DNA of 64,000 bases from the NCBI GenBank assembly GCA_035627955.1, contig DASPKU010000019.1, forward strand, positions 310,001 through 374,000, in the 5' to 3' direction. A model generated the notes under the pieces. That model had not been told where the DNA came from, searched no databases, and was given only the letters and a program-made list of their open reading frames with translations. Shown piece after piece: positions 1 through 64,000 of the stretch (its first letter is position 1; every line of letters begins with the position of its first letter). The DNA is from Phycisphaerales bacterium (lineage in GTDB: Bacteria > Planctomycetota > Phycisphaerae > Phycisphaerales > UBA1924). The position numbers and the translations under genes are program-made.

Positions 1-56
1 AGGGCGTGCTGAACGAGGACCTGCGGAAGGTCGGCGCGCCCGTCGGCGCCAAGTGA
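1..56 (+). CDS. C-terminal end of an unidentified protein (partial)
   Basis: Only the last 17 or so codons are present. They read ...GVLNEDLRKVGAPVGAK and end at a TGA at 54-56, in the same direction as the methyltransferase genes that follow 33 bp later. The piece is too short to name the protein. The position suggests it is an upstream member of the same glycan-modification operon, which is inference only. Confidence 0.5.
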   Translation, partial: GVLNEDLRKVGAPVGAK

Positions 57-89
57 CAGACCACACCAACTTGAGAGGGATCCGCCGCC

Positions 90-1370
90 GTGCTGACCAC
101 TGCCCCGCTGCCGACTGCCCAGCCCACTCCCGAAGCCTTTGCCCGTACGTGCGCGGCGGCGACGTGCCGCTCGTGCTCGCTCCAGGGGCTGCGGCCCGTG
201 CTCGACCTTGGGATGATGCCGCTCGCGGATCGGCTCGTTGACCCGCGCGGCGAGGAGGAAGAGCCGCGCTACCCGCTGGAGGTGGCGTTCTGCCCCTCTT
301 GCTCGCTGGTGCAGATCCTGACGACGGTCGCGCCCGAGGTGGTGTTCGACGCGGAATACCCGTACTACTCGTCGTACTCAGAGACACTGCTGCGGCACTC
401 GCGCGAGCACGCGCTGGAGCTGATCGACCGGCAGAAGCTGACGAAGGACAGCCTGGTCGTCGAGCTTGCCAGCAACGACGGGTACCTGCTGAAGAACTTC
501 GTCGAGCACGGAATCCCGGTGCTGGGTATCGATCCTGCGCCCGGGCCCGCCCGCGCGGCCGAGAGGATCGGCGTGCCCACGATCAATGACTTCTTCACCA
601 CCGCTCTGGCGGAGAAGCTCGCGACCCGGGGCACGCTCGCAGATGTGGTCATCGGTAAGAACGTGCTGGCGCACGTGGCCGACACCAACGGGTTCGTCGC
701 GGGCATCGCCCGCATCCTCAAGCCAAAGGGTATCGCGGTGGTAGAGATGCCCTACGTCCGCGATCTGATCGACCACAACGAGTTCGACACCATCTACCAC
801 GAGCACCTGTGCTACTTCTCGATGACCTCGGCCGCGAAGCTGTTCGCGCGTCATGGCCTCACGCTGGTGCGGGCGCAGCGGCTCTCGATCCACGGTGGGT
901 CGCTGCGGCTGACGTTCCAGGCGGGCGTGGCGATGCCCGAGAGCGTGGGCACGGCTCTGGATGAGGAGAAGCAGCTTGGGCTGCTCGGGCACGGGTACTA
1001 CGCGGACTTTGCCGACCGCGCCCGCGCGGTGACGCAGCAGCTTCGCAGCCTGATTGCGGAGCGCAAGGCCGCGGGGCGGCGGATTGCGGCGTACGGAGCC
1101 GCGGCCAAGGGGGCGGTGCTGCTCAACTTCGCAGGGCTGGACAGCTCGGTGATCGACTTTGTGGTGGACCGCAACCCGCACAAACAGGGCAAGCTGATGC
1201 CCGGCGTGCGGGTGCCGATCCTGGCCCCTGAGGCGCTGCTGGAGCGGATGCCGGATGACACGCTGGTGCTGCCGTGGAACATTAAGACCGAAATCATGGC
1301 CCAGCAGTCTGTTTATCACGAGCGGGGTGGCCGCTTCATCATCCCGATTCCTTCGCCCACGGTCGTCTGA
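90..1370 (+). CDS. Sugar C-methyltransferase-like SAM-dependent methyltransferase
   Basis: 426 aa, GTG start preceded by AGAGGGA at 75-81. The domain order is that of deoxysugar C-methyltransferases (TylCIII/NovU type). An N-terminal zinc site has CRSC at residues 26-29 and CPSC at 68-71. A Rossmann SAM domain follows with VELASNDGYLL around 124-134. The conserved YHEHLCYFS and the C-terminal RIAAYGAAAKG segment are both present. The family methylates a carbon of an NDP-keto-sugar in the cytoplasm. Here it is followed after 12 bp by a second protein of the same build and then by glycosyltransferases, so a role in making a branched sugar for a surface glycan is likely. The substrate cannot be read from the sequence. 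Confidence 0.85.
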   Translation: MLTTAPLPTAQPTPEAFARTCAAATCRSCSLQGLRPVLDLGMMPLADRLVDPRGEEEEPRYPLEVAFCPSCSLVQILTTVAPEVVFDAEYPYYSSYSETLLRHSREHALELIDRQKLTKDSLVVELASNDGYLLKNFVEHGIPVLGIDPAPGPARAAERIGVPTINDFFTTALAEKLATRGTLADVVIGKNVLAHVADTNGFVAGIARILKPKGIAVVEMPYVRDLIDHNEFDTIYHEHLCYFSMTSAAKLFARHGLTLVRAQRLSIHGGSLRLTFQAGVAMPESVGTALDEEKQLGLLGHGYYADFADRARAVTQQLRSLIAERKAAGRRIAAYGAAAKGAVLLNFAGLDSSVIDFVVDRNPHKQGKLMPGVRVPILAPEALLERMPDDTLVLPWNIKTEIMAQQSVYHERGGRFIIPIPSPTVV

Positions 1371-1382
1371 GTCCTGGAGCTC

Positions 1383-2642
1383 ATGGTCATGCCCACCGCC
1401 GCTAACCGCACGCCCGCCACGCTGCCCGCGGGCGTTTCCCTCGAGCGCACCCACAAGCCCGAGCTCACCTGCCCCAACTGTGAGTCGCGCGGGCTGACGA
1501 TCTTCTACCGCGTCGAGAGCGTGCCGGTGCACAGCTGCCTGCTGATGCCCACGCGCGAGGCGGCCCTGGCATACCCACGCGGGCAGCTCGCCCTGGCGTG
1601 GTGCGACTCGTGCAGCTTCATCACCAACGCGGCGTTCGACCCCAGGGTGCACGAGTACTCGGTGCGGTACGAGGAGACACAGGGCTTCTCGCCGACGTTC
1701 CGCCGCTTCGCGGAGGACCTCGCCAAGCGGATGGTGACCGGGTTCAGCCTGCAGGGGAAGACGGCGCTCGAGGTTGGCTGCGGCAAGGGCGAGTTCCTGG
1801 CGATGCTGGTGGAGCAGGGCATGGCCTCGGGCGTGGGGCTGGACCCCGCGTACCGGCCCGAGCGGCTGAACTCGACCGCCAAGGACCGCCTGCGTTTCAT
1901 CCAGGACTTCTACTGCGAAAAGTACACGCACCTTGACGCGGACCTGATCTGCTGCCGGCACACGCTGGAGCACATCCACCAGCCCGCTGAGTTCATGCGC
2001 ACCATCCGGCGGGCGGCGGGGGACCGGTTCAACACGCTGATGTTCTTCGAGGTGCCCGACGTCGTGCGCGAGCTGAAGGAGGGCGCCTTCTGGGACCTGT
2101 ACTACGAGCACTGCTCGTACTTCAGTCCTGCGTCGCTCGCCCGTGTGTTCGACCACGCTAACTTCCTCGTGCACAACGTGTGGCTGGAGTTCGCCGACCA
2201 GTACCTGATGCTGACCGGCTACCCCGCGGCCGCGAAGTTCCAGCCGACGCCTCCTACCGGCATGCAGGACCCGGCCGAGGTGTGCAAGCTCATCGAGGCC
2301 TCGACAGAGACGTTCCGCGAATCCCTGACCTACTGGTATTCGCAGGTGACGACGGCCGCCGCGAAGGGAGAGCGCGTGGTGCTGTGGGGCTCGGGGTCCA
2401 AGGCCGTGTCGTTCCTGACAACGCTGGCGCTGCGGGACGAGGTGAGCGCGGTGGTGGACATCAACCCGCACCGCCAGGGCACCTTTATTGCGGGGAGCGG
2501 GCATGCGATCGTCGCGCCAGAGTCGATCAAGGAGATTCGGCCAAGCCTCGTGATCGTGATGAACCCGATCTACACCCCGGAAATCACCGCCCAGATCGAT
2601 AGCATGGGCGTGAAGACGAAGGTTGTTGGCCTGGGGACGTGA
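1383..2642 (+). CDS. Second C-methyltransferase-like SAM-dependent methyltransferase
   Basis: 419 aa, ATG start 12 bp after the previous stop, so probably co-transcribed. It has the same three-part plan as its neighbour: paired cysteine motifs CPNC (30-33) and CDSC (74-77), a SAM-binding segment ALEVGCGKGEFL near residue 135, YYEHCSYFS in the middle, and a C-terminal nucleotide-binding-like stretch VVLWGSGSKAVSFL. Overall similarity to the first copy is low, so this looks like an old divergence or a second substrate rather than a recent duplication. Likely acts on an activated sugar; specificity unknown. Confidence 0.82.
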   Translation: MVMPTAANRTPATLPAGVSLERTHKPELTCPNCESRGLTIFYRVESVPVHSCLLMPTREAALAYPRGQLALAWCDSCSFITNAAFDPRVHEYSVRYEETQGFSPTFRRFAEDLAKRMVTGFSLQGKTALEVGCGKGEFLAMLVEQGMASGVGLDPAYRPERLNSTAKDRLRFIQDFYCEKYTHLDADLICCRHTLEHIHQPAEFMRTIRRAAGDRFNTLMFFEVPDVVRELKEGAFWDLYYEHCSYFSPASLARVFDHANFLVHNVWLEFADQYLMLTGYPAAAKFQPTPPTGMQDPAEVCKLIEASTETFRESLTYWYSQVTTAAAKGERVVLWGSGSKAVSFLTTLALRDEVSAVVDINPHRQGTFIAGSGHAIVAPESIKEIRPSLVIVMNPIYTPEITAQIDSMGVKTKVVGLGT

Positions 2643-2701
2643 TCGGAGGCGATCGTCCCGGAAATCGATGAGCTGGGTGCCGGCGCGGCGGCAGTTGCGC
2701 C

Positions 2702-3934
2702 TCAAACCGCCGCCCGCTCCAGCGGCTTCGATACACCCAGCCGATCCTCAACCTTCTCGCAGATGGTGAGCCCCAGGCTCAGCGATGAGGTGGCCGCGGG
2801 TGAGGGGGCGTTACACACGTGCAGTGAACGCTTCCCCTCGACGAACAGGAAGTCGTCGACCAGCGAGCCATCCTCTGCCAGTGCCTGGGCGCGCACGCCG
2901 GCGGGCGCGGGCTCGAGGTCGTCCTCGCGGAGGTCGGGCACGAGCCGACGCAGGGCGCAGGTGAACGCCCGCTTGGAGAGGGAGCGCCAGAGCTCGCCGA
3001 CGCCGTAACGCCAGTGGCGGGCGATGAAGCGGTACACGGCCCCGCTGGCCATCATCTCCGCGAGGTCCTCGACGCTCACGTCCAGGCCGGTGTAGCCCTC
3101 GCGGGCAAGCGTGAGCACGGCGTTGGGGCCGCACTCCACGTGGTCGTCGATGGTGCGCGTCAGGTGCACGCCGAGGAAGGGGAAGCGCGGGTCGGGCACG
3201 GGGTAGATGAGGCCGCGGCAGAGGGCACGCGCCTGCGAGCGGAGCATGTAGTACTCGCCGCGGACGGGCAGGATGCGCACCCGTGGTTCAAGGCCGCTGG
3301 CGCGGGCGAGGCGGTCGCTGTGCAGGCCGGCGCAGGTGACGACGAAGCGGGCGGTCAGCTCGCCGGCGCTCGTGGTGATGGTGGCCTGATCGCCTCGCTC
3401 GTCGATGGCTTCGACCGAGACGCCCGTGCGGACCTCGCCGCCGAGCTCGTGGATAAGCTCGACCAGCCGCTCGCACACTGCTGGGTAGCTGATGATCCCG
3501 GTGTCCAGCACGTGCAGGGCCCGGACGCCGGCCGCGTGCGGCTCGACCTCGCGGAGCTCCTCACGAGCCAGCAAGCGGCAGGGCGAGCCATTGGCCCGGG
3601 CACGCTCGTGGATCAGCTCCAGGCGCGGCAGCTCCGACTCATCAATCGCGACGATCACCTTGCCGCAGGTGCGGAAGCGGATGCCCTCGCGGCTGCAGAA
3701 CTCCTCGAGCATCCGCTTGCCGCGCCGGCAGTTGATGGCCTTGAGAGAGCCCGGCTTGTAGTAGACGCCCGAGTGGATGACGCCGGAGTTGTGGCCGCTC
3801 TGGTGGCGGGCGACGCCGTCTTCCTTCTCGAGCACGACGACCCGGAGGCCGGGGTGCCGAATCAGCAGCGTCCAAGCCGTGGCGAGGCCGACGATGCCGC
3901 CCCCGACGACCACGATGGGGAGCCGCCCGCTCAC
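2702..3934 (-). CDS. lhgO: L-2-hydroxyglutarate oxidase-like FAD-dependent oxidoreductase
   Basis: 410 aa from a GTG at 3934. That start overlaps the TGA of the upstream glycosyltransferase in GTGA (3931-3934), which indicates translational coupling; a longer open frame further upstream lacks family similarity. The FAD-binding GGGIVGLATAW lies at residues 11-21, followed by HQSGHNSGVIHSGVYY, a signature of the LhgO/DAO family. LhgO oxidises L-2-hydroxyglutarate to 2-oxoglutarate and feeds electrons to the membrane quinone pool. Coupling to a glycosyltransferase is unusual for a catabolic enzyme, so another 2-hydroxyacid substrate is possible. Confidence 0.85.
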   Translation of the reverse strand: MSGRLPIVVVGGGIVGLATAWTLLIRHPGLRVVVLEKEDGVARHQSGHNSGVIHSGVYYKPGSLKAINCRRGKRMLEEFCSREGIRFRTCGKVIVAIDESELPRLELIHERARANGSPCRLLAREELREVEPHAAGVRALHVLDTGIISYPAVCERLVELIHELGGEVRTGVSVEAIDERGDQATITTSAGELTARFVVTCAGLHSDRLARASGLEPRVRILPVRGEYYMLRSQARALCRGLIYPVPDPRFPFLGVHLTRTIDDHVECGPNAVLTLAREGYTGLDVSVEDLAEMMASGAVYRFIARHWRYGVGELWRSLSKRAFTCALRRLVPDLREDDLEPAPAGVRAQALAEDGSLVDDFLFVEGKRSLHVCNAPSPAATSSLSLGLTICEKVEDRLGVSKPLERAAV

Positions 3935-5118
3935 CTTGAGAGCGCACCTGCGAGGGCCGCGCCGGCGCGCACCTCGATCTCCGCCTGGGGCGCCTCCTCC
4001 ACGAACGCGCTCAGCTGCCGGAGGCGGGCCTCGCGCTCGATCGCGGCGGGCAGCAGCTCCAGCCCGGCGACCTTGAGCACTTCCTTCCACCGGTGCAGCC
4101 AGTCGTGCCGCAGCAGGGCGCAGCGGACGCCCTGCCGGCGCATCCGCTCCAGCCGCTCGGGGTCGCGCTCCAGGTCCTCAAGCACGCGTCCCAGGTCCGC
4201 CGTTTCGCTCGGAGCCGCGACCATGATGTCCTTGCCGAAGAGCTGCTCGAAGTGGGGCGTTTCCGGCGGGTTGCCCACGAGCACCGCGCCGCCTGCGGTG
4301 CCCTCAAAGAAGCGGAACCCGACCTCTGCCTGGCCCAGCGTCTCGTGCCCGCGGTTGAACTTCGCCTGGTTGGCGATGAAGAACTTGGTCCGCTTGATGG
4401 AGTTCGCCAGCGCCTGGCGGTGCTCGGCGTGGTTCTGGAAGGTCCGGAGGTGCACGGTGTCGAAGATGTACCAGCGGCCCTTGCGGCGGCTCCACTCCGC
4501 CAGCCCGGCGTGGGTGACCGGTGAGCGGCGCCCCATGTTGAATACGTCGATGCTGCGCTCAGGCGGCTGCGGGTAGGGGCAGAAGGTGATCGCGTCGACG
4601 CCCGGGGCCATGTACGAGGCCTTGGCGGTGCTCGCGCGGGCGAAGGGCTCCAGCGAGCCGCGGCAGCCCAGGAACACGTGGTCGAACTGGTCCAGCAGCC
4701 GCATGAGGCCGCGGACCTCGCGGACGCGCCCGGCCCACAGCTCGTCGATGACGCACACCGCGGTGCGGCAACGTTTCCGCCACCCCCGCACGGCGTTGAG
4801 CGACAGCACGTCGCTCATGAACTGGAAGCTGGCGAAGAACAGGTCGTAATCACGCTCAAGAGTGGTGACCGGGAATGGGTTAAGGCGTGCGGCGACGGGC
4901 AGCACACGCGAGACCTTCCGCAGGCCGCGGTCGGCGATGTCCCCGGCGCGGGTGATCTGCGGCGCGACCATGTCGACGCTGTCCATGGCGCAGACGACGT
5001 CCTCGAGCTCGTAGTTGCAGCAGCGTGAGACGTCCGGGTGCAGGCGCCGCTGCGACAGCATGCACACCCGCGCCCGCCGTAAACCCCCTTGTGCTGTCCC
5101 GTTGAGGTGCTCTCCCAC
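3931..5118 (-). CDS. Glycosyltransferase, GT-B type (CgeB-like)
   Basis: 395 aa. The C-terminal half carries FRFFEGTAGGAVLVGN (about residues 268-283), the nucleotide-sugar-binding stretch of CgeB/GT1-like glycosyltransferases, followed by helices rich in Arg and Glu. The N-terminal half has an alternating Rossmann-like pattern (RVCMLSQRR, YDLFFASFQ, VCVIDELW). There is no signal peptide or membrane segment, so it should work in the cytoplasm on a lipid-linked or protein acceptor. It is first in a two-gene unit with the LhgO-like gene and is divergent from the GT-A pair across a 218-bp gap. The start is the most upstream ATG; one around residue 20 is also possible. Confidence 0.75.
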   Translation of the reverse strand: MGEHLNGTAQGGLRRARVCMLSQRRLHPDVSRCCNYELEDVVCAMDSVDMVAPQITRAGDIADRGLRKVSRVLPVAARLNPFPVTTLERDYDLFFASFQFMSDVLSLNAVRGWRKRCRTAVCVIDELWAGRVREVRGLMRLLDQFDHVFLGCRGSLEPFARASTAKASYMAPGVDAITFCPYPQPPERSIDVFNMGRRSPVTHAGLAEWSRRKGRWYIFDTVHLRTFQNHAEHRQALANSIKRTKFFIANQAKFNRGHETLGQAEVGFRFFEGTAGGAVLVGNPPETPHFEQLFGKDIMVAAPSETADLGRVLEDLERDPERLERMRRQGVRCALLRHDWLHRWKEVLKVAGLELLPAAIEREARLRQLSAFVEEAPQAEIEVRAGAALAGALSR

Positions 5119-5336
5119 CGTTCACCTTTCGCTGGGCACAAGGCATCCAGCCCGTGCCTGGGGCCATGAAAAAGGTTACTGATATCCACGCCGACCGCCA
5201 CATTTTCTCGATGCGCGTACGTTCCACATAGAGGCGCCCCGTCCAGCGTCTGATGGAATCGTGATCGCACAGGCCCAAGCACCGCAGCGACTTATGACCT
5301 TGCATTGGCGGCGTTGCCACACCGCTGTATGGTGAA

Positions 5337-6407
5337 ATGGAGCAGTCACCCGGCCCCCGCAACGCCATGACCACCATCCAAGCCACACGCGTCACACCCG
5401 TCGACTCACCACCCGCGCGGGTGCCCACCATGGCCGTGGTGGCCTGCATCGAGGCCGGGCCGCTGGAGCCAATGACGGTCCGGATGGTGGAGAGCCTGCG
5501 GCGGTGGGGAGGGCGGCTGGCGGACGCGGAGGTCTTCGCGGTAAACGCCCGGCGCGGGGCGCCGCTCCGCAGGGAGACCCGCCGGCGTCTGGAGAGGCTC
5601 GGCGTCCGGGTCGTGATCGACCGCACCAACCGCCGGTATGTGTGGCAGCACCTGCTCCACAAGCTGCACTCCCTGGTCGCGGTCGAGCCGCTCACTAGCG
5701 CCGAGACAATCTCCTGGCTGGACAGCGACCTGATCGTGCTGCGTGAGCCGACGGGGATGTTCCTGGAGCCCGGTGAGGACTTCACCGCAATGCCCAGCAT
5801 GGGGATCCTCGGCTCGCAGGGGGCGCAGGACCCAAACGACGCGTTCTGGCAGCGGGCGTCGTCGCGCCTCGGGCTGAAGGCCGACGACCTGCCTTGGGTC
5901 ATCACCGCGGAGGAGTCCGCCCGCATCCGGATGTACATCAACAGCGGCGTGATGACCTGGCGGCGGGACCTCAATCTCGCCCGCGACCTGCTCGAAGACT
6001 GCGAGTCGCTGCTCGATGGGCTGATCCCGAAGAAGCACATCGAGGCGCACCTGATCGAGCAGGCGTCGATCGGTCTGACGGTCGTGCGGCGCAAGCTCCG
6101 CTGGCGCGTGCTCACGCACCCCAACAACTTCAACCTGACCAGCCGCCAGCCCGAGCTCATCCAGCCGCACGTCATCCGCGACCTGCGCATCATGCACTAC
6201 CACGACGCCATGGAGCCGCACACCTGGGGACGGCTCATGGAGGTTCTGCGCCAGACCCATCCTCACGTCCACGACTGGCTTGAAAGTGAGGGGCCCGTGA
6301 CCGACCCCACCCGCGGGGTCTGGCGCGGCGTTCGTGAAGCCTTCCGCCTCTGCCGCGGCGTGCAGAGGAGGCTCTACTACTCGCGGGCCGGATTCCGCAA
6401 GGAATGA
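5337..6407 (+). CDS. Putative glycosyltransferase, GT-A fold (copy 1)
   Basis: 356 aa from ATG 5337; a second in-frame ATG at 5367 (residue 11) would remove a non-conserved leader. A DxD-type metal/nucleotide site, SWLDSDLIVL, sits at residues 126-135. An N-terminal VACIEAGPLE and a C-terminal MHYHDAMEPHTWGRLM are shared with the next gene. The DSD motif after a hydrophobic strand is typical of GT-A enzymes using NDP-sugar and a divalent metal. It overlaps the next gene by 4 bp (ATGA). Product and acceptor unknown; the glycan context is the only guide. Confidence 0.7.
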   Translation: MEQSPGPRNAMTTIQATRVTPVDSPPARVPTMAVVACIEAGPLEPMTVRMVESLRRWGGRLADAEVFAVNARRGAPLRRETRRRLERLGVRVVIDRTNRRYVWQHLLHKLHSLVAVEPLTSAETISWLDSDLIVLREPTGMFLEPGEDFTAMPSMGILGSQGAQDPNDAFWQRASSRLGLKADDLPWVITAEESARIRMYINSGVMTWRRDLNLARDLLEDCESLLDGLIPKKHIEAHLIEQASIGLTVVRRKLRWRVLTHPNNFNLTSRQPELIQPHVIRDLRIMHYHDAMEPHTWGRLMEVLRQTHPHVHDWLESEGPVTDPTRGVWRGVREAFRLCRGVQRRLYYSRAGFRKE

Positions 6408-7525
6408 CCGTATCGACATCACGTCGTGTCGAGGACGCGGCTATCGCTCCGCGCCCGTGCGTTCGACCCTCTCCGACTCCGTCCACCTTACCAGGGCCAC
6501 TCGCTCCGACGACGCTTGTCGCCTGCATCGAATCAGGGCAGCTGGAGGAGCAGACCCTCCGGATGGTGGAGAGCCTGCGGCTCTTCGGCGGGCGGTTCGC
6601 CGCGTGCGAGGTGCTGCTGGCGGTGTCGCGCCCAAGCCCGCCGCTGCTCGCCTCCACGAGGGCGCGCCTGCGGGAGCTGCGCGCCACCCTCGTCGATATC
6701 CCTTACCGCAGGCGCTACCGGTGGCACCACCTGATGAACAAGCCGCACGCGCTGTTCTGGGGTGAGCAGCTGTCGCGTGCCGAGACGATCATCTGGGCCG
6801 ACAGCGACATCCTTTTCCTGGATGAGCCGCACGAGCTGGAGCTCGCCCCCGGCGAGGAGTTCGTGGGGCAGCCCGACACGGGCGTGATCGGGTCCACCGG
6901 CGAGGACGACCCGCACGACCCCTTCTGGGCGCGGATGTGCGCCGAGTTCGGGGTTGAGTTCGAGCGGATGCCCTGGTGCTTCACGTACGACAACCAGCCC
7001 ATTCGCTACTACCTGAACAGCGGGCTTTTCGCGTACCGGCGCACGTGCGCGCTGGGACGGGACTTCGAGCATGACTGCGTGCGGTTCCTGGACCGAGGGG
7101 TGAGCACCTGCCACACCGAGGTGCACTTCGGGGAGCAGGCGACGCTGGGGATCACGGTGCTGCGAAGGCGGCTGAACCGGCGGACGCTGAGCCACGACGG
7201 CAACTTCCATACCACGCTGATCACGCCCTGGATGATGGACGCTGCGCGCATGCGCGGGGCGACCGTGCTGCACTACCACGACTGCATGGGGCCGCACACG
7301 TGGGGCCGGATGATGGGTGCGTTGCAGGGAAGCCACCCGCGCGTGCACGAATGGATCCGCCACAAGCGGCCGCTCACGAATGACCATGGGACCGTGTGCC
7401 ACCGCGCCTGCCGCGAGTGGCTGCGGGTGTGGCGGGGTGTCATGCGGCGCCTGAACTACGCCCGCAACCACATCACCAAGCCTCCGAAGGACCCGCCGCC
7501 GACCATCCTTCAGGAGAATGGCTAA
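6404..7525 (+). CDS. Putative glycosyltransferase, GT-A fold (copy 2)
   Basis: 373 aa, starting at the ATG of an ATGA overlap with copy 1. Paralogue of copy 1: both share VACIESGQLEE-like and MVESLR segments near the N-terminus, a DSD site (IIWADSDILFLDEP, 129-142), YLNSGLF, and LHYHDCMGPHTWGRMM near the C-terminus. The overlap and conservation imply a tandem duplication kept as a coupled pair, perhaps adding successive sugars. It ends 3 bp before the stop of the convergent phosphofructokinase gene, leaving no room for an intergenic terminator. Confidence 0.7.
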   Translation: MTVSTSRRVEDAAIAPRPCVRPSPTPSTLPGPLAPTTLVACIESGQLEEQTLRMVESLRLFGGRFAACEVLLAVSRPSPPLLASTRARLRELRATLVDIPYRRRYRWHHLMNKPHALFWGEQLSRAETIIWADSDILFLDEPHELELAPGEEFVGQPDTGVIGSTGEDDPHDPFWARMCAEFGVEFERMPWCFTYDNQPIRYYLNSGLFAYRRTCALGRDFEHDCVRFLDRGVSTCHTEVHFGEQATLGITVLRRRLNRRTLSHDGNFHTTLITPWMMDAARMRGATVLHYHDCMGPHTWGRMMGALQGSHPRVHEWIRHKRPLTNDHGTVCHRACREWLRVWRGVMRRLNYARNHITKPPKDPPPTILQENG

Positions 7526-7528
7526 AGG

Positions 7529-8644
7529 TCAGTCGCCGAAGCTCGCACCCACGCTCCGGGCCGCCGATACCAGAGCCTCGGTCTCGGCCTGCACCAGCCG
7601 CTGCTTGCCCGCAGGTTCTTCGAGGTCGATGTCGGTCAGCTGCCCCTTCTGCACGGCCACCATCCGCCCCGCCTTGCCCTCGCGCAGCAGCGTCATGGCG
7701 TGGTGGCCCAGCAGCGTGCTGAGCACACGGTCCGCGGCCACCGGCGTGCCGCCGCGCTGAGTGTGGCCGAGCACGACGTAGCGGCTCTCGACGCCGGTCT
7801 GGTCCTCGATCTGGTCGGCGAGGTACTTGCCGATGCCTCCCAGGCGGATGGGGTCGGGGCTGGTATCCACCACGCGGGCCACGATCTGCCGCCCGCCCAC
7901 CAGCTTGGCCCCCTCGCTCACGCACAAGAGGCTCGAGCGCTTGCCCATGCTGCTCCGCTGCCGCACCTTCTCAAACACGCTCTCCAGCGTGAAGGGGACC
8001 TCGGGGATCAGGATCACGTCCGAGCCCGAGGCCACGCCCGCGTGCAGGGCGATCCAGCCCGCGTTGCGGCCCATGACCTCGACCACCATGGCGCGGTGGT
8101 GGCTGTCGGCGGTGGTGCGGACCTGGTCGAGGGCCATGGCCGCGGTTGACACGGCGGTCTGGAAGCCGAAGGTGATCTCGGTTCCCATGATGTCGTTGTC
8201 GATGGTCTTGGGCACGCCGACGACGGGCAGGCCGCGCTTGGCGAACTTGGCGGCGCCGGTCATGGTGCCGTCGCCGCCGATGACGACAAGGGCCTGCACC
8301 TTGTGCTGCTTGATGGTGTTCAGACACTCGTCCATCACGTTCTTGTAAATGAGGGAGCCGTCAGTGTTGCGGCCCACCGCGTGCTTTTCGGGGTTGCTCT
8401 TGTTGTTGCTGCCCAGGATCGTCCCGCCCATGGTGAGGATGCCCGACAGGTCGGTGTCGGTGAGCGGTCGCACCCGGTTCTCAATGAGGCCGAGGAACCC
8501 GTCCTCGATGCCCACAACCTCGACGCCGCAGTTGAGGGCGTCCTTGGCGACGGCGCGGATGACGGCGTTGAGGCCGGGGCAGTCCCCGCCGCCAGTGAGC
8601 ACACCGATCCGCCGGACATTGGGGCACGTGGTGGAGAGTGACAT
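7529..8644 (-). CDS. pfkA: 6-phosphofructokinase, mixed-substrate group III type
   Basis: 371 aa. It has GVLTGGGDCPGLNAVIR (14-30), the nucleotide site GGDGT (123-127), the catalytic PKTIDND (145-151) and VEVMGRNAGW. In this superfamily Gly in GGDG favours ATP whereas GGDD favours pyrophosphate; a Lys before TIDND is found in PPi enzymes and in group III ATP enzymes, whereas E. coli PfkA has Gly there. The GGDG plus PKTIDND pair therefore points to a group III ATP-dependent enzyme. It phosphorylates fructose 6-phosphate in glycolysis. It is 75 bp downstream of the lipoprotein gene of the metal-efflux cluster, possibly by read-through. Confidence 0.92.
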   Translation of the reverse strand: MSLSTTCPNVRRIGVLTGGGDCPGLNAVIRAVAKDALNCGVEVVGIEDGFLGLIENRVRPLTDTDLSGILTMGGTILGSNNKSNPEKHAVGRNTDGSLIYKNVMDECLNTIKQHKVQALVVIGGDGTMTGAAKFAKRGLPVVGVPKTIDNDIMGTEITFGFQTAVSTAAMALDQVRTTADSHHRAMVVEVMGRNAGWIALHAGVASGSDVILIPEVPFTLESVFEKVRQRSSMGKRSSLLCVSEGAKLVGGRQIVARVVDTSPDPIRLGGIGKYLADQIEDQTGVESRYVVLGHTQRGGTPVAADRVLSTLLGHHAMTLLREGKAGRMVAVQKGQLTDIDLEEPAGKQRLVQAETEALVSAARSVGASFGD

Positions 8645-8719
8645 CGTGAGGGACGATATCGGGCGTTCGGGGGCGTGGCTTTGGAGTATTGAGCGACACT
8701 GAGAGCGGGCAGGCCCTGC

Positions 8720-9205
8720 TCAACGCTTCAGGTCGAACGCGCCGAGATGCTTCACCCCCTTGCCGTCCTCGATCTCCACCCAGAGCTGCGCACCCGCGGG
8801 CAGGGGGTCGGGGACCTCGGCGTGGGTGTGCCAGTGCGTGGGGTCCTTGGCGTCCTCGATCTCGGCCTTCGCCTTCACCGACCCGGCGGCATCCTGGGAG
8901 CCGATCCAGAATCGCACGGCCGCGGGCGCCGGGTCGCCCGTGACCCACAGGTCGATCGGAGCATCGCTGCCCGCCTTGAGCTCGCCCTGTTCGCGCGATG
9001 CACGCACCGTGTAAGGTCCGATCGACGCGGAGCCAAGCTCGACCGCGGCCTTTCCGTGGTCGTGGCCGTCATCATGCGGGTGGTCGTGCTTGGGGGCGGT
9101 GTTGCTGCCCTGCGGGGCGGGCGTGGTGTTCGCAGGCGGCGACTTGTCCTTGCAGCCGGTGAGGAGCAGGGTGGATGCGGCGAGAGTGGCCAGGGCGAGT
9201 CTCAT
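8720..9205 (-). CDS. His-rich lipoprotein of the metal-efflux cluster
   Basis: 161 aa. The signal peptide ends in a lipobox LLTGC with Cys18 as the lipidated residue. Next comes a low-complexity linker with HDHPHDDGHDHG (about 40-51), a likely metal-binding stretch, and then a beta-rich domain without a recognised family. Its start is 3 bp after the stop of the RND permease gene, so it belongs to that operon. It is probably a periplasmic metal-binding or sensing accessory anchored in a membrane. The role is inferred from the His-rich segment and the position. Confidence 0.75.
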   Translation of the reverse strand: MRLALATLAASTLLLTGCKDKSPPANTTPAPQGSNTAPKHDHPHDDGHDHGKAAVELGSASIGPYTVRASREQGELKAGSDAPIDLWVTGDPAPAAVRFWIGSQDAAGSVKAKAEIEDAKDPTHWHTHAEVPDPLPAGAQLWVEIEDGKGVKHLGAFDLKR

Positions 9206-9208
9206 GGT

Positions 9209-12200
9209 TCAGTCTCCGGTACTGGTGCTGGTTGGACGCCTGCGGAAGGCCCGGGTTACGCGCCCGAGCATGGATTCGTTGTTGGAGATAGCCCCGGTGT
9301 CAGGGCCGAAGATGAGGGCGTACCCCGCGGGCACGACGACCAGGTTGAGGAACGTCGATGTGAGCAGGCCGCCGAGCACGACGAGGGCGAGCGGTGCGAG
9401 TAGCTCGCTCCCGGGGCGACCTGCGGCGAGTGCGAGCGGAACCAGCCCCAACGCCGCGGCGAGCGCGGTCATGAGGATGGGGACAAGGCGCTCCATCGAG
9501 CCCTGCACCACGGCCTCGGCCAGTGGCTTGCCTTCGTGCTGCATGAGATGCTGATAATGGTTGACCAGCAGGATGCCATTGCGCACGGCGATTCCGAAGA
9601 GCGTGATGAAGCCCACCATGCTGGCAATCGAGATGACCGGCGGCAGATAAGGGCGGGAGGAGAGGCCCAGCAGCGCGAGCGAGTTGTGCCACACGCCCGC
9701 GAGCCCGCCGGGCGTCTGCGTGAAGTAGATCGCGAGCAGCCCGCCGATGATGGCCAGCGGCAGGTTGATCATGACCAGCAGCGCCGCGCGGAGCGAACCG
9801 GTTGAGAGCTGGAGCAGCAGGAGCATCGCGAGCGCCACGCCCGCCCCCGCGACGAGCAGCGTGCGGCTGGCGGACTGCTGGGCCTCGAACTGCCCGCCGA
9901 AGTGCACGGTGTAGCCCGCCCGCTGAACGATCGGCTCCACGCGGGCACGCACGGCCGTGATGAGGTCGCCAAGGTTGTACCCCGGCGCGATGTTGCAGGA
10001 AACCACGGCCTTGCGCTGGGCCGACTCCCTGGCGATCAGGTTACTGGTGCGCTGGGGGTAGATTTCTGCGACCTCCGACAGCCGCACGGTCGCGCCCGCG
10101 CGGTTGCGCAGGAGCAGCCCCTGCACCTGCTCCACGCTCTCCCTCTGATCGGGCGAGAGGCGCACGGTCAGGTCATAGCGTCGCACGCCCTGGTTCACCT
10201 CGGCCACGTGAACGCCAGCGAGCGCCGCCTCCACCTGCGCCGCGGCTTCGCCCGGAGTCAGCCCCGCGGCCGCGAGGTCGTGCGGGCGATAGCTGATCGT
10301 GAGGGAGGTGATCATCACCTCGCGGTTTGCCGTGACGTCGCGAGCCCCCGGCAGCATGCGGAGCTCGGCCTCGATCTGCCGCGCGAGCGTGCGGAGGGTG
10401 GCGAGGTCTTCGCCGTAGACGTTGATGGCGATGGCCGCGGGGGTGCCGGAGAGAATGTGCGAGAGCCGGTGCTCGATGGGCTGGCCAATGGCAACGGTAA
10501 CGCCGGGGATGGAGCCGGCGAAGCCGGCGATGTGCTCGCGGACGGCGTCCTTGTCGGCCCCGGGCAGCAGGGCGATGTCGATCTCCGAGCTGCTGACGGG
10601 CTCGGCGTGCTCGTCGCGTTCCGCTCGCCCCGTGCGCCGGGTGACGGTGCGGACGCCCTCGATGCCGACCAGGCGGCGCTCGACGCCGGAGGCGATTCGG
10701 TTCGATTCCTCCAGCGAGGTGCCGGGTGGGGACATCAGGAACAGCGTCAGCGAGCCCTCGTTGAACTCGGGGAGGAAGGCGGTGCCGAAGGTGCGGCCCA
10801 GCAGGAGTGCGGCCGCCGTCGAGAGGACCGCCGCGGTGAGGACCACGCCCCGACGCCGGATCGAGGCGCGGAGCAGGGGCTCGTAGCCGCGCTTCAGCCA
10901 GCGGACCAGGAAGCCCTCCCCGAGTTCGTGCCGGGCGTCTCCGGAGGCGAGCTTCCCACGCAAGAGCAGGCCGCAGAGGGCGGGTGTGACGGTGAGGGCC
11001 ACGAAGAGCGAGGCGAGGATCGAGATGATGTAGGTCACGCCCAGGGGCTGGAAGAAGCGGCCCTCGAGCCCCTCCAGGAAGAGCAGGGGCACGAAGACAA
11101 TCACGATGATCACGGTGGCGAACACCATCGAGGGGCGGATCTCGTTGCTGGCGTCGAACACCACGTCGTTGACCGGCCGGCGTTCGCCCGCGGGCAGCGC
11201 GGCGTTGAGGCGCAGGCGGCGGTAGACGTTCTCGACGTCGATGATGGCGTCGTCCACAAGGACGCCGATGGCCACGGCGAGGCCGCCCAGCGTCATCACG
11301 TTGAGCGAGAGGCCCAGTCCGCGCATGGCCAGCAGCGCCACCGCAAGCGAGAGGGGCAGGGCCGTGAGCGTGATGATCGTCGTGCGGACGTTCAGCAGGA
11401 ACAGCACGAGAATGACCGCGACGATGATGGTGGCGTCCCGCAGAACGTGCACGACGTTGCTCACCGAGCGCTCGATGAAGTCGGCCTGGCGGAACGCGTG
11501 GGGGTTGAGCGAGATGCCCCTGGGCACGCTGGGGGCGAGCTGGGCGAGCGCCTCGTCGATTTGCCGGGTGAGCGCGAGCGTGTTGGTGCCGGGGCTCTTC
11601 TGGAGCGTGAGGACCACCGCGGGGCGTGCGTCGCTGGAGGCCGTGCCACGCTTGGGGGCAGGGCCCAGGGCTACATCGGCGACTTGCCCCATCGTGACCG
11701 GGACGCCCTGGTGAAATGACACGATGGTGGACTCGATGTCGCGCACGGAACGCACGCGGGCCGTCTGGCGGAGGGGCAGCTCCTGCCTGTCAACGTTGGG
11801 CAGGTAACCGGCGCTGGCGGTGCTGTGGGCGTTCTTCGCGGCCTCGGCAACGTCCTGCACCGTGAGGTTGTAGAGGGCGAGCCGGTCCTGACGGACGTTG
11901 ACCTGGTACTCGGGAAGTTCGCCGCCGATCGCGGAGACCTGGGCGACGCCCGGCACCGCGAGCAGGCGGTTGCGAAGGTCAAACTCGGCGTACGCGCGGA
12001 GGTCCAGCGGCGAGACGGTGCCGTCGGGCGAGGACACCGCGAGCAGCATGAACTCACCAGTGATGGAAGTGACGGGTGTGATCTCGGAGTGGGCCTCGGG
12101 GGGGAGCGACTCGCGGACACCGGCGAGGCGCTCGCTCACGAACTGGCGTGCGCGGTAGATGTCGGTGCCCCAGTCGAACTCGACCCACACCAGGGAAAGG

Positions 12201-12466
12201 GAGATGGCGCTGGCGCTGCGGACGCGTCGGACGCCGGGCAATCCGTTGACGCTCGTCTCGATGGGGAAGGTGACGTACTGCTCTACTTCGTCGGCGGCGA
12301 GCCCGCCCGCCTCGGTGAGGACCACGACCGTCGGCGCGTTGAGCTCCGGGAACACATCCACCGGCGTGCGCGGCAGCTGCCACAAGGCGTACCCCAACAG
12401 CAGAACCCCCAGCAGCAGGACCACGCCGGAGTGGCGGAGCGAGAAAGCAATGAGGTGCTTGAGCAT
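9209..12466 (-). CDS. Heavy-metal efflux RND permease (CusA/CzcA family)
   Basis: 1085 aa, the usual length for the HME-RND family. N-terminal FSLRHSGVVLLLGVLLLGYA is the first membrane helix. PVDVFPELNAPTVVVLTEA is the family signature. A fourth-helix segment IGVLVDDAIIDVENVYRRLR resembles the AIGxxVDxAIxxxEN motif of CusA-type Cu/Ag pumps more than the DFGxxxDGA motif of Zn/Co/Ni pumps. Two large periplasmic loops and twelve helices are expected. It is a proton-driven trimer in the inner membrane. It lies 6 bp after the adaptor gene. The metal cannot be fixed from sequence alone. No outer-membrane factor gene is in the cluster. Confidence 0.93.
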   Translation of the reverse strand: MLKHLIAFSLRHSGVVLLLGVLLLGYALWQLPRTPVDVFPELNAPTVVVLTEAGGLAADEVEQYVTFPIETSVNGLPGVRRVRSASAISLSLVWVEFDWGTDIYRARQFVSERLAGVRESLPPEAHSEITPVTSITGEFMLLAVSSPDGTVSPLDLRAYAEFDLRNRLLAVPGVAQVSAIGGELPEYQVNVRQDRLALYNLTVQDVAEAAKNAHSTASAGYLPNVDRQELPLRQTARVRSVRDIESTIVSFHQGVPVTMGQVADVALGPAPKRGTASSDARPAVVLTLQKSPGTNTLALTRQIDEALAQLAPSVPRGISLNPHAFRQADFIERSVSNVVHVLRDATIIVAVILVLFLLNVRTTIITLTALPLSLAVALLAMRGLGLSLNVMTLGGLAVAIGVLVDDAIIDVENVYRRLRLNAALPAGERRPVNDVVFDASNEIRPSMVFATVIIVIVFVPLLFLEGLEGRFFQPLGVTYIISILASLFVALTVTPALCGLLLRGKLASGDARHELGEGFLVRWLKRGYEPLLRASIRRRGVVLTAAVLSTAAALLLGRTFGTAFLPEFNEGSLTLFLMSPPGTSLEESNRIASGVERRLVGIEGVRTVTRRTGRAERDEHAEPVSSSEIDIALLPGADKDAVREHIAGFAGSIPGVTVAIGQPIEHRLSHILSGTPAAIAINVYGEDLATLRTLARQIEAELRMLPGARDVTANREVMITSLTISYRPHDLAAAGLTPGEAAAQVEAALAGVHVAEVNQGVRRYDLTVRLSPDQRESVEQVQGLLLRNRAGATVRLSEVAEIYPQRTSNLIARESAQRKAVVSCNIAPGYNLGDLITAVRARVEPIVQRAGYTVHFGGQFEAQQSASRTLLVAGAGVALAMLLLLQLSTGSLRAALLVMINLPLAIIGGLLAIYFTQTPGGLAGVWHNSLALLGLSSRPYLPPVISIASMVGFITLFGIAVRNGILLVNHYQHLMQHEGKPLAEAVVQGSMERLVPILMTALAAALGLVPLALAAGRPGSELLAPLALVVLGGLLTSTFLNLVVVPAGYALIFGPDTGAISNNESMLGRVTRAFRRRPTSTSTGD

Positions 12467-12472
12467 GAGGGC

Positions 12473-13885
12473 TTAGTCCTCGCCCTCGTGGAAGGTCCCG
12501 TCGGCGTGGAAGTGGCCGCCCTTCTGCGCGGTGCCGCTGGTCGCCACCATGAGCTGGTACACGCCGTCGACCACGACCTCGTCACCCTCGCGAACGCCGC
12601 TGTTGACGACCACGAAGCGGCCGTCGTCCTCGCCGAGGTCTGCCTCTAGCCGCATGACGCGGTCCGGGTTCTTCGGATCGCGCCGGAAGATGATCGGGGT
12701 AAGTCCGTCGCGCGCGACCGCCTGCACAGGTACTGCGAGTTGGCTGTTACTGCCCTCGTCCTGAGGCGTGAGCTCAAGGAAGCCGGAGACGCCGGCCCGG
12801 GCCCAGGGGATGGGCGATGAGGGAGTGACAAGCAGATCGATCGACCGCTGCTGCGGGTCTGCAACCGGAGCGATAGCGAGGGTTCCCCGGAGGGGAGCCG
12901 CCGCGGAAGCCGGGTCCCCAATCGGCGGCACGATGACCGCGGGCATGCCCGGCGTGATGCGTCGGAGGTCAGCCTGCGGGGCATGAGCCCGAAACAGCAC
13001 ACGCGTCGGGTCCACGACGCTCAGCACCGGCGCGGTGGCGTCAACCCACGACCCGTTGGAGACCGCGATGTTCTCCACTGCCCCCGGCGCCGTGGCGCGG
13101 ACTTCGACGATGCTCAGCGTGCGCCAGGACGGCGCTCCGCCGCCCGCAAGCCCCTGCAACTCCCCGACCGGAACCCCGGTGAGGGATGCGAGCGAGGACA
13201 GCGTGAGCTCGACGCGCAGCGTGGCCGCGCTCTGCTCCGCCCGTAGCTTGCCCTCCTGGGCGTCCAGCTCCGCGTGCTTCTCGTGGGCCTCGCTGATGTC
13301 GGCGCGGGCTGCGGCGAGCGCGGCCTGCGCCTCGGCGATGTTGGCGCCACTCCCCGCGCCCGCGGCCCGGAGTTCCTCGAGCTTGGCTACCCGCGCGGCC
13401 CACATCTGCTCGGCGGTGCGGAGGTTCTGCTCGTGCACCTCGTGGGCCTGCCGTAACGGGCCCATGGCATCAAGGCCGGCAGTGGCCAGCGACGTGGCCG
13501 CGATCGCCTCCGCCAGCCGCTCCTGCAGCTCGCGCAGACGCGGCGTATCGAGGCGGTACAGCGGGGTGCCGGAGTCCACCGTCGCCGCCGGGTTGACCAG
13601 CAGCTGCACACGCCCGGGGGCGGGGGCGCGGTGCTCCTGGCGTGCAGTTGGCAGGGCCTCGAAGCTCCCGGGTATGCGGAGCGTGCGGCCCACTGCCCGC
13701 TTCTGGACCTTCGCGAAGGTAATGCCCAGGTTCTGCCGGACAGACGCTGGGATGTCCACGCGGTTCGTTGGCGCGGGGGCGTGCTGAGTCGCCGGTGCGG
13801 ACGCGGGCTCAGCTTCACGCCGGCAGCCGGCGAGCGTCACCAGGGTAACGAGCGGCACGAACGTGACGCAACGAAGTGGCGTCAT
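12473..13885 (-). CDS. RND efflux periplasmic adaptor (CusB/CzcB family)
   Basis: 470 aa. The N-terminus has a lipobox-like VTLAGC around residue 21. It is followed by a barrel-sandwich segment (EHRAPAPGRVQLLV), a long Ala/Glu/Gln-rich helical hairpin (about 110-220), and beta-barrel and membrane-proximal domains. The tail KGGHFHADGTFHEGED is His-rich like the C-termini of some CzcB proteins. It links the RND permease to an outer-membrane channel and may hand over metal. First large gene of the efflux operon, 6 bp before the permease. Confidence 0.9.
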   Translation of the reverse strand: MTPLRCVTFVPLVTLVTLAGCRREAEPASAPATQHAPAPTNRVDIPASVRQNLGITFAKVQKRAVGRTLRIPGSFEALPTARQEHRAPAPGRVQLLVNPAATVDSGTPLYRLDTPRLRELQERLAEAIAATSLATAGLDAMGPLRQAHEVHEQNLRTAEQMWAARVAKLEELRAAGAGSGANIAEAQAALAAARADISEAHEKHAELDAQEGKLRAEQSAATLRVELTLSSLASLTGVPVGELQGLAGGGAPSWRTLSIVEVRATAPGAVENIAVSNGSWVDATAPVLSVVDPTRVLFRAHAPQADLRRITPGMPAVIVPPIGDPASAAAPLRGTLAIAPVADPQQRSIDLLVTPSSPIPWARAGVSGFLELTPQDEGSNSQLAVPVQAVARDGLTPIIFRRDPKNPDRVMRLEADLGEDDGRFVVVNSGVREGDEVVVDGVYQLMVATSGTAQKGGHFHADGTFHEGED

Positions 13886-13988
13886 GGAAGGGACTCCATG
13901 CTTGGAAGAGACTCGACGCGTTGTTGAGGAGGTGGCGGGCGAAGCGATCGCGCCCAGGCTGGTTCATCGTGCGCGCAGTGTCGCGCCG

Positions 13989-14462
13989 CTAGACCTGCAG
14001 GCGCGTTGTTCGCAACAGGCTCGAGGCCCCGTGTGCCCGAGAGGGGGCCGACCGCTCCGCTTGCGGGCTCACATAGAAGCAGACGTGCGCGGGCACGCCC
14101 TCCGGGAGCGTCATGTCAATGCCAAAGTCACTCTGGCCCAACGCCGCGGCATCGATGCAGGCGCGGCTCAGGATTGGATCAGCGTCCGAGAGGTGCACGT
14201 GCGGCGGAGTGTGCGGCGGTTCTCCGTCTTGCGTGCACGACAGCAGCGCCGCGCACGGGTGATGATGGTGATCCCCGCCGTCCCTGTGGTCATGGGTGTG
14301 GGCGTGCAGGCGGTCATGATGGTGCTCCCCGCCACTGTGCTGGCGGTGGTGGTCGTGATGGTGGGGGATCACCAGCACACCACCGGTGGCGCGGAGTGTC
14401 CCGGTCAGCGCCAGCAGGATCGCCAGCAGCGGGGCCAGGAAGATGGGCCACGGGGAGTGCAT
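13989..14462 (-). CDS. Small His-rich membrane/periplasmic protein of the efflux cluster
   Basis: 157 aa. One N-terminal hydrophobic segment (about 5-24, a signal anchor) is followed by a very His-rich region (about 33-70: HHHDHH, EHHHD, HAHTHDH, DHHHHPC) and then a polar domain with conserved-looking Cys. His clusters of this kind bind Zn, Ni, Co or Cu in the periplasm. It is upstream of the adaptor with a 103-bp gap and is divergent from polX. No family recognised. Likely a metal buffer or donor for the pump, which is inference from composition and position. Confidence 0.7.
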   Translation of the reverse strand: MHSPWPIFLAPLLAILLALTGTLRATGGVLVIPHHHDHHRQHSGGEHHHDRLHAHTHDHRDGGDHHHHPCAALLSCTQDGEPPHTPPHVHLSDADPILSRACIDAAALGQSDFGIDMTLPEGVPAHVCFYVSPQAERSAPSRAHGASSLLRTTRLQV

Positions 14463-14542
14463 CGGCTCTCAGTATAACGGTGGCCAACCCCGGGTGATGC
14501 ACGCATGATGAAGGCATCGCGGCGGAACTGACCAACTCGGAT

Positions 14543-16195
14543 GTGGCGGCCCGGCTGGAGCAGCTGGCGGTGCTGCTGCGCGAGCAGGGGGCCGACCGCT
14601 ACAAGCTGCGGGCGTACCGCAACGCGGCCGCGTCCCTTCGGAGCTACCCGGCGAATGTGGCCCGCATGGTCACGGCGGGCGAGGACCTGCGGAGTGTGCC
14701 GGGCGTCGGCAAGAGCATCGCCAGCGCGATCCGCGAGATCATCAAGACCGGCGGGCTCAAGACCGCCGAGCGGCTCGGTGGCGGGGAGTCGAAGGTGGCG
14801 GTGGAGGTGGCGGCCGCCGCCGGGGTGCCGCTGCGAGAGGCCCGCCGAATCGTTGAAGAGCTGAAGGTCGGCAGCGTCGAGGAGCTGGCACGAGCCTTGG
14901 AGGACAATGAAGCGCTCTCGGGAGTGCACCCTAAGTTTGCATTCCAGCTACGACGGTGGCTGACGGGGGCGCAGGAGGTGCTTTGGGCCGACGCGGAGTA
15001 CCTGAGCGGGACCTTCGAGCGTGTGATCGCCGGCGGGCGGGACGTCAGACGCGTCGAAGTCGCGGGCGAGGTGCGGCGTGGCGTTGAGACGGTTGGGGCG
15101 CTCGCGTATGTCGTGGAGTGCGCAACGGCGGAGGCGTTGGTCGAGGCTCTGCAGGCCCATGCAGGGCTGTCACGGGTCGAGCGTGCGAAGCCAAACCTGG
15201 TGACAGCACGGCTGGCGGCCGGCCCGGAGTTGCGTGTTCGGAGAGCAGGCGAGGGCGACTGGGGCGACGCGCTTGCTGAGGAAACAGGATCATCCGCCCA
15301 CCTGGCGGAGGTGCGGCGAGTAGTGGGGCGGAAGCGCTTCGCGCCCGCCGCAACCGAGGACGAGTGGTACGAAGTGAGGGGCCTGGGATGGATTCCTCCC
15401 GAGTTCCGGGAGGGGCGCGGCGAGGTTGCTGCCGCGGCGGACGGCTCATTGCCCCAGCTCATCGAGCTCGCCGACATCCGCGGCGATCTCCACTGCCACA
15501 CCACGGCCAGCGACGGCGCGAACACGCTGTCGGAGATGGTCGCCGCCGCGAGAGCCAAGGGGTACTCATACCTCTGCATCACCGACCACTCCAAGAGCCT
15601 CAAAATCACCCGCGGATTGGACGAGAAGCGATTGGCCGAGCAGGCCCGACAGATCGACGCGATGAACCGTCGGCTCAAGGGTTTCAGAGTGCTCAAGGGC
15701 TCCGAGGTCGACATACTTGCCGACGGCTCGCTCGACTTCTCCGATGAGACGCTCGCGACGCTCGACATCGTCATCGGCTCCATCCATTCGCGATTCGGGC
15801 TCGACAAGGAGCAGCAAACAGCCCGGCTGCTGCGGGCGGTGAGCAACCCTTACCTCACGTGCATCGGGCACATGACGGGGCGGCTGCTGCTCAAGCGCCC
15901 CGGCTACGAGTTCGATGTCGACCGCGTCCTGAAGGCGGTAAAGCAGCACGGGAAGCTCCTGGAGATCAACTCCAGCCCGGACCGTCTCGATATTGACGAT
16001 GAACTCGCGATGCAGGCACGAGGACTGGGCATCCCGCTCCTGATCAACACCGATGCTCACAGCACCCGCGAGCTTGAGTTCATGCGCTATGGCGTGCAGC
16101 AGGGCCGGCGCGGGTGGCTGTCGAAGGCGGAGGTTCTCAACACCCTTCCGCTTTCGGCCCTGCTCCGGCGGCTCCGTGCGACCTTCCCAAGATAG
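14543..16195 (+). CDS. polX: PolX-family protein: degenerate DNA polymerase X domain plus PHP phosphoesterase
   Basis: 550 aa. An N-terminal 8-kDa-like HhH segment (YKLRAYRNAA; SVPGVGKSIASAI, 51-63) precedes a palm domain and then a PHP domain. The palm motif that normally reads GDxD is GALAY here (185-189), so both metal-binding aspartates are alanine, and the third (usual DLR) is PELR with Glu229. The PHP part is complete: DLHCHT (315-320), CITDHS, GSEVDI, GSIHS, GHMTG and NTDAHS. The 3'-5' exonuclease/AP-processing activity of bacterial PolX, which resides in PHP, should remain while DNA synthesis should not. GTG start; upstream in-frame codons up to a stop at 14495 offer no ATG, GTG or TTG. 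Confidence 0.9.
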   Translation: MAARLEQLAVLLREQGADRYKLRAYRNAAASLRSYPANVARMVTAGEDLRSVPGVGKSIASAIREIIKTGGLKTAERLGGGESKVAVEVAAAAGVPLREARRIVEELKVGSVEELARALEDNEALSGVHPKFAFQLRRWLTGAQEVLWADAEYLSGTFERVIAGGRDVRRVEVAGEVRRGVETVGALAYVVECATAEALVEALQAHAGLSRVERAKPNLVTARLAAGPELRVRRAGEGDWGDALAEETGSSAHLAEVRRVVGRKRFAPAATEDEWYEVRGLGWIPPEFREGRGEVAAAADGSLPQLIELADIRGDLHCHTTASDGANTLSEMVAAARAKGYSYLCITDHSKSLKITRGLDEKRLAEQARQIDAMNRRLKGFRVLKGSEVDILADGSLDFSDETLATLDIVIGSIHSRFGLDKEQQTARLLRAVSNPYLTCIGHMTGRLLLKRPGYEFDVDRVLKAVKQHGKLLEINSSPDRLDIDDELAMQARGLGIPLLINTDAHSTRELEFMRYGVQQGRRGWLSKAEVLNTLPLSALLRRLRATFPR

Positions 16196-16378
16196 CGCGG
16201 GCCCTGAACGGGGGGAGCAAACACCGAACAAGGGCGTCCGAACCGCGAACTTGGGCCCAGCCGGGGAACTTCTCTTCTCATTGCAGCGGATGATGCTGCT
16301 GATTACCCTAGGTCCCAGCGGGTCGCGGGGGTCAGCGTCACTGTTCCCGGTCTGGTCTGACTTGCAGGAGCTTCAATC

Positions 16379-18325
16379 ATGGTCCGTCTGAGCCGTCCCG
16401 CGGCGATTGCCGCATTGTGTCTTGCCTCGGGCGCGCTCGCGCAGCCCGCGAACAACAACTGCGCCAGCGCCGAGCTGATCAACCTCGCCGTGGGTGAGAC
16501 CAAGTCGGTCGAGGGGACCACCGCCGGCGCCACGGTCGACAACGCCGCCGGAAGCTGCGGCAGTTCGACGAACACGCCCGACGTGTGGTACCGCGTGATC
16601 GCCCCGTCCAACGGCCTGCTCACTCTCAGCACCTGCACCGGCACCACCTACAACAGCGTGATCGCGGTCAAGGCCTCCTGCGCGGCGACGACGACGCTGG
16701 CCTGCAACGACAACGCCTGCGGCTCGCAATCCCGCGTGACGCTCTCGGTCACCTCGGGCACGACGTACTACGTGCGAGTCGCCGGCGCCAGCCTTGCCAC
16801 CGGCGCGTTCGTGCTCACCGTGCAGCACCAGGGCGCCCCCACGCCGGTCCTGGGCCCCGACGTCATCACGGCCGTGATCCCCGACATGCTGCGCCACGGC
16901 ACCAGCGTGGACGGCACGGTCACCGCGTACTCCGTCGGGACGACGTCCTGTAATCCCGGCGACTACCCCGTGCTGTGGATCGACAACAGCAACTACCTGC
17001 CGGACTACGACACCACCCGTCACCCGGTCATCAGCCAGAACATCTACCGGCTCAAGTCCTACACGGCCCCGGGCGGGGGGACTTACCAGCGCTTCGAGCA
17101 GCTCGGCCAGAGCTGGCTGAAGCACGGCTTCCTGTCCACGAACTCGTCCGGGTGCGGCACGTGCATCACGAGCAACGTCTGGCGCCCGAGCACGCAGAGC
17201 TACCAGAACTTTGGGAGCGACGCCATCGGCGTGAACTGCTCCGACACGTATGGCGCCAGCCTCAACGGCACGCACACGTACCTCGGAGCCAAGAGCATCG
17301 TGCACCCGACGCTCGGCACGTCCCCCTTTGTCCGCAACAACGGCACCGGGGACGCTACCACCAAGATGCGTCTGCAGGTGCCCACCGCGGACGTGACGGC
17401 GCAGCCCGCGGGCACACGGTTCTTTGCCGACGCCTTCTATGTCACGGCCGATGACGCCCAGTTCGTCCGCCCCGGCCAGACTGTCGCGACCAATGCGCTC
17501 AACAATGCCAGCTACCGTGAGCTGAGCGCCGGCAGCATGGGCGGTACGCCGACCTTCGTCGGCAACACTATGACGCAGCAGCCCGGCATCTTCGCGTGGA
17601 AGGCCGCGGACAGCACGGTCACCCTGGTGACCGCGGACCACGACGACACCGAGAACCCCAGCACCGGCTTCCGCGACGGCAACGGCAACCCGGCGTTCCC
17701 CGGCACGTTCATCCGCTCGCGATTCTGGGTGGCGGGAAAGGCCACCAGCCTGGGCAACGGCCTGTGGCGGTATGAATACGCGGTGTACAACCACAACAGC
17801 GACCGGGGCGCGGGCACGCTGAGCTTCAACGTCCCGGCGGGCGCGACGGTGTCCGACTACTTCTTCCGGGCCCCCAAGTACCACTCCGGCGAGCCCTACA
17901 GCAACGCGAACTGGACGATGAGCAAGAGCGGCACCACGCTGACCTTCTCCACCGAGCCCTACGCGACCAACGCGAACGCGAACGCGATCCGCTGGGCCAC
18001 GCTGTACAACTTCGGCTTCACCACCGACGTGGCCCCCGTAAACGGCACCGCCGAGCTGGGCCTGTTCAAGCCCGGCACGATCCCCTCAATCACGGTCGCC
18101 GGCCTGCCCGTGCCCACTCCCCCTGCCACCTGCGGCCCGCAGGACTTCAACGGCGACGGCGATAGCGGCACCGATCAGGACATCGAGGCCTTCTTCGCCT
18201 GCCTTGGCGGCAACTGCTGCCCGAGCTGCTGGGAGGGCGGCGCCGACTTCAACGGTGACGGGGACATCGGCACCGATCAGGACATCGAGGCCTTCTTCCG
18301 CGTCCTGGGCGGCAGCCCCTGCTGA
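16379..18325 (+). CDS. Secreted protein with PPC-like N-terminal domain and dockerin-like Cys tail (1 of 5)
   Basis: 648 aa, ATG after GCAGGAGC. The signal peptide is cleaved after ALA (21). Residues about 25-145 resemble a bacterial pre-peptidase C-terminal (PPC) beta-sandwich (DVWYRV, TTYYVRVAG). A core of about 430 residues follows that is shared with the next protein (DGTVTAYSVG, SQNIYRLK, GGGTYQRFEQLGQSW, VPTADVTAQPAGTRFF, YHSGEPYSN). The last 65 residues hold two EF-hand/dockerin-like calcium repeats, DFNGDGDxGTDQDIEAFF, with CCPSC between them and a terminal Cys. Proteins with such tails are called GC-type dockerin domain-anchored in some annotation sets. The core is unassigned. Probably extracellular or cell-surface. 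Confidence 0.85.
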   Translation: MVRLSRPAAIAALCLASGALAQPANNNCASAELINLAVGETKSVEGTTAGATVDNAAGSCGSSTNTPDVWYRVIAPSNGLLTLSTCTGTTYNSVIAVKASCAATTTLACNDNACGSQSRVTLSVTSGTTYYVRVAGASLATGAFVLTVQHQGAPTPVLGPDVITAVIPDMLRHGTSVDGTVTAYSVGTTSCNPGDYPVLWIDNSNYLPDYDTTRHPVISQNIYRLKSYTAPGGGTYQRFEQLGQSWLKHGFLSTNSSGCGTCITSNVWRPSTQSYQNFGSDAIGVNCSDTYGASLNGTHTYLGAKSIVHPTLGTSPFVRNNGTGDATTKMRLQVPTADVTAQPAGTRFFADAFYVTADDAQFVRPGQTVATNALNNASYRELSAGSMGGTPTFVGNTMTQQPGIFAWKAADSTVTLVTADHDDTENPSTGFRDGNGNPAFPGTFIRSRFWVAGKATSLGNGLWRYEYAVYNHNSDRGAGTLSFNVPAGATVSDYFFRAPKYHSGEPYSNANWTMSKSGTTLTFSTEPYATNANANAIRWATLYNFGFTTDVAPVNGTAELGLFKPGTIPSITVAGLPVPTPPATCGPQDFNGDGDSGTDQDIEAFFACLGGNCCPSCWEGGADFNGDGDIGTDQDIEAFFRVLGGSPC

Positions 18326-18352
18326 TCCGCCTTTGATCCAGATCTGACCGCA

Positions 18353-18384
18353 GGAGCCCGGGGATCAGCCCCGGGCTCTTTTCA
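18353..18384 (+). terminator. Intrinsic terminator
   Basis: A stem pairs AGCCCGGGG with CCCCGGGCT around a 5-base loop and is followed by CTTTTCATTTCTT. It lies 28 bp after the stop of the first dockerin-tailed gene, on its strand. Confidence 0.8.
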
Positions 18385-18510
18385 TTTCTTGTTGCGGCAG
18401 GATCGTGAGGGCGGTAGCCTGTTGCCCAGCGGGTCCTTGGGGTTGCGTCGTTCGCGGCGCGCGTGGTTGTTGCATTCGTGGTCGTGGTCTCTCCCGCAGG
18501 AGTGAATGTC

Positions 18511-19986
18511 ATGAGCATGCAGGCTGGCCGCGTGGCGGCTCTGGTCGTCCTCTCGACGGTGTGCGGCGCGTCGCTGGGGCAGGCGATCGGCCCCGACATG
18601 GTGTCGTCGTCCATGGTGGATGTTGCTCGCTATGGGACCGATCCCACGGGCACCATCACCGCTTACGCGGTGGGCTCGGTGACGTGCAACAAGGGCGACC
18701 AGCCGGCGATCGTGTCCTCGGGCGCGATCCGCCCGCTCATCGGCCAGAACATGTACCGCCTCAAGACGTTCACCAGCCCCGGCGGCGGTACGTACTCGCG
18801 CCTGGAGCAGGTGGGGCAGTCGTGGGCCAAGCGCGTGGGACTGCCCATCAACGGCAATACCGTGAGCTGCGGGGCATGCGCGGGCAGCGCCGGCAGCGGC
18901 ATGATGAACGTTAACTGTGCCGACACCTACGGCAGCGGCTTCAACGGCAGCCAGGGGCTGCTCGGGCCGCGCTCGATGTGCAACGCCACGCGAGGCGACA
19001 CCCTGGGCGGCGCCGGCACCAGCATCGGCGACAGCATCACGCGCGGGCGGCTCCAGGTGCCCACGGCCGATGTGACCGCGCAGCCCGCCGGCACGCGCTT
19101 CTTCGTCGAGAACGTCACCCTGCTGCCCGACGACGCCCAGCACGTGCGCCCGGGGCAGACGGTTGGCGTCAACGCGATGAACAACGCGAGCAGCCAGGAG
19201 GTCGGCATCAACGGCGGGGTCAGCAACCCGACGCTGATCGGCGGCACGGGGGCGGGCGGGAGCGCCATCGGGGTGCCCATGCTGGAGCGGTGGCGGCAGA
19301 TCGACCCCGAGGTGACGGTGGTGACGGTCGATCACGACGACTTCGTGAACCCCAGCCCCGAGTTCCCGGGGACGTTCATCCGCTCGCGGTTCTACGTGGC
19401 GGCTCGGGTGACGGAGCTCTCGCCCGGGCGCTGGCGCTACGAGTACGCCCTGTTCAATCTCAACTCCGACCGCAGCGCGGGGGCGTTCATCATCCCGATG
19501 CACGACGTGGGCGAGGTGACCGAGTACAGCTTCCGCCACCCGCTGTACCACTCCGGCGAGCCTTACAGCAACATGCCCTGGAGCGCGGCCCGCAGCAACG
19601 GCGAGATGAGCTTCGCGACCACGCCCTTCGCCACGAACCCCAACGCCAACGCCCTGCGCTGGGGCACGACGTACTCGATCGGCTTCACCAGCAACGTGCC
19701 GCCGGGCACGGGCAGCGGGCGGCTGGAGTTGTTCAAGCCCGGGACCGCCGGGCCGGCGCTGACCGTGCCGGGGATCCCGGTGCCCACGCTCGAGCCCTGC
19801 CCGCAGGACTACGACGGCGATGGCGAGTTCGTTGACGCGGACATCGAGGCGTTCTTCGCTTGCATCGGCGGCCACTGCTGTCCCCGGTGCTTCCCCGGCC
19901 GCAGCGACTTCAACCTCGACGGCGACTCGGGCACCGATCAGGACATCGAAGGCTTCTTCCGGGTGATCGGCGGCAACCCCTGCTGA
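18511..19986 (+). CDS. Secreted protein with dockerin-like Cys tail (2 of 5), paralogue of the previous gene
   Basis: 491 aa from ATG 18511, chosen because AGGAG at 18498-18502 is well spaced and the signal peptide (VAALVVLSTVCGASLGQA) then begins at once; a GTG at 18463 is less likely. It matches the core of the previous protein (GTITAYAVG, GQNMYRLK, GGGTYSRLEQVGQSW, VPTADVTAQPAGTRFF, YHSGEPYSN) but lacks the PPC-like domain. The tail has a shortened first calcium repeat (DYDGDGEFVDADIEAFF), then CCPRC and a full second repeat ending in Cys. Function of the core unknown; a tandem duplication with loss or gain of the PPC module. Confidence 0.85.
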   Translation: MSMQAGRVAALVVLSTVCGASLGQAIGPDMVSSSMVDVARYGTDPTGTITAYAVGSVTCNKGDQPAIVSSGAIRPLIGQNMYRLKTFTSPGGGTYSRLEQVGQSWAKRVGLPINGNTVSCGACAGSAGSGMMNVNCADTYGSGFNGSQGLLGPRSMCNATRGDTLGGAGTSIGDSITRGRLQVPTADVTAQPAGTRFFVENVTLLPDDAQHVRPGQTVGVNAMNNASSQEVGINGGVSNPTLIGGTGAGGSAIGVPMLERWRQIDPEVTVVTVDHDDFVNPSPEFPGTFIRSRFYVAARVTELSPGRWRYEYALFNLNSDRSAGAFIIPMHDVGEVTEYSFRHPLYHSGEPYSNMPWSAARSNGEMSFATTPFATNPNANALRWGTTYSIGFTSNVPPGTGSGRLELFKPGTAGPALTVPGIPVPTLEPCPQDYDGDGEFVDADIEAFFACIGGHCCPRCFPGRSDFNLDGDSGTDQDIEGFFRVIGGNPC

Positions 19987-20003
19987 TCGTTCACCGTGCC
20001 AGG

Positions 20004-20040
20004 TGAGCAGGGCCCGGTCTGCGGGCCCCTGCTCGTTTTT
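20004..20040 (+). terminator. Intrinsic terminator
   Basis: The stem GAGCAGGGCCCG pairs with CGGGCCCCTGCTC (one bulge) and is followed by GTTTTT. It lies 18 bp after the stop of the second dockerin-tailed gene. Confidence 0.85.
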
Positions 20041-20127
20041 GACAACGGTGAGCCAAGTGATGATCGTGTTCCGGCGAGGACGGCGCATGATGGTGGCTGG
20101 GATTGACCACTGCCCCGGAGCCGATCC

Positions 20128-21519
20128 ATGCCCACACCCGAATGCACCCGCGCCCTGAAGACGCTCGTGCCCGCCCTGCTGGTGGCCGCCGCGGCCGGCG
20201 TCGCGGACGCCGACCCCGGCGAGCTCCTCTGGACCCGCGTCCTGACCGACCCCTACGCCTACGGCACCTTCCCCGCCGTGGACCCGCAGGGCAACGTCTA
20301 CTGGCCCAACCGCGGCCTGTGGTCCTACACCCGGGAGGGCGAACTCCGCTGGTGGCGGGACAACACGGACGGGCCGGTGGCCATCCGCCCCGACGGCGCG
20401 ATCTTCACCACCGAGTACGTCAACACCCGCACCGCCGAGGACCCCTTCTGGGTGCAGGGGTTCGTGCGGCTGACCGCGAACAACGAGCAGGTCTGGTGGA
20501 CGGGCCTGCCCACGCGCTGCGCCTGGCCGGAGGCGGGGCCGATCGTGGGGCCCGACGGGAACATCTACGGCACGTGCTCGGGCGGCTACAACGCGCCCGG
20601 ACCGGCGTTCTCGATCCACGAGGACGGCTGGACCCGCTGGGTGGTCCAGGGGTTCAAGAGCGCGTCCATCAACATCAACGACCGGACCGACGACACGGGC
20701 CGGTTCTATGTGCGGGCGGGAACGATCCCCGCGCCCAACGCACCGTGGGGCGGGGCGGGCGGTGTGGTGGCCATCGACCTGAACGGCCAGGTGCGTTGGG
20801 AGAACATCCAGAGCGGCGCCGACTACGTGGGCATCCACTACCCCACCGGTGGCGTCATCACGCAGCAGCTCGCACGCGACCCCGACGAGAACCCGCTGTG
20901 GAACTACGGCTCCTCGTGGACGAGCACCGATACCGACGGCTCGGTGTACCTGCGCCACGGCTGGTACCGCTATGACAAGCTCCGGCCCGACGGATCGGTG
21001 GTGTGGCAGATCGGCCCCATCGGCAGCGGCAACTACGTCAACCAGCCCGCGTTCTCCCCCGACCACTTCATGATGTACCTGACCTTTGGGCCATGCATCG
21101 GCTATCCCGACACGGCCTGCCCCGGGCGGGTGGTGGCGCTGCGCACGGGCGACGGATCGATCGCGTGGCAGTACGAGTTCCCGCGGCTGCCTGATGACCT
21201 GATCGAACTGCACAAGGCCGCGGTGAGCCCCGACGGCACGCGCCTGTATGTGACCGGCTACAAGCGAATCGCCGGGCACGGCTACCTGATGGCCTTCGAC
21301 ACCGGCGTGGCGCCCACGCCCGTGTGCGGCACATCGGACTTCAACGGCGACGGCGACGCGGGCACGGACCAGGACATCGAGGCGTTCTTCGCGTGCATCG
21401 GCGGCAACTGCTGCCCCACCTGCTTCGGGGGCGGGGCGGACTTCAACGCGGACGGCGACACCGCGACCGATCAGGACATCGAGGCCTTCTTCCGCGTGCT
21501 GGGCGGCGGCGCCTGCTGA
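20128..21519 (+). CDS. Secreted PQQ-like beta-propeller protein with dockerin-like Cys tail (3 of 5)
   Basis: 463 aa. A signal peptide (LVPALLVAAAAGVADA) is followed by repeated beta-propeller blades of the PQQ/BamB type: LLWTRV, GNVYWPN, LWSYTREGELRWW, GNIYGT, GVVAIDLNGQVRWEN, GSIAWQYEF, GTRLYVTGY. The last 65 residues are two calcium repeats with CCPTC and a terminal Cys, as in its neighbours. No catalytic residues or PQQ ligands could be assigned, so it may be a binding or structural propeller. Own promoter is likely because a terminator precedes it. Confidence 0.82.
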   Translation: MPTPECTRALKTLVPALLVAAAAGVADADPGELLWTRVLTDPYAYGTFPAVDPQGNVYWPNRGLWSYTREGELRWWRDNTDGPVAIRPDGAIFTTEYVNTRTAEDPFWVQGFVRLTANNEQVWWTGLPTRCAWPEAGPIVGPDGNIYGTCSGGYNAPGPAFSIHEDGWTRWVVQGFKSASININDRTDDTGRFYVRAGTIPAPNAPWGGAGGVVAIDLNGQVRWENIQSGADYVGIHYPTGGVITQQLARDPDENPLWNYGSSWTSTDTDGSVYLRHGWYRYDKLRPDGSVVWQIGPIGSGNYVNQPAFSPDHFMMYLTFGPCIGYPDTACPGRVVALRTGDGSIAWQYEFPRLPDDLIELHKAAVSPDGTRLYVTGYKRIAGHGYLMAFDTGVAPTPVCGTSDFNGDGDAGTDQDIEAFFACIGGNCCPTCFGGGADFNADGDTATDQDIEAFFRVLGGGAC

Positions 21520-21794
21520 GGTTCTCGGGCCAGGACAATGGCCTTCACCGCGGAGTTTGCGGAGCGGGCGGAGTTGCGCGATGTTTGATGAGGACCCGTG
21601 GAGATCCGGCCCTGGAAGGGAGTCCGGACCAATGGACCCCGACCGAAGACTCTGGTCTCATGAGGGATCCGCCCCCCCGGGCGTGGCGTACCGCCCCTTG
21701 CGGCGTGCTGTATGCTGCAATGGCTGTTCTCTTGGCCCGTTTCTCACGGGCTGACTTCAGGCGGTTTCTGACTCACGCAGACAAGGAGCCAGGG

Positions 21795-23798
21795 GTGGCG
21801 CACACGTTTGTTCCGGCCGCGGCGTTGTTCATTGGGTTCACTATGGCACTCACGGCCCACGCCGGCGAGCCCTCGCCCCTGCGGCTGATGGCTGAGGATG
21901 AGCGGGGCGTGGCCACCCTGGCTCTCGACCAGGATGCCTACGAGCGGCTCGCGCCGGCGGTCGCGGTTGAGTTCGACGGCTTCGTGCTGGGCGCCGGAAA
22001 GGCCGCGGACGTGAGCCTCACCAGGATGGAACTCTTCGCGCCCGACGCCAAGTTTGTCGATCGCACCGAGGCGGGCGAAGTCGAGCTGGCGCGCCCCGAG
22101 GTGCAGTTGTGGCGCGGCACAGTGGAAGGCGAACCGGACTCGCGCGTGTTCCTGGCGCTCACGCCCCATGGCAGCAGCGGCTTCGTGCAGTGCAGCCACG
22201 GCCATTTCATCATCTCCAGCGGCCCGTCAGGCCGTTGGCCCACGGTCGCCTACGACCTCGCCAGCCCCGCCGGCGCGGGGATCCAGTTTGACATGCCGGG
22301 TTGCGGAGGCGGCATCCTTCCCGAGGGTGAGCAGGCGCCCGCCTCGATCGGCGAAGCCACCTACGAGCCGCGTGTGTACACCTGCAAGCGCTACCGCATC
22401 GCCATCGACTGCGACCAGGAGTTCACGGCCAACCTCTTCGGCGGCAACGCAGCGTCCGCGCAGGTCTACGCCACCTCGCTGCTAGGGGCCGTGTCGGAGA
22501 TCTACCAGCGCGACATGAACGTCGCGATGGAACTGGGCTACCTCCGCACATGGACCACGACCGATCCTTACACGCAGACCAACAACAGCCAGCAGTTGCC
22601 GCAGTTCCGCTCGTACTGGAACAACAACATGCAGAGCGTGAGCCGCAACCTCGCGCACCTGCTGTCCGCACGATCGCTGGGCGGCGGGATCGCGTACCTG
22701 CGGGCCGCGTGCTCGAGCAACGGTTATGGGGTGTCGGCCAACATGACCGGGTTCTTTCCTTATCCCATCATGCACCACAGCGCGTCCAACTGGGACCTGA
22801 TGGTGGTGGCTCACGAAATGGGCCACAACCTGGGCAGCGGCCACACGCACGACGTCAACTCGTACAACCCCATCATCGACGGCTGCGGCAACAACGACTG
22901 TTCGCAGGCGACAAGCGGCACCATCATGAGCTACTGCCACCTGTGCAGCGGCGGCATGAGCAACATGAGGATGACGTTCGGCACGCGGGTGATCACCGCG
23001 ATGCGGACCTACCTGGACGGGACTGCAAACACCTGCGGCACCGCCTTCGCGGCCACCAGCATCGCCCAGCACCCCGCGGGCGCCGCCCTCGATGAGGGAG
23101 ACACGCTCACGCTCACCGTGCAGCATTCCGGCCAGGCGCCCACGGGCTACCGCTGGAAAAAGGGCACGGCGGTCCTGACAAACGGCGCCCGGATCTCGGG
23201 CGCGACCACCAACTCTCTCACCATCAGCGGCGTGCTGCCCGCCGACGCGGGCTCATACACCGTCGAGCTTCAGGCCCCCTGCGGCGTGGTGACCAGCTCC
23301 GCCGCGGTGATCGAAGTGACCGAGTGCCCCAGCTTCACCCAGCACCCGCAGAACCTTCAGGCGACGATCGGACAGGCGGTCAGCATCTCCGCCTATTCCA
23401 CCGGCGCTTTTCCCCGCACCTACCAGTGGTTCAAGAACGGCGCGATGTTGAACAACACCGGCCGGATCACGGGCGCCACCAACTTCACACTGAACTTCAA
23501 CCCCGTGCAAGAGGGAGATCAGGGCAGCTACACGCTCGTGGTGAGCAACGTCTGCGGCAGCCGCACCAGCCAGCCGGCCGTTCTGACGGTCATTGCGCCG
23601 GCGTGCGGCACAGCCGACTTCAACGGCGACGGCGATATCGGCACAGACGCCGATATCGAGGCGTTCTTCGCCTGCATCGGCGGGAACTGCTGCCCCTCCT
23701 GCTATGCGGGCGGTGCCGACTTCAATGCCGACGGCGACACCGGGACCGATGCGGACATCGAGTCGTTCTTCCGGGTGCTCGGCGGCGGCAACTGCTGA
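21795..23798 (+). CDS. Secreted M12B-type zinc metalloprotease with Ig-like domains and dockerin-like Cys tail (4 of 5)
   Basis: 667 aa from a GTG at 21795, chosen because AAGGAG (21783-21788) is 6 bp away and a signal peptide follows directly (MAHTFVPAAALFIGFTMALTAHAG). After a propeptide-like region the catalytic domain carries HEMGHNLGSGHTHD from residue 340, the HExxHxxGxxH zinc motif of adamalysin/reprolysin proteases, with Met-turn candidate IMSYC about 35 residues later. Two Ig-like domains follow (YRWKKGTAVL...DAGSYTVEL; YQWFKNGAML...DQGSYTLVV). The two-repeat calcium tail with CCPSC has DADIE in place of DQDIE. Probably an extracellular protease; substrate unknown. Confidence 0.88.
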   Translation: MAHTFVPAAALFIGFTMALTAHAGEPSPLRLMAEDERGVATLALDQDAYERLAPAVAVEFDGFVLGAGKAADVSLTRMELFAPDAKFVDRTEAGEVELARPEVQLWRGTVEGEPDSRVFLALTPHGSSGFVQCSHGHFIISSGPSGRWPTVAYDLASPAGAGIQFDMPGCGGGILPEGEQAPASIGEATYEPRVYTCKRYRIAIDCDQEFTANLFGGNAASAQVYATSLLGAVSEIYQRDMNVAMELGYLRTWTTTDPYTQTNNSQQLPQFRSYWNNNMQSVSRNLAHLLSARSLGGGIAYLRAACSSNGYGVSANMTGFFPYPIMHHSASNWDLMVVAHEMGHNLGSGHTHDVNSYNPIIDGCGNNDCSQATSGTIMSYCHLCSGGMSNMRMTFGTRVITAMRTYLDGTANTCGTAFAATSIAQHPAGAALDEGDTLTLTVQHSGQAPTGYRWKKGTAVLTNGARISGATTNSLTISGVLPADAGSYTVELQAPCGVVTSSAAVIEVTECPSFTQHPQNLQATIGQAVSISAYSTGAFPRTYQWFKNGAMLNNTGRITGATNFTLNFNPVQEGDQGSYTLVVSNVCGSRTSQPAVLTVIAPACGTADFNGDGDIGTDADIEAFFACIGGNCCPSCYAGGADFNADGDTGTDADIESFFRVLGGGNC

Positions 23799-23861
23799 GG
23801 GTCGGAGCGAGCACCGGGATGAGGACATCTCGGCGGGACACTGCCGTACTATTGCCTCACT

Positions 23862-24359
23862 ATGCCCAGCTTTGACATCGTCTCGCGCCTGAACTTTGCC
23901 GAGCTCGACAACGCGATCAACAACACGCTGAAGGCGGTCGCGGCGCGGTTTGATTACCGCGGGACGGCCTATGAGCTGACGGTGGACCGGAAGGAGAAGA
24001 AGCTCAAGGTCGTCGGTGACGACGACGGCAAGGTGAAGGGGATCCGCGAGATGTTCCAGTCCGCGGCGGTGAAGCGGGGGCTGGACGTGCGGAGCTTTGA
24101 GTGGGGGGAGATCGAGCCGACGGTGGCGGGCAAGGCCAAGTGCGAGGTCAAGCTCAGGGACGGGATCCCCACGGACGCCGCCAAGGCCATCCAGAAGGCG
24201 ATCAAGGAGAGCAAGCTCAAGGTCACGGCGTCGATCCAGGAGGACGAGCTGCGGGTGACGGGCAAGCAGATCGACGACCTCCAGGCGGTGATGGGCATGT
24301 GCCGGGCGGGCATCCCCGGGGTGGAGCTGCCGCTGCAGTTCGTGAACATGAAGAGCTGA
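23862..24359 (+). CDS. yajQ: YajQ family cyclic di-GMP-binding protein
   Basis: 165 aa, the usual family length. MPSFDIVSRLNFAELDNAINN at the N-terminus and the closing GIPGVELPLQFVN are diagnostic, and two ferredoxin-like halves are expected. Members bind nucleotides, and one (XC_3703) is a c-di-GMP effector acting with a transcription factor. No partner regulator is next to it. It sits 63 bp after the protease gene and 161 bp before the last dockerin-tailed gene; whether it shares their transcript is unclear. Confidence 0.93.
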   Translation: MPSFDIVSRLNFAELDNAINNTLKAVAARFDYRGTAYELTVDRKEKKLKVVGDDDGKVKGIREMFQSAAVKRGLDVRSFEWGEIEPTVAGKAKCEVKLRDGIPTDAAKAIQKAIKESKLKVTASIQEDELRVTGKQIDDLQAVMGMCRAGIPGVELPLQFVNMKS

Positions 24360-24374
24360 CCGCTGCGGTCGCAC

Positions 24375-24414
24375 GCGGGGGTGCGGGGGTGCGGGGGTGC
24401 GGGGGTGCGGGGGT
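24375..24414. repeat. Five tandem copies of GCGGGGGT
   Basis: Five perfect 8-bp copies lie between yajQ and the next gene, about 105 bp before its start. With five G-runs on the + strand the segment could form a G-quadruplex in DNA or RNA. Perfect short repeats of this kind also vary in number by slippage. Confidence 0.9.
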
Positions 24415-24520
24415 GGCGGCTGGTCGGCACGCCGGTGCACTTCAGCGGTGCCGCCGGCAACCGGACGCGGCCCCCGCACGTACCGGGCAGCGGCCCTGGA
24501 ACCGGGGCATACTGGAGTTG

Positions 24521-25879
24521 ATGATGCGTTGCACCCTGTCCATCGCGGGCGCCCTTTCCATCGCGGCCGCGGCCGCCCTCTCGCCCACCGCCCTGGCCCA
24601 GTCCGCCGGCCCGGCCGTGTTCGCCGCCTGCAACGGCAACCTGCGCGGCAGCGTGACCAGCTGGCGCATCAACCCCGACGGCACCGTCACGCTGGTGCAG
24701 GACCTGGTCATCGGCGAGCGGCTGAGCAGCGAGCCCTCGATCCCGGGCACCAACGCGTACTCGGCGGCGCTCTCGCCGAATGGCAAGTACCTCGCCATCG
24801 GGCACGCGACCTCCTTCGCGCAGGAGCAGGTGACGATCGTGCGCGTGCACGAGGACGCCACGCTCTCGCAGGTGACGACCTTCACCGAGCCCAGCACGCC
24901 GATGGACGTGGTGTGGCTGAGCGATGAAGTGCTCGCCGTGACGGAGGCGTACACCAGCGGCACCAACCGCGTGCGCTCGTACCGGTTCGACGAGGAGACC
25001 ACGGCGGTCACGCACGTCAGCACGGTCGATGTGGGGAGCTTCTGCACCTCGCTGGCCAAGACGCCCGACGGCCGCTGGCTGTTCGCGAACGACTCGCCGC
25101 TGCAGGGGAGCTCGGCGATCCGCAGCATCGCGGTCGCGCCCGACGGCGTGCTCTCGGTGTCGGGCAACGCCGGCTACACGTTCGGCTACTCGCTCGGGCT
25201 GGGCATGAGCCCCGACGGACGCCGCCTCTACAGCGGCGGCGGGATCTCGGGCGGGAACGTGGTGAGCGGCTTCGACTTCGACGCGGCCACCGGCGTGCTG
25301 ACCGACGTGCCCGGGATGCCCTTCGCCTCCGCGGGCAGCTCGCCGAAGCAGGTCGCGATCGCCCCGAGCGGGAACTACGCGCTGGTGGGGCACGGCAGCG
25401 ACGGCACCGCCCGCCTGCACCTGGTTGACCCGCAGACGGGGATGCTGACCTACACCGGCAACTTCGTCGACGTCGGCAGCCAGGGCTCGCTGGGGTTCAT
25501 CGACTTCGTGCGCGTGAACGGCATGGACCTCGCGCTCTTCACCGACCGCGACACCACCGGCGGGCGCGGCATGTGCTCGGCGGTGATCGAGCCCAACGGC
25601 ACGCTCACCATCAAGAGCATGCGTGTTGACGGCGGCGGAATCGACCCGATGCGCGTAGTGGCGTGGGTGCCGTCCGGCCCAACGTGCGGCACGAGCGACT
25701 TCAACGGCGACGGCGACGCGGGAACGGATCAGGACATCGAGGCGTTCTTCGCCTGCATCGGCGGCTCGTGCTGCGACACCTGCTGGGCGGGCGGGTCGGA
25801 CTTCAACGGCGACGGCGATGCGGGAACCGACCAGGACATCGAGGCGTTCTTCCGCGTGCTGGGCGGGAACCCGTGCTGA
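24521..25879 (+). CDS. Secreted lactonase-like beta-propeller protein with dockerin-like Cys tail (5 of 5)
   Basis: 452 aa from ATG 24521, with GGAG at 24513-24516 and a clear signal peptide (GALSIAAAAALSPTALAQ) setting the start. The body repeats a YVTN/6-phosphogluconolactonase-like propeller pattern: SAALSPNGKYLAIGH, LAKTPDGRWLFAND, GMSPDGRRLYSGG, VAIAPSGNYALVGH. The tail again has two DFNGDGDAGTDQDIEAFF repeats with CCDTC and a terminal Cys. It may be a structural propeller rather than an enzyme. Last gene of the secreted-protein cluster, closed by a strong palindromic terminator. Confidence 0.85.
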   Translation: MMRCTLSIAGALSIAAAAALSPTALAQSAGPAVFAACNGNLRGSVTSWRINPDGTVTLVQDLVIGERLSSEPSIPGTNAYSAALSPNGKYLAIGHATSFAQEQVTIVRVHEDATLSQVTTFTEPSTPMDVVWLSDEVLAVTEAYTSGTNRVRSYRFDEETTAVTHVSTVDVGSFCTSLAKTPDGRWLFANDSPLQGSSAIRSIAVAPDGVLSVSGNAGYTFGYSLGLGMSPDGRRLYSGGGISGGNVVSGFDFDAATGVLTDVPGMPFASAGSSPKQVAIAPSGNYALVGHGSDGTARLHLVDPQTGMLTYTGNFVDVGSQGSLGFIDFVRVNGMDLALFTDRDTTGGRGMCSAVIEPNGTLTIKSMRVDGGGIDPMRVVAWVPSGPTCGTSDFNGDGDAGTDQDIEAFFACIGGSCCDTCWAGGSDFNGDGDAGTDQDIEAFFRVLGGNPC

Positions 25880-25898
25880 TGCGCTGAGGCGCAGAAAA

Positions 25899-25928
25899 AA
25901 AGCCCAGGGATCATGATCCCTGGGCTTT
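25899..25928. terminator. Bidirectional terminator, perfect 30-bp palindrome
   Basis: A perfect palindrome, AAAGCCCAGGGATCA followed by its reverse complement, lies between the convergent propeller gene and pgk, with A/T runs on both sides. The identical 30-bp sequence recurs at 47397-47426. Confidence 0.9.
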
Positions 25929-25955
25929 GGTGTTGCGCCGATTCCAACGAACCTC

Positions 25956-27155
25956 TTAGTCCAGCAGCTCCACGCTCTCGAACTTCTTGCCCTCGAGCAT
26001 TTCGAGGCTCGCGCCGCCGCCGGTGGAGACGTGGGTCATCTTGCTGGCCAGGTTGAACTTCTCGACCGCGGCCGCGGAGTCGCCGCCGCCGACGATGCTG
26101 ATCGCGCCGGCGCTGGTCGCATCGGCGATGGCCTTGGCGACCTGCTGGGTGCCCTGAGAGAAGGGGCGGAACTCAAAGACGCCCATGGGGCCGTTCCAGA
26201 CGATGGTCTTCGCCTTGCGGAGGAGCAGGGCGTACTTGGTCTGGGTCTTGGGGCCGATGTCCAGTCCCATGAAGCCGTCTTTGATCTCTTCATCGAAGAC
26301 CTCGATGTCGCCTGCGTTCTCGCTGAACTCGGTGGAGCACGTGTGGTCGACCGGGAGGTGGAGCTCGGCCTTGAGGCGGGCCGCGAGGTCGATGGTCTTC
26401 TTGGCGTCGGCGATGCGGTTGGTCTCGACGCGGGACTTGCCGACCTTCTTGCCCATGGCGGCGAGGAAGGTGTAGGCCATGGCGCCGCCGACGACGATGG
26501 CGGAGGCCTTGGGCAGCAGGTGGTCGATGGCGCCCATCTTGTCGGAGACCTTGGCCCCGCCAAGGACGACCACGAAGGGCTTGGCGGGGTTGGCCAGCGA
26601 GTCGGAGAGGAACTTGAGCTCCTTCTCCAGGAGGAAGCCGGCGACGCGGGGCTTGCCCTTCATGGCGTTGGGCACGGCGACCATGGAGGCGTCGGGGCGG
26701 TGGGCGGTGCCGAAAGCGTCGTTGCAGTAGACGTCGCCGTAGGCCGCGAGCTTGGCGGCGAACGCAGCGTCGCCCTTCTTCTCGCCCTTGTGGAAGCGGA
26801 GGTTCTCGAGGAGGAGAACGTCGCCGTTCTTCATGGCGGCGACGGCGCCCGCGGCGGCGGCATCGGTGCAGTCCTGAGAGGGGAAGGCAACCGGCTTGCC
26901 GAGGAGCTCGGAGAGCTTCTTCGCGGCGAGGGCGAGGGAGAACTCGGCCTCGTAGCCCTGGCCCTCCGGGCGGCCCATGTGCGACATGAGGATGGCCTTC
27001 CCGCCGCGGTCAGTAATGGACTTGATAGTGGGCAGGGCCTCGCGGATGCGGCGGTCGTCGGTGATCTGGCCGTCCTCGACGGGGACGTTGAAGTCAACGC
27101 GGGTCAGGACGCGCTTGCCGGAGACATCGACGGACTGAATGGTCTGCTTGGGCAC
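25956..27155 (-). CDS. pgk: Phosphoglycerate kinase
   Basis: 399 aa from a GTG at 27155, with AAGGAG 7 bp upstream; a longer open frame upstream lacks homology. Family motifs are all present: RVLTRVDFNVP at the N-terminus, SHMGRP, ENLRFHKGEK, NDAFGTAHR, GGAKVSDKMGAI, VVWNGPMGVFE and GGGDSAAAV. It transfers the acyl phosphate of 1,3-bisphosphoglycerate to ADP in glycolysis. It is downstream of the ATP synthase genes on the same strand but separated from them by a terminator. Confidence 0.97.
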   Translation of the reverse strand: MPKQTIQSVDVSGKRVLTRVDFNVPVEDGQITDDRRIREALPTIKSITDRGGKAILMSHMGRPEGQGYEAEFSLALAAKKLSELLGKPVAFPSQDCTDAAAAGAVAAMKNGDVLLLENLRFHKGEKKGDAAFAAKLAAYGDVYCNDAFGTAHRPDASMVAVPNAMKGKPRVAGFLLEKELKFLSDSLANPAKPFVVVLGGAKVSDKMGAIDHLLPKASAIVVGGAMAYTFLAAMGKKVGKSRVETNRIADAKKTIDLAARLKAELHLPVDHTCSTEFSENAGDIEVFDEEIKDGFMGLDIGPKTQTKYALLLRKAKTIVWNGPMGVFEFRPFSQGTQQVAKAIADATSAGAISIVGGGDSAAAVEKFNLASKMTHVSTGGGASLEMLEGKKFESVELLD

Positions 27156-27249
27156 GGGCTCACTCCTTCGGCCCACGCAACCCGCGCAGTTCGCGGCTCG
27201 CATGGGGGAGTGAGGATAGGTCGCGAGCAGCCCAGGTGGGTCATGAAAA

Positions 27250-27271
27250 AACCCGGGCATGGGCCCGGGTT
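27250..27271 (-). terminator. Terminator after the F0-delta ATP synthase genes
   Basis: The stem AACCCGGGC/GCCCGGGTT has a 4-base loop and is followed on the minus strand by TTTTTT. It is 33 bp after the atpH stop and ends the operon before pgk. Confidence 0.85.
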
Positions 27272-27303
27272 CGGTGTTTCAAGCGCGATGTGGCGAGCGG
27301 TGC

Positions 27304-27921
27304 TTAGCGGCCGCCCTCTTCCACGATGCGGCTGATCTTCGCGCGGATGTTCGCGCCCCCCTCGGTGTCGAGCTGATCCTTCAGCTTGCGGAGGTGCGTG
27401 GCGAGCGAGGCGTCGATGAGCTGGTCGCCGATCTGGAACTTGACGCCGCCGATCATGTTCGCGTCGGTGTAGGGGTGGAGGACAACTTCCTTGCCCATGA
27501 CCTGACCGAGGCGGTCCTTCATCGTGCGGAGCAGGTCGGCACCGACGGGCTCGACGGTGTACACGTCGACCTCGACGCGCCCGAACTTCTCCTGCGATTC
27601 CTGGTCGAAGGCCGCGGCGATGCTGGGGAGCTGGCCGATGCGGCCCTTCTCATTGAGCACCTGCAGGAACTTATAGGTGAGGTCGCTGACACGTCCCTTG
27701 AAGATCTTCTCGAGAGCACGCTCGCGGTCGGTCGAGGCGATCGCAGGGGAAGAGAGGAACTCGCTGAACTTCTGATCCTGGCGGGCGAGCTCGAGGATGT
27801 CCTCGAGCTCGGCCACGGTGGACTCGATCTCCGCCTGGCCGCCGTGCTTGTTGGCCATGTCGAAGAGGCTTCGGGCGTAGACGCGTGCGGTCGCGTCGGG
27901 TGGGGAGTCGATCAAAGGCAT
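27304..27921 (-). CDS. atpH: ATP synthase F1 subunit delta
   Basis: 205 aa, slightly longer than the usual 175-185. ATARVYARSLFDMA is the typical N-terminus; the C-terminal GGVKFQIGDQLIDASLATHLRKL is the conserved OSCP/delta signature. It connects the F1 head to the b stator. It is the last ATP synthase gene here: alpha, gamma, beta and epsilon do not follow, and a terminator does. A duplicated TAGGACCTAT segment lies just upstream, the nearer copy serving as its likely ribosome-binding site. Confidence 0.93.
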   Translation of the reverse strand: MPLIDSPPDATARVYARSLFDMANKHGGQAEIESTVAELEDILELARQDQKFSEFLSSPAIASTDRERALEKIFKGRVSDLTYKFLQVLNEKGRIGQLPSIAAAFDQESQEKFGRVEVDVYTVEPVGADLLRTMKDRLGQVMGKEVVLHPYTDANMIGGVKFQIGDQLIDASLATHLRKLKDQLDTEGGANIRAKISRIVEEGGR

Positions 27922-27923
27922 GG

Positions 27924-27955
27924 ATAGGTCCTATGGGTCGTATAGGTCCTATGGG
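27924..27955. repeat. Two direct copies of ATAGGTCCTATGGG before atpH
   Basis: 14-bp copies at 27924-27937 and 27942-27955 (18-bp period), followed by a third partial half (ACCTA). On the minus strand each copy contains AGGA, and the copy next to atpH places AGGA 7 bp before its ATG. A small internal duplication of a ribosome-binding region is the simplest reading. Confidence 0.75.
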
Positions 27956-27979
27956 ACCTAGAGAGGAGGAGCTGTGTGA

Positions 27980-28579
27980 TCAGGCCTTGCCGCTGGTCTG
28001 GAGCTGCTGGAGGCTCTCCTCCACCAGGCGCTGAGTGTCGTTGCTGTTCACGTTGCGGCGGAGGATCTTGCTCGCGGCGTCGATCGCAACGGTCGTGCCG
28101 AGGTTGTAGATCTCCGACACCGCCGCCCGCTTGGCGGCCTCGATGTCGCGCATCGCCCGGTCGCGCATGGCCGAAAGCTCGGCGTCGGCCTTGGCCCGCA
28201 GCTCGGCCGCGAGGGTCGCCTGCTGGGCCTTGGTGGTCTCGATCATCTTCTGTGCCTCGGCGCGGGCCTGGGCGAGGGACTGCTGGTACTGCTCGAGGGC
28301 GTCCTTCGCCTGCGTGCGGGCCATCTCGGCCGCCTCGATCTCCTCGCGGATCTTGTTCTCGCGGTCGCGGAGGCCGCCGAGGATCTTGGGCCATACCAGC
28401 TTGCTGGCGATCGCGAGCACCACGATGAACACGCCGATGGCGACGAGCATCGGGACGATGCCCTCCTGCAGCTTGGGCACCACGCCGGCCTTCCCGGCGG
28501 GGGCGTCAGCAGCGAGCGTGGAAGTGGCCGCGAGGCAGAGGGCGGCGGCGGTAGCGAGGCGGGTCATCAGGCTCTTCAT
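27980..28579 (-). CDS. atpF: ATP synthase F0 subunit b, with N-terminal leader
   Basis: 199 aa. The first 24 residues (MKSLMTRLATAAALCLAATS then TLAA) look like a cleavable signal peptide, which usual b subunits (about 160 aa) lack. The true membrane segment is MLVAIGVFIVVLAIASKLVW (about 44-63), followed by the long Ala/Glu/Arg-rich helix of the stator stalk. Order atpB-atpE-atpF-atpH is standard. The leader implies that the N-terminus crosses the membrane and is processed. Confidence 0.93.
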   Translation of the reverse strand: MKSLMTRLATAAALCLAATSTLAADAPAGKAGVVPKLQEGIVPMLVAIGVFIVVLAIASKLVWPKILGGLRDRENKIREEIEAAEMARTQAKDALEQYQQSLAQARAEAQKMIETTKAQQATLAAELRAKADAELSAMRDRAMRDIEAAKRAAVSEIYNLGTTVAIDAASKILRRNVNSNDTQRLVEESLQQLQTSGKA

Positions 28580-28650
28580 TGCGAGCTCCGGGGTTGCAGG
28601 GGGAACGGAACGGAAAACGGGGGGAGACCTTCCGGCCTCCCCACGCGGTT

Positions 28651-29022
<372 letters not shown>

Positions 29023-29079
29023 TCACGAGGAACCTGTGGTGCCGGCTTGCAATGCAGGGGCCGGCGTGGGACCCGTTAT

Positions 29080-30063
29080 TCACGCGTGGGCGTGCTCGTG
29101 GCCGTGGGCCTCATGGTGCTCGTGATCACCATGATGGCTGAGTTGGGAGATGAACACGGTGGTGAGGAACATGAACACGAAGGCCTGGAGAAAGGCGACG
29201 AAGAGCTCCAGGAAGTAGATGGCGATCGCGCCGATGATCGACGCGGCCGTGATCACGAAGCCCATGATCGCGCCGCCCGCGGAGGGGTCGCGGACGATCT
29301 GCCCCGCGACTTCCTTTTGGCCGATGAGCAGGGCCATGCCGCTGACTGCAAACATGAAGAGCACGGCCATCAGGATGTGGCCCGCGGTCATGTTGGCGAA
29401 GAGACGCAGGGCCAGCGCGACCGGCTTGATGATCGTGCCGACGATCTCGATGGGAATCATCAGGGCCGCGACGGGAAGCTTGGTGCCCGCGGTGAGGTGG
29501 CCGAGGTAGCCGCCGATGCCGAGCTCACGCATGCCCGCGATGTTGATGAGGATCGCGGCGAGCAGCGCGAGAGCCGCGGTGACGAACAGGTTCTGCGTCG
29601 CCGTCGCGCCCAGGAGGCCACTGAGGTAGTGGTGACCTGAGGCCTTGTCGACGAGGTGGAAGAAGTCGGCGATGGGCGTGAGGCCCAGCAGGTTATTGAT
29701 GAGGATGAAGAAGAAGAACGTCCACAAGAACGGCATGAACTTGTCGGTGCGGTCGCCCAGCAGCGGGCGGACGGTGTTGTCCCGCAGGTAGACGCAGATC
29801 ACCTCGATCATGTGGGCGAAGGCGTTCTTGGTCACGTAGCGGTCGGTGCCCTGGGCGGCATCGCCGGTCTGGATGCGGCGGGCCGCGAAGGCGAGCAAGA
29901 GCAGCGTCAGGATGCCCGCGAGGATGAGGTTGCCCACGTGGGCGGACCAGAGCCACACGCCGTGCAGGCCGAAGAGGTCGCCGACGGCCCAGGAGTAGTG
30001 GGGGGCCTGGTTGACGACGTGGTCAACCGGGTTCTCGGCGGCAAGGGTGAGGGAGGCGAACAT
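29080..30063 (-). CDS. atpB: ATP synthase F0 subunit a
   Basis: 327 aa from ATG 30063, which overlaps the previous stop in TGATG. Diagnostic ALALRLFANMTAGH contains the essential Arg of the proton half-channels, and FFFFILINNLLGLTP is also typical. Five or six membrane helices. The C-terminus is unusually His-rich (HHGDHEHHEAHGHEHAHA), beyond the last conserved helix. Membrane-embedded stator part of F0. Confidence 0.95.
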   Translation of the reverse strand: MFASLTLAAENPVDHVVNQAPHYSWAVGDLFGLHGVWLWSAHVGNLILAGILTLLLLAFAARRIQTGDAAQGTDRYVTKNAFAHMIEVICVYLRDNTVRPLLGDRTDKFMPFLWTFFFFILINNLLGLTPIADFFHLVDKASGHHYLSGLLGATATQNLFVTAALALLAAILINIAGMRELGIGGYLGHLTAGTKLPVAALMIPIEIVGTIIKPVALALRLFANMTAGHILMAVLFMFAVSGMALLIGQKEVAGQIVRDPSAGGAIMGFVITAASIIGAIAIYFLELFVAFLQAFVFMFLTTVFISQLSHHGDHEHHEAHGHEHAHA

Positions 30064-30512
30064 CAGCGGACTCCGGTGGGCGTCCCCGGGCGGGACGCGT
30101 TGATGGTGCGGATGGCCCAGGTCGTCTCCGCCACCAGGGCGAAGAGCCCCGCCAGCAGGAACGACGTCCAGAAGCAGCGTCCCTCGAGGGACATCAGGAA
30201 GAACAGGAGGACGCCCACGAGCAGGGCGATGAGCATGCGGGCGGTGGAGGAAGCGAGCACGCCGATCGCCAGACGGGCGGGCTGGTTGTGGGTGAGCACC
30301 CCCAGCAGCATGACGCCGATGACTCCCGCGACGGCCCACAGGATCATGGGTGTAAGCGATGCAACAGCAATGGTTTGGGTGTCGCCGCCAGCCCACTTCG
30401 CGGCGTGCCCGACTCCGATCGCCATGAGCCCGCCCAGGCTGCACGCGGCCACGATCTGGGCCATCAGCGGGCCGGTACGGATAGCGGTGGGTTGAGCGTG
30501 GCTGGTGGTCAT
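30063..30512 (-). CDS. Four-helix membrane protein at the AtpI position
   Basis: 149 aa with four predicted membrane helices (about 16-38, 50-75, 83-108 and 113-135) and an overlap of one base with atpB. Its place between an AtpZ-like gene and atpB is that of atpI, whose product helps assemble the c ring or carries ions. Sequence similarity to AtpI is not evident by eye, so the name rests on size, topology and context. Confidence 0.7.
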   Translation of the reverse strand: MTTSHAQPTAIRTGPLMAQIVAACSLGGLMAIGVGHAAKWAGGDTQTIAVASLTPMILWAVAGVIGVMLLGVLTHNQPARLAIGVLASSTARMLIALLVGVLLFFLMSLEGRCFWTSFLLAGLFALVAETTWAIRTINASRPGTPTGVR

Positions 30513-30599
30513 CGGGTGTGACCCCCTTCACTGAGCGATAAAGCCCGACGAAAGGGGGTTCAAGAGTAGGTCAGTTGGGGGCGGCTGGCGAGGGGTCCT

Positions 30600-30709
30600 G
30601 GGTGGCCCGCCGCTCCGCGGCGGCGCCTTGGAGCTGGATGGACGGTGGACATGGAGTTTCGGGGATGGGGGTCTCGTAACGAAGACCGCCGCGGAGCGGC
30701 GGGCCACCC
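30600..30709. repeat. 24-bp perfect inverted repeat
   Basis: Arms 30600-30623 (GGGTGGCCCGCCGCTCCGCG plus GCGG) and 30686-30709 are perfect reverse complements around a 62-bp loop, in the 202-bp gap between the AtpZ-like and AtpI-like genes. Such GC-rich paired arms resemble REP/MITE-type intergenic elements. It would form a very stable hairpin in the leader of the downstream atp genes. Confidence 0.85.
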
Positions 30710-30714
30710 CCGAA

Positions 30715-30999
30715 TCAGGCCTTGCGGTTCAGCTTGTTGGCCTCGCGGATGAACTGGACCAGCCCCGAGAGCATGCCGCACCCCAGGCCGATCAGGATGG
30801 GCCAGGGGGCGGCGTTCTTGAGCCAGAACGCCTGGATCGCCCACCCGATCAGGCCCCCGGCCATCACGGTGAAGGCGAAGTTCATGCCCACGGCCCAGAC
30901 CTTCCCCTGCTGGGCGAGCTTCTTCCCCGCGACAGGGTCGCCGTCGCGCCGGATGGCGTGCTGGCCGCGGGTGAAGTCGAAGTGGTCCTTGTCAGGCAT
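30715..30999 (-). CDS. atpZ: AtpZ/AtpI-family small membrane protein
   Basis: 94 aa with two membrane helices (VGMNFAFTVMAGGLIGWAIQ and ILIGLGCGMLSGLVQFI) and a charged N-terminus, the pattern of AtpZ. AtpZ and AtpI together are implicated in Mg or Ca transport and c-ring assembly. It is the first gene of the atp cluster, 12 bp after the toxin gene stop on the same strand. Confidence 0.75.
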   Translation of the reverse strand: MPDKDHFDFTRGQHAIRRDGDPVAGKKLAQQGKVWAVGMNFAFTVMAGGLIGWAIQAFWLKNAAPWPILIGLGCGMLSGLVQFIREANKLNRKA

Positions 31000-31011
31000 G
31001 GAGCCTCCCCA

Positions 31012-31272
31012 CTAGCTGCGCCCGATGAGGGTGTCGTATTCGGCGTGAGAGCCGATCCAGTACCACACCAGTGTGTCCTCGTGCTGAATCGCAAGGGCGC
31101 GGTAGGCGATACCCACGCGAGATGACCAGAGATGACGAACTCGCTTCAAGTGCAGTGATGGATGCTGAGGATCCTGCTTTAAATGAGCAAAGGATGAGTT
31201 GGCGACCTGCTGCACATCCTCGGGAAGGGCGTTGTAGTGCTTCCAGAAGCTGCGAGCCGCGCGATGATTCAC
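31012..31272 (-). CDS. RelE/ParE-superfamily toxin
   Basis: 86 aa, GTG start in a GTGA overlap (31269-31272) with the antitoxin stop. FWKHYNALPEDVQQVANSSF, HPSLHLKRV, WSSRVGIAYRALA and a closing YWIGSHAEYDTLI follow the RelE/HigB fold pattern: an N-terminal helical pair, a beta sheet with basic residues, and a terminal His-x-x-Tyr. Members cleave mRNA on ribosomes or inhibit gyrase; the subgroup cannot be settled here. Confidence 0.8.
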   Translation of the reverse strand: MNHRAARSFWKHYNALPEDVQQVANSSFAHLKQDPQHPSLHLKRVRHLWSSRVGIAYRALAIQHEDTLVWYWIGSHAEYDTLIGRS

Positions 31273-31466
31273 AGCTCCGTGGTCCGGCCTTCGCGGAGGT
31301 CCTTCAACGCTTCCTCAGCGAGCTTGTCCATCCGACCTGCCTTGGAGTCCTCCTCGATCTGCTTGTCCCAGAGCTCAGCATCGAACTCCGCGAACCAACG
31401 CCTGAACTGCACGAGTTCCTCCGAGGAGAGCTGACGCACGGCGTTCTCAATTTCGCTGATGCCCAT
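31269..31466 (-). CDS. Antitoxin of the RelE-type pair
   Basis: 65 aa, acidic and helical: AVRQLSSEELVQFRRWFAEF followed by EDSKAGRMDKLAEEALKDLREGRTTEL. The LSxEELxxFRxWF and KLxEEALxDxxxGR patterns are common in small antitoxins partnered with RelE/ParE toxins. It precedes and overlaps the toxin, the standard order. There is a 4-bp gap to the alaS stop upstream, so the pair may be read from the alaS transcript. Confidence 0.78.
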   Translation of the reverse strand: MGISEIENAVRQLSSEELVQFRRWFAEFDAELWDKQIEEDSKAGRMDKLAEEALKDLREGRTTEL

Positions 31467-31470
31467 AGTC

Positions 31471-34400
31471 TCACATGATAAGCCGGAGGGCGTTGGTCCG
31501 CGCCGCCTTGATTGCGTCGTTCACCTTGCTGATGTCCGTACCGCCGCCCTGGGCGGCGTCCGGCTTGCCGCCGCCCTTGCCGCCGACGATGGCGGCGGTG
31601 TCGCGCAGCCAGTCGCCCGCCTTCAGGCCCTTGGCGATGAGCGGCTCGGGGACGCCGGTCATGATCGCGACCTTGCCGCCGGGCTGGTCGACGCTGAAGA
31701 GCATGACCGCGGCCTTGGGGGCCTTGTCGCGGATCGTCTTCATCGCCGCCTGCAGGGCGTCGCGGTTGTCGCCCGCCTCGACCGTCGCGACGATCACGAG
31801 GTCGTTGGCCATCAGCGCCGACTCGGCGATGGCGCGGGCCTGACGCACGGCCTCATCACGCACGGCCGCGCCCATCTTCTTGCTCGCCTCCTTCACGCGC
31901 TCCTGGAGGGCCGCTATTTGAGCGCGGGCGCGGGCCTTGCGCCACGAGGGGATCGTGAGGGCCTCGAGCTCCGCCGAAAGGTCGGTCACGGCCTTGGGCA
32001 GCTCGCCGTCGGAGAGCTGCGCCGCGGCGCTGATGCGGCCCTCGATCGCGGCGGCGTGCCGGTTGGCCTCGGCCGCGAGATCGCCGGTGACGGCGACCAC
32101 GCGCCGGATGCCCTTGGCGACCGCCTCCTCGGAGATGATGGCGAAGTCCTCGATCTGGCCCGTGGTGTTGACGTGCGTGCCGCCGCAGAACTCCACGCTG
32201 TAGTCCATCCACTGCGGGTTCTGCGGCTGGGAGAGGAGGGCGGAGACCGGCTGCCCGACGCTGACCACGCGCACGGGGTCGGGGTAGACCTCGCCGAACA
32301 CGGCCCGCAGGGTGTTGATCTGCTTCGCGGAGACGAGCGACGCGGGCTCAGCGTACACAGGCAGGTTAGACTTGATGCGGGCGGTGACGCCGCGCTCGAT
32401 GACCTCAAGCTCGCCGCTGGTGACGGGCTGGTTGTGGGAGAAGTCGAAGCGCATGCGGTCGGGGGCGACCAGCGAGCCCTTCTGGTCCACGTGCGTGCCC
32501 AGCACGCTGCGGAGCATGAGGTTGGTGAGGTGCGTGGCGGTGTGGTTGCTGGCGGTGCGCAGGCGGCGCTTCTGGTCCAGGTCCATGAGGACGCTGTCGC
32601 CCACGCGCAGCTCGCCGGTGCGGAGGTGGCCGATGTGCAGCACGTAGCCGCCGAAGGCCCTGGTGTCTTCGACGACGAACTCGGTGCGCTGGTCGCGGTC
32701 CTCGCTGGCGTTGAGCAGCGTGATGCGGCCGGTGTCGCCCTCCTGCCCGCCCATCTGCGCGTAGAAGCAGGTGCGGTCGGTGATGACGCCCACAGGGCGG
32801 TCGTTGTGCGTGGTGTTGGGGCGGGCGACCTCGTCGAAGGTCTCGCCGTTCCAGATCGCGCGGACGGTGGCGCGCACGTCCTTGTTGGCGAACTTGTGCG
32901 AGTCGTCCGTCGCGGGCACCTCCCAGTGCTTCAGGCGCGCGATCTCCTCGCCGCCGAGCGTCAGGGCCTTCGGGGCGCCCTCCTTTGCCGCCCCGCCGGT
33001 GCGCGACAGGTCTTTGGCCGCCTCGACCGCCTTCTCGAAGCCAGCGGTGTCCACCTTGATGCCGCGCTCCTCGGCCATCAGCACCGTGAGGTCGATGGGG
33101 AAGCCGTAGGTGTCGTAGAGCTTGAACGCGTCGGCCCCCGCGATGGTCCTGTTGGCGGACTCGGCCGCGACCTGCTCGAAGAGCTTGATGCCTCTGTCGA
33201 GGGTCTTGCCGAAGCTCTCCTCCTCCTCGAGGATGATCTTCTGCACGCGCCCCGGGTCCTTGCGCAGCTCGGGGAAGGCGTCGCCGAAGCGGTCGACCAC
33301 CACGGGCACGAGCTGGGCGAAGAAGCCGGTCTTGGCCCCCAGCATCTGCCGCCCGTAGCGCACGGCCCGCCGCAGGATGCGCCGCAGCACGTAGCCGCGC
33401 CCCACGTTGCTGGGCACGGCCCCGTCGGTGATCGCGAACGTCAGCGTGCGGATGTGGTCGGCGATCACGCGGTACGCGGTATCGACATTGCCCTTGTCCG
33501 CCGCCCCCAGCCTGCCCGAGTACCCGTGCGGGGCGCTCGTCAGCCGCTCGATGGCGGCGAAGATGGGCATGAACACGTCGGTGTCGTAGTTGCTGCGCTT
33601 GTTCTGCAGCACCGAGACCAGCCGCTCCAGGCCCATGCCCGTGTCCACGTGCTTGGCGGGCAGCGGGATCAGCTTGCGGTACTTCGCCTCGATCTCCGCG
33701 CGGCTCTTCCAGGGCAGCTTCCCGCGCTCGGCCTCGGGCGTGCTGTCCCACTTCTGCAGCGCGTCCAGCCCCTCCTGCGGGTACTCGGCGTTGAACTGGA
33801 TGAACACGTTGTTCCAGATCTCGATGACGTCGGGGTCGCTCTCGTTCACCTTGTCCGCGACCATCCGCTCCTCCTCGCCCATGGCGGTGAGGCGGTCGAC
33901 GTGGATCTCGGTGCACGGCCCGCACGGCCCCGTGTCGCCCATCATCCAGAAGTTGTCCTTCATGTTCCCCGGCAGCACGCGCTGCGGCGGCAGGTAGCGC
34001 TCCCACAGCGCCTTGGTCTCCAGGTCCGGCCCGATGCCCGCGGCCTCGTTGCCGCCGAAGTACGTCGCGTACAGCGCGTTCGCCGGCAGCCCGTAGACCT
34101 TCGTCAGCAGCTCCCATGACCAGTCGATCGCTTCCTTCTTGAAGTAGTCGCCGAAGGACCAGTTGCCCAGCATCTCGAAGAACGTGTGGTGGTAGGTGTC
34201 CTTGCCCACGTCCTCCAGGTCGTTGTGCTTGCCGCCCGCGCGGATGCACTTCTGGCTGTTCACCGCCCGCTTCAGCCGCCCCATGTCGCTGCCGGGGTCC
34301 GCCTGCCCCAGGAAGATGGGCTTGAACTGGTTCATCCCCGCGTTGGTGAACAGCAGCGTGGGATCATCCAGCGGCACCGACGGCGAGCTGGGCACGAACG

Positions 34401-34542
34401 TGTGCCCACCCCCACCCGCCGCCGCGCCGGGCTTGCCGCGGAAAAAGTCGATGAACATCGAGCGGATCTGGTCCGCGGTCAGGTTCTGGCGGCTGATGCC
34501 GGCGGCGGGCGAAGAAGCGGTGGTGGGGGACGTGGAGGACAT
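31471..34542 (-). CDS. alaS: Alanine--tRNA ligase
   Basis: 1023 aa, longer than E. coli AlaRS (876 aa). Motifs: FTNAGMNQFKPIFLG, QKCIRAGGKHNDLEDVG, HHTFFEMLGNWSFGDYFKKE, GPCGPCTEIH, GRGYVLRRILRRAVRYG. The editing domain zinc ligands are HTATH (near residue 660) and CGGTH (near 785). A C-terminal C-Ala domain ends in KVNDAIKAARTNALRLIM. The extra length comes from an N-terminal linker and from insertions in the catalytic part. Essential for translation. Confidence 0.97.
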   Translation of the reverse strand: MSSTSPTTASSPAAGISRQNLTADQIRSMFIDFFRGKPGAAAGGGGHTFVPSSPSVPLDDPTLLFTNAGMNQFKPIFLGQADPGSDMGRLKRAVNSQKCIRAGGKHNDLEDVGKDTYHHTFFEMLGNWSFGDYFKKEAIDWSWELLTKVYGLPANALYATYFGGNEAAGIGPDLETKALWERYLPPQRVLPGNMKDNFWMMGDTGPCGPCTEIHVDRLTAMGEEERMVADKVNESDPDVIEIWNNVFIQFNAEYPQEGLDALQKWDSTPEAERGKLPWKSRAEIEAKYRKLIPLPAKHVDTGMGLERLVSVLQNKRSNYDTDVFMPIFAAIERLTSAPHGYSGRLGAADKGNVDTAYRVIADHIRTLTFAITDGAVPSNVGRGYVLRRILRRAVRYGRQMLGAKTGFFAQLVPVVVDRFGDAFPELRKDPGRVQKIILEEEESFGKTLDRGIKLFEQVAAESANRTIAGADAFKLYDTYGFPIDLTVLMAEERGIKVDTAGFEKAVEAAKDLSRTGGAAKEGAPKALTLGGEEIARLKHWEVPATDDSHKFANKDVRATVRAIWNGETFDEVARPNTTHNDRPVGVITDRTCFYAQMGGQEGDTGRITLLNASEDRDQRTEFVVEDTRAFGGYVLHIGHLRTGELRVGDSVLMDLDQKRRLRTASNHTATHLTNLMLRSVLGTHVDQKGSLVAPDRMRFDFSHNQPVTSGELEVIERGVTARIKSNLPVYAEPASLVSAKQINTLRAVFGEVYPDPVRVVSVGQPVSALLSQPQNPQWMDYSVEFCGGTHVNTTGQIEDFAIISEEAVAKGIRRVVAVTGDLAAEANRHAAAIEGRISAAAQLSDGELPKAVTDLSAELEALTIPSWRKARARAQIAALQERVKEASKKMGAAVRDEAVRQARAIAESALMANDLVIVATVEAGDNRDALQAAMKTIRDKAPKAAVMLFSVDQPGGKVAIMTGVPEPLIAKGLKAGDWLRDTAAIVGGKGGGKPDAAQGGGTDISKVNDAIKAARTNALRLIM

Positions 34543-34614
34543 GATCGGGGGAATCTCCGGTCACCCAGCCTCGCGGGCCGGGGTGAGCGGGGATTCTAGG
34601 TGCATAAAGCAAAA

Positions 34615-34638
34615 GGCCCGGGCCGCCCGACCCGGGCC
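34615..34638 (-). terminator. Terminator hairpin, distal of a tandem pair
   Basis: Stem GGCCCGGG/CCCGGGCC with an 8-base loop, followed on the minus strand by TTTTGCTTTATG. It lies between the FnIII-like gene and alaS. Confidence 0.75.
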
Positions 34639-34748
34639 CCGCCCCACGAGAAGGCAAAGGCAGAACACGGAGGTGACAGAGGCGGGATTGAGGGGCACGG
34701 AGTGTGAAGGCAGGAACTGACAACCAGAGACCTGCACGGAATAGAAAA

Positions 34749-34772
34749 GGCCCGGGTCCATCGACCCGGGCC
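34749..34772 (-). terminator. Terminator hairpin, proximal of a tandem pair
   Basis: Perfect 10-bp stem GGCCCGGGTC/GACCCGGGCC with loop CATC, then TTTTCTATTCC on the minus strand, 55 bp after the FnIII-like gene stop. The segment 34650-34815 also has words such as GAACACGGAG and, inverted, CTCCGTG...TGTGTTC. Confidence 0.8.
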
Positions 34773-34826
34773 TCGCACATTCCACTCCTGACTTCTCTCC
34801 GTGCTCTCTGTGTTCGGTTCCCGGCC

Positions 34827-35522
34827 TCAGGCCGCGAGCTTCCCGCCCGTCAGCCCGGTGATGGCGAGGTTGCCCCCGCCGTCGACGCCGAACTGCAGGG
34901 TGAAGGGCGTGCTGGCGTCGCCCTGGCTGGCCCCGCGCTGGGCGGTGACCTGGTACACGGCCCCGCCGCTGGCGCTGGGGATGCTGGCGTCGGTGAAGTT
35001 GCGGGCCGCCGTCACGCCCACCTGCGACCACACCTGCGAGTTCAGCAACCGGCGGCGGATGATGTACACGGTGCCCGTGCTGCCCGGCGGGTTCTTGCAC
35101 TGCCAGGAGATCTTCACCGAGCCGTCGGGGTTGAGCGTGGCCCGGAAGGTGTCGGGCGTGCCCGGGGGAGGCATCTGCGAGGGGTTCTGCGGCGGGATCA
35201 GCTGGCTGGCGTCCCAAACGGCCTGCGGGTTGGCCGAGGCCGCGGCGAAGGCGTCGATGGCCGCGACCGTCGCGGTCATGGTGGTGTTCATGATGCGGAA
35301 CTTGGCGCTGGCCTTGGCCGACGCCACCTTCAGCTGGTCCTTGAGCGACTGCACCTCGAGCATGGCGTCGTTGAAGTCGGTCACGGCGGTGACGTAGTTG
35401 GTCACCATCGTGGGCGACAACCCGATGCTGGCGCCCCCCGTCTGGAACGGAGTCTGGTGGGCGAGGGCGAAGTTGAGGGCGTCGAGGCGGGGGGCACGGA
35501 CGATGCGCTGCACTTTCGACAT
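34827..35522 (-). CDS. Helical plus fibronectin III-like protein (member A of a pair)
   Basis: 231 aa, no signal peptide or membrane segment. Residues about 35-105 are Ala-rich helices (VTDFNDAMLEVQSLKDQLKV, ATVAAIDAFAAAS). A proline hinge (LIPPQNPSQMPPPGTPD) leads to an FnIII-like domain of about 95 residues (VKISWQCKN, GTVYIIRRRL, NFTDASIP, VYQVTAQRG). The gene at 45115-45807 has the same length and plan. Function unknown. Its upstream DNA is the 21/42-bp repeat array at 35745-35975; downstream are two terminators, so it is monocistronic. Confidence 0.75.
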   Translation of the reverse strand: MSKVQRIVRAPRLDALNFALAHQTPFQTGGASIGLSPTMVTNYVTAVTDFNDAMLEVQSLKDQLKVASAKASAKFRIMNTTMTATVAAIDAFAAASANPQAVWDASQLIPPQNPSQMPPPGTPDTFRATLNPDGSVKISWQCKNPPGSTGTVYIIRRRLLNSQVWSQVGVTAARNFTDASIPSASGGAVYQVTAQRGASQGDASTPFTLQFGVDGGGNLAITGLTGGKLAA

Positions 35523-35744
35523 GGCGGGCTCCTGTCTTGAGGGAGTGGTTCGGGCGGGCGGCAGCGCCCATCCGGCCTCACGGCGTGATGCTCATCGGGG
35601 GTTTCTCTGCCCAGCCCGCGCGTCGACCCCGCGGAATCGCCCCGGGCGCGCCCGCCTGCGCCGCCTGCGCGGCCTGTACGCCCGCGCCGCACGCCCGCAC
35701 GCCCGCGCACGGCCCCCGCGCGGGCCCACGACTCGCGCGTGCGC

Positions 35745-35975
35745 CGCCAGAACGCACCCGTGTTCCGCCAGAACGCACCCACTTTGTGCGCCAGCGCGGC
35801 CACTTTTTGCCAAAGAACGGCCGCGCCGCCGCGGAGCACGGCCACTCTTTGCCAAAGAACGGCCGCGCTGCGGCGGAGCACGGCCACTCTTTGCCAAAAA
35901 ACGGCCGCGCTGCGGCGGAGCACGGCCACTCTTTGCCAGAAAACGGCCGCGCTCCGCCGCGGTTGCCGGCCTTGA
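35745..35975. repeat. 21/42-bp tandem array upstream of member A
   Basis: Eleven consecutive 21-bp units fill this stretch. The central part is 42-bp copies built of TGCCAAAGAACGGCCGCG and CGGAGCACGGCCACTCTT halves, and the first two units both begin CGCCAGAACGCACCC. CTTTGCCAAAG or a one-base variant recurs with 42-bp spacing (centres near 35810, 35852, 35894 and 35936). The units are contiguous, so this is not a CRISPR. All frames stay open because 42 is a multiple of 3; no frame is convincing. The rest of the 538-bp gap (35523-36061) shows only GC-rich sequence. Confidence 0.88.
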
Positions 35976-36061
35976 GGGGACGCGTTCGGCCTCACTGGTG
36001 TCGGTCAGGTTGCACCAGGGCGCGAGTTGCGTCCTACCGACACCTGGGCGAAGCCTCCCAA

Positions 36062-36781
36062 ATGAAAACCACAGCGGCGCGGTACGCTGTGGGCGTGCGG
36101 CGGCCCGCGTCGACATCTCGTTCATCGCCGGTGAAGCGCTGGACGCTCAAGATCACCCTCGCCCTGCTCGCGGGCGCGGTCGTCACGTGGGGGGTGGCGT
36201 GGGGGTGTGCGCTGTGGGCAGTTCGCGGCGAGACGTACATGAGCAACCGCTTCGGCGGGAGTTCCCCAGAAGACGGCGAACTCGAACGCCGTTTCCCGCC
36301 TGGACTCCGTGCAGGGTGGCGACGGGCTGAGGGCGAGTGGGTCCGCTCGGTACAGCTCGGGCACGGACGCGGATGGGAGGAGGGGTACTACTCCGTCAAG
36401 CGGTGGACCCCTTCGAACACTGCGACGGCTGCCGCATGGGGGCGCTACGGCTGGCCTGCGTTGTCGCTCCTATGGATGGAGACACACGCGGGATTCCAGG
36501 GCCCCGAGCTGCATGCGCCGTCAACCTTGAAGCCGAGGGTTCGCGGAACGAAGTGGTTGAACGGCCAGAAGGGCCGGCGGTTGCCGCTCGCAATCATCCC
36601 CCTTGGCTTTGCGCTCAACACCCTCCTCGCGGCGGGCGTGCTGCTGGGGGTGGTGGAGGCCTTCGCGTTCGCGCGGCGGCGGGGGCGTCGGCGCAAAGGC
36701 CGGTGCACCTCGTGCGGCTACGACCGCCGCGGGCTCGTTGGCGATGCGGCGGCGTGCCCGGAGTGCGGGGCGGCTGGTTAG
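36062..36781 (+). CDS. Membrane protein with C-terminal zinc ribbon (copy 1)
   Basis: 239 aa from ATG 36062; a GTG at 36131 is an alternative start. Two hydrophobic segments (about 30-52 and 183-205) flank a soluble domain with many Trp. The C-terminus is CTSCGYDRRGLVGDAAACPECG, a two-CxxC zinc ribbon seen on many planctomycete membrane proteins. The same length and layout occur in the gene at 46333-47052. No function is known for this architecture. Confidence 0.72.
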   Translation: MKTTAARYAVGVRRPASTSRSSPVKRWTLKITLALLAGAVVTWGVAWGCALWAVRGETYMSNRFGGSSPEDGELERRFPPGLRAGWRRAEGEWVRSVQLGHGRGWEEGYYSVKRWTPSNTATAAAWGRYGWPALSLLWMETHAGFQGPELHAPSTLKPRVRGTKWLNGQKGRRLPLAIIPLGFALNTLLAAGVLLGVVEAFAFARRRGRRRKGRCTSCGYDRRGLVGDAAACPECGAAG

Positions 36782-36895
36782 AAGACTGACGAAGGCAAAG
36801 ACCACTTGGGAGGCTTCGCCCGGGTGTCGGGGGGAGGTCGCGCGAGCGCTGGTGCTGCTGGCCCGACACCAGTGGGTCGGCCGTTGACCGGCTCC

Positions 36896-36980
36896 GTGCC
36901 ACGACCGTGCTTTGACGGTCGTGCGGTTGGCCGTGTGGGACGGGCGGGGAGACACGACCGTCCGAGCACGGTCGTGGCAC
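36896..36980. repeat. Nested hairpins in a 16-bp inverted repeat
   Basis: Outer arms GTGCCACGACCGTGCT (36896-36911) and its exact reverse complement (36965-36980) enclose two smaller stems: ACGACCGT/ACGGTCGT at 36901-36922 and CACGACCGT/ACGGTCGTG at 36953-36976. The RNA could switch between one long stem and two short ones. It lies between convergent genes and may act as a terminator, but there is no U-run. Confidence 0.8.
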
Positions 36981-36992
36981 GAGAGGGCGCGG

Positions 36993-37415
36993 TTACTCCT
37001 CGAGCGTGCCGAGGTTCAGCTTTGTGTCCGCGGGCAGCTCGGTCAGGCGGGTGATGAGGAAGCGGGGCTTGGCGGTGAAGCGCATCTCCATGGTGAACTC
37101 GACGGGGTCGCCGGGGGCGAGGCCGTCGAGGCTCACGCCGGGGGCGAGGTAGGGGAAGCCCATCACCATCTCGTTCATGCCGATGACCTCGCCCTGCTGG
37201 TTCTTGAACCCGGGCAGCGCCTCGTGGTGCAGGTCGAGGTAGGGGCGCTTGACGCTGGGCAGGGCGTCCACGCGGGCGCGGAGCGTGTAGGTGTGGTCGG
37301 CGGGGGAGTCGGCGGTGATCGGCTGGAGCAGCCCCGCCGGCGCTTTGTTGAACAGCCGCGGCGTAGAGACGGCGAGGATGATGCCGACGAGGAAGAGGAG
37401 GAGCAGGCGGATCAT
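36993..37415 (-). CDS. Copper-binding CusF/SenC-like small exported protein
   Basis: 140 aa. An N-terminal hydrophobic helix (LLLLFLVGIILAVS) is a signal or anchor. The soluble part contains LDLHHEALPGFKNQQGEVIG followed by MNEMVMGFPYL and GLAPGDPVEFTM. This is the pattern of the small OB-like copper-binding domain that precedes SCO1/SenC or occurs in CusF-like proteins (His, then MxxMxM, then the APGDxVxF turn). Candidate ligands are His63, His64, Met80, Met83 and Met85. Role: periplasmic Cu(I) binding, inferred. Confidence 0.65.
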   Translation of the reverse strand: MIRLLLLFLVGIILAVSTPRLFNKAPAGLLQPITADSPADHTYTLRARVDALPSVKRPYLDLHHEALPGFKNQQGEVIGMNEMVMGFPYLAPGVSLDGLAPGDPVEFTMEMRFTAKPRFLITRLTELPADTKLNLGTLEE

Positions 37416-37428
37416 GGCGGAGGGTAGG

Positions 37429-37553
37429 GGATGTCGGATGTCGGACGTCGGATGTGGGATGTGGGATGTGGGATGTGGGATGTGGGATGTCGGATGTGGG
37501 AATGCGGGAGGTGGTCCTCTCTGACATCCGACATCCGACATCCGACATCCCCT
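37429..37553. repeat. Inverted repeat made of short tandem words (GGATGTCGG / GGATGTG)
   Basis: From 37430 the + strand repeats GGATGTCGGATGTCGG and then GGATGTG several times. At 37522-37550 the inverse words GACATCCGACATCC recur four times. The arms can pair over about 25-30 bp with variable register. The element fills the gap between the truD stop and the CusF-like start. Confidence 0.88.
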
Positions 37554-38909
37554 CTAGCCCACCTCCTCCCATTCGCCGGACTTCACCACCGCGGGCTTCA
37601 TGACCTCGCGGAGGACGACGGTGGCGAAGCTGCCCTTGGGGAGCTCGAAGGCGCAGCGGACGTAGGGGCCGTGCTCGTCGACGCCGCCCTCGACCTCGGG
37701 GTCAATGACAGGGACGCGAAGGGGGCGGCGCTTGCCCTCCAGCTTGAAGGGGCTTTTGCTGTCGAATGTCTCGAGCTGCGCGGGGGTGACGCCGAAGGAT
37801 TCCAACACCGCCTGCTCGCGCACGCCCGTCTCGCCGCCCGCGCGGACCATCGAGCCGCCCCACATCGGGCCGCTGGGGCTGATCTCAAAGCGTGCCAGGC
37901 GGGCGGCAGTCTCTGGGTCGGCGGCCACGGCGTCATCGACCGCGAACACCGCGAGGTTCTCGTGCTTGACGGCCAGGTCGCCGGGGGCGAGGGTCGCGAG
38001 CGTGCCGGTTGACACCCGCCCGTCGAGCACGGCGTTGAACACCGCGGACTGGAACGCGGAGAAGTAGTACCGCAGGATGGGCTCGTCGAGGGCGAGCATG
38101 GCCTCGGGGGGGCTCGCCCCCTTGGAGAGCCGGTACAGCACGCGCTGCTCGGTGCGGGCCGAGCGCGGGTAGAGGTCGCCCGCTTCCTGGTAGCGCCCCT
38201 CCGCGAACAGGCGGCGGGCCTCCGCGTTGAGCTCGGGGTGCGCGGCGTTGGCGCCCAGCAGCTCGCGCACGGCGGCGTCAAAGTCGCCGGTGATGAGGTG
38301 GCGGCCCACGAGGTGGTTGTTCTCCAGCATCCCGAAGCGCTGCTCGCCGACGCGGTTGGGCACGCCGACTTTCGCGAGCCGCCGCAGCACGCGGTCCGCG
38401 GCCAGCACGTCGGTGGGTTTTACATTGCGGATGCGGACAGAGAAGCGGTTGCCCTTGAGGTGGCCGGGGCGGAGCTTGTTGGCGTGGTAGTCGGCACCGA
38501 CGATCGCCAGCCGCTCGTTGCGCAGCTCGGGGAAGTGCTCGATCTTCTTTCCGGGCACGTGCACCGAGACCATCTGGCGGGTGATGGCGTGCTTGTCCTT
38601 GAGCCCCGCGTAGCCGATGGCCCGCCGGTGCACGCCGAAGTGGCGGGCCAGCACCTCGACCATCTCCATGGTGGAGAGGCCGCGCTTGGTGACGGTGAGG
38701 TAGATGTGCTCGCCCTCGCCCGAGGGCGTGTACTGGGGGATCTCGTCGACGAGGAAGTCCTCGGGCCGCTGCTTGATCTGCCCGCCGATGCCCGGGATGT
38801 CGGCCGTGATGTACTGGCGGGGGATGACGTGGGTGCTGGTGTCCTTGGGTACCCCGTCGCTCCGCGACGGCTCTTGGGTATCCGGGGCGCCGGGGTCAGA
38901 CCTCGTCAC
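37554..38909 (-). CDS. truD: tRNA pseudouridine(13) synthase TruD
   Basis: 451 aa, longer than E. coli TruD (349 aa). The catalytic motif GYAGLKDKHAITRQ has Asp105. Also typical are RPEDFLVDEIP (48-58), NRFSVRIRNV and PNRVGEQRFG. It makes pseudouridine 13 in tRNA. Its start lies 14 bp inside the upstream nuclease gene; a later in-frame start near residue 24 is possible because the first 25 residues are not conserved. Cytoplasmic, stand-alone. Confidence 0.93.
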   Translation of the reverse strand: MTRSDPGAPDTQEPSRSDGVPKDTSTHVIPRQYITADIPGIGGQIKQRPEDFLVDEIPQYTPSGEGEHIYLTVTKRGLSTMEMVEVLARHFGVHRRAIGYAGLKDKHAITRQMVSVHVPGKKIEHFPELRNERLAIVGADYHANKLRPGHLKGNRFSVRIRNVKPTDVLAADRVLRRLAKVGVPNRVGEQRFGMLENNHLVGRHLITGDFDAAVRELLGANAAHPELNAEARRLFAEGRYQEAGDLYPRSARTEQRVLYRLSKGASPPEAMLALDEPILRYYFSAFQSAVFNAVLDGRVSTGTLATLAPGDLAVKHENLAVFAVDDAVAADPETAARLARFEISPSGPMWGGSMVRAGGETGVREQAVLESFGVTPAQLETFDSKSPFKLEGKRRPLRVPVIDPEVEGGVDEHGPYVRCAFELPKGSFATVVLREVMKPAVVKSGEWEEVG

Positions 38910-39363
38910 GGGTCGCGGCCTCCAGCACGTGCTCGGCGACGTAGATGGGCACGCCGCCGGCGATCCCCAGGGCGATGGCGTCGCTGGGGCGGGAGTCGAT
39001 GTGCATCTTCTTGCCCTCGGCGGTGGTCACGTCGAGGGTGGCGAAGAAGGTGTGCTCGGCGAGGTCGTTGATGGTGATGGAGTCCAGCGAGGCGCCCAGC
39101 TTGTCGATGACGCTGGCGAGCAGGTCGTGCGTCTGCGGGCGCTTGATGCTGATGCCCTTGAGCCGCCGCTCGATCGACTGCGCCTCGGGCAAGCCGATCA
39201 CGATGGGGAAGGAGCGGGCGTGCCCGCCCTCATCCGCGGCGTCATAGACGCTGGCCGTGGGCTTCTTCGCCTCTTCGCCCTCGGTCACCTCGCGCAGCTC
39301 GATGATCTGGTAGTCATTGAGCTCGCGGATCAGGATGCGCGACAGTTCCATCCGGACGGCCAT
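38896..39363 (-). CDS. Bifunctional nuclease family protein (BFN/DUF151)
   Basis: 155 aa. FPIVIGLPEAQSIERRLKG and the signature HIDSRPSDAIALGI identify the family; a member from plants and Thermotoga structures suggest DNase and RNase activity. It overlaps truD by 14 bp and is likely co-expressed with it. Cytoplasmic; the exact substrate in bacteria is not established. Confidence 0.9.
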   Translation of the reverse strand: MAVRMELSRILIRELNDYQIIELREVTEGEEAKKPTASVYDAADEGGHARSFPIVIGLPEAQSIERRLKGISIKRPQTHDLLASVIDKLGASLDSITINDLAEHTFFATLDVTTAEGKKMHIDSRPSDAIALGIAGGVPIYVAEHVLEAATRDEV

Positions 39364-39444
39364 GCGGTTCTCCCGGCGGGGATGGTAGCACAGCCTCGCG
39401 TGAACTTGGGCTTATGTGCGGGAGCTTGCGCGCTAGTGGATCGG

Positions 39445-40293
39445 TCAGTCGCGCCCGAACGCGCCGGGGCGGGGCGGGGACTGCGGCGGGGCGGGCGCGG
39501 CCGGCGGCTCGTGCACCGGCGGCTCCACCAGTCGCCGCCCGAGCTGATCCAGCAGCTCCCGCGGAATCCCGATGTCCGCGACGATGACCTCGCCCAGGAA
39601 CGGCTGCGCCTCCAGCGCGAAGAACCCCTCCTTGAGCCCCGCGAGCGTCACGGTGGCGCTGGCCCGCACGGCTACGCGCCGGGGCATCCCCGTGTCGGCG
39701 TCCAGGCCGCTGGGCAGGTCCACCGCGAGGATGGGCACGCCGTCGGCCCCATAGCCGTTGACCTCAGTGACGATCTTCTCGTAGGTCGCCTCGAGGTCGC
39801 GGGAGAGGCCGGTGCCCACCAGCGCGTCGATGATGAGGTCGGTGCTGCGGAAGCTCGACATCGCGGCTGTGAGCGAGCGTTCCGGGTTCGCGGGGTCCAT
39901 GAGGAAGATCTGCAGCCCCATGCGGTGCACGATGTCGAGGTTGATGCGGGCGTCGCCGGTGTACTGCGCGGGGTTGGCCGCGAGGAACACCGTCACGCGC
40001 AGGCCGGCGTTGTGCAGGTGGCGGGCGCAGGCGAGGCCGTCGCCGCCGTTGTTGCCGGGCCCGGCGACCACGAGCACGCGGGGCTTGTCGATGCCGTCGA
40101 GCCCGTCGAGGGCGACTTCCGCGATGTGGCGGGCCGCGTTCTCCATCAGCACGACGGAGGGGATGCCGAACTCCTGCACGGCGAGGCGGTCGAGCTTGCG
40201 CACGGCCTCGCGCGAGAAGATCCACAGGTGCTGGCGAGGGCGCAGGCGCGGGCGGGCGGGGCCGGGGCCGTGCTGGGGCGGAGTGCTCGGCAC
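39445..40293 (-). CDS. nnrE: NAD(P)H-hydrate epimerase, stand-alone
   Basis: 282 aa. The YjeF-N fold is marked by VVAGPGNNGGDGLACARHL (76-94), IIDALVGTGLSRDL and LAVDLPSGLDADTG. It epimerises damaged (R)-NAD(P)HX to the S form. The ADP/ATP-dependent dehydratase domain fused to it in E. coli YjeF is missing and must be encoded elsewhere. The last 25 residues are a proline-rich tail (EPPAAPAPPQSPPRP). Confidence 0.9.
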   Translation of the reverse strand: MPSTPPQHGPGPARPRLRPRQHLWIFSREAVRKLDRLAVQEFGIPSVVLMENAARHIAEVALDGLDGIDKPRVLVVAGPGNNGGDGLACARHLHNAGLRVTVFLAANPAQYTGDARINLDIVHRMGLQIFLMDPANPERSLTAAMSSFRSTDLIIDALVGTGLSRDLEATYEKIVTEVNGYGADGVPILAVDLPSGLDADTGMPRRVAVRASATVTLAGLKEGFFALEAQPFLGEVIVADIGIPRELLDQLGRRLVEPPVHEPPAAPAPPQSPPRPGAFGRD

Positions 40294-40343
40294 GGACGGA
40301 GTCTAGCCCCACGCGGTCAGGGGCCGTTCAAGGTTGGAATGAA

Positions 40344-40369
40344 AAGAGCCCCGCTGGTGCGGGGCTCTT
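40344..40369 (-). terminator. Terminator after the TlpA-like gene
   Basis: Stem AGAGCCCCGC/GCGGGGCTCT with a short loop; on the minus strand it is followed by TTTTCATTCC, 26 bp after the stop at 40396. Confidence 0.82.
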
Positions 40370-40395
40370 CGGGTGACGTTGAAGCTCAGGGCTGA

Positions 40396-41511
40396 TTAGT
40401 TCTTCGCGCCCTTGTACTTCTTGAGGTTGCCCTCGACCTCCTCACGCATCTCGTCGCCGTCGCTGTCGGTGAGCGCCTTCACGGCCTTCTCCTGAATCTC
40501 GACGGCCTTCGCCACGTCCTTCTTCTCCCAGTACGCGCGGGCCAGGGTGTCGAGGATCGCGGCGTTCTTGCTGTCGGTGATCTCGACGGCGCGCTTGGCG
40601 ATGTCCATGGCCAGGTCGATGTCGCGGTTCTTGTAGCCCTCGTCATCGAGGATGCTCCAGGAGATCGCGTTGAGCACCATCGCGTTGTCCTTGACCGGGC
40701 CCGTGGTCATCTTCTTGGCGTACTCGTATGCGGCGGTCTCGCCCTTGTTCTCAAGGATGGCCTTGAAGCGGCTGGCCGCGGCCATGCCGTTGCGCTCGGG
40801 GTTGAGCTCGATCAGCTCATCGACGATCTTGCCCTCGGCCTCCTCATCGCCGCTGGTGCGGGCTTCCTGCAGCTTGGCCATCAGCTCGCGCTGCTTCTTG
40901 GCGGAGGCCGCGGCCTTGGCGGACTTCTCCGACGCGGCCTTGAGGTCGTAGGTGCCGGCGACGACCTCCTTGAGCACCTTGTCCATGCCCGCGGGGTGGC
41001 CGATCCACTGGATCTTGTTGTCCTTCACGATGAACGCGGAGGGGATGCCGCCCTGGCCCGAGGCCCGCATCCACGTGTCGCTCATGGGGGCGGGGGAGCC
41101 GCCGTAAGCGACGGTGTAGTCCATCTTGTCGCCCTGGTTCTTGACGAACTCGGTGACGCGGTCGAGGTACTTGCCGTCCTCGAGCTCGTTGTTCTCCTCC
41201 CAGATGCTCACGCCGATGAAGCGGACCTTGTCCTTGTACTCCTTCTGCATCTCGGTGAGGTGGGGGATGTTGCGGATGCAGGGGCCGCACCAGGTCGCCC
41301 AGAACTCGACGACGTAGATGCCCTTGTCGAGGTTCTCGACGGGCTTGCCCTTCACGAACTTCTCGATCTGCAGCTTGGGGGCGGTGTCGCCCACCTTCAG
41401 CATCGTGGCTTCCTGCTCCTTGGCGGCGGGTTTGTCCTGGGCGACCACGGCGGGGGCGGCGCCCACGAGGGCGAGGATCATGGACAGGGCGAAGATGCGC
41501 GGGGACTTCAT
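40396..41511 (-). CDS. Exported thioredoxin-like (TlpA/AhpC) protein with helical repeat C-terminus
   Basis: 371 aa from ATG 41511, with AGGAGCTC about 6 bp before it. The signal peptide ends in VVAQ (about residue 25). A TlpA-like redoxin follows with FWATWCGPCIRNIPHL (70-85, active-site CGPC at 75-78) and the cis-Pro-like GGIPSAFIV. From about 215 on, the protein is helical with TPR-like units (AAASRFKAILENKGETAAYE, AILDTLARAYWEKKDVAKAV). It probably works as a periplasmic disulfide reductase in a complex. No partner gene is adjacent. Confidence 0.85.
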   Translation of the reverse strand: MKSPRIFALSMILALVGAAPAVVAQDKPAAKEQEATMLKVGDTAPKLQIEKFVKGKPVENLDKGIYVVEFWATWCGPCIRNIPHLTEMQKEYKDKVRFIGVSIWEENNELEDGKYLDRVTEFVKNQGDKMDYTVAYGGSPAPMSDTWMRASGQGGIPSAFIVKDNKIQWIGHPAGMDKVLKEVVAGTYDLKAASEKSAKAAASAKKQRELMAKLQEARTSGDEEAEGKIVDELIELNPERNGMAAASRFKAILENKGETAAYEYAKKMTTGPVKDNAMVLNAISWSILDDEGYKNRDIDLAMDIAKRAVEITDSKNAAILDTLARAYWEKKDVAKAVEIQEKAVKALTDSDGDEMREEVEGNLKKYKGAKN

Positions 41512-41710
41512 TCGGAGCTCCTCTTGGATGGGCAGTGGGGCGGCAACACGCGGCCCGTGCAGTGGCGTCTCGACGCCCAAGGCCCACCCTGCCCGGGCGG
41601 GTCTGTTATTCTTACCTTAGACGCGGGCCGGCGGAAGGGGTTTCCTGGTGCTTTGCATGGGCGGGGGCCCGCGATGGACCCCGGGCACCCCGGGGGCAAT
41701 CATTTCAGAG

Positions 41711-42991
41711 ATGCGCGCACGGGTGGTTTCCAGCATCGCCTTGAGCCTGGTCCTGCACGCGGGGGGACTGGTAGCGCTCTCGCTGGTGGGCGCGCGGAGC
41801 CTCGCCAGCCCGGGTGAATCGCCGCAAGTGGGGGTGGTGCAAGGGCTTGAGCTGGCGGACACCGGGCTGGCCGTGCTGGTCCCGCTCGCGGTTCTGCCCA
41901 CGCCCGAGCCGTTGCCCACGCCAGAAATTCAGCCGGAGCCCGAGCCCGAGGTAATGCCGCCCAAGCCGGAGGTCGAGCTGGAGGTGCCGCTGGGGATCGA
42001 AGATGGGGCGGAGCGCTCAGAGGTCTGGAAGGGGGCGAAGGAGGCGACCGAGCACCTCGCGCCCAAGTCCAAGATCGACCAGGCGGCGCGGGCGATCGAC
42101 CCCAGGGCCGGCGCGGCGGAGGCCGGGCCCGCGTCGGCGGGCGACGGCGAGCGGGCGGCGCAGGAGGTTGTTCCGCAGCCCCCGCAGCCGGAGGTGAGCA
42201 AGAGCGCGCCCGCGGAGCAAACCGTGCCCGCGCCCGAGCCGCAGCCCAAGCCGGTACAGGAGCTCGAGAAGCAGGACCAGCCGCAGCAGGTGGAGCCCGA
42301 GCAACTCAACCCCCAGCAGTCCGAACCGGAGCAGCTGAAACCGCAGAGCCCCCCGGCGCCCGAGCCTGAAGGGGCGAGCGAGGTCGAGCTCCCGCGCCCG
42401 CAGGACGCGCCGGTGCAGCCGGAGCCGCCGCAGCCCGAGCCCGAGCAGCTGAAGCAGCAGCAGGAAAAGCCCGAGCAGCCGCAGGAGCAGCAGCTGCGCC
42501 CGGTGCAGCCGGAGACGGCGCCGGCCCAGAGCGCGGACACGTCGACAGCCGCAGCGCCCCCAGTCACGCCCGTACCGCCGCAGCCCGCCGACGCGCCCTC
42601 CGCAAAGGCCAGCGCCCCGCAGGCCGAGCCCGGACTCAGGGCCGACGAGGAGTCGCCCGCGGCCTCCGTCGTGGGCTCGCTCGTCTTCAAGCCCGGCGAG
42701 CCGCTCGCGGGCAAGGGCCTCCGCGTGTGGACCGTGACGCCCAAGTACGCGGTGACGACCCGCTACCTCGCCCGCCCCAAGAACGCGGTGGTGCTCATCA
42801 CCTTCGGGCGCGACGGCAAGGTGCGCAAGGCCGTGTTCAAGGAGCGCACCGGCTATGAGGATGTGGACAAGCCGCTGCTGGAGGCGGTGTACCGCTGGAC
42901 CGCCCGCGGCGAGGCCCTTTCCAGCCTCCCCGCCGACAAGCCCGACGCCGGCGTGACGTATTCGATCAAGTTCCTGATGGAGACGTACTAG
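41711..42991 (+). CDS. TonB-like energy transducer
   Basis: 426 aa from ATG 41711. An N-terminal membrane helix (VVSSIALSLVLHAGGLVALS, with the His of the TonB family) is followed by about 240 residues dominated by Pro, Glu and Gln that span the periplasm. The C-terminal TonB/TolA-like domain (ARPKNAVVLITFGRDGKVRK, LLEAVYRW, VTYSIKFLM) interacts with outer-membrane receptors. ExbB/ExbD are not in the window. The linker is longer than in E. coli TonB (239 aa in all). Confidence 0.85.
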   Translation: MRARVVSSIALSLVLHAGGLVALSLVGARSLASPGESPQVGVVQGLELADTGLAVLVPLAVLPTPEPLPTPEIQPEPEPEVMPPKPEVELEVPLGIEDGAERSEVWKGAKEATEHLAPKSKIDQAARAIDPRAGAAEAGPASAGDGERAAQEVVPQPPQPEVSKSAPAEQTVPAPEPQPKPVQELEKQDQPQQVEPEQLNPQQSEPEQLKPQSPPAPEPEGASEVELPRPQDAPVQPEPPQPEPEQLKQQQEKPEQPQEQQLRPVQPETAPAQSADTSTAAAPPVTPVPPQPADAPSAKASAPQAEPGLRADEESPAASVVGSLVFKPGEPLAGKGLRVWTVTPKYAVTTRYLARPKNAVVLITFGRDGKVRKAVFKERTGYEDVDKPLLEAVYRWTARGEALSSLPADKPDAGVTYSIKFLMETY

Positions 42992-43048
42992 GTTCGAGGT
43001 GGCATTGCGGCCGCGGCGCGGGCCTACTTCAATCCACAAGGAGGCGGC

Positions 43049-43753
43049 ATGATCGGCCAGCTCACCGCATTGCTCATGTCCATCGCGTCCGCCGCGCCCG
43101 CGCAGCCCGAAAGCGTCACTGCCGGCGGCGCGCGCTGGACGCCCACCGAGCCCACCGTGGGCGACATGAACCCCGTGGGCACCAGCCAGCGGGCGATGCC
43201 GGTGGACCTGCGCGTGGGCAGCGGCTTTGACCGCCTCTACAAGCTCGACGCCAGGCCCCGCTTTTTCGGCGGCAGCGGGGGTGGGGGCTGGGCCGCGGGC
43301 GACAGCGACTACTACATGCGCATGAACGGCGGGGTAATGGCCGTGTTCCCGCGCTCCAGCTACGCGATGACCCGGCGCGGCCTGCTCACCGAGGTGCCCC
43401 CGGGCACGGTGTTCTCGATCGGCGGCAACGTCAACAAGCTCATGGGCGCGCAGCCGGGCATCAACGAGCCGCGTGTCCCCGGCCAGAACTTCGTGGACCG
43501 CTCGGCGAAGCCCGGCTCCCCCAACGACCCCGTGCCCGACCAGGAGCGGGCCCGCCCCGCCCCGCCCGAGCGCCCCGAGCCCCCGCAACGCGCCAACAAC
43601 CAGGCCCCCCGCGACGGCGCTGCCGCGCCCGGCAACGAGGTGCGCTCCTCAGCGAACACCGCCCCCGCGCCGGGGCCGTCGATCTGGTGGGACGAGAGCT
43701 ACCGGCAGCAGCGGGTGGGTCAGCTGCTGGACCGGGCCCTCGCGGGGCAGTAA
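43049..43753 (+). CDS. Exported protein of unknown function
   Basis: 234 aa, AAGGAGG 5 bp before the ATG. A short hydrophobic N-terminus (LTALLMSIASAAPAQ) suggests export. The middle has a Gly-rich FFGGSGGGGWAAGDSDYY and the last third is Pro/Arg/Ala-rich and disordered. No family recognised. It follows the TonB-like gene by 57 bp on the same strand and may share its transcript. Confidence 0.7.
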   Translation: MIGQLTALLMSIASAAPAQPESVTAGGARWTPTEPTVGDMNPVGTSQRAMPVDLRVGSGFDRLYKLDARPRFFGGSGGGGWAAGDSDYYMRMNGGVMAVFPRSSYAMTRRGLLTEVPPGTVFSIGGNVNKLMGAQPGINEPRVPGQNFVDRSAKPGSPNDPVPDQERARPAPPERPEPPQRANNQAPRDGAAAPGNEVRSSANTAPAPGPSIWWDESYRQQRVGQLLDRALAGQ

Positions 43754-43756
43754 AAG

Positions 43757-43915
43757 CAAAGGCAAAGGCCGAACACGGAGTTCACGGAGCAGGACCGAGG
43801 GGAGCGGGAGAGAAGGAAAGGATCGATCCGGTTCCATCCTGTCTTCCCCAAGTCCGATCCTGTCTCCCCTCCGTGTAGCTCTGTCTTCTCTCCGCCCCCT
43901 CCGTGTTCCTCTTCC
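43757..43915. repeat. Purine/pyrimidine-rich inverted segment between convergent genes
   Basis: AAGGCCGAACACGGAGTTCACGGAG near the left end is matched by CTCCGTGTAGCTCTG and CCTCCGTGTTCCTCTT near the right end. GGCAAAGGC...GAACACGGAG also occurs at 34651-34672. The segment could form a long, imperfect stem with a loop of about 90 bases and may terminate both flanking genes. Confidence 0.7.
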
Positions 43916-43917
43916 TC

Positions 43918-44961
43918 TTACACGTTGGGCCGCGTGTTGCCGTCGCCGGCGATCGAGCCGCGCATCGAGGTGTCGGCCTGCAGGTTCTGCAGCTTGTAGT
44001 AGTCCATCACGCCCAGGCGGCCGTTGCGGAAGGCGTCGGCGATGGCCTTGGGCACGTCGGCCTCGGCCAGCACCACCAGGGCCTTGTTCTCCTCGATCCG
44101 CGCCTTGTTCTCCTGCTCGAGGGCCAGGGCCAGGGCACGCCGCTTCTCCGCCTCGGCCTGGAAGCGCTTCTTGTCGGCCTCGGCCTGCGCCGCCTGCAGC
44201 TGGGCGCCGATGTTGTCCCCGACGTCGACGTCGGCGATGTCGATGGAGAGGATCTCGAAGGCCGTGCCCGCGTCCAGGCCGGTGCTCATCACCTTCTTGC
44301 TGATGTCGTCGGGGTTCTCCAGCACCGCCTTGTGGTCGTTGGCCGAGCCGATGGTGGACACGATGCCCTGCCCCACGCGTGCGATGATGGTCTCCTCGGT
44401 GGCGCCGCCCACCAGCCGGGCGATATTCGTGCGCACCGTCACGCGGGCCTTGACCTTCAGCTGGATGCCGTCCTTGGCCACCGCGTCGATGGTCCCCCGC
44501 GGCCCGTTGGCGCTGGGGCAGTCGATCACCTTGGGGTTCACCGAGGTGTGCACCGCGTCCAGGATGTCGCGGCCCGCGAGATCAATGGCGGTGGCGATGT
44601 TCCAGGGCAGCTCGATGCGGGCACCCCGGGCCGCGATCATCGCCGAGATCACGTTGCTCACCCGCCCGCCGGCCAGGTAGTGGGTCTCGATCATGTTGGT
44701 GGGGATGTCCATGCCGCTCTTGACGGCGCGGATCCGGTTGATCACCACCGTGCGGATGTCCACCTTCCGCAGCTTCATCCCGATCATGTCCAGCATGCCC
44801 ACGTGGGCGTTGCTGGTCATCGCCTGGATGTACAGGCTGATGAACTGCAGCAGGAAGATGAACACGAAGAAGAGGACCAGGCCAACGATGCCGATCACGA
44901 CCCAGATGATCATGTCCTGCTTGGTGGCCTGGGCGAGCGTGAGCATTGAAACGTGGTGCAT
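43918..44961 (-). CDS. floA: Flotillin-like protein FloA
   Basis: 347 aa. A single N-terminal membrane segment ([20 protein letters not shown], about 18-37) is followed by the SPFH-like body ([53 protein letters not shown]). A long Ala/Glu/Lys coiled coil ([18 protein letters not shown]) and a conserved [16 protein letters not shown] near the C-terminus complete it. FloA organises membrane microdomains. No NfeD-like partner is adjacent. Confidence 0.94.
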
Positions 44962-45011
44962 GGGGACTCCCTCGATTCGGGCGGGAGTATAGCGGACGGG
45001 TGGGCCCCCCA

Positions 45012-45110
45012 GTAGAGGAGTGGAGGAGAGCAGGAGTGGAGGAGACGCGGCCCGGCCCTGCGCCGCCGCCCCCTCTCCTCTTCTCCTCTTCTCCTCGGCT
45101 CCTCCACCGG
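45012..45110. repeat. GA-rich / CT-rich inverted repeat
   Basis: GAGGAGTGGAGGAGAGCAGG and GAGTGGAGGAGACG on the left are complementary in type to CCTCTCCTCTTCTCCTC and GGCTCCTCCACC on the right, about 30 bp between the arms. It fills the gap between the floA start and the downstream FnIII-like gene, both on the minus strand. Confidence 0.75.
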
Positions 45111-45114
45111 CCCC

Positions 45115-45807
45115 CTACGCCGCCAGCGGCATGGTAGAGGCCTGCTGCACGCGCACGCTCGCGCGCAGCGGCATGCTCCACGGCCCCAGCGTGCCGCGGG
45201 GGCCGATCCAGCGGGCGAAGTAGGTGGTGCTCCAGCCCGGGGGCGCGGGCGGCGCGTCCACGGTCTTGCGCGTCAGCGTCATCACGGTCACCGGCTCGGC
45301 CCCCGCGGGGCTTTCGGCCCGTTGCGGCGCGACGGTGCGGCACAGCAGCAGGCCCATCGCGCCTTCGGGGCGGGCCCGCCCGGTGCCCGGCGGCCTCAGC
45401 ACGCGGATGGTGTGCTGCAGGCCGGTGTCGTCCATCAGGAACAGCTGCGGCCAGTCCTCGATCGCCCGCCGCCTCGGGAAGGCGTGGGGCGGAGGGATCA
45501 GGCCCAGGCTGATCAGCTGCGCGGGCGTGACGCTGGCGTTGGCCCGCACCAGCCCCGCCAGCCGGCGCAGCACCGCCGTGCAGGCCTTCCGCTGCTCCCT
45601 CTTGTTGAGCACGTCGATGCTGGTGCGCGAGTTCCTGTTGCTCGCTCTGCTCCATGCGGCGGCCCAGGCGTCCGCCGCCGCCACCATCGCGAGCGCGTCC
45701 TCCGCCGTGAGCCCGTACACCCCCGGCGCGGCCACCACCAGCGTGCGGAAGTTCCGCACAAACCCGTCGAACTCCGCGTCACGGTTGGGGATGAAGGGTG
45801 CGGACAT
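45115..45807 (-). CDS. Helical plus fibronectin III-like protein (member B of a pair)
   Basis: 230 aa from ATG 45807. It has the same plan as the gene at 34827-35522: N-terminal Ala-rich helices (DALAMVAAADAWAAAWSRAS, CTAVLRRLAGLVRANAS), a Pro-containing hinge (LGLIPPPHAFPRR) and an FnIII-like C-terminal domain (TIRVLRPPG, GLLLCRTV, VTVMTLTRKT, YFARWIGPRGTLGPWSMP). Sequence identity with member A is low, so the link is by architecture, length and an unusual 21-bp-phased array upstream. No signal peptide. Function unknown. Confidence 0.72.
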   Translation of the reverse strand: MSAPFIPNRDAEFDGFVRNFRTLVVAAPGVYGLTAEDALAMVAAADAWAAAWSRASNRNSRTSIDVLNKREQRKACTAVLRRLAGLVRANASVTPAQLISLGLIPPPHAFPRRRAIEDWPQLFLMDDTGLQHTIRVLRPPGTGRARPEGAMGLLLCRTVAPQRAESPAGAEPVTVMTLTRKTVDAPPAPPGWSTTYFARWIGPRGTLGPWSMPLRASVRVQQASTMPLAA

Positions 45808-45914
45808 GCTGCCTCGCGCGTAGGTGGTGGAGACGGGCGCTGCGCGGCCATCAACGCGCACGCCACCCTGCTGCACCCCTTGTTTCGGCACGTACACACA
45901 GGGCCTGAAGGGAA

Positions 45915-46094
45915 AAACCACGGTTTATGCACTGTGCACCTGGGCGGCAGCCTCGCAGAACCGCTGCGCGCGCTCAGAAACCGCGGTTGATGGAGTCCGC
46001 ACACGGGTCAGCAGCGCAGAAACCGCGGTTTTTCGATGTCACGCGCGGGCGGGCGACGCCCACACGGCTGTCTGCGCCGCATAAACCGCGGTTT
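45915..46094. repeat. Four AAACCGCGGTTT palindromes phased in steps of 21 bp, upstream of member B
   Basis: Sites at 45915-45926 (one base changed), 45978-45989 (last base changed), 46020-46031 and 46083-46094. Centre-to-centre distances are 63, 42 and 63 bp, all multiples of 21, so the sites face the same side of the helix. The DNA between them also shows weak 21-bp similarity (CCGTGT or CGCG at the same phase). Perfect even palindromes suggest dimeric protein binding. The 525-bp gap 45808-46332 holds this array, a dispersed repeat at 46194-46275, and nothing else recognised. Confidence 0.85.
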
Positions 46095-46193
46095 CTGAGC
46101 GTGCGCAGCGCGTGCAGAGACTTCGCACGTGCGCCGCGTGGTCTCTCGCTCTGACGCCGGTTGCTCGCGCGCCCTTCGCTGCGCCCGTTCCGC

Positions 46194-46275
46194 GGGTGCA
46201 AAAGGGGCTGCCGCCACTCTTGCGACTCCCTGCTGAAGGCAAGACGCTTGCGCGCTCGGCGGGCGCGGTGCGCAC
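46194..46275. repeat. Dispersed repeat, copy 1
   Basis: GGTGCAAAAGGGGCTGCCGC, then ACTCTTGCGACTCCCTGCTG and AAGGCAAG, followed by a GC-rich stretch ending in GGTGCGCAC. Copies 2 and 3 are at 47598-47650 and 48038-48125. The core can fold as AGGGGC/GCCCCT (imperfect in this copy). It lies after the gene at 46333 on the minus strand. Confidence 0.85.
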
Positions 46276-46332
46276 GCAGAGGCCCGGAGAGCCCGAGAGG
46301 GGCGGCCTTAAAACCCCTCTCGGTTGCGCGGC

Positions 46333-47052
46333 TCACGACGCGGGCGCGGGCCTGGGGCGCGGGGCCAGCCCGCACTCGGGGCAGGGCGCGGTTTCAGCAA
46401 GGCCCTTGCGGTCGTAGGCGCAGGTGGGGCAGAGGCCGTTGCTGCGCCGCAGGTGCCGCACCCACCAGCGCCACGCCTCGTGCAGGGCGAAGAAGACGGG
46501 GCTGTAGAGGATGGCGTTGAGGAGGAGGCCGGGCCAGAGGATGAGGTAGGGGAGCGGCATCTTCACCACATCCCTGATGAGTCCGAAGAACATGACGCGC
46601 GGGGTGGCGTCCTCGGCGTACGTGGTGGCCCCCTTGACGCAGTGCATGGGCCAACCGGACACGTAAACGCCCATGCTGCGCGTGATGTCGGGCGACGGCG
46701 GGGTCAGATGTTCACGCCGCTTGCGGATCTCGGCGACCGCCCAGGAGGGGGCTTCGGTAAGAGCGCCAATCACTCCTCCGTCCGGCGTCGGTATGGCGGC
46801 TCTTCTCTCGACCTCGCGCAGCATCAATGCGGCATTATCAAAACCTTGAATGTGGCAGCCGGCGTTGGTTGCGGAGCGGTCCGCGATGATGTAAAGGTGC
46901 AGGCCCTCGATGCTGACGGGCCCTTCTGTGAATTCGCGGCCGTCGGCGCTGACGTTGGAAATCGCCACCCACGCCACCACCACGCCCGCCACCGCCCCCA
47001 GCAGCACGTAGCACGCCCACGCCGCCGCGTGCTTCTTCCAGCGCGTCCGCAT
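46333..47052 (-). CDS. Membrane protein with C-terminal zinc ribbon (copy 2)
   Basis: 239 aa from ATG 47052, the same length as the protein at 36062-36781. An N-terminal helix (ACYVLLGAVAGVVVAWVAIS) and a second one (LPYLILWPGLLLNAILYSPV) flank a soluble domain with two Cys. The zinc ribbon reads CPTCAYDRKGLAETAPCPECG. Function unknown. It is divergent from the small membrane protein gene at 47129, with 76 bp between. Confidence 0.72.
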   Translation of the reverse strand: MRTRWKKHAAAWACYVLLGAVAGVVVAWVAISNVSADGREFTEGPVSIEGLHLYIIADRSATNAGCHIQGFDNAALMLREVERRAAIPTPDGGVIGALTEAPSWAVAEIRKRREHLTPPSPDITRSMGVYVSGWPMHCVKGATTYAEDATPRVMFFGLIRDVVKMPLPYLILWPGLLLNAILYSPVFFALHEAWRWWVRHLRRSNGLCPTCAYDRKGLAETAPCPECGLAPRPRPAPAS

Positions 47053-47128
47053 GGGGGCAGTGTACTTCGCGCGTGGCCTGGTCGCGCCGCCGGCTCCCGG
47101 CGGCGGTGCGGTGCGGTAGACTGCGGTG

Positions 47129-47380
47129 ATGGACAACAACCCGCAGCTGCCGGGGAGCGATCCCGCGGCGCGGAACAGCGCCATGGGCGCGGCGATCTTC
47201 GCGGGCTTTGCGGTGGTGGTGGTGTGCCGGGTGGTGGTGCACGACGGCGAGACGCGCTCGCCGAGCACGGGGCAGCGGGTGGGCGGGGAGGCCGTGTTCC
47301 CGGCCCTGCTGGCGGCGCTGTTCATTTACGCCGGCGTGTACGCGCTCGTGCGGCGTCTATCGCGGCGCGGGGAGAAGTAG
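47129..47380 (+). CDS. Small two-helix membrane protein
   Basis: 83 aa from ATG 47129 (a GTG one codon earlier is equally possible). Two hydrophobic segments, AIFAGFAVVVVCRVVV and AVFPALLAALFIYAGVYALV, are separated by a polar loop (HDGETRSPSTGQRVGG). No family recognised. It is followed 16 bp later by the palindromic terminator at 47397. Confidence 0.55.
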   Translation: MDNNPQLPGSDPAARNSAMGAAIFAGFAVVVVCRVVVHDGETRSPSTGQRVGGEAVFPALLAALFIYAGVYALVRRLSRRGEK

Positions 47381-47396
47381 ACGTCGGCACGCGTGC

Positions 47397-47426
47397 AAAG
47401 CCCAGGGATCATGATCCCTGGGCTTT
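47397..47426. terminator. Perfect 30-bp palindromic terminator (second copy)
   Basis: Identical over all 30 bp to the palindrome at 25899-25928. It lies after the small membrane protein gene. The next 70 bp also contain a GGTGCG/CGCACC stem around 47497-47517. Confidence 0.85.
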
Positions 47427-47597
47427 CGGTTCACATTGGGACATCCGTGCGCACGGTCGACGGCAACGCCCCCGGGACTTTGGGCACGGTGGGGGGGTGC
47501 GCGGCTTTGCCGCACCTCCCCACAAGTGCCCAACCGGAGCCAGCGCCTTCGCTGCTTTGCCTTGGAGTCTTCAGCGCACACTGCGCGGCCGCGGGTC

Positions 47598-47650
47598 CGC
47601 TGGTGCAAAAGGGGCTGCCGCCCCTCTTGCGACTCCCTGCCTAAGGCACG
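47598..47650. repeat. Dispersed repeat, copy 2
   Basis: GCTGGTGCAAAAGGGGCTGC with CGCCCCTCTTGCGACTCCCT, then GCCTAAGGCA; nearly identical to copies 1 and 3 over about 50 bp. It overlaps the last codons of the 110-aa zinc-ribbon gene: CTA at 47641 is that gene's stop, so the repeat supplies it. Confidence 0.85.
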
Positions 47651-47973
47651 TTGTCCGAGGGCCCGCCGCACTCGGGGCAGGGGGCGTTCTGCGCCGTGCC
47701 GGTACGGTCGTAGCCGCACGCGGGGCAGAGGCGGGACGCGGCGATGACGGCGCGTTTCAGGCGGCTGGCCGTGTAGAACATGGACACCATCAGGCAAGGA
47801 CCCATCAGGCCAAGCCCGATGAGCGAGAGCGTGCGGAACGCGCCGGGCGGCCTGTGCTCGAGTTTGCAGGCCAGTAGCTGCAGTGTGAAGCCCAGGATCA
47901 TCACCGAGACCAAGTGCAGCGTCATCCTCGCGTTGCGGGCCGCGCGGACCAGCTCAAGCCTGATCGTGTTCAT
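47641..47973 (-). CDS. Small membrane protein with C-terminal zinc ribbon (copy 3)
   Basis: 110 aa from ATG 47973. Two hydrophobic segments (VSVMILGFTLQLLAC; LIGLGLMGPCLMVSMFYTA) are followed by CPACGYDRTGTAQNAPCPECGG. It lacks the long loop domain of the two 239-aa relatives. The same short ribbon with the GYDRxG turn is the link. Function unknown. Its stop codon lies inside dispersed repeat copy 2. Confidence 0.65.
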   Translation of the reverse strand: MNTIRLELVRAARNARMTLHLVSVMILGFTLQLLACKLEHRPPGAFRTLSLIGLGLMGPCLMVSMFYTASRLKRAVIAASRLCPACGYDRTGTAQNAPCPECGGPSDNVP

Positions 47974-48037
47974 GGGCGGGCTCCTGGGGCCCTTGGAGGC
48001 AGTGTACAACCACGATGAATGATCCGGTGCGCGGTGG

Positions 48038-48125
48038 CCGCTGGTGCAAAAGGGGCTGCGGCCCCTCTTGCGACTCCCTGCTGAAGGCAAGGCGTTCGCG
48101 CGATGGGTGAGCAGGGTGCGCACCG
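48038..48125. repeat. Dispersed repeat, copy 3
   Basis: CGCTGGTGCAAAAGGGGCTG, then CGGCCCCTCTTGCGACTCCC and TGCTGAAGGCAAG, ending near GGGTGCGCACC as copy 1 does. A separate strong stem, CCAACTTCCG/CGGAAGTTGG, follows at 48127-48152. It lies between the zinc-ribbon gene and the glycosyltransferase-like gene, which are divergent. Confidence 0.85.
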
Positions 48126-48256
48126 CACCAACTTCCGCAGAGCCGGAAGTTGGTGGCACGGGGTGCGGCCACGCCGGCGTGCGCGCCTCTTGCATGCCTT
48201 TCTCCGCGCCCCCGCGTCTCCGCGAGAGCTTCTCCGGTCCGGCGCTACCCTTGTTC

Positions 48257-48910
48257 ATGCTCGTGGTCAGCTACTACACCGGCGACGGGAACTACGCGGC
48301 GTACGCGGCCAAGCTCCGCGCGAGCTGCGAGAAGTTCGGCATCGAGCACCAGATCGAGCAGCTGCCCTCGGGGGGCGACTGGGTGAGGAACCTGGGGTTC
48401 AAGCCCAGGTTCGTGTACGACAAGCTGCTCAAGAACAAGAAGAGCGTGGTCTGGATGGACGCGGACTGCGAGGTCATGCAGTACCCCGCGCTGCTGGACG
48501 ACGACCAGTACGACCTGATGATCTACAACTGGTACGCGGAGGCCAACCCGGGGGCGCGGTTCCACGACGCCACGAGGCTGGGGCCCGCGAGCGGGGTGTT
48601 CCGCGTCAAGTACGGGGCGCCCATGCTGCAGTTCCTGCACGCGTGGATGCAGCAGTGCCAGAAGCTGCCCAGGATGCGCGACGACCTGCTGCTGGGGCAC
48701 GTGTACAGCAACTGGAAGGGCCCGAAGCTGAGGACGTTCTGGCTGCCCAAGGCGTACAACAGGATGGACAGCCACTGGCCCGAGGTGGAGCCGGTCATCA
48801 ACCACGTGTACACCGACGGGACCATCTTCGCGGCGGGGGCGGGCGACGCGCCGCTGGAGAAGGGTTTGCCGGTGCAGGCGACGGACCCGATGGCGCCGCG
48901 GGAGGGGTAG
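48257..48910 (+). CDS. Short GT-A fold glycosyltransferase-like protein
   Basis: 217 aa from ATG 48257. VSYYTGDGNYAAYAAKLRAS at the N-terminus, a DxD motif in SVVWMDADCEVMQYP (about 62-76) and a later SGVFRV resemble small nucleotide-diphospho-sugar transferases. It is related in plan, not closely in sequence, to the GT-A pair at 5337-7525. No membrane segment. Acceptor unknown; no glycan genes adjoin it. Confidence 0.7.
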   Translation: MLVVSYYTGDGNYAAYAAKLRASCEKFGIEHQIEQLPSGGDWVRNLGFKPRFVYDKLLKNKKSVVWMDADCEVMQYPALLDDDQYDLMIYNWYAEANPGARFHDATRLGPASGVFRVKYGAPMLQFLHAWMQQCQKLPRMRDDLLLGHVYSNWKGPKLRTFWLPKAYNRMDSHWPEVEPVINHVYTDGTIFAAGAGDAPLEKGLPVQATDPMAPREG

Positions 48911-48912
48911 GC

Positions 48913-49073
48913 GTTCAACCGCAGAGCACGCAGAGAACGCAGAGGGATGCACGGGATCGGGGACCGGGCCGCGGACGCAGCGGGATGCACCGGCGGGCTT
49001 GGCTCCCGGCTTCCCGGCCTTAAACCCTGCCCCGCGCCTTCCTCTGCGTGCTCTGCGAGCTCTGCGGTAATAG
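48913..49073. repeat. CGCAGAG-word inverted repeat between convergent genes
   Basis: ACCGCAGAGCACGCAGAGAA and CGCAGAGGG on the left match CTCTGCGTGCTCTGCGAGCT and CTGCGG on the right as an inverted pair with a loop of about 90 bp. The words CAGAG/CTCTG repeat every 7-9 bp. It lies between the glycosyltransferase-like gene and the comM remnant. Confidence 0.8.
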
Positions 49074-49077
49074 GTCT

Positions 49078-49956
49078 TTACACCTTGCGGTCCAGCAATC
49101 GGTACGAAACGGCCTCGGAGACGTGGTGGGTCGCGAGCGTGGGGGCGCCCTCGAGGTCGGCGATGGTGCGGGCGACGCGCCGGACCTTGTCGTAGGCCCG
49201 GGCGGAGAGACCGAGTTCCGTGAGGGCCTGGCCCAGCATCTCGTGCGCGGCCTGGTCCATGGGCGCAAGGGTGTCGAGCTGCTTGCCGGAGAGGCGGGCG
49301 TTGGGGGTGGTGGCGCCCTGGCGGGCGTGCTGGGCGGCGCGGGCGCGTTCCACCTGCTCTTTCATCTGCGCGGTTGTGGTGCCAGGCTTGGTCGGCTTGG
49401 CGTGCTGCGTGCCCGCGGTGAGCTCCTTCCACGGCACCGCGGGGGCCTCGACGTGGATGTCGATGCGGTCCAGCAGCGGGCCGCTGAGGCGGGCCATGTA
49501 CCGCTCCATCTCGCGCTTGCCCGCCTCGCCGGGCGAGAGGTCGCCCTTGGGCGTCGGGTTCATGGCCGCGATGAGCATGAAGTTGGCGGGGAAGCGCACG
49601 GCCGAGTGCGAGCGGGCGATGGTGACGACGTGGTCCTCCATGGGCTGCCTTAAACCCTCGAGCACGTCGCGGGGGAACTCGGCGAGCTCGTCGAGGAACA
49701 GGACCCCTCTGTGCGACAAGGAGATCTCGCCCGGCCGCGGCACGACGCCGCCGCCGACGATGGCCGCGGAGCTGGCGGTGTGGTGGGGCGAGCGGACGGG
49801 GCGGGTGGCGATGAGACCCTGCCCGGGGTTGAGCTGGCCCGCGGCCGAGTAGATGCGCGTGATCTCGATCGCCTCCTCGGGCGTGAGCGGCGGCAGCACG
49901 CCCGGCAGCGCCTTGGCCATCATGGTCTTGCCGCTGCCGGGGGGGCCGAGCATGAG
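49078..49956 (-). pseudogene. comM: 3' part of comM (yifB), cut by the island
   Basis: The remaining frame begins at LMLGPPGSGKTMMAKALPG, the Walker A loop. It continues through GVLFLDELAEF (Walker B), IAAMNPTPKGD and the Mg-chelatase C-terminal region LSARAYDKVRRVARTIADLEG to a normal stop. About 290 residues of the usual 500-510 are left; the N-terminal Lon-protease-like domain is missing. ComM is a hexameric helicase aiding branch migration in natural transformation. The codons upstream (TLGPGS) are not ComM and belong to the inserted element. Without the 5' half or a start signal it is probably not functional. Confidence 0.85.
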
Positions 49957-51605
49957 GGAACCCGGACCAAGTGTCCGACGCGGGTGCGATCTGCCGAGTC
50001 TGGCAGTTGGGCCGAGTTCAAAGGCGTTGTAGCCGACTGTCCGCAACGGTTCGGCTCTGTTTGAGCGTGGGGGCCCTCAACAGCCTTGGGCAAGGACAAT
50101 GCAAACGTCACCCGGCTCACTCCCCACGTACGCACAGAACCCCCTAAGACCCGCCCCCGCATGTCCCGGCCGAGCTTGTTCCCGGTCCGGACTGCCTCGA
50201 CATCCACGCGCCGAACGATGGTTCGGAGCACCGCCCGTTTCTGGTCTCCTGAGAGTCTCGTGCGGCCTGCAAGGACGGTTTGGACGGCCTTGACGACGCG
50301 AGTGGACTGACTGGTGTCCATGGTGGCTGCTTTGCCCCGGAGAGCCTCCAGCTCACGATCGTGGGCCGCGATGCCTTCCTTGGTCTGCTTCGTTTTCGCC
50401 AGGAACTCGTCCTTGGTGATCTCGCCGTCGGCCCTCATTTCTAGCAGCCGATCGAGCCGCCGCCTGCCCCTGCCGATCTGGTCGTTGAGGTGGTCGATCT
50501 CTTGCAGCACCGCCTGTCGTTGGTAGGGGTCCGCAGCGGCTGCCAGCAGCCGCTCAACGAACTCCGCAGAAGTGGCCAGTGACGCGAAGGCGTCCCAAAC
50601 TGCACCGTCCACGGTCTCCGCGTCCAACCACGGGCACCCCTTTACCCCTTTGGGTGCTCGGTAGAGCCTACACCCTCGCCCAACGTCCCCCTCGTACTTG
50701 TGGTTGTCCACGTAGAGCAGCCCTGAGAGCATCCTCGGGACCGCTGTTCGCGGCAGCTTAGGCCGAGCCCGAACCGCGTCCCAAACTTCGCGGGTGACAA
50801 TGGCGGGGTATGCGTTCTCCCGGATGATCGCTTTCTGGTTGTTGGGGTCGAACCGGAAACCTCGCGTGCCCTTGCCGCTGACCCAGACATTGCTGGCGCA
50901 GGTCCCGATGTAGGCGGGATTATCAAGAGCGCGGCGGACGCTAGTCTTGCCCCATTGGCCTCCCCGGGGTGACACAAGTCCCAACCGATTCAGTTCAACG
51001 GCTACCGAGCGATCCCCCCGCCCCTCAGCGCTCAGCTTGAATAGGCGTCGGATGGTTGCGGCCTCGGCCTCCACGATGACCAGCGTGCCTCGTCCCGGTT
51101 CGCCTGGGTGCGGGTTTCTGAAGCCGAAGGGGGCTGGCCCTGAACTCTTGCGTCCCTGCTCGGCCCTCTGGCGCTTACCCCGCAGCATTCGTTCCTTGAT
51201 CCGCTCAGACTCGGCCCTATCCACGACACCCTGAATCCCGACCATGAACCGCTCGTCGATGCTGGAGAGGTCGCGGACAGTGCCATTGATCAGGATCTTG
51301 AGTCCTCGTTCCTTGAGCTCCCGCATCAGCAGGGCGACCTCTAGCTCATCCCCGCGTGTCAGGCGGCTCTGCTCGTGCACGTAAATCGCATCCAGGGTGT
51401 GTTCGCGGATGAACCCCAGCACCTGCTGAAGCACACGGCGGTCGCTTGCTGCCTGGGTTGCCGACTCCGCACCTTTGAACGTGGCAGCGGTTGTCCACCC
51501 CGACTTGCTGGCGTGCTCCGCATAGACGCGCTCCTGCGCTTCCAGCGACGCCCCTTGGTCCGCCTGCCGCTCGGTGCTCACTCTAAACAGGGCTACGACC
51601 TTCAT
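49920..51605 (-). CDS. Large serine recombinase (site-specific integrase of the island)
   Basis: About 561 aa from ATG 51605, with AGAGG 6 bp upstream; an ATG two codons earlier lacks spacing. The resolvase domain has VVALFRVSTERQADQGASLE with the catalytic Ser in RVSTERQ, and ESERIKERMLRGKRQRAEQG at the end of the catalytic domain. A recombinase domain (RRLFKLSAEGRGDRSVAVEL) and a coiled-coil region (LNDQIGRGRRRLDRLLEMRA) follow. The zinc-ribbon region (MLSGLLYVDNHKYEGDVGRG) lacks the CxxC pairs expected there. The last codons read into the comM remnant in another frame, so the original 3' end may have changed on integration. Confidence 0.9.
   Translation of the reverse strand: MKVVALFRVSTERQADQGASLEAQERVYAEHASKSGWTTAATFKGAESATQAASDRRVLQQVLGFIREHTLDAIYVHEQSRLTRGDELEVALLMRELKERGLKILINGTVRDLSSIDERFMVGIQGVVDRAESERIKERMLRGKRQRAEQGRKSSGPAPFGFRNPHPGEPGRGTLVIVEAEAATIRRLFKLSAEGRGDRSVAVELNRLGLVSPRGGQWGKTSVRRALDNPAYIGTCASNVWVSGKGTRGFRFDPNNQKAIIRENAYPAIVTREVWDAVRARPKLPRTAVPRMLSGLLYVDNHKYEGDVGRGCRLYRAPKGVKGCPWLDAETVDGAVWDAFASLATSAEFVERLLAAAADPYQRQAVLQEIDHLNDQIGRGRRRLDRLLEMRADGEITKDEFLAKTKQTKEGIAAHDRELEALRGKAATMDTSQSTRVVKAVQTVLAGRTRLSGDQKRAVLRTIVRRVDVEAVRTGNKLGRDMRGRVLGGSVRTWGVSRVTFALSLPKAVEGPHAQTEPNRCGQSATTPLNSAQLPDSADRTRVGHLVRVPSCSAPPAAARP
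49950..50006. other. Island/comM junction, probable attachment site half
   Basis: On the minus strand, island DNA ends at about GGTCCGGGTTCCCTCATGCT, after which the comM codons LMLGPPGSGKT begin. The crossover therefore lies within a few bases of 49953-49962. On the island side there is a small stem CTGCC/GGCAG (49991-50006). Serine integrases recombine at short sites next to their own gene, which fits. The other half-site is not in the window. Confidence 0.65.
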
Positions 51606-51647
51606 GGTCATCCTCTCACGCCGGCACCTTGCCGGCGTGCGTCACAC

Positions 51648-51878
51648 CTACCCCAAAGGGCCAGCATGGATCAAGTCCTTGTTGGTGACGGGTTTATGGG
51701 CCCGGATTCGGGCGGCGAGCTCCACAGCTGGTGTGGTTGCCCAGGCCGCCATGAGTTCGGACACCCGGGCACAGTCCCCTACGGTCGCGGCCGCCGTGAT
51801 GGCTGCCTTGATCGCTAGCTCTGCCTCCTCCACCTCAGCGGCGGCGCTGAGGATCGCATTCGCATAGGTGGGGATCAT
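51648..51878 (-). CDS. Small island protein of unknown function
   Basis: 76 aa, ATG in an ATGA overlap with the ATPase gene stop, 42 bp before the recombinase start. Ala/Glu-rich helices (ILSAAAEVEEAELAIKAAIT). Its place directly before the integrase gene would suit a recombination directionality factor, but no motif supports this. Confidence 0.55.
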   Translation of the reverse strand: MIPTYANAILSAAAEVEEAELAIKAAITAAATVGDCARVSELMAAWATTPAVELAARIRAHKPVTNKDLIHAGPLG

Positions 51879-53578
51879 CGGGTACCTCCCGCCAGTTCAA
51901 TTCCGTTGGAACATGGGGTCCGGTCTGGGTCCGCTCCCTCCGCTCCATCCGCCTCTCCCTGGTCAGCGGAGGCAGCGGGGTGAGCGGACCCAGCGGTGCG
52001 GCGGTGTTCCAGTTGGATGATCTTCCGCTTGAACTTCCCCGAACCCTTGACGGGAATGTTCACCTCTACCCCCATGGCACGAAGATTCGGGGCCAGCCGG
52101 CGAAGCGCCCCGATCAGCGACTTCGCGCCCGCGGCTCCATGCCATTCACGAACCAGCGGATCGGCCGTGAGCACTCGGATGTGATCCAGGAGTTCGGCCC
52201 CAGTGCCACTCCAATGCGGTTGTTGAGCCAGGAGCTGAAGAACGGCCGCTCCTACCGGCGAGGACTCGACGGCGGAGGCATTCGCGCCCTCCCGGTTCGC
52301 CATGTACGCCGCCATAAATCGCCCGCCATACCAACCGAGGCCCTCCTCGGCGGCGGTCACCCAGATCGCGAAGTCAGCCATCCTGGGCTTGACGGGCAGC
52401 CGGACCGAGTTGAAGTTCCGGAGTGCAGCACTGACAGCGGTCAGCAATGCCCCGAGTACAGCCGGTCGAATCTCGTCAAACTTCCGCCAAATCTCCGTCT
52501 CTGAGAGCCGTACGTCCGCAGCGATGGGCGACAGCGACAACCGCACGGTCCGGTCGATCAGGTCCGAACGGTCGGCGACATCTTCGATCCCGTTGAGTAG
52601 GACCGGCCTCCGGGCTTTGAAGATCGTCTCGTCGTCGTTCTCGTAGAGGGTGCGGGTGGCGAAGCCCCCGTCCGTGGCGAGCGCACAGATGGCATCCGAC
52701 AGGTGCGGCTTGAGGTCAGACAAGTTGTTGTAGCAGCACATCCAGCCATTGCCGGCCGAGATGAACACGTCCCGTTCGTCACGCGGGGGGCGACGCAGGT
52801 CCGCTTCGTTTGGGTCAATGAGCCGCCGGGCCATTTTGCAGAGCGTGGACTTCGCTGATCCTTGCTCCCCATCGACATTCAGAACCCCGTATGGGCCGGT
52901 GGGTCGCAGTGCTCCAACGAGCCAGCCCACGAACAGGACCCATTGCTCGTCCTCCGGGAGATTGACAAGCGGGCGCAGCTGTTCAATGGAGCCACCGTGT
53001 TGGGGCGATGGCAATGGATGCATCCCTCTGCGCCGGAAAAACCGAATCGGGGCCGTCGTGCTATTGATGACCCGCCAGCCGGAGGGTGACACCTCAATGG
53101 CCCGCCAGTCTTTGTCACATAGATCGAGATACACGAGCCCATTGAGCCCTGCCACGCGCAGGCAGACCTGACGCTGCGGTCCCTTGAACTTGGCTTCGCC
53201 CGACAAGGTGCTGATTGCGTCCTGCAACGCCTGCGCGGAAGCCGCCTTCCCGAACAGCTCGTAGAACTGGCGCATCAGCCATTCGCGGAACCCTCGGTTG
53301 GAGAGACGCCACGTCTCGACGTGATCGCCTACTGGGAATGTCGCGTACGCCTCCCCGTCCTCGCAGTGGAAGAGTTCAAGTCCGGGGGTGGTGAGCACGA
53401 GGTCAATGAGGAGGGTCGCCTGGGACTTGCGTTGCGACGGCTCCGGGGACCCCTGGCCGGCTATCTCAGTTTCCGCGTCTACGGCTTGAGAGAGCGGCGT
53501 GGCCATGGGGTCGGGTGCAGGCTCACCCTCCAGCGTCCGAACAACAGCGTCGCAGTCGCGGTCGAGTGAATGGCTCAT
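51875..53578 (-). CDS. P-loop ATPase of mobile-element type (primase-helicase-like)
   Basis: 567 aa from ATG 53578, which overlaps the upstream stop in ATGA. Walker A is GEQGSAKST (237-245); a Walker B-like VFISAGNGWMC and a sensor-like RPVLLNGIEDVADRSDLIDR follow. This resembles the ATPase of DUF927/primase-helicase proteins in phages and integrative elements, where a primase N-terminus loads onto DNA. No zinc finger or TOPRIM motif is visible in the N-terminal 220 residues. It probably serves replication or maintenance of the element. The last 40 residues are acidic and disordered. Confidence 0.72.
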   Translation of the reverse strand: MSHSLDRDCDAVVRTLEGEPAPDPMATPLSQAVDAETEIAGQGSPEPSQRKSQATLLIDLVLTTPGLELFHCEDGEAYATFPVGDHVETWRLSNRGFREWLMRQFYELFGKAASAQALQDAISTLSGEAKFKGPQRQVCLRVAGLNGLVYLDLCDKDWRAIEVSPSGWRVINSTTAPIRFFRRRGMHPLPSPQHGGSIEQLRPLVNLPEDEQWVLFVGWLVGALRPTGPYGVLNVDGEQGSAKSTLCKMARRLIDPNEADLRRPPRDERDVFISAGNGWMCCYNNLSDLKPHLSDAICALATDGGFATRTLYENDDETIFKARRPVLLNGIEDVADRSDLIDRTVRLSLSPIAADVRLSETEIWRKFDEIRPAVLGALLTAVSAALRNFNSVRLPVKPRMADFAIWVTAAEEGLGWYGGRFMAAYMANREGANASAVESSPVGAAVLQLLAQQPHWSGTGAELLDHIRVLTADPLVREWHGAAGAKSLIGALRRLAPNLRAMGVEVNIPVKGSGKFKRKIIQLEHRRTAGSAHPAASADQGEADGAEGADPDRTPCSNGIELAGGTR

Positions 53579-54009
53579 GCCTGCTGTCCCTCCATGAATT
53601 TGAGCAGCGCAAATATTCGCAGACACGCCGATGCAGGCTCCTGGCCCGCACGTATCCGCTTCGCCGCAAATGTGAGTTCGTCGGGCAAGTACCTGGAGGC
53701 GGCGAACAAGGCAAAGCGATCCACGTACCGGATCGCTGTCGCAGCGTCATGGGGTTGAAGCCACTCGAAGGCTGCGTTCCACGAGTACTTGTCCTCCGCC
53801 TCCTTGTCCATTAGCGACCGCTGGTCAACCGGCAGTTCCGCACCGGTGAGGGCCCGTGCTGACATCCATTGGGCGAAGGGGTGCGTAAAGCTCAGAGGCG
53901 TCAAGCCCAGGTCGCGGAATCTCGCGCGCGCCTCGCCGAACCGGAGCATGGCCGCGAGCGCACGCACCTCCGCCTCAGGGGCAGGAGCAACGCGATGGGG
54001 AGCGTTCAT
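53575..54009 (-). CDS. Island protein of unknown function
   Basis: 144 aa, overlapping both neighbours by ATGA. Helical with no known motif: RALAAMLRFGEARARFRDLG, FAQWMSARALTGAELP, DDLRI-like acidic stretches and a closing ACLRIFALLKFME. Coupled between an HTH gene and the ATPase gene, so probably part of the element's replication or control set. Confidence 0.6.
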   Translation of the reverse strand: MNAPHRVAPAPEAEVRALAAMLRFGEARARFRDLGLTPLSFTHPFAQWMSARALTGAELPVDQRSLMDKEAEDKYSWNAAFEWLQPHDAATAIRYVDRFALFAASRYLPDELTFAAKRIRAGQEPASACLRIFALLKFMEGQQA

Positions 54010-54242
54010 GGCCGATGCCCCTTGTGTGCGGCGATGTAGGCGGCGAGATCGAGCGGGTCGTACCGCACAGCCCGCCCGATGCGGACCGCCACGATCTCAC
54101 CGCTCTTGGTGAGGTCAAAAAGTTTGCGTGCGCTCAACTGCAGAGCGATCGCTGCATCGCGTGGCTTGAGCAGGAGACTGGTTGCGGTTGGCGGCTGCTG
54201 ATGGTGTGTGGCGGCTTGGTACGGCGTGGTCATGATGAACAT
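54006..54242 (-). CDS. Excisionase-like helix-turn-helix protein
   Basis: 78 aa from ATG 54242 (a TTG eight codons earlier and an ATG three codons later are alternatives). LLLKPRDAAIALQLSARKLFDLTKSGEI, then VAVRIGRAVRYDPLDLAAYI, is the HTH_17/MerR-like wing pattern of AlpA and Xis proteins. First gene of the coupled chain ending with the recombinase. It may control excision or transcription of the element. Confidence 0.75.
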   Translation of the reverse strand: MFIMTTPYQAATHHQQPPTATSLLLKPRDAAIALQLSARKLFDLTKSGEIVAVRIGRAVRYDPLDLAAYIAAHKGHRP

Positions 54243-54323
54243 GGATACACATGGTTCATCGCTCAAGAAATACGCGCTGGCTCCACGGGACCGCGGACTT
54301 GGCCAGATTCCGGTTTGTACGGT

Positions 54324-55112
54324 TTAGTTCGGTTTCCCGAAACCGAACTTCTCAAGAGCTTTTCGCAAGGTGCCGCGCTCCGGAAGGTGAGGCGTCGCTG
54401 CTCGAAGAGTCTGGTGCGACCAGCGGAGAGGTATGCCTTGACCGGTGGTTGGTAGAGCTCGCCCCGCTGATCTCAGTGCCCTCTTCAACTGCTTCGAGAT
54501 GTACTCCGCATCTAGGGCGACCTTCTTCGCCAGCGCATGATTTGGGATCGGATCCGGCAGCAGATGAGGCGATCGCCTCTGCGCACGGCGCTCAGAAGTT
54601 TCCGATGCGAGCTGTAGCACGAGATGGGCCTTCAGTTCACGGTGCAGATTGCGGAGGTCTTTGACTTCACCCGCCGTCAGTTCCGCAACTAGGGTGTCTT
54701 TGTCGAGGAACATCCGGCGCAAGTACAGGCTGCTCAAGGCGTTCGCGAGAGGCTCCGCGTTTAGGTGAGGCCGCTGACCAGTGACAACCTGAATCCCGTC
54801 CCCGCAGTCGGTCGTGCAACCGCCCGTAAGAGTGCGGGAGAAAACCAGCGATCCCAACAGCCAGATTCTCCCCCACAAAACTCGAAGGCTTCTTCGATTG
54901 CCGGTTATCACTGCGCCCGTCTGGGTGCGCTCGCAGCGCTCTAGCTGCGACAGAAACATCTCCAGCTGGGTGCGAATGGCAAGTATCGCTCGTGATAGTG
55001 GCACCGGGCCGGAGGAGATGAGGTGGCCCTCAGCATCAAACCATAATTCTGGTCTATTGCTCGGACGATCATCGTGATCGCCCGGTCCCGTTGTCGTCGT
55101 TCTGCTCGGCAT
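54324..55112 (-). CDS. Island protein of unknown function
   Basis: 262 aa from ATG 55112. No domain recognised. Features: a polar N-terminus (TTTTGPGDHDD), a helix with many Leu/Gln (LAIRTQLEMFLSQLERCE), a short hydrophobic stretch (VLWGRIWLLGSLVFSRTLTG) that could be membrane-associated, and a basic C-terminus. It starts 14 bp after the restriction-methylase gene stop on the same strand, so it may be co-expressed with it. Confidence 0.55.
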   Translation of the reverse strand: MPSRTTTTGPGDHDDRPSNRPELWFDAEGHLISSGPVPLSRAILAIRTQLEMFLSQLERCERTQTGAVITGNRRSLRVLWGRIWLLGSLVFSRTLTGGCTTDCGDGIQVVTGQRPHLNAEPLANALSSLYLRRMFLDKDTLVAELTAGEVKDLRNLHRELKAHLVLQLASETSERRAQRRSPHLLPDPIPNHALAKKVALDAEYISKQLKRALRSAGRALPTTGQGIPLRWSHQTLRAATPHLPERGTLRKALEKFGFGKPN

Positions 55113-55126
55113 CGTTACTCTCTGGA

Positions 55127-58100
55127 TCAGGCTTCCTGAGAGAAGGAGGTTCTCTGGGGAGTGGCACGCGATGCTCGCTCCCCATTCATCCTCAGCAGGT
55201 TCCCCAGCACCCGCTCCTCCACCTCCGCGCGCTTCGCCGCCAGCGCATGCCCCTCGGGCAGGGGCTGGCCAGCGCCGGTCTCCACCCACACCTCGGCCCA
55301 GTCCTCATGCCAGCCACCCTGCGGGTCCACGGCGGCGTACGCGGCGAGGACGGCGCGATCGAGCTGCTCGTGGGCGAGCCGCAGCCACGTAGGGCGCTCG
55401 TTGTACAGGTTCGTCAGCGTCCGCTTCTTGAGCTTGGGGTCCTGCGCGGCCACTGCCATGATGGCTGAGTGGCGGATCAGCGGGCGTGCTGCCTCGGGCA
55501 CGTCGAGGAACTGGTCCGCCGCGTCGATGCGGGCCGCGATGGGCGCGATCCACTCCGGCGGGTTCAGCCATCGCTCCCGCTGCACGTCGAGCTCCTTCGC
55601 CGCTGCCGCTATGACCTTGTAGCACGGGTCGTTCACCGGCTCCTTGCCGGGTGGCCAGGGGAGGGGGAAGGTCTCGAAGCAGCTGGTGGGCGTATAGCGG
55701 AAGCCGGACTCGGCCTCACGCAGCTGCGTGCCCATTCGGCGGGCCCAGAGCTCGTGGACCGACGAGTGGAGGACACCAAGGAAGTAGTCGTCGGACCTCG
55801 CGAACACCACAAGCTGGCCGTCGATCACAGTCTTCGGATCGAGGAACATGAACAATCGGTGCTTGGCGACGCGTGCCGTCACGATGCACCGGGTTAGTGA
55901 ATCCTGCCTAGATCGCAGTTCGGGGACTGGCCGCGCGAGCTGCCACCACCGCTCACGTTCGAAGCCCGCTCTCACTTTGTCACGTTCAGGCTTCACATGC
56001 TCACGGGTGTATTCGAACGGGGCGGCGAAGCGGGCCGCCGCGGCCTGATCGCGGGTTCCGAAGTCGATGATCCACGCCCCCCGGTAACGGCGGGTGATGT
56101 CCAGCCCGTTTACCCACGGCCGCACGACCTCGTCGTTGGTCACAGCAGAGGGATTGCCTTGCTCCGCGAGTAATCCGCGAGCACCCTCCAGTGTTAGGTC
56201 GAAAGCACCCTTTTTCATGCCGCCGATGAAGGATGTGGAGCGGTTCTCCTTGATGAGCTCGGCTCCAACCAAGTTGGACCCGCTCGTCAGGTCAGCGTTG
56301 ATGTGCGCCACCTCGGAACCGTCGAGAACGTGCAGTTTCGACACGCCCGCTTCGAATCCGACGATTGAGACATGCACAGTCGCGCCATCAAGGGTCCAGT
56401 TCCGGTCCGACCAGGCGAGAAAGATGTCGCCCTCGTTCTTGATCCGCTCCAGGACCGTGCGGTTATCCCCTCCGCGGATTCCCTGAGTGGCGAGCAGGCC
56501 CGCCCGCAATCTGGTGTACCCGCTCATTGATCGTCGGGCGAGCTCGAACCAGTAGCAGCACAGGTCGCTGGTCTTGGGCAGGTCGTAGGCCGCGAACATC
56601 GCTTGGATGTACGGCTCCTCGAGGCCGTTCTGCCGGAACACCTTGGAGCCCAGGAACGGCGGGTTCCCGATGATGAAGTCGGCCTCCGGCCACTCCGCGG
56701 GGTGGGGTAGCGGCTCACCGTTCTTGCCGACCTTGAGGATGGCGTCGCGGTTCTCGATGGTTTTGAGCGAGGCGAGCACGGGGTCGCTGGGGGCCTTGAA
56801 CCCGTTATCGCGCATCCACTGGAGGTAGCCAATCCAGATGACGACCTGCGCCAGCTCCGCGGCGTAGGGATTGATCTCGATGCCGTAGAGCTGCGTCGGG
56901 CGGACGCCCGGGAAGAGGGGCACGGCGATGTCGGACCGGGACGCGAAGGTGATAACCTCCTTGTCCAGGTCGAGCAGCCGCTGGATGGCAACGTACAGGA
57001 AGTTGCCCGATCCGCACGCGGGGTCGAGCACACGGACGCCCGAGAGTCGGTCCACAAACGCCCGCAGCCTCTTCTCTATGCGGCCAGTGAGGGTGGACGA
57101 CTTCACGTCGCCCTTCTTCTGGGCCTTCTTCTGCTCGCGGCGGGCGGCCTCGACGCGCTGCGCGGCCAACTCCTCGCACTCGGTGCGGACGGCGTCCCAC
57201 TCCCGCCGCAGCGGCTCCATGATGACCGGCTCGACCACCAGGAGGATGTCCTCGCGGCTGGTGTAGTGAGCGCCGATCTGTGAGCGCTTGGCGGGGTCCA
57301 GTGAGCGTTCGAAGAGCGTGCCGAAGATGGCCGGCTCGACGCTGCCCCATTCTTGCCCCGCGGCCACCAGCAGCAGCCCGATCTCGGTCTCTGTGAGCTC
57401 GAGGGCGGGCTCCTCGTCGAACAGCCCGCCGTTGAACCAGGCGATGTCCTCGGTGCCGAAAGCGCCGCCCGTCCGCATCTTGCCGAACAGCTCGGTGAGG
57501 CGCGGCGTGAGCTGCTTAGGGTGGTGGTGGCACTTTTGAAGGAGGGTCTTGAACAGGTCCTTGGGCAGCAGCCGCACGTCCTCGGCGAAGAGGCAGAACA
57601 TGCACTTCATCAGGAAGTGCGCAGTGGTGTGCGGGTCGTGGCCGCGGTCGCGGAGAGCCTGGGCGAGCGTGCCCAAGTGCTTGGCGACCTCCTCGGTGAC
57701 CTTCTGGGCCGTGACCTTGGGGCGGAAGCTCTCGGGGTCGGTGAAGGCGCGGCGGAGGAGGGCGAGGGCCTCGGGCCTGTCCATGTCCGCCAGGGCGACG
57801 GTGTGGACTTCCTTCCTGGTGGCCGTGAAGTTAGTGTGGATCTCGGTGCGGGCGATGTCGCTGACGATCAGCAGCGGCGGGCTTTCCAGGGCCTCGCGGT
57901 ACTGGAGAAGCTGTCGGTAAGCGTCATCGAGGGTCTTGTACTTGTCTTTCCGCTTGTACTCCCAGCCGAACTTTCCCTTCCACCACACGTCCGCGAAGCC
58001 GCGGTCGCCCTTGGCCCCCTTGCTGGCCCCTCCGGCAACCTCCACCCCCTTCTCGAAGGCGTACTCCGCCCCGGTGGCATCGTGCTCCGCCGGCGTGGGC

Positions 58101-58201
58101 TGCCCCAGAAGGCGGCACAGGTCGATGAAGTGCTCCTGGCTTGCCGCCCGCTCGGGCAGGTTGACGCGGGACCACTTGGAAACGAAGTTTGCTGGGGTCA
58201 T
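55127..58201 (-). CDS. MmeI-like type IIG/IIL restriction endonuclease-methyltransferase
   Basis: 1024 aa from ATG 58201. The N-terminal nuclease motif is D71-x9-EYK83 (FADVWWKGKFGWEYKRK), the same spacing as the D70-x9-ExK82 motif described for MmeI. The gamma-type N6-adenine methylase has motif I VLDPACGSGNF (391-401) and motif IV NPPF (513-516). A target-recognition region follows in the C-terminal third (PTSCFETFPLPWPP). A single chain cuts and modifies, so no separate S or R gene is needed. Length exceeds MmeI (919 aa). Likely a defence function for the island. Divergent from the nuclease gene at 58337. Confidence 0.88.
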   Translation of the reverse strand: MTPANFVSKWSRVNLPERAASQEHFIDLCRLLGQPTPAEHDATGAEYAFEKGVEVAGGASKGAKGDRGFADVWWKGKFGWEYKRKDKYKTLDDAYRQLLQYREALESPPLLIVSDIARTEIHTNFTATRKEVHTVALADMDRPEALALLRRAFTDPESFRPKVTAQKVTEEVAKHLGTLAQALRDRGHDPHTTAHFLMKCMFCLFAEDVRLLPKDLFKTLLQKCHHHPKQLTPRLTELFGKMRTGGAFGTEDIAWFNGGLFDEEPALELTETEIGLLLVAAGQEWGSVEPAIFGTLFERSLDPAKRSQIGAHYTSREDILLVVEPVIMEPLRREWDAVRTECEELAAQRVEAARREQKKAQKKGDVKSSTLTGRIEKRLRAFVDRLSGVRVLDPACGSGNFLYVAIQRLLDLDKEVITFASRSDIAVPLFPGVRPTQLYGIEINPYAAELAQVVIWIGYLQWMRDNGFKAPSDPVLASLKTIENRDAILKVGKNGEPLPHPAEWPEADFIIGNPPFLGSKVFRQNGLEEPYIQAMFAAYDLPKTSDLCCYWFELARRSMSGYTRLRAGLLATQGIRGGDNRTVLERIKNEGDIFLAWSDRNWTLDGATVHVSIVGFEAGVSKLHVLDGSEVAHINADLTSGSNLVGAELIKENRSTSFIGGMKKGAFDLTLEGARGLLAEQGNPSAVTNDEVVRPWVNGLDITRRYRGAWIIDFGTRDQAAAARFAAPFEYTREHVKPERDKVRAGFERERWWQLARPVPELRSRQDSLTRCIVTARVAKHRLFMFLDPKTVIDGQLVVFARSDDYFLGVLHSSVHELWARRMGTQLREAESGFRYTPTSCFETFPLPWPPGKEPVNDPCYKVIAAAAKELDVQRERWLNPPEWIAPIAARIDAADQFLDVPEAARPLIRHSAIMAVAAQDPKLKKRTLTNLYNERPTWLRLAHEQLDRAVLAAYAAVDPQGGWHEDWAEVWVETGAGQPLPEGHALAAKRAEVEERVLGNLLRMNGERASRATPQRTSFSQEA

Positions 58202-58336
58202 TGGCTGTGGTGCGTGATCAACTGTTTCCCGAGTCCAAAGGCCCAAGCTGCGCGCATGGGCGTGGTTCGCGGACGATTGTACTAAGTTGAGAATAGCTGG
58301 TGAGGGCGTAGCCCCAACAGTCGGGTAGGATCTGGC

Positions 58337-59293
58337 ATGAACGCGTTCACGGTCAGCACGATCACTGCGCTCATTGCGTTCGCCCCCGCAGCCCTCGCCT
58401 GGAACGACTACGGCCACAACCTGGCGGCCTCAATCGCCTACCGGGAACTCAAGCCCGAGGTGAAGGCTAGGGTGGACGCCACCCTCAAGGAGCACGTCCA
58501 GTACTCGCTCCTCTCGACAGGGTGCCCGAAGGGCTTCGACCAAGGCGAGTGGGTGTTCATGCGGGCGGCAACATGGCCGGACATGGTTCGGTCAGACAAG
58601 AACCCCCACCACAGGACTGACCACCGCCCGAAGTGGCACTACATCAACTTCCCGATCAACCTCGACGGGAAGAAGGGGCCGGAACCCAAGGTAGAGTGGA
58701 AGAAGGGGGCGGAGCCAGAGAACGCGGTTCAGGCGCTCGCCAAGGTGGAGGCGGGGCTCAAGGACGAGAACCAGAAAGCGCCCGAGAAGGCGAAGGACCT
58801 CTCCTGGTTCCTGCACCTCGCCAGCGACCTGCACCAGCCGCTGCACGGGTCCAACCTCTATTCAAACCAGTACCCATCAGGGGACCAGGGCGGGAATGCC
58901 TTTTGGGTGCGCACGGACGCGGGCATGCCGGTGAAGCTGCACGCCCTCTGGGACCAGTGCCTTGGAACGAGCAAGAACATGAAGGACATCGCTGACCGGG
59001 GCGCTGGCCTGGTGGTCCGGAAGGACCTTACACGCACGGCGCTCGCCCCCAAGCTAAAGGAGACGGAGTACAGGACGTGGGCAGTCGAGGGCCGTGATCT
59101 CGCGAAGTCGGTCGCGTACCAGGACGGAAAGGTAAAGGGGGCGCTAGGCACGGACGAGAACAAGCCGAAGGACGCGCCGCTGCTGCCAGCGGGGTACTTC
59201 AGGACGGCGGAGAAGCTGGCAGAACAGCAGATCGTGCTGGCTGGGTATCGGATCGCTGACAAACTCAACACATTCACCGCAGGTGCCGAGTGA
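58337..59293 (+). CDS. Secreted S1/P1-type nuclease
   Basis: 318 aa. The signal peptide (MNAFTVSTITALIAFAPAAL then A21) leaves Trp22 as the mature N-terminus. In P1 nuclease the N-terminal Trp binds zinc through its amino group. All zinc ligands match P1: W22, H27, D82 (ATWPD), H101 (WHYINF), H160-x3-D164-x5-H170 (FLHLASDLHQPLHG) and H202-x3-D206 (LHALWD). It cleaves single-stranded DNA/RNA and 3'-nucleotides outside the cytoplasm. It overlaps the next gene (GTGA), unusual for this nuclease family. Confidence 0.92.
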   Translation: MNAFTVSTITALIAFAPAALAWNDYGHNLAASIAYRELKPEVKARVDATLKEHVQYSLLSTGCPKGFDQGEWVFMRAATWPDMVRSDKNPHHRTDHRPKWHYINFPINLDGKKGPEPKVEWKKGAEPENAVQALAKVEAGLKDENQKAPEKAKDLSWFLHLASDLHQPLHGSNLYSNQYPSGDQGGNAFWVRTDAGMPVKLHALWDQCLGTSKNMKDIADRGAGLVVRKDLTRTALAPKLKETEYRTWAVEGRDLAKSVAYQDGKVKGALGTDENKPKDAPLLPAGYFRTAEKLAEQQIVLAGYRIADKLNTFTAGAE

Positions 59294-60090
59294 GCCCGCC
59301 GATCCCCAAGACACCCGCTGACCGCCTGTTGACCGGCTTTGGTCGCTTGCTTGATGAGTGCAATCGGCGGCTGCTGGCCGAGCTCCCATCTCGCGTGCCT
59401 CCCGAGCAGGACCCGAGATTCCTGCTGAACTACTCGCTTGGATTCGGGTCAAGCGGTATTCGTGCGTGCGGCGTCCTGCTTGACTCCTCCTTTCCCTCGC
59501 ACGCATTCGCAGTGGCTCGTCCACTAATTGAGCACTCCTCAAGAGTCCTCTGGGCTGCGCGGGGCCGCTGGAGCCGCTACTGGGCATGGACGGCACAGGA
59601 GTATGTGAAGCGGCATGTAAAGGCGGCTCCCTACATCGGACCCGTCCAGAAGCAGATCGGCACGGCTCGATTTGCTGCGATTCAGGCGATGGCGGCAGGA
59701 TTGGGAATGCCAGACCTTTCCGTGGTATTCGAGGACCTCGCAGCAGACGACGCGGCCGACCCTGAAAGTCCCGAGAACCAGCTTGGACTGGTGATCACGC
59801 CCAGAGACGGTCGCGAGCAGTACCACATGCTCTTTCCGCTCGACCTTCATTTATCGGCTCATGGGAACCCGGACACTTTTCTGGAGCATGGGGAAGCTCC
59901 CGCACGGCTCCCATGGGTACTCGCCTATACCGCGATGATGGTGTCCCGGGCGTGCCACATTCAGTGTAGGTGGCCGCAAGACCCGCTCTTCTGGGCGTAC
60001 ACGTGGATCACAAGGGGTCAGCGTGACGCCCGCGAGCTATCAGCAAATCGGACGGGTTCGTACGGCGATCTCGGGTTGTCGCCTCTATGA
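59290..60090 (+). CDS. Unknown protein coupled to the S1/P1 nuclease
   Basis: 266 aa, GTG start in a GTGA overlap with the nuclease stop. Helical throughout, with no signal peptide. SSGIRACGVLLDSSFPSHAF and AVARPLIEHSSRVLWAARGR resemble the helical core of DUF5677-like proteins (RxxxE), but the match is weak. Trp-rich segments (RYWAWTAQEYVKRH, LFWAYTWITRG) stand out. It could be a cytoplasmic partner or an immunity-like protein; no evidence decides. Confidence 0.65.
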   Translation: MSPPIPKTPADRLLTGFGRLLDECNRRLLAELPSRVPPEQDPRFLLNYSLGFGSSGIRACGVLLDSSFPSHAFAVARPLIEHSSRVLWAARGRWSRYWAWTAQEYVKRHVKAAPYIGPVQKQIGTARFAAIQAMAAGLGMPDLSVVFEDLAADDAADPESPENQLGLVITPRDGREQYHMLFPLDLHLSAHGNPDTFLEHGEAPARLPWVLAYTAMMVSRACHIQCRWPQDPLFWAYTWITRGQRDARELSANRTGSYGDLGLSPL

Positions 60091-60140
60091 AAGCCCTAAG
60101 GCCCTATGCAAGGGAGAGCTGTGATGTGGTAGCTTCTATC

Positions 60141-60158
60141 GCCGCTAGGCCAAGCGGC
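60141..60158 (+). other. Hairpin before the DUF262-HNH gene
   Basis: Stem GCCGCT/AGCGGC with loop AGGCCA, 6 bp before the AGGAGG ribosome-binding site (60165-60170). It could affect translation of the nuclease gene or end the upstream transcript; there is no U-run. Confidence 0.55.
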
Positions 60159-60178
60159 GTTGATAGGAGGGAATGGAT

Positions 60179-61501
60179 GTGACTGAGGCAAGGATTGATC
60201 CCACTTTCGGTGAGAAGACTGTGTTGCAGTTCGCTCACTTGCTCGAATCTGGTCGGCTGCACCTCAACCCAAGCTTCCAGCGGCAGAGTGTCTGGACCGA
60301 GGGCGACCGCAAGAAGCTCATCTTATCGCTGCTCCGTGGATTTCCGATCCCGTCTGTGTTTCTCTATTCTCGCGAGAATGAGCGGGGCGAGATCGTGTAC
60401 GACGTGCTTGACGGTAAACAGCGGCTTGAGTCAATCTTCCGCTTCATTGGAGCTAAGGGGTTTGGACGGCAGGCATTCGCCGTGAAGTGGTCAGATGATG
60501 GCTCGGAGCGAAGAGACTGGAATTGGGCGGAGTTAAGGCGAGCCAGGCTCGTTTCGCGCATCGAGAACTACACGATCCCAGTGGTCGAGGTGACTGGCAG
60601 CTTGTCTGACATCATTGAGCTCTTCGTATGCATCAACTCCACAGGAAAGGCGCTGACAGGTGCGGAAAAGAGGCATGCCCGCTTTTACCGTAGTGGTCTC
60701 CTGAGAGAGGCCAGCGTTCTCGCCAGGCGTATGTCAAGCTACTTCGAGCGAAACCGCATCTTCTCCGGTGGACAGGTGTCCCGGATGAAGGACGTGGAGT
60801 TGGTTTCCGAGATCATGGCGTCGATCATGAACGATGGCGTCGCGAACAAGAAGGCCGCGATCGACCGAGCGATCGGTGTTGCCGACCAAGATGGGCGGGT
60901 GGTCCGGCGAGTCGCTGCGGAGGCGGCCAAGTCGATCAACTTAGTGCGTCGGATGTTCCCGGAACTCCGCGAAACGCGGTTCCGCAACAGCAGTGAGTTC
61001 TACTCCTTGTGCATCGCGGTCTGGTCCATGTGGCGCGACAACCTTGCGCTCACTGACAAGGCGCGCAATCGGAAGGCGATGTGGCTCCTCAAAGAGCTAT
61101 CGAATGGCGTTGACAAGGTGCGAGAGAACCAGCGCCACCTGAAAGGCATTCAGCCGGAGGACCAGCTCTTCGGACAGTACTTGAGCAGCATCCAGCGTGC
61201 TGTTGACAATAAGGTGGAACGACAGACCCGTCACACGATCCTCGTCGGCATGTTCCGCAGCCTCTATGAGCGGAAAGACAGCAAACGTCTGTTCACGTCC
61301 GAGCAGCGCCGGTTGATTTGGCACAGCGACGGAGACAGACAGTGTAAGTCCTGTAGGACGAGGCTGGATTGGACGAACTTTGAGGTCGACCACAAACTTG
61401 CCCACAGCATTGGCGGTCGCACAGCACTCGACAATGCAGAAGTACTCTGCCGGTCGTGCAATGCGTCAAAAGGAAACCGACGGCGATCGCGGAAGCGGTA
61501 G
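60179..61501 (+). CDS. DUF262 (GmrSD-like) NTPase-HNH nuclease protein
   Basis: 440 aa from GTG 60179, which is 8 bp from AGGAGG; an ATG two codons earlier is only 2 bp away. Residues about 14-200 are DUF262, a ParB/Srx-like domain with NPSFQRQSVW and the nucleotide-handling motif DVLDGKQRLESI. The C-terminal HNH has CKSC (near 390), FEVDHKLAHSIGG and LCRSCNASKGN, with paired CxxC and His/Asn ready for metal binding. DUF262-HNH proteins include the modified-DNA-targeting GmrSD enzymes and other defence nucleases. DNA here is clearly less GC-rich than the flanks, indicating recent transfer. Confidence 0.87.
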   Translation: MTEARIDPTFGEKTVLQFAHLLESGRLHLNPSFQRQSVWTEGDRKKLILSLLRGFPIPSVFLYSRENERGEIVYDVLDGKQRLESIFRFIGAKGFGRQAFAVKWSDDGSERRDWNWAELRRARLVSRIENYTIPVVEVTGSLSDIIELFVCINSTGKALTGAEKRHARFYRSGLLREASVLARRMSSYFERNRIFSGGQVSRMKDVELVSEIMASIMNDGVANKKAAIDRAIGVADQDGRVVRRVAAEAAKSINLVRRMFPELRETRFRNSSEFYSLCIAVWSMWRDNLALTDKARNRKAMWLLKELSNGVDKVRENQRHLKGIQPEDQLFGQYLSSIQRAVDNKVERQTRHTILVGMFRSLYERKDSKRLFTSEQRRLIWHSDGDRQCKSCRTRLDWTNFEVDHKLAHSIGGRTALDNAEVLCRSCNASKGNRRRSRKR

Positions 61502-61506
61502 ATCGT

Positions 61507-62136
61507 TCAGTTCGACCAGGTACGGGCCGCCACCACTCGTACAACTGCCAGCGGCGCGATGTGGTCGAGGTACGTTGCCGTGGTTGTGATGCTCCGGTGC
61601 CCAAGCTGCTTCGAGATGATCCCAATGTCCACGCCCTCCGCCCGGAGCTGGGCCGCGTGGGTATGGCGGAGCCCGTGCGCGTGCACCCGCTTGTGGACGC
61701 CTGCCCTCGCGGCGAGCTGCGGAAGCATCCGCCGGACGTAGTTGGTGGACAACGCCCGCCCCCCTCGAACGCAGAACAGCGGGTGAGCCGGGCCGAACCC
61801 CTCCTCTGCGCGAGCCTTCAGCCACTCGCTCAGGACTGCGAGCCCGCCGGGATCGATCCCCACGGTGCGGGCGAGGTCGCACTTCCCGTGCAGTACGCGG
61901 ATCGTCCCCGCTTGCAGGTCCACGTCCTTGGGGTAGAGCGCCACCCCCTCGGCTACCCGAAGCCCGGCGCGGTAGAGGACCGCAATCAGGGCGCGGTTCC
62001 GCAGGCCGGGAGCGGTGGGCGGGCAGGCGGCGAGGAGGCGGAGCACCTCCTCGTTGGTGAGCACCTCGGGGGGTAGCCGACGCTTGGGCTTTGGGCGGTG
62101 GGCAGGCCGGCCCTCGTTCGTGTAGGACATAGGCAC
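61507..62136 (-). CDS. Short tyrosine recombinase
   Basis: 209 aa, against about 300 for XerC/D: only the catalytic domain and a basic N-terminal arm are present, and the SAM-like core-binding domain is missing. The catalytic set is complete: R60 (YRAGLRVAE), K85 (HGKCD), H154/R157 (HGLRH), H180 (LGHRS) and Tyr189 (TATYLDH). It may still recombine DNA with a partner or be an integron/cassette-type relic. It is the rightmost recognisable mobile gene and may mark the other side of the island or a nested element. Confidence 0.85.
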   Translation of the reverse strand: MPMSYTNEGRPAHRPKPKRRLPPEVLTNEEVLRLLAACPPTAPGLRNRALIAVLYRAGLRVAEGVALYPKDVDLQAGTIRVLHGKCDLARTVGIDPGGLAVLSEWLKARAEEGFGPAHPLFCVRGGRALSTNYVRRMLPQLAARAGVHKRVHAHGLRHTHAAQLRAEGVDIGIISKQLGHRSITTTATYLDHIAPLAVVRVVAARTWSN

Positions 62137-62238
62137 CTCCGGGGAAGCGCGCCTGTGCTACCTCAGAACCGCGTCATGGTGCAAGTCGGTTTGAACGGGA
62201 ACCGTTTGCGGATAAGCTCCGCGGCTGGAGGAGAGAAC

Positions 62239-63321
62239 ATGACCAGATCCGCTACCGCCCCAGTCGCGCGCGCCATCTTCGCGGCGACGATCGCGATCTC
62301 GGCCGCATCAGCGCATGCTCAGCAGTTCAAGACCGTGAACCTTGGCCCCGTCGTCTCCATTGTGGATTCGGGCAAGGACGTCAACAACTCCGGCGTGGTC
62401 GCCTACACGTCCGGTACCTGGATCAACCTTTGGCAGTCCGGGAGCTCTACTCAGCTGTCCAGCTACGCCAACAACGGCCCGCTGGCGATCAACCAGGCGG
62501 GGCACCTGGCGTTCTCAATGGAGGGCGTACCGCACCTCTACCGGAACGGGGTCGCCACCCAGCTGCCGGGGCTCGAGGGTCCCAGCGGCACCGCCTATGA
62601 CCTCAACGACTCCGATGTGGTCGTGGGCTACAGCAGGCGGCCCTCGCTGGGGCGGTACCACGCTTGCCGGTGGGACAACGGGGTGATCACCGAGCTTCCG
62701 ACGCACCGCGCGGGCGGCACGTACGCGCAGGGGGACGATACTCGTGCGTACGCCGTCAACAACGGCGGCGTGATCGTGGGGAACATCGAAGGGCCGGGAG
62801 TGCCGGAGACCGCGATGAAGTGGGTGAACGGAGTCGGCACCCTCCTCCCGATGCCGGCTGGCAGGGTGAGCAGCAGAGCGACCGCGCTGAATGACGTTGG
62901 CACCGCCGTTGGCTTCTCGGCGGGCAGCTCGGGCGACCTGAAGGCCACAATGTGGAGCGCTAACAGCGCGGTCGTGCTCGGCGCGCTCGGCAGCCATACC
63001 TACTCAAGCGCGACGGCCATCAACGACCAGGGGGTCGTGGTCGGCTTCTCCGCGCGGTTCATAGGCGACTCCGCTCAGCAGCGCGCGTTCATCTGGGTGA
63101 ACGGGCAGATGATGGACCTGAACAGCTACGCGCCCTCCCCGGGCTGGACCTTTGTGGAGGCCACCGCGATCAGCGACACCGGGGCGATCACGGGGTGGGG
63201 CAGGCTGAACGGCGTAAACAGGTCGTTCGCGCTGATTCCGGTCCCCGCTCCCTCGGCGGTTGCGGTGGTGCTCACGGGCTCCCTCGCTGCCTGGTGCCGG
63301 AGGCGGCGGCAGAGGCAGTGA
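62239..63321 (+). CDS. Exported HAF-repeat protein with PEP-CTERM-like sorting tail
   Basis: 360 aa from ATG 62239 with GGAGGAGAG just upstream. Signal peptide (AIFAATIAISAASAHAQ). The body is built of HAF-type repeats, each about AxAINDxGxVVGxS (AYAVNNGGVIVGN, ATALNDVGTAVGFS, ATAINDQGVVVGFS, ATAISDTGAITGWG), forming a beta-propeller-like unit. The C-terminus VPAPSAVAVVLTGSLAAWCR, followed by basic residues, is a PEP-CTERM-like sorting signal recognised by exosortase. Extracellular or surface role, probably linked to exopolysaccharide. GC content is again high here. Confidence 0.85.
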   Translation: MTRSATAPVARAIFAATIAISAASAHAQQFKTVNLGPVVSIVDSGKDVNNSGVVAYTSGTWINLWQSGSSTQLSSYANNGPLAINQAGHLAFSMEGVPHLYRNGVATQLPGLEGPSGTAYDLNDSDVVVGYSRRPSLGRYHACRWDNGVITELPTHRAGGTYAQGDDTRAYAVNNGGVIVGNIEGPGVPETAMKWVNGVGTLLPMPAGRVSSRATALNDVGTAVGFSAGSSGDLKATMWSANSAVVLGALGSHTYSSATAINDQGVVVGFSARFIGDSAQQRAFIWVNGQMMDLNSYAPSPGWTFVEATAISDTGAITGWGRLNGVNRSFALIPVPAPSAVAVVLTGSLAAWCRRRRQRQ

Positions 63322-63358
63322 CAGGCACGCTCCCGATGGAAAGCGCGTCTTAAGCCGC

Positions 63359-64000
63359 TCAGATCCCGCTGACGGGGTACGGCAGCCGCTTCGGGGCCGC
63401 AAGCCCGCGCTTCCAGTGCCGCCGGATGGCAGCGTCGCAGATGGCGTACCCCCAGTTGATCAGCCGTTCCTGAAGCCCGTCTTCCATGGCGTCCAGTCGC
63501 GTGGGGGTGGCCGCGAGCTCTTGGGTGCGTGCAAAGGGCGCTGGTATCGCGTCGGGTAGGCCGTAGTCCGCGATGTTGCTGCGGACGCTCCAGAATGCGC
63601 CCTCTCGGCGGTGGACTGGGTCAGTAGTGGTGAGCGCGTCCAGGAGCTGCCGCTTGCGCAGGTTGCGCACCTGGTTGTCCACCATGTCGAGGATGCGCTT
63701 GCTGTGGCCGGCCCAGTTTTCGGCGGGGTCAGGGTCCGGCTGCATCTGCCCGCCCGCATCGCTCACCAGCAGCGTGCGGTAGCGCTTGAACGCGGTCTCG
63801 AGCCCGAGATTGTCGTACACGCCGCCGTCGGTGAGCACCAGGCGCGTGGTGTAGGGCGACCGGCAAAGGTCGTCGCCGGTGCCGGGAGCGATCTCACCTG
63901 GCTTCAGCTTGAGCGTGATCGGAGAGAGCACCGGCGGGAACGCGGACGATGCGCCCACAGCAACCGCGAGCGAGATGGCGGGATTCGGATACTTGCCCAC
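63359..64000 (-). CDS. Patatin-like phospholipase, C-terminal part (runs off the window)
   Basis: 214 codons are visible; the gene continues past 64000. VGASSAFPPVLSPI and the Asp-Gly motif LTDGGVYDNLGLETAFKR are the second half of the patatin Ser/Asp catalytic dyad. The Ser of GxSxG should lie beyond the window edge. It hydrolyses acyl lipids; whether it is membrane-associated cannot be seen. Not part of the recognisable island genes. Confidence 0.85.
   Translation of the reverse strand: MGKYPNPAISLAVAVGASSAFPPVLSPITLKLKPGEIAPGTGDDLCRSPYTTRLVLTDGGVYDNLGLETAFKRYRTLLVSDAGGQMQPDPDPAENWAGHSKRILDMVDNQVRNLRKRQLLDALTTTDPVHRREGAFWSVRSNIADYGLPDAIPAPFARTQELAATPTRLDAMEDGLQERLINWGYAICDAAIRRHWKRGLAAPKRLPYPVSGI

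Follow-up and report, generated by a model that had tools for sequence, protein, structure and literature searches.

Analysis of the window, the whole 64,000-nucleotide stretch of DNA, revealed an array of nine 21-bp units (45915..46103) located 5' of a minus-strand gene (45118..45807). Comparison with related loci revealed arrays of the same period next to members of two gene families across phyla, with dyad symmetry and with motifs private to each gene. We consider it probable that these are multi-dimer operator arrays placed around a promoter and read from a single face of the helix by a putative dimeric protein.

The first-pass annotation had described four palindromes in helical phase, and this was borne out by a pattern scan of the window, which revealed four copies of AAACCNCGGTTK starting at 45915, 45978, 46020 and 46083, with start-to-start spacings of 63, 42 and 63 bp. 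The first strong site (45915..45926, AAACCACGGTTT) is a central-base variant and the second (45978..45989) reads AAACCGCGGTTG; the third (46020..46031) and fourth (46083..46094), found in scans of both the window and the genome, read AAACCGCGGTTT. With up to two mismatches allowed, AAACCNCGGTTK matched five times in the 64-kb window against 1.31 matches expected, and none of 100 shuffled sequences gave five. The autocorrelation proposed for 45808-46332 was highest at lag 63 (0.364; 0.49 in the core 220 bp), raised at lag 42 (0.329; 0.376 in the core) and weak at lag 21 (0.321; 0.327 in the core). The weak 21-bp register claimed for the DNA between the sites proved to be real, and this DNA was itself palindromic. 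At the array phase, the mean 12-mer palindromicity was 3.67 of 6 pairs, whereas the remaining 20 phases gave 1.2-2.2. Among the five intervening units, the scores were 3, 3, 3, 4 and 4 of 6 pairs: two units lie between sites 1 and 2 (45936..45977, 3/6 each), one between sites 2 and 3 (45999..46019, 3/6) and two between sites 3 and 4 (46041..46082, 4/6 each). Because these units were palindromic at that phase and at no other, the four annotated sites belong to a single array of nine units, as defined by layout, autocorrelation and palindromicity by phase. Sites 2 and 4 with their flanks also form a 31-nt inverted repeat with 94% complementary arms (45962-45992 and 46080-46110).

The array sits between the 3' end of one minus-strand gene (46333-47049) and the start of the next (45118-45807), and it is therefore upstream of the latter. 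Adjoining it, at 46167-46332, is a copy of a repeat scattered through intergenic DNA, of which the genome has more than 20 partial copies at approximately 80-95% identity. A strong inverted repeat, CCGAGAGGGG...CCCCTCTCGG (46293-46323), lies right after the gene ending at 46333 and is possibly the terminator of that gene. Elsewhere in the window, we observed a 7-bp tandem repeat (GGGATGT, 12 copies, 37428-37514), an 8-bp tandem repeat (GCGGGGGT, 5 copies, 24375-24415), and an overlap between a serine recombinase gene and the 5' portion of a ComM/YifB-like Mg-chelatase gene (49078-51611), as if by insertion of a mobile element.

In the 4,264,806-bp genome, the exact 12-mer was present solely as the two array copies at 46020 and 46083. 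Six one-mismatch sites occurred elsewhere as scattered singles, at about the level of a reversed-pattern control, and a genome search revealed no other strong match to the array DNA. The genome-wide search suggested by the first-pass annotation thus yielded a palindrome private to one gene and no genome-wide site; with its exact copies confined to the array, the 12-mer is not a genome-shared palindrome of the REP/BIME type. The suggested measurement of pairwise distances supported the register, since pairs of like palindromes across the genome numbered 3.22 per spacing at multiples of 21 bp, compared with 0.11 at spacings not divisible by 3 and 1.02 at other multiples of 3.

The gene 3' of the array (stop codon 45115-45117) encodes a 230-aa product ending in LAA. 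It had been described as being of unknown function, and indeed no Pfam or NCBIfam family matched it. An AlphaFold model based on 46 homologues (pLDDT 92.8) comprised a bundle of helices (residues 10-100) followed by a beta domain (about 113-221), which structural comparison identified as an FN3 domain (VIA-align Z 11.2, rmsd 2.3-2.4 over 91-93 residues; Foldseek E 3e-5). Folded by itself, the N-terminal bundle had no Foldseek match with an E value below 0.9. Its best VIA likenesses, to an alpha-catenin complex (Z 8.8) and to the S23/four-helix-bundle family (Z 7.3), were dropped as lying within helical-bundle noise. No DNA-binding fold was recognised in the product, as its C-terminal half is FN3 and its N-terminal bundle gave middling matches. 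Additionally, isoelectric points ranged from 4.4 to 11.3, which argues against the product itself contacting DNA directly. PADLOC models of known anti-phage defence matched none of four proteins, and the window protein matched nothing among 72,556 plasmid and 50,697 phage records; in a viral collection, four contigs encode relatives of one subfamily.

To compare upstream regions, we used 52 homologues in relatives and 79 loci from named genomes, the latter mostly from Phycisphaerae but also from Acidobacteria, Armatimonadota, Chloroflexi and Bacteroidetes. A single-sequence contig search with the window protein found no relative, and a 46-row alignment held no stretch conserved enough for scanning; the 79 loci were reached with a nine-row subfamily alignment. 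Nearly all of these genomes were assembled from metagenomes, and such assemblies can collapse tandem repeats. The spacing was kept in relatives, as the first-pass annotation had expected, while the sequence of the sites differed. In particular, a scan for repeated palindromes found GGACCGCGGTCC at spacings of 63, 21, 63 and 21 5' of a same-genome paralogue (C1:418454), and GGAGACGTCTCC at spacings of 21, 21, 42 and 21 upstream of a homologue in a related genome. Averaged over 60-odd upstream regions, the autocorrelation z peaked only at lags 21, 42, 63, 84, 105 and 126, with values from 2.93 down to 1.27, the next lag reaching 0.38. The mean best six-unit identity was 0.54 at period 21 and 0.33-0.37 at periods 18-20 and 22-24. 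Tandem Repeats Finder concurred, for instance at locus L204 (2787-2955, period 21, 8 copies, 91% matches).

Thresholds, here as throughout, were set during inspection of the data. Of the 45 complete loci, 34 carried a strong array in the first 400 bp upstream, and any other period from 17 to 25 gave at most one; the loci are related by descent, and the counts are therefore not independent. Arrays elsewhere in these 45 loci were four continuations of the upstream array and one at -1517. At locus L145, a second array with a near-identical motif lies approximately 1.5 kb 5' of the gene and may derive from a tandem copy. The array was not at a constant distance from the start codon, loci L150 and L155 differing by about 105 bp. 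Period-21 arrays with differing sequences were found for homologues in Planctomycetota, Acidobacteria, Armatimonadota, Chloroflexi and Bacteroidetes, those of Bacteroidetes being AT-rich and non-coding in appearance. One subfamily (MPVPLFPPRKD...) had a period of 20, and another, of 219 aa (MADYIPGPD...), was without arrays, so that the array appears dispensable for some members.

A second array in the window (35790..35980, period 21/42 bp) lies 5' of a gene of a second family (34827..35522, minus strand), whose 231-aa product has a helical N-terminus and an FN3-like part and ends in KLAA. Helices, an FN3-like part and a C-terminal Ala-Ala make up the general layout of this family, which had 25 matches in the same genome and 46 in a relative, G022. 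Period 21 was the best upstream period for 12 of the 13 members fetched from the same genome and for 27 of 39 in G022. In PHROGs, the FN3-like part gave one weak match (E 3e-4) to a Hoc-like head decoration family. Among array-adjacent Planctomycetota proteins, the Ala-Ala end was present in 46 of 52 of the first family, even past variable tails, and in the second family in 12 of 13 in the same genome and 14 of 39 in G022; members from Bacteroidetes ended differently. This end resembles an ssrA-like C-degron.

We also counted arrays regardless of the adjoining gene, filtering against periods 18 and 24, two periods that are likewise raised in coding sequence. In 1.26 Mb of the genome, non-codon-like arrays numbered 14 at period 21, with seven other periods giving none; at a lower threshold in 2.07 Mb, there were 26 at period 21, some of them coding heptads or 7-bp microsatellites, compared with a total of two at periods 17, 19, 20, 22, 23 and 25. 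By our estimate, approximately nine of the 26 precede a gene of one or other family, where the length of the upstream regions would predict about 0.15. Several others adjoin unrelated genes, which were named by eye: an SMC-like gene (L223, 14837-15040), an MreB-like gene (L215, 11327-11515), an SDR-like gene (L248, 5480-5760) and an RRM/KaiC-like pair (L247, 8200-8450). Hence, the arrays are not exclusive to the two families. Two arrays 85 kb apart on one contig (L244 2812 and L247 8291), neither adjoining a gene of either helix+FN3 family, have a common motif about GTTCAAGnnTTGGCGCG.

Dyad symmetry was significant at p<0.05 in 41 of 63 arrays and at p<0.01 in 26. Compensatory changes across the dyad were not in excess (13 seen, 17.8 expected), and the symmetry therefore looks like that of protein-read half-sites and not of base pairing. 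The repeats of paralogues within one genome were mutually unlike, whereas those of close orthologues were alike. Within G022, motif similarity did not follow protein identity (Mantel r -0.01), except that the two best motif pairs were also close paralogues; across genomes the correlation was r 0.28 (p 0.001), a value confounded by descent. As paralogues of one genome lack this correlation, coevolution is unable to name the binder. In this genome, the motif ACAACSGTTGT is common to an array preceding a second-family gene and an array preceding a different gene.

In one clade, TGAAG-N15-GCCGATG or a one-base variant was present in 23 of 84 upstream regions. It occupies the spacer parts of two successive gene-proximal units, in register with the array, and stays constant while the palindromic part varies among loci. 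Varying the gap between TGAAG and GCCGATG gave 24 matches at the matching gap and 0-3 at others. Most array units lie 5' of this element and some 3' of it, and the element recurred in four metagenome contigs of the viral collection. The element resembles a promoter placed within the array. The upstream region of the window gene contained neither TGAAG-N15-GCCGATG nor a sigma-70-like match.

We infer from these features that protein binds to the arrays, does so cooperatively and affects transcription. In the proposed mechanism, a putative dimeric, sequence-specific protein would occupy successive 21-bp units; because 21 bp correspond to two helical turns, all dimers would lie on the same face of the DNA, and neighbouring dimers would stabilise one another along the array. 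The bound protein would then govern the promoter of the neighbouring helix+FN3 gene; repression or gating would be the most likely mode, because the promoter-like element of the one clade lies within the last units and in register. Since the unit sequence is particular to each gene, each array would have its own reader or its own reading specificity. The simplest candidate with matching diversity may be the gene product itself, and autoregulation by this product is possible, but this is a guess. Two features expected of an operator were found: several like dyad sites near a putative promoter, although no promoter-like element was seen for the window gene, and spacing by whole helical turns, period 21 being the best among 18-24 in 75 of 102 loci and one subfamily having period 20. 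Points that weigh against the operator reading are the lack of a recognised DNA-binding fold in the product, the missing promoter-like element at the window gene, the array-free subfamily, the arrays beside unrelated genes and the variable distance to the start codon. The first-pass annotation had left open an operator or an architectural site; the multi-dimer operator is the better reading of the two, and the gene-specific sequence of the array makes a general architectural protein less likely.

We weighed the operator reading against several alternatives, of which a neutral minisatellite, with functionless arrays arising from slippage or duplication, is unlikely. The fast turnover of the repeats, with paralogues differing, the apparent gain and loss of whole 21-bp units and the presence of some arrays near unrelated genes would all be consistent with it; slippage, however, has no period preference, yet the lower-threshold count fell almost wholly at 21, and it would account neither for a linkage to one gene family that holds across phyla nor for the over-represented dyads. 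Static curvature is less likely again: any repeat of two helical turns would bend DNA in one plane, so that the period alone would matter, which would account for a conserved period with unconserved sequence. In a dinucleotide wedge model with approximate parameters, however, the arrays showed no greater curvature than tandem arrays with permuted columns (mean percentile 0.55), and curvature explains neither the dyad symmetry nor the sharing of motifs by close orthologues. It is also improbable, to a slightly greater degree, that the repeats are transcribed and act in RNA as a ladder of small leader hairpins. The units are palindromic, some lie 3' of the promoter-like element and sites 2 and 4 are able to pair, but the majority of units lie 5' of that element, a loopless 12-bp palindrome makes a poor hairpin, the window held no Rfam match, and the lack of an excess of compensatory changes described above does not suggest base pairing.

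The private motif of each paralogue and the dozens of dispersed paralogues per genome would also suit an address at which a site-specific nuclease, recombinase or partition-like protein recognises the gene, with private motifs preventing cross-reaction between paralogues; iterons and centromere-like sites, too, typically consist of repeat arrays. We hold this to be distinctly unlikely, ranking it just behind the minisatellite, as an unsystematic look at the inspected loci noticed no recombinase, replication or partition gene beside the arrays, and one clade has a promoter-like element incorporated in the array itself. As regards a replication initiator beside the window array, the product encoded there is a helical bundle with FN3 that matched no Pfam or NCBIfam family, although a fold search is of limited reach. 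Finally, 21 bp equal seven codons, and a period arising from coding of heptads (coiled coils) would fit some period-21 matches in the genome that are coding (SerRS-like, L224 14736) and an array of the C6 paralogue that overlaps a heptad-like reading frame. Such an artefact is highly improbable for the arrays as a whole, given that the genome-wide counts were filtered against periods 18 and 24, that the AT-rich Bacteroidetes arrays are apparently non-coding and that palindromes are features of DNA.

Returning to the operator reading, we found no published description of such arrays among open-licence PMC papers, and the results point to a control region of an undescribed kind. Should the arrays be operators, two uncharacterised multi-phylum families would have one control layout in which the period is fixed and the sequence is free. 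They would then provide a natural set of orthogonal DNA-protein pairs, dozens per genome, of use in studying the divergence of recognition specificity and in constructing insulated switches, as well as an experimental handle on proteins without a family name. A broader and rather doubtful proposal is a system spanning phyla, in which period and dyads are conserved and the recognised sequence is private to each gene. In large families, every helix+FN3 paralogue would read a 21-bp array of its own, so that one cell would contain dozens of mutually insulated autoregulatory switches, with recognition by a fold not known to bind DNA.

The arrays were compared with known systems and were found to be similar to several in part. 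Plasmid iterons, bound by Rep, are tandem sites of approximately two helix turns with gene-specific sequence, next to the gene of a possible binder, and the arrays are alike in all of these respects. However, iterons are direct repeats at replication origins, whereas the units here are mostly dyads; the genes here lie on chromosomes, each genome having dozens of paralogues, and the product showed no Rep-like fold in the searches made. Arrays of the parC/ParR type consist of short phased repeats over a promoter, with cooperative binding and autoregulation. The arrays described here are likewise phased and, in the one clade with a promoter-like element, appear to overlap a promoter, but their period is 21 bp and not 10-12 bp, no ParM-like partner gene was noticed and no ribbon-helix-helix protein was found. 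Archaeal Borg tandem repeats are similarly intergenic and fast-evolving; they sit on extrachromosomal elements, and the parts of that report considered here describe no fixed 21-bp period tied to a gene family (PMC9879509). The operators of autoregulated toxin-antitoxin and similar systems are also palindromes around a gene's own promoter, although these number one to few, compared with approximately 6-10 units in a strict 21-bp register here, where a single gene without a PADLOC match is present. REP and BIME elements are, like the arrays, palindromic repeats in bacterial intergenic regions; whereas REPs have one sequence throughout a genome, the sequence here is private to each gene and the period alone is shared.
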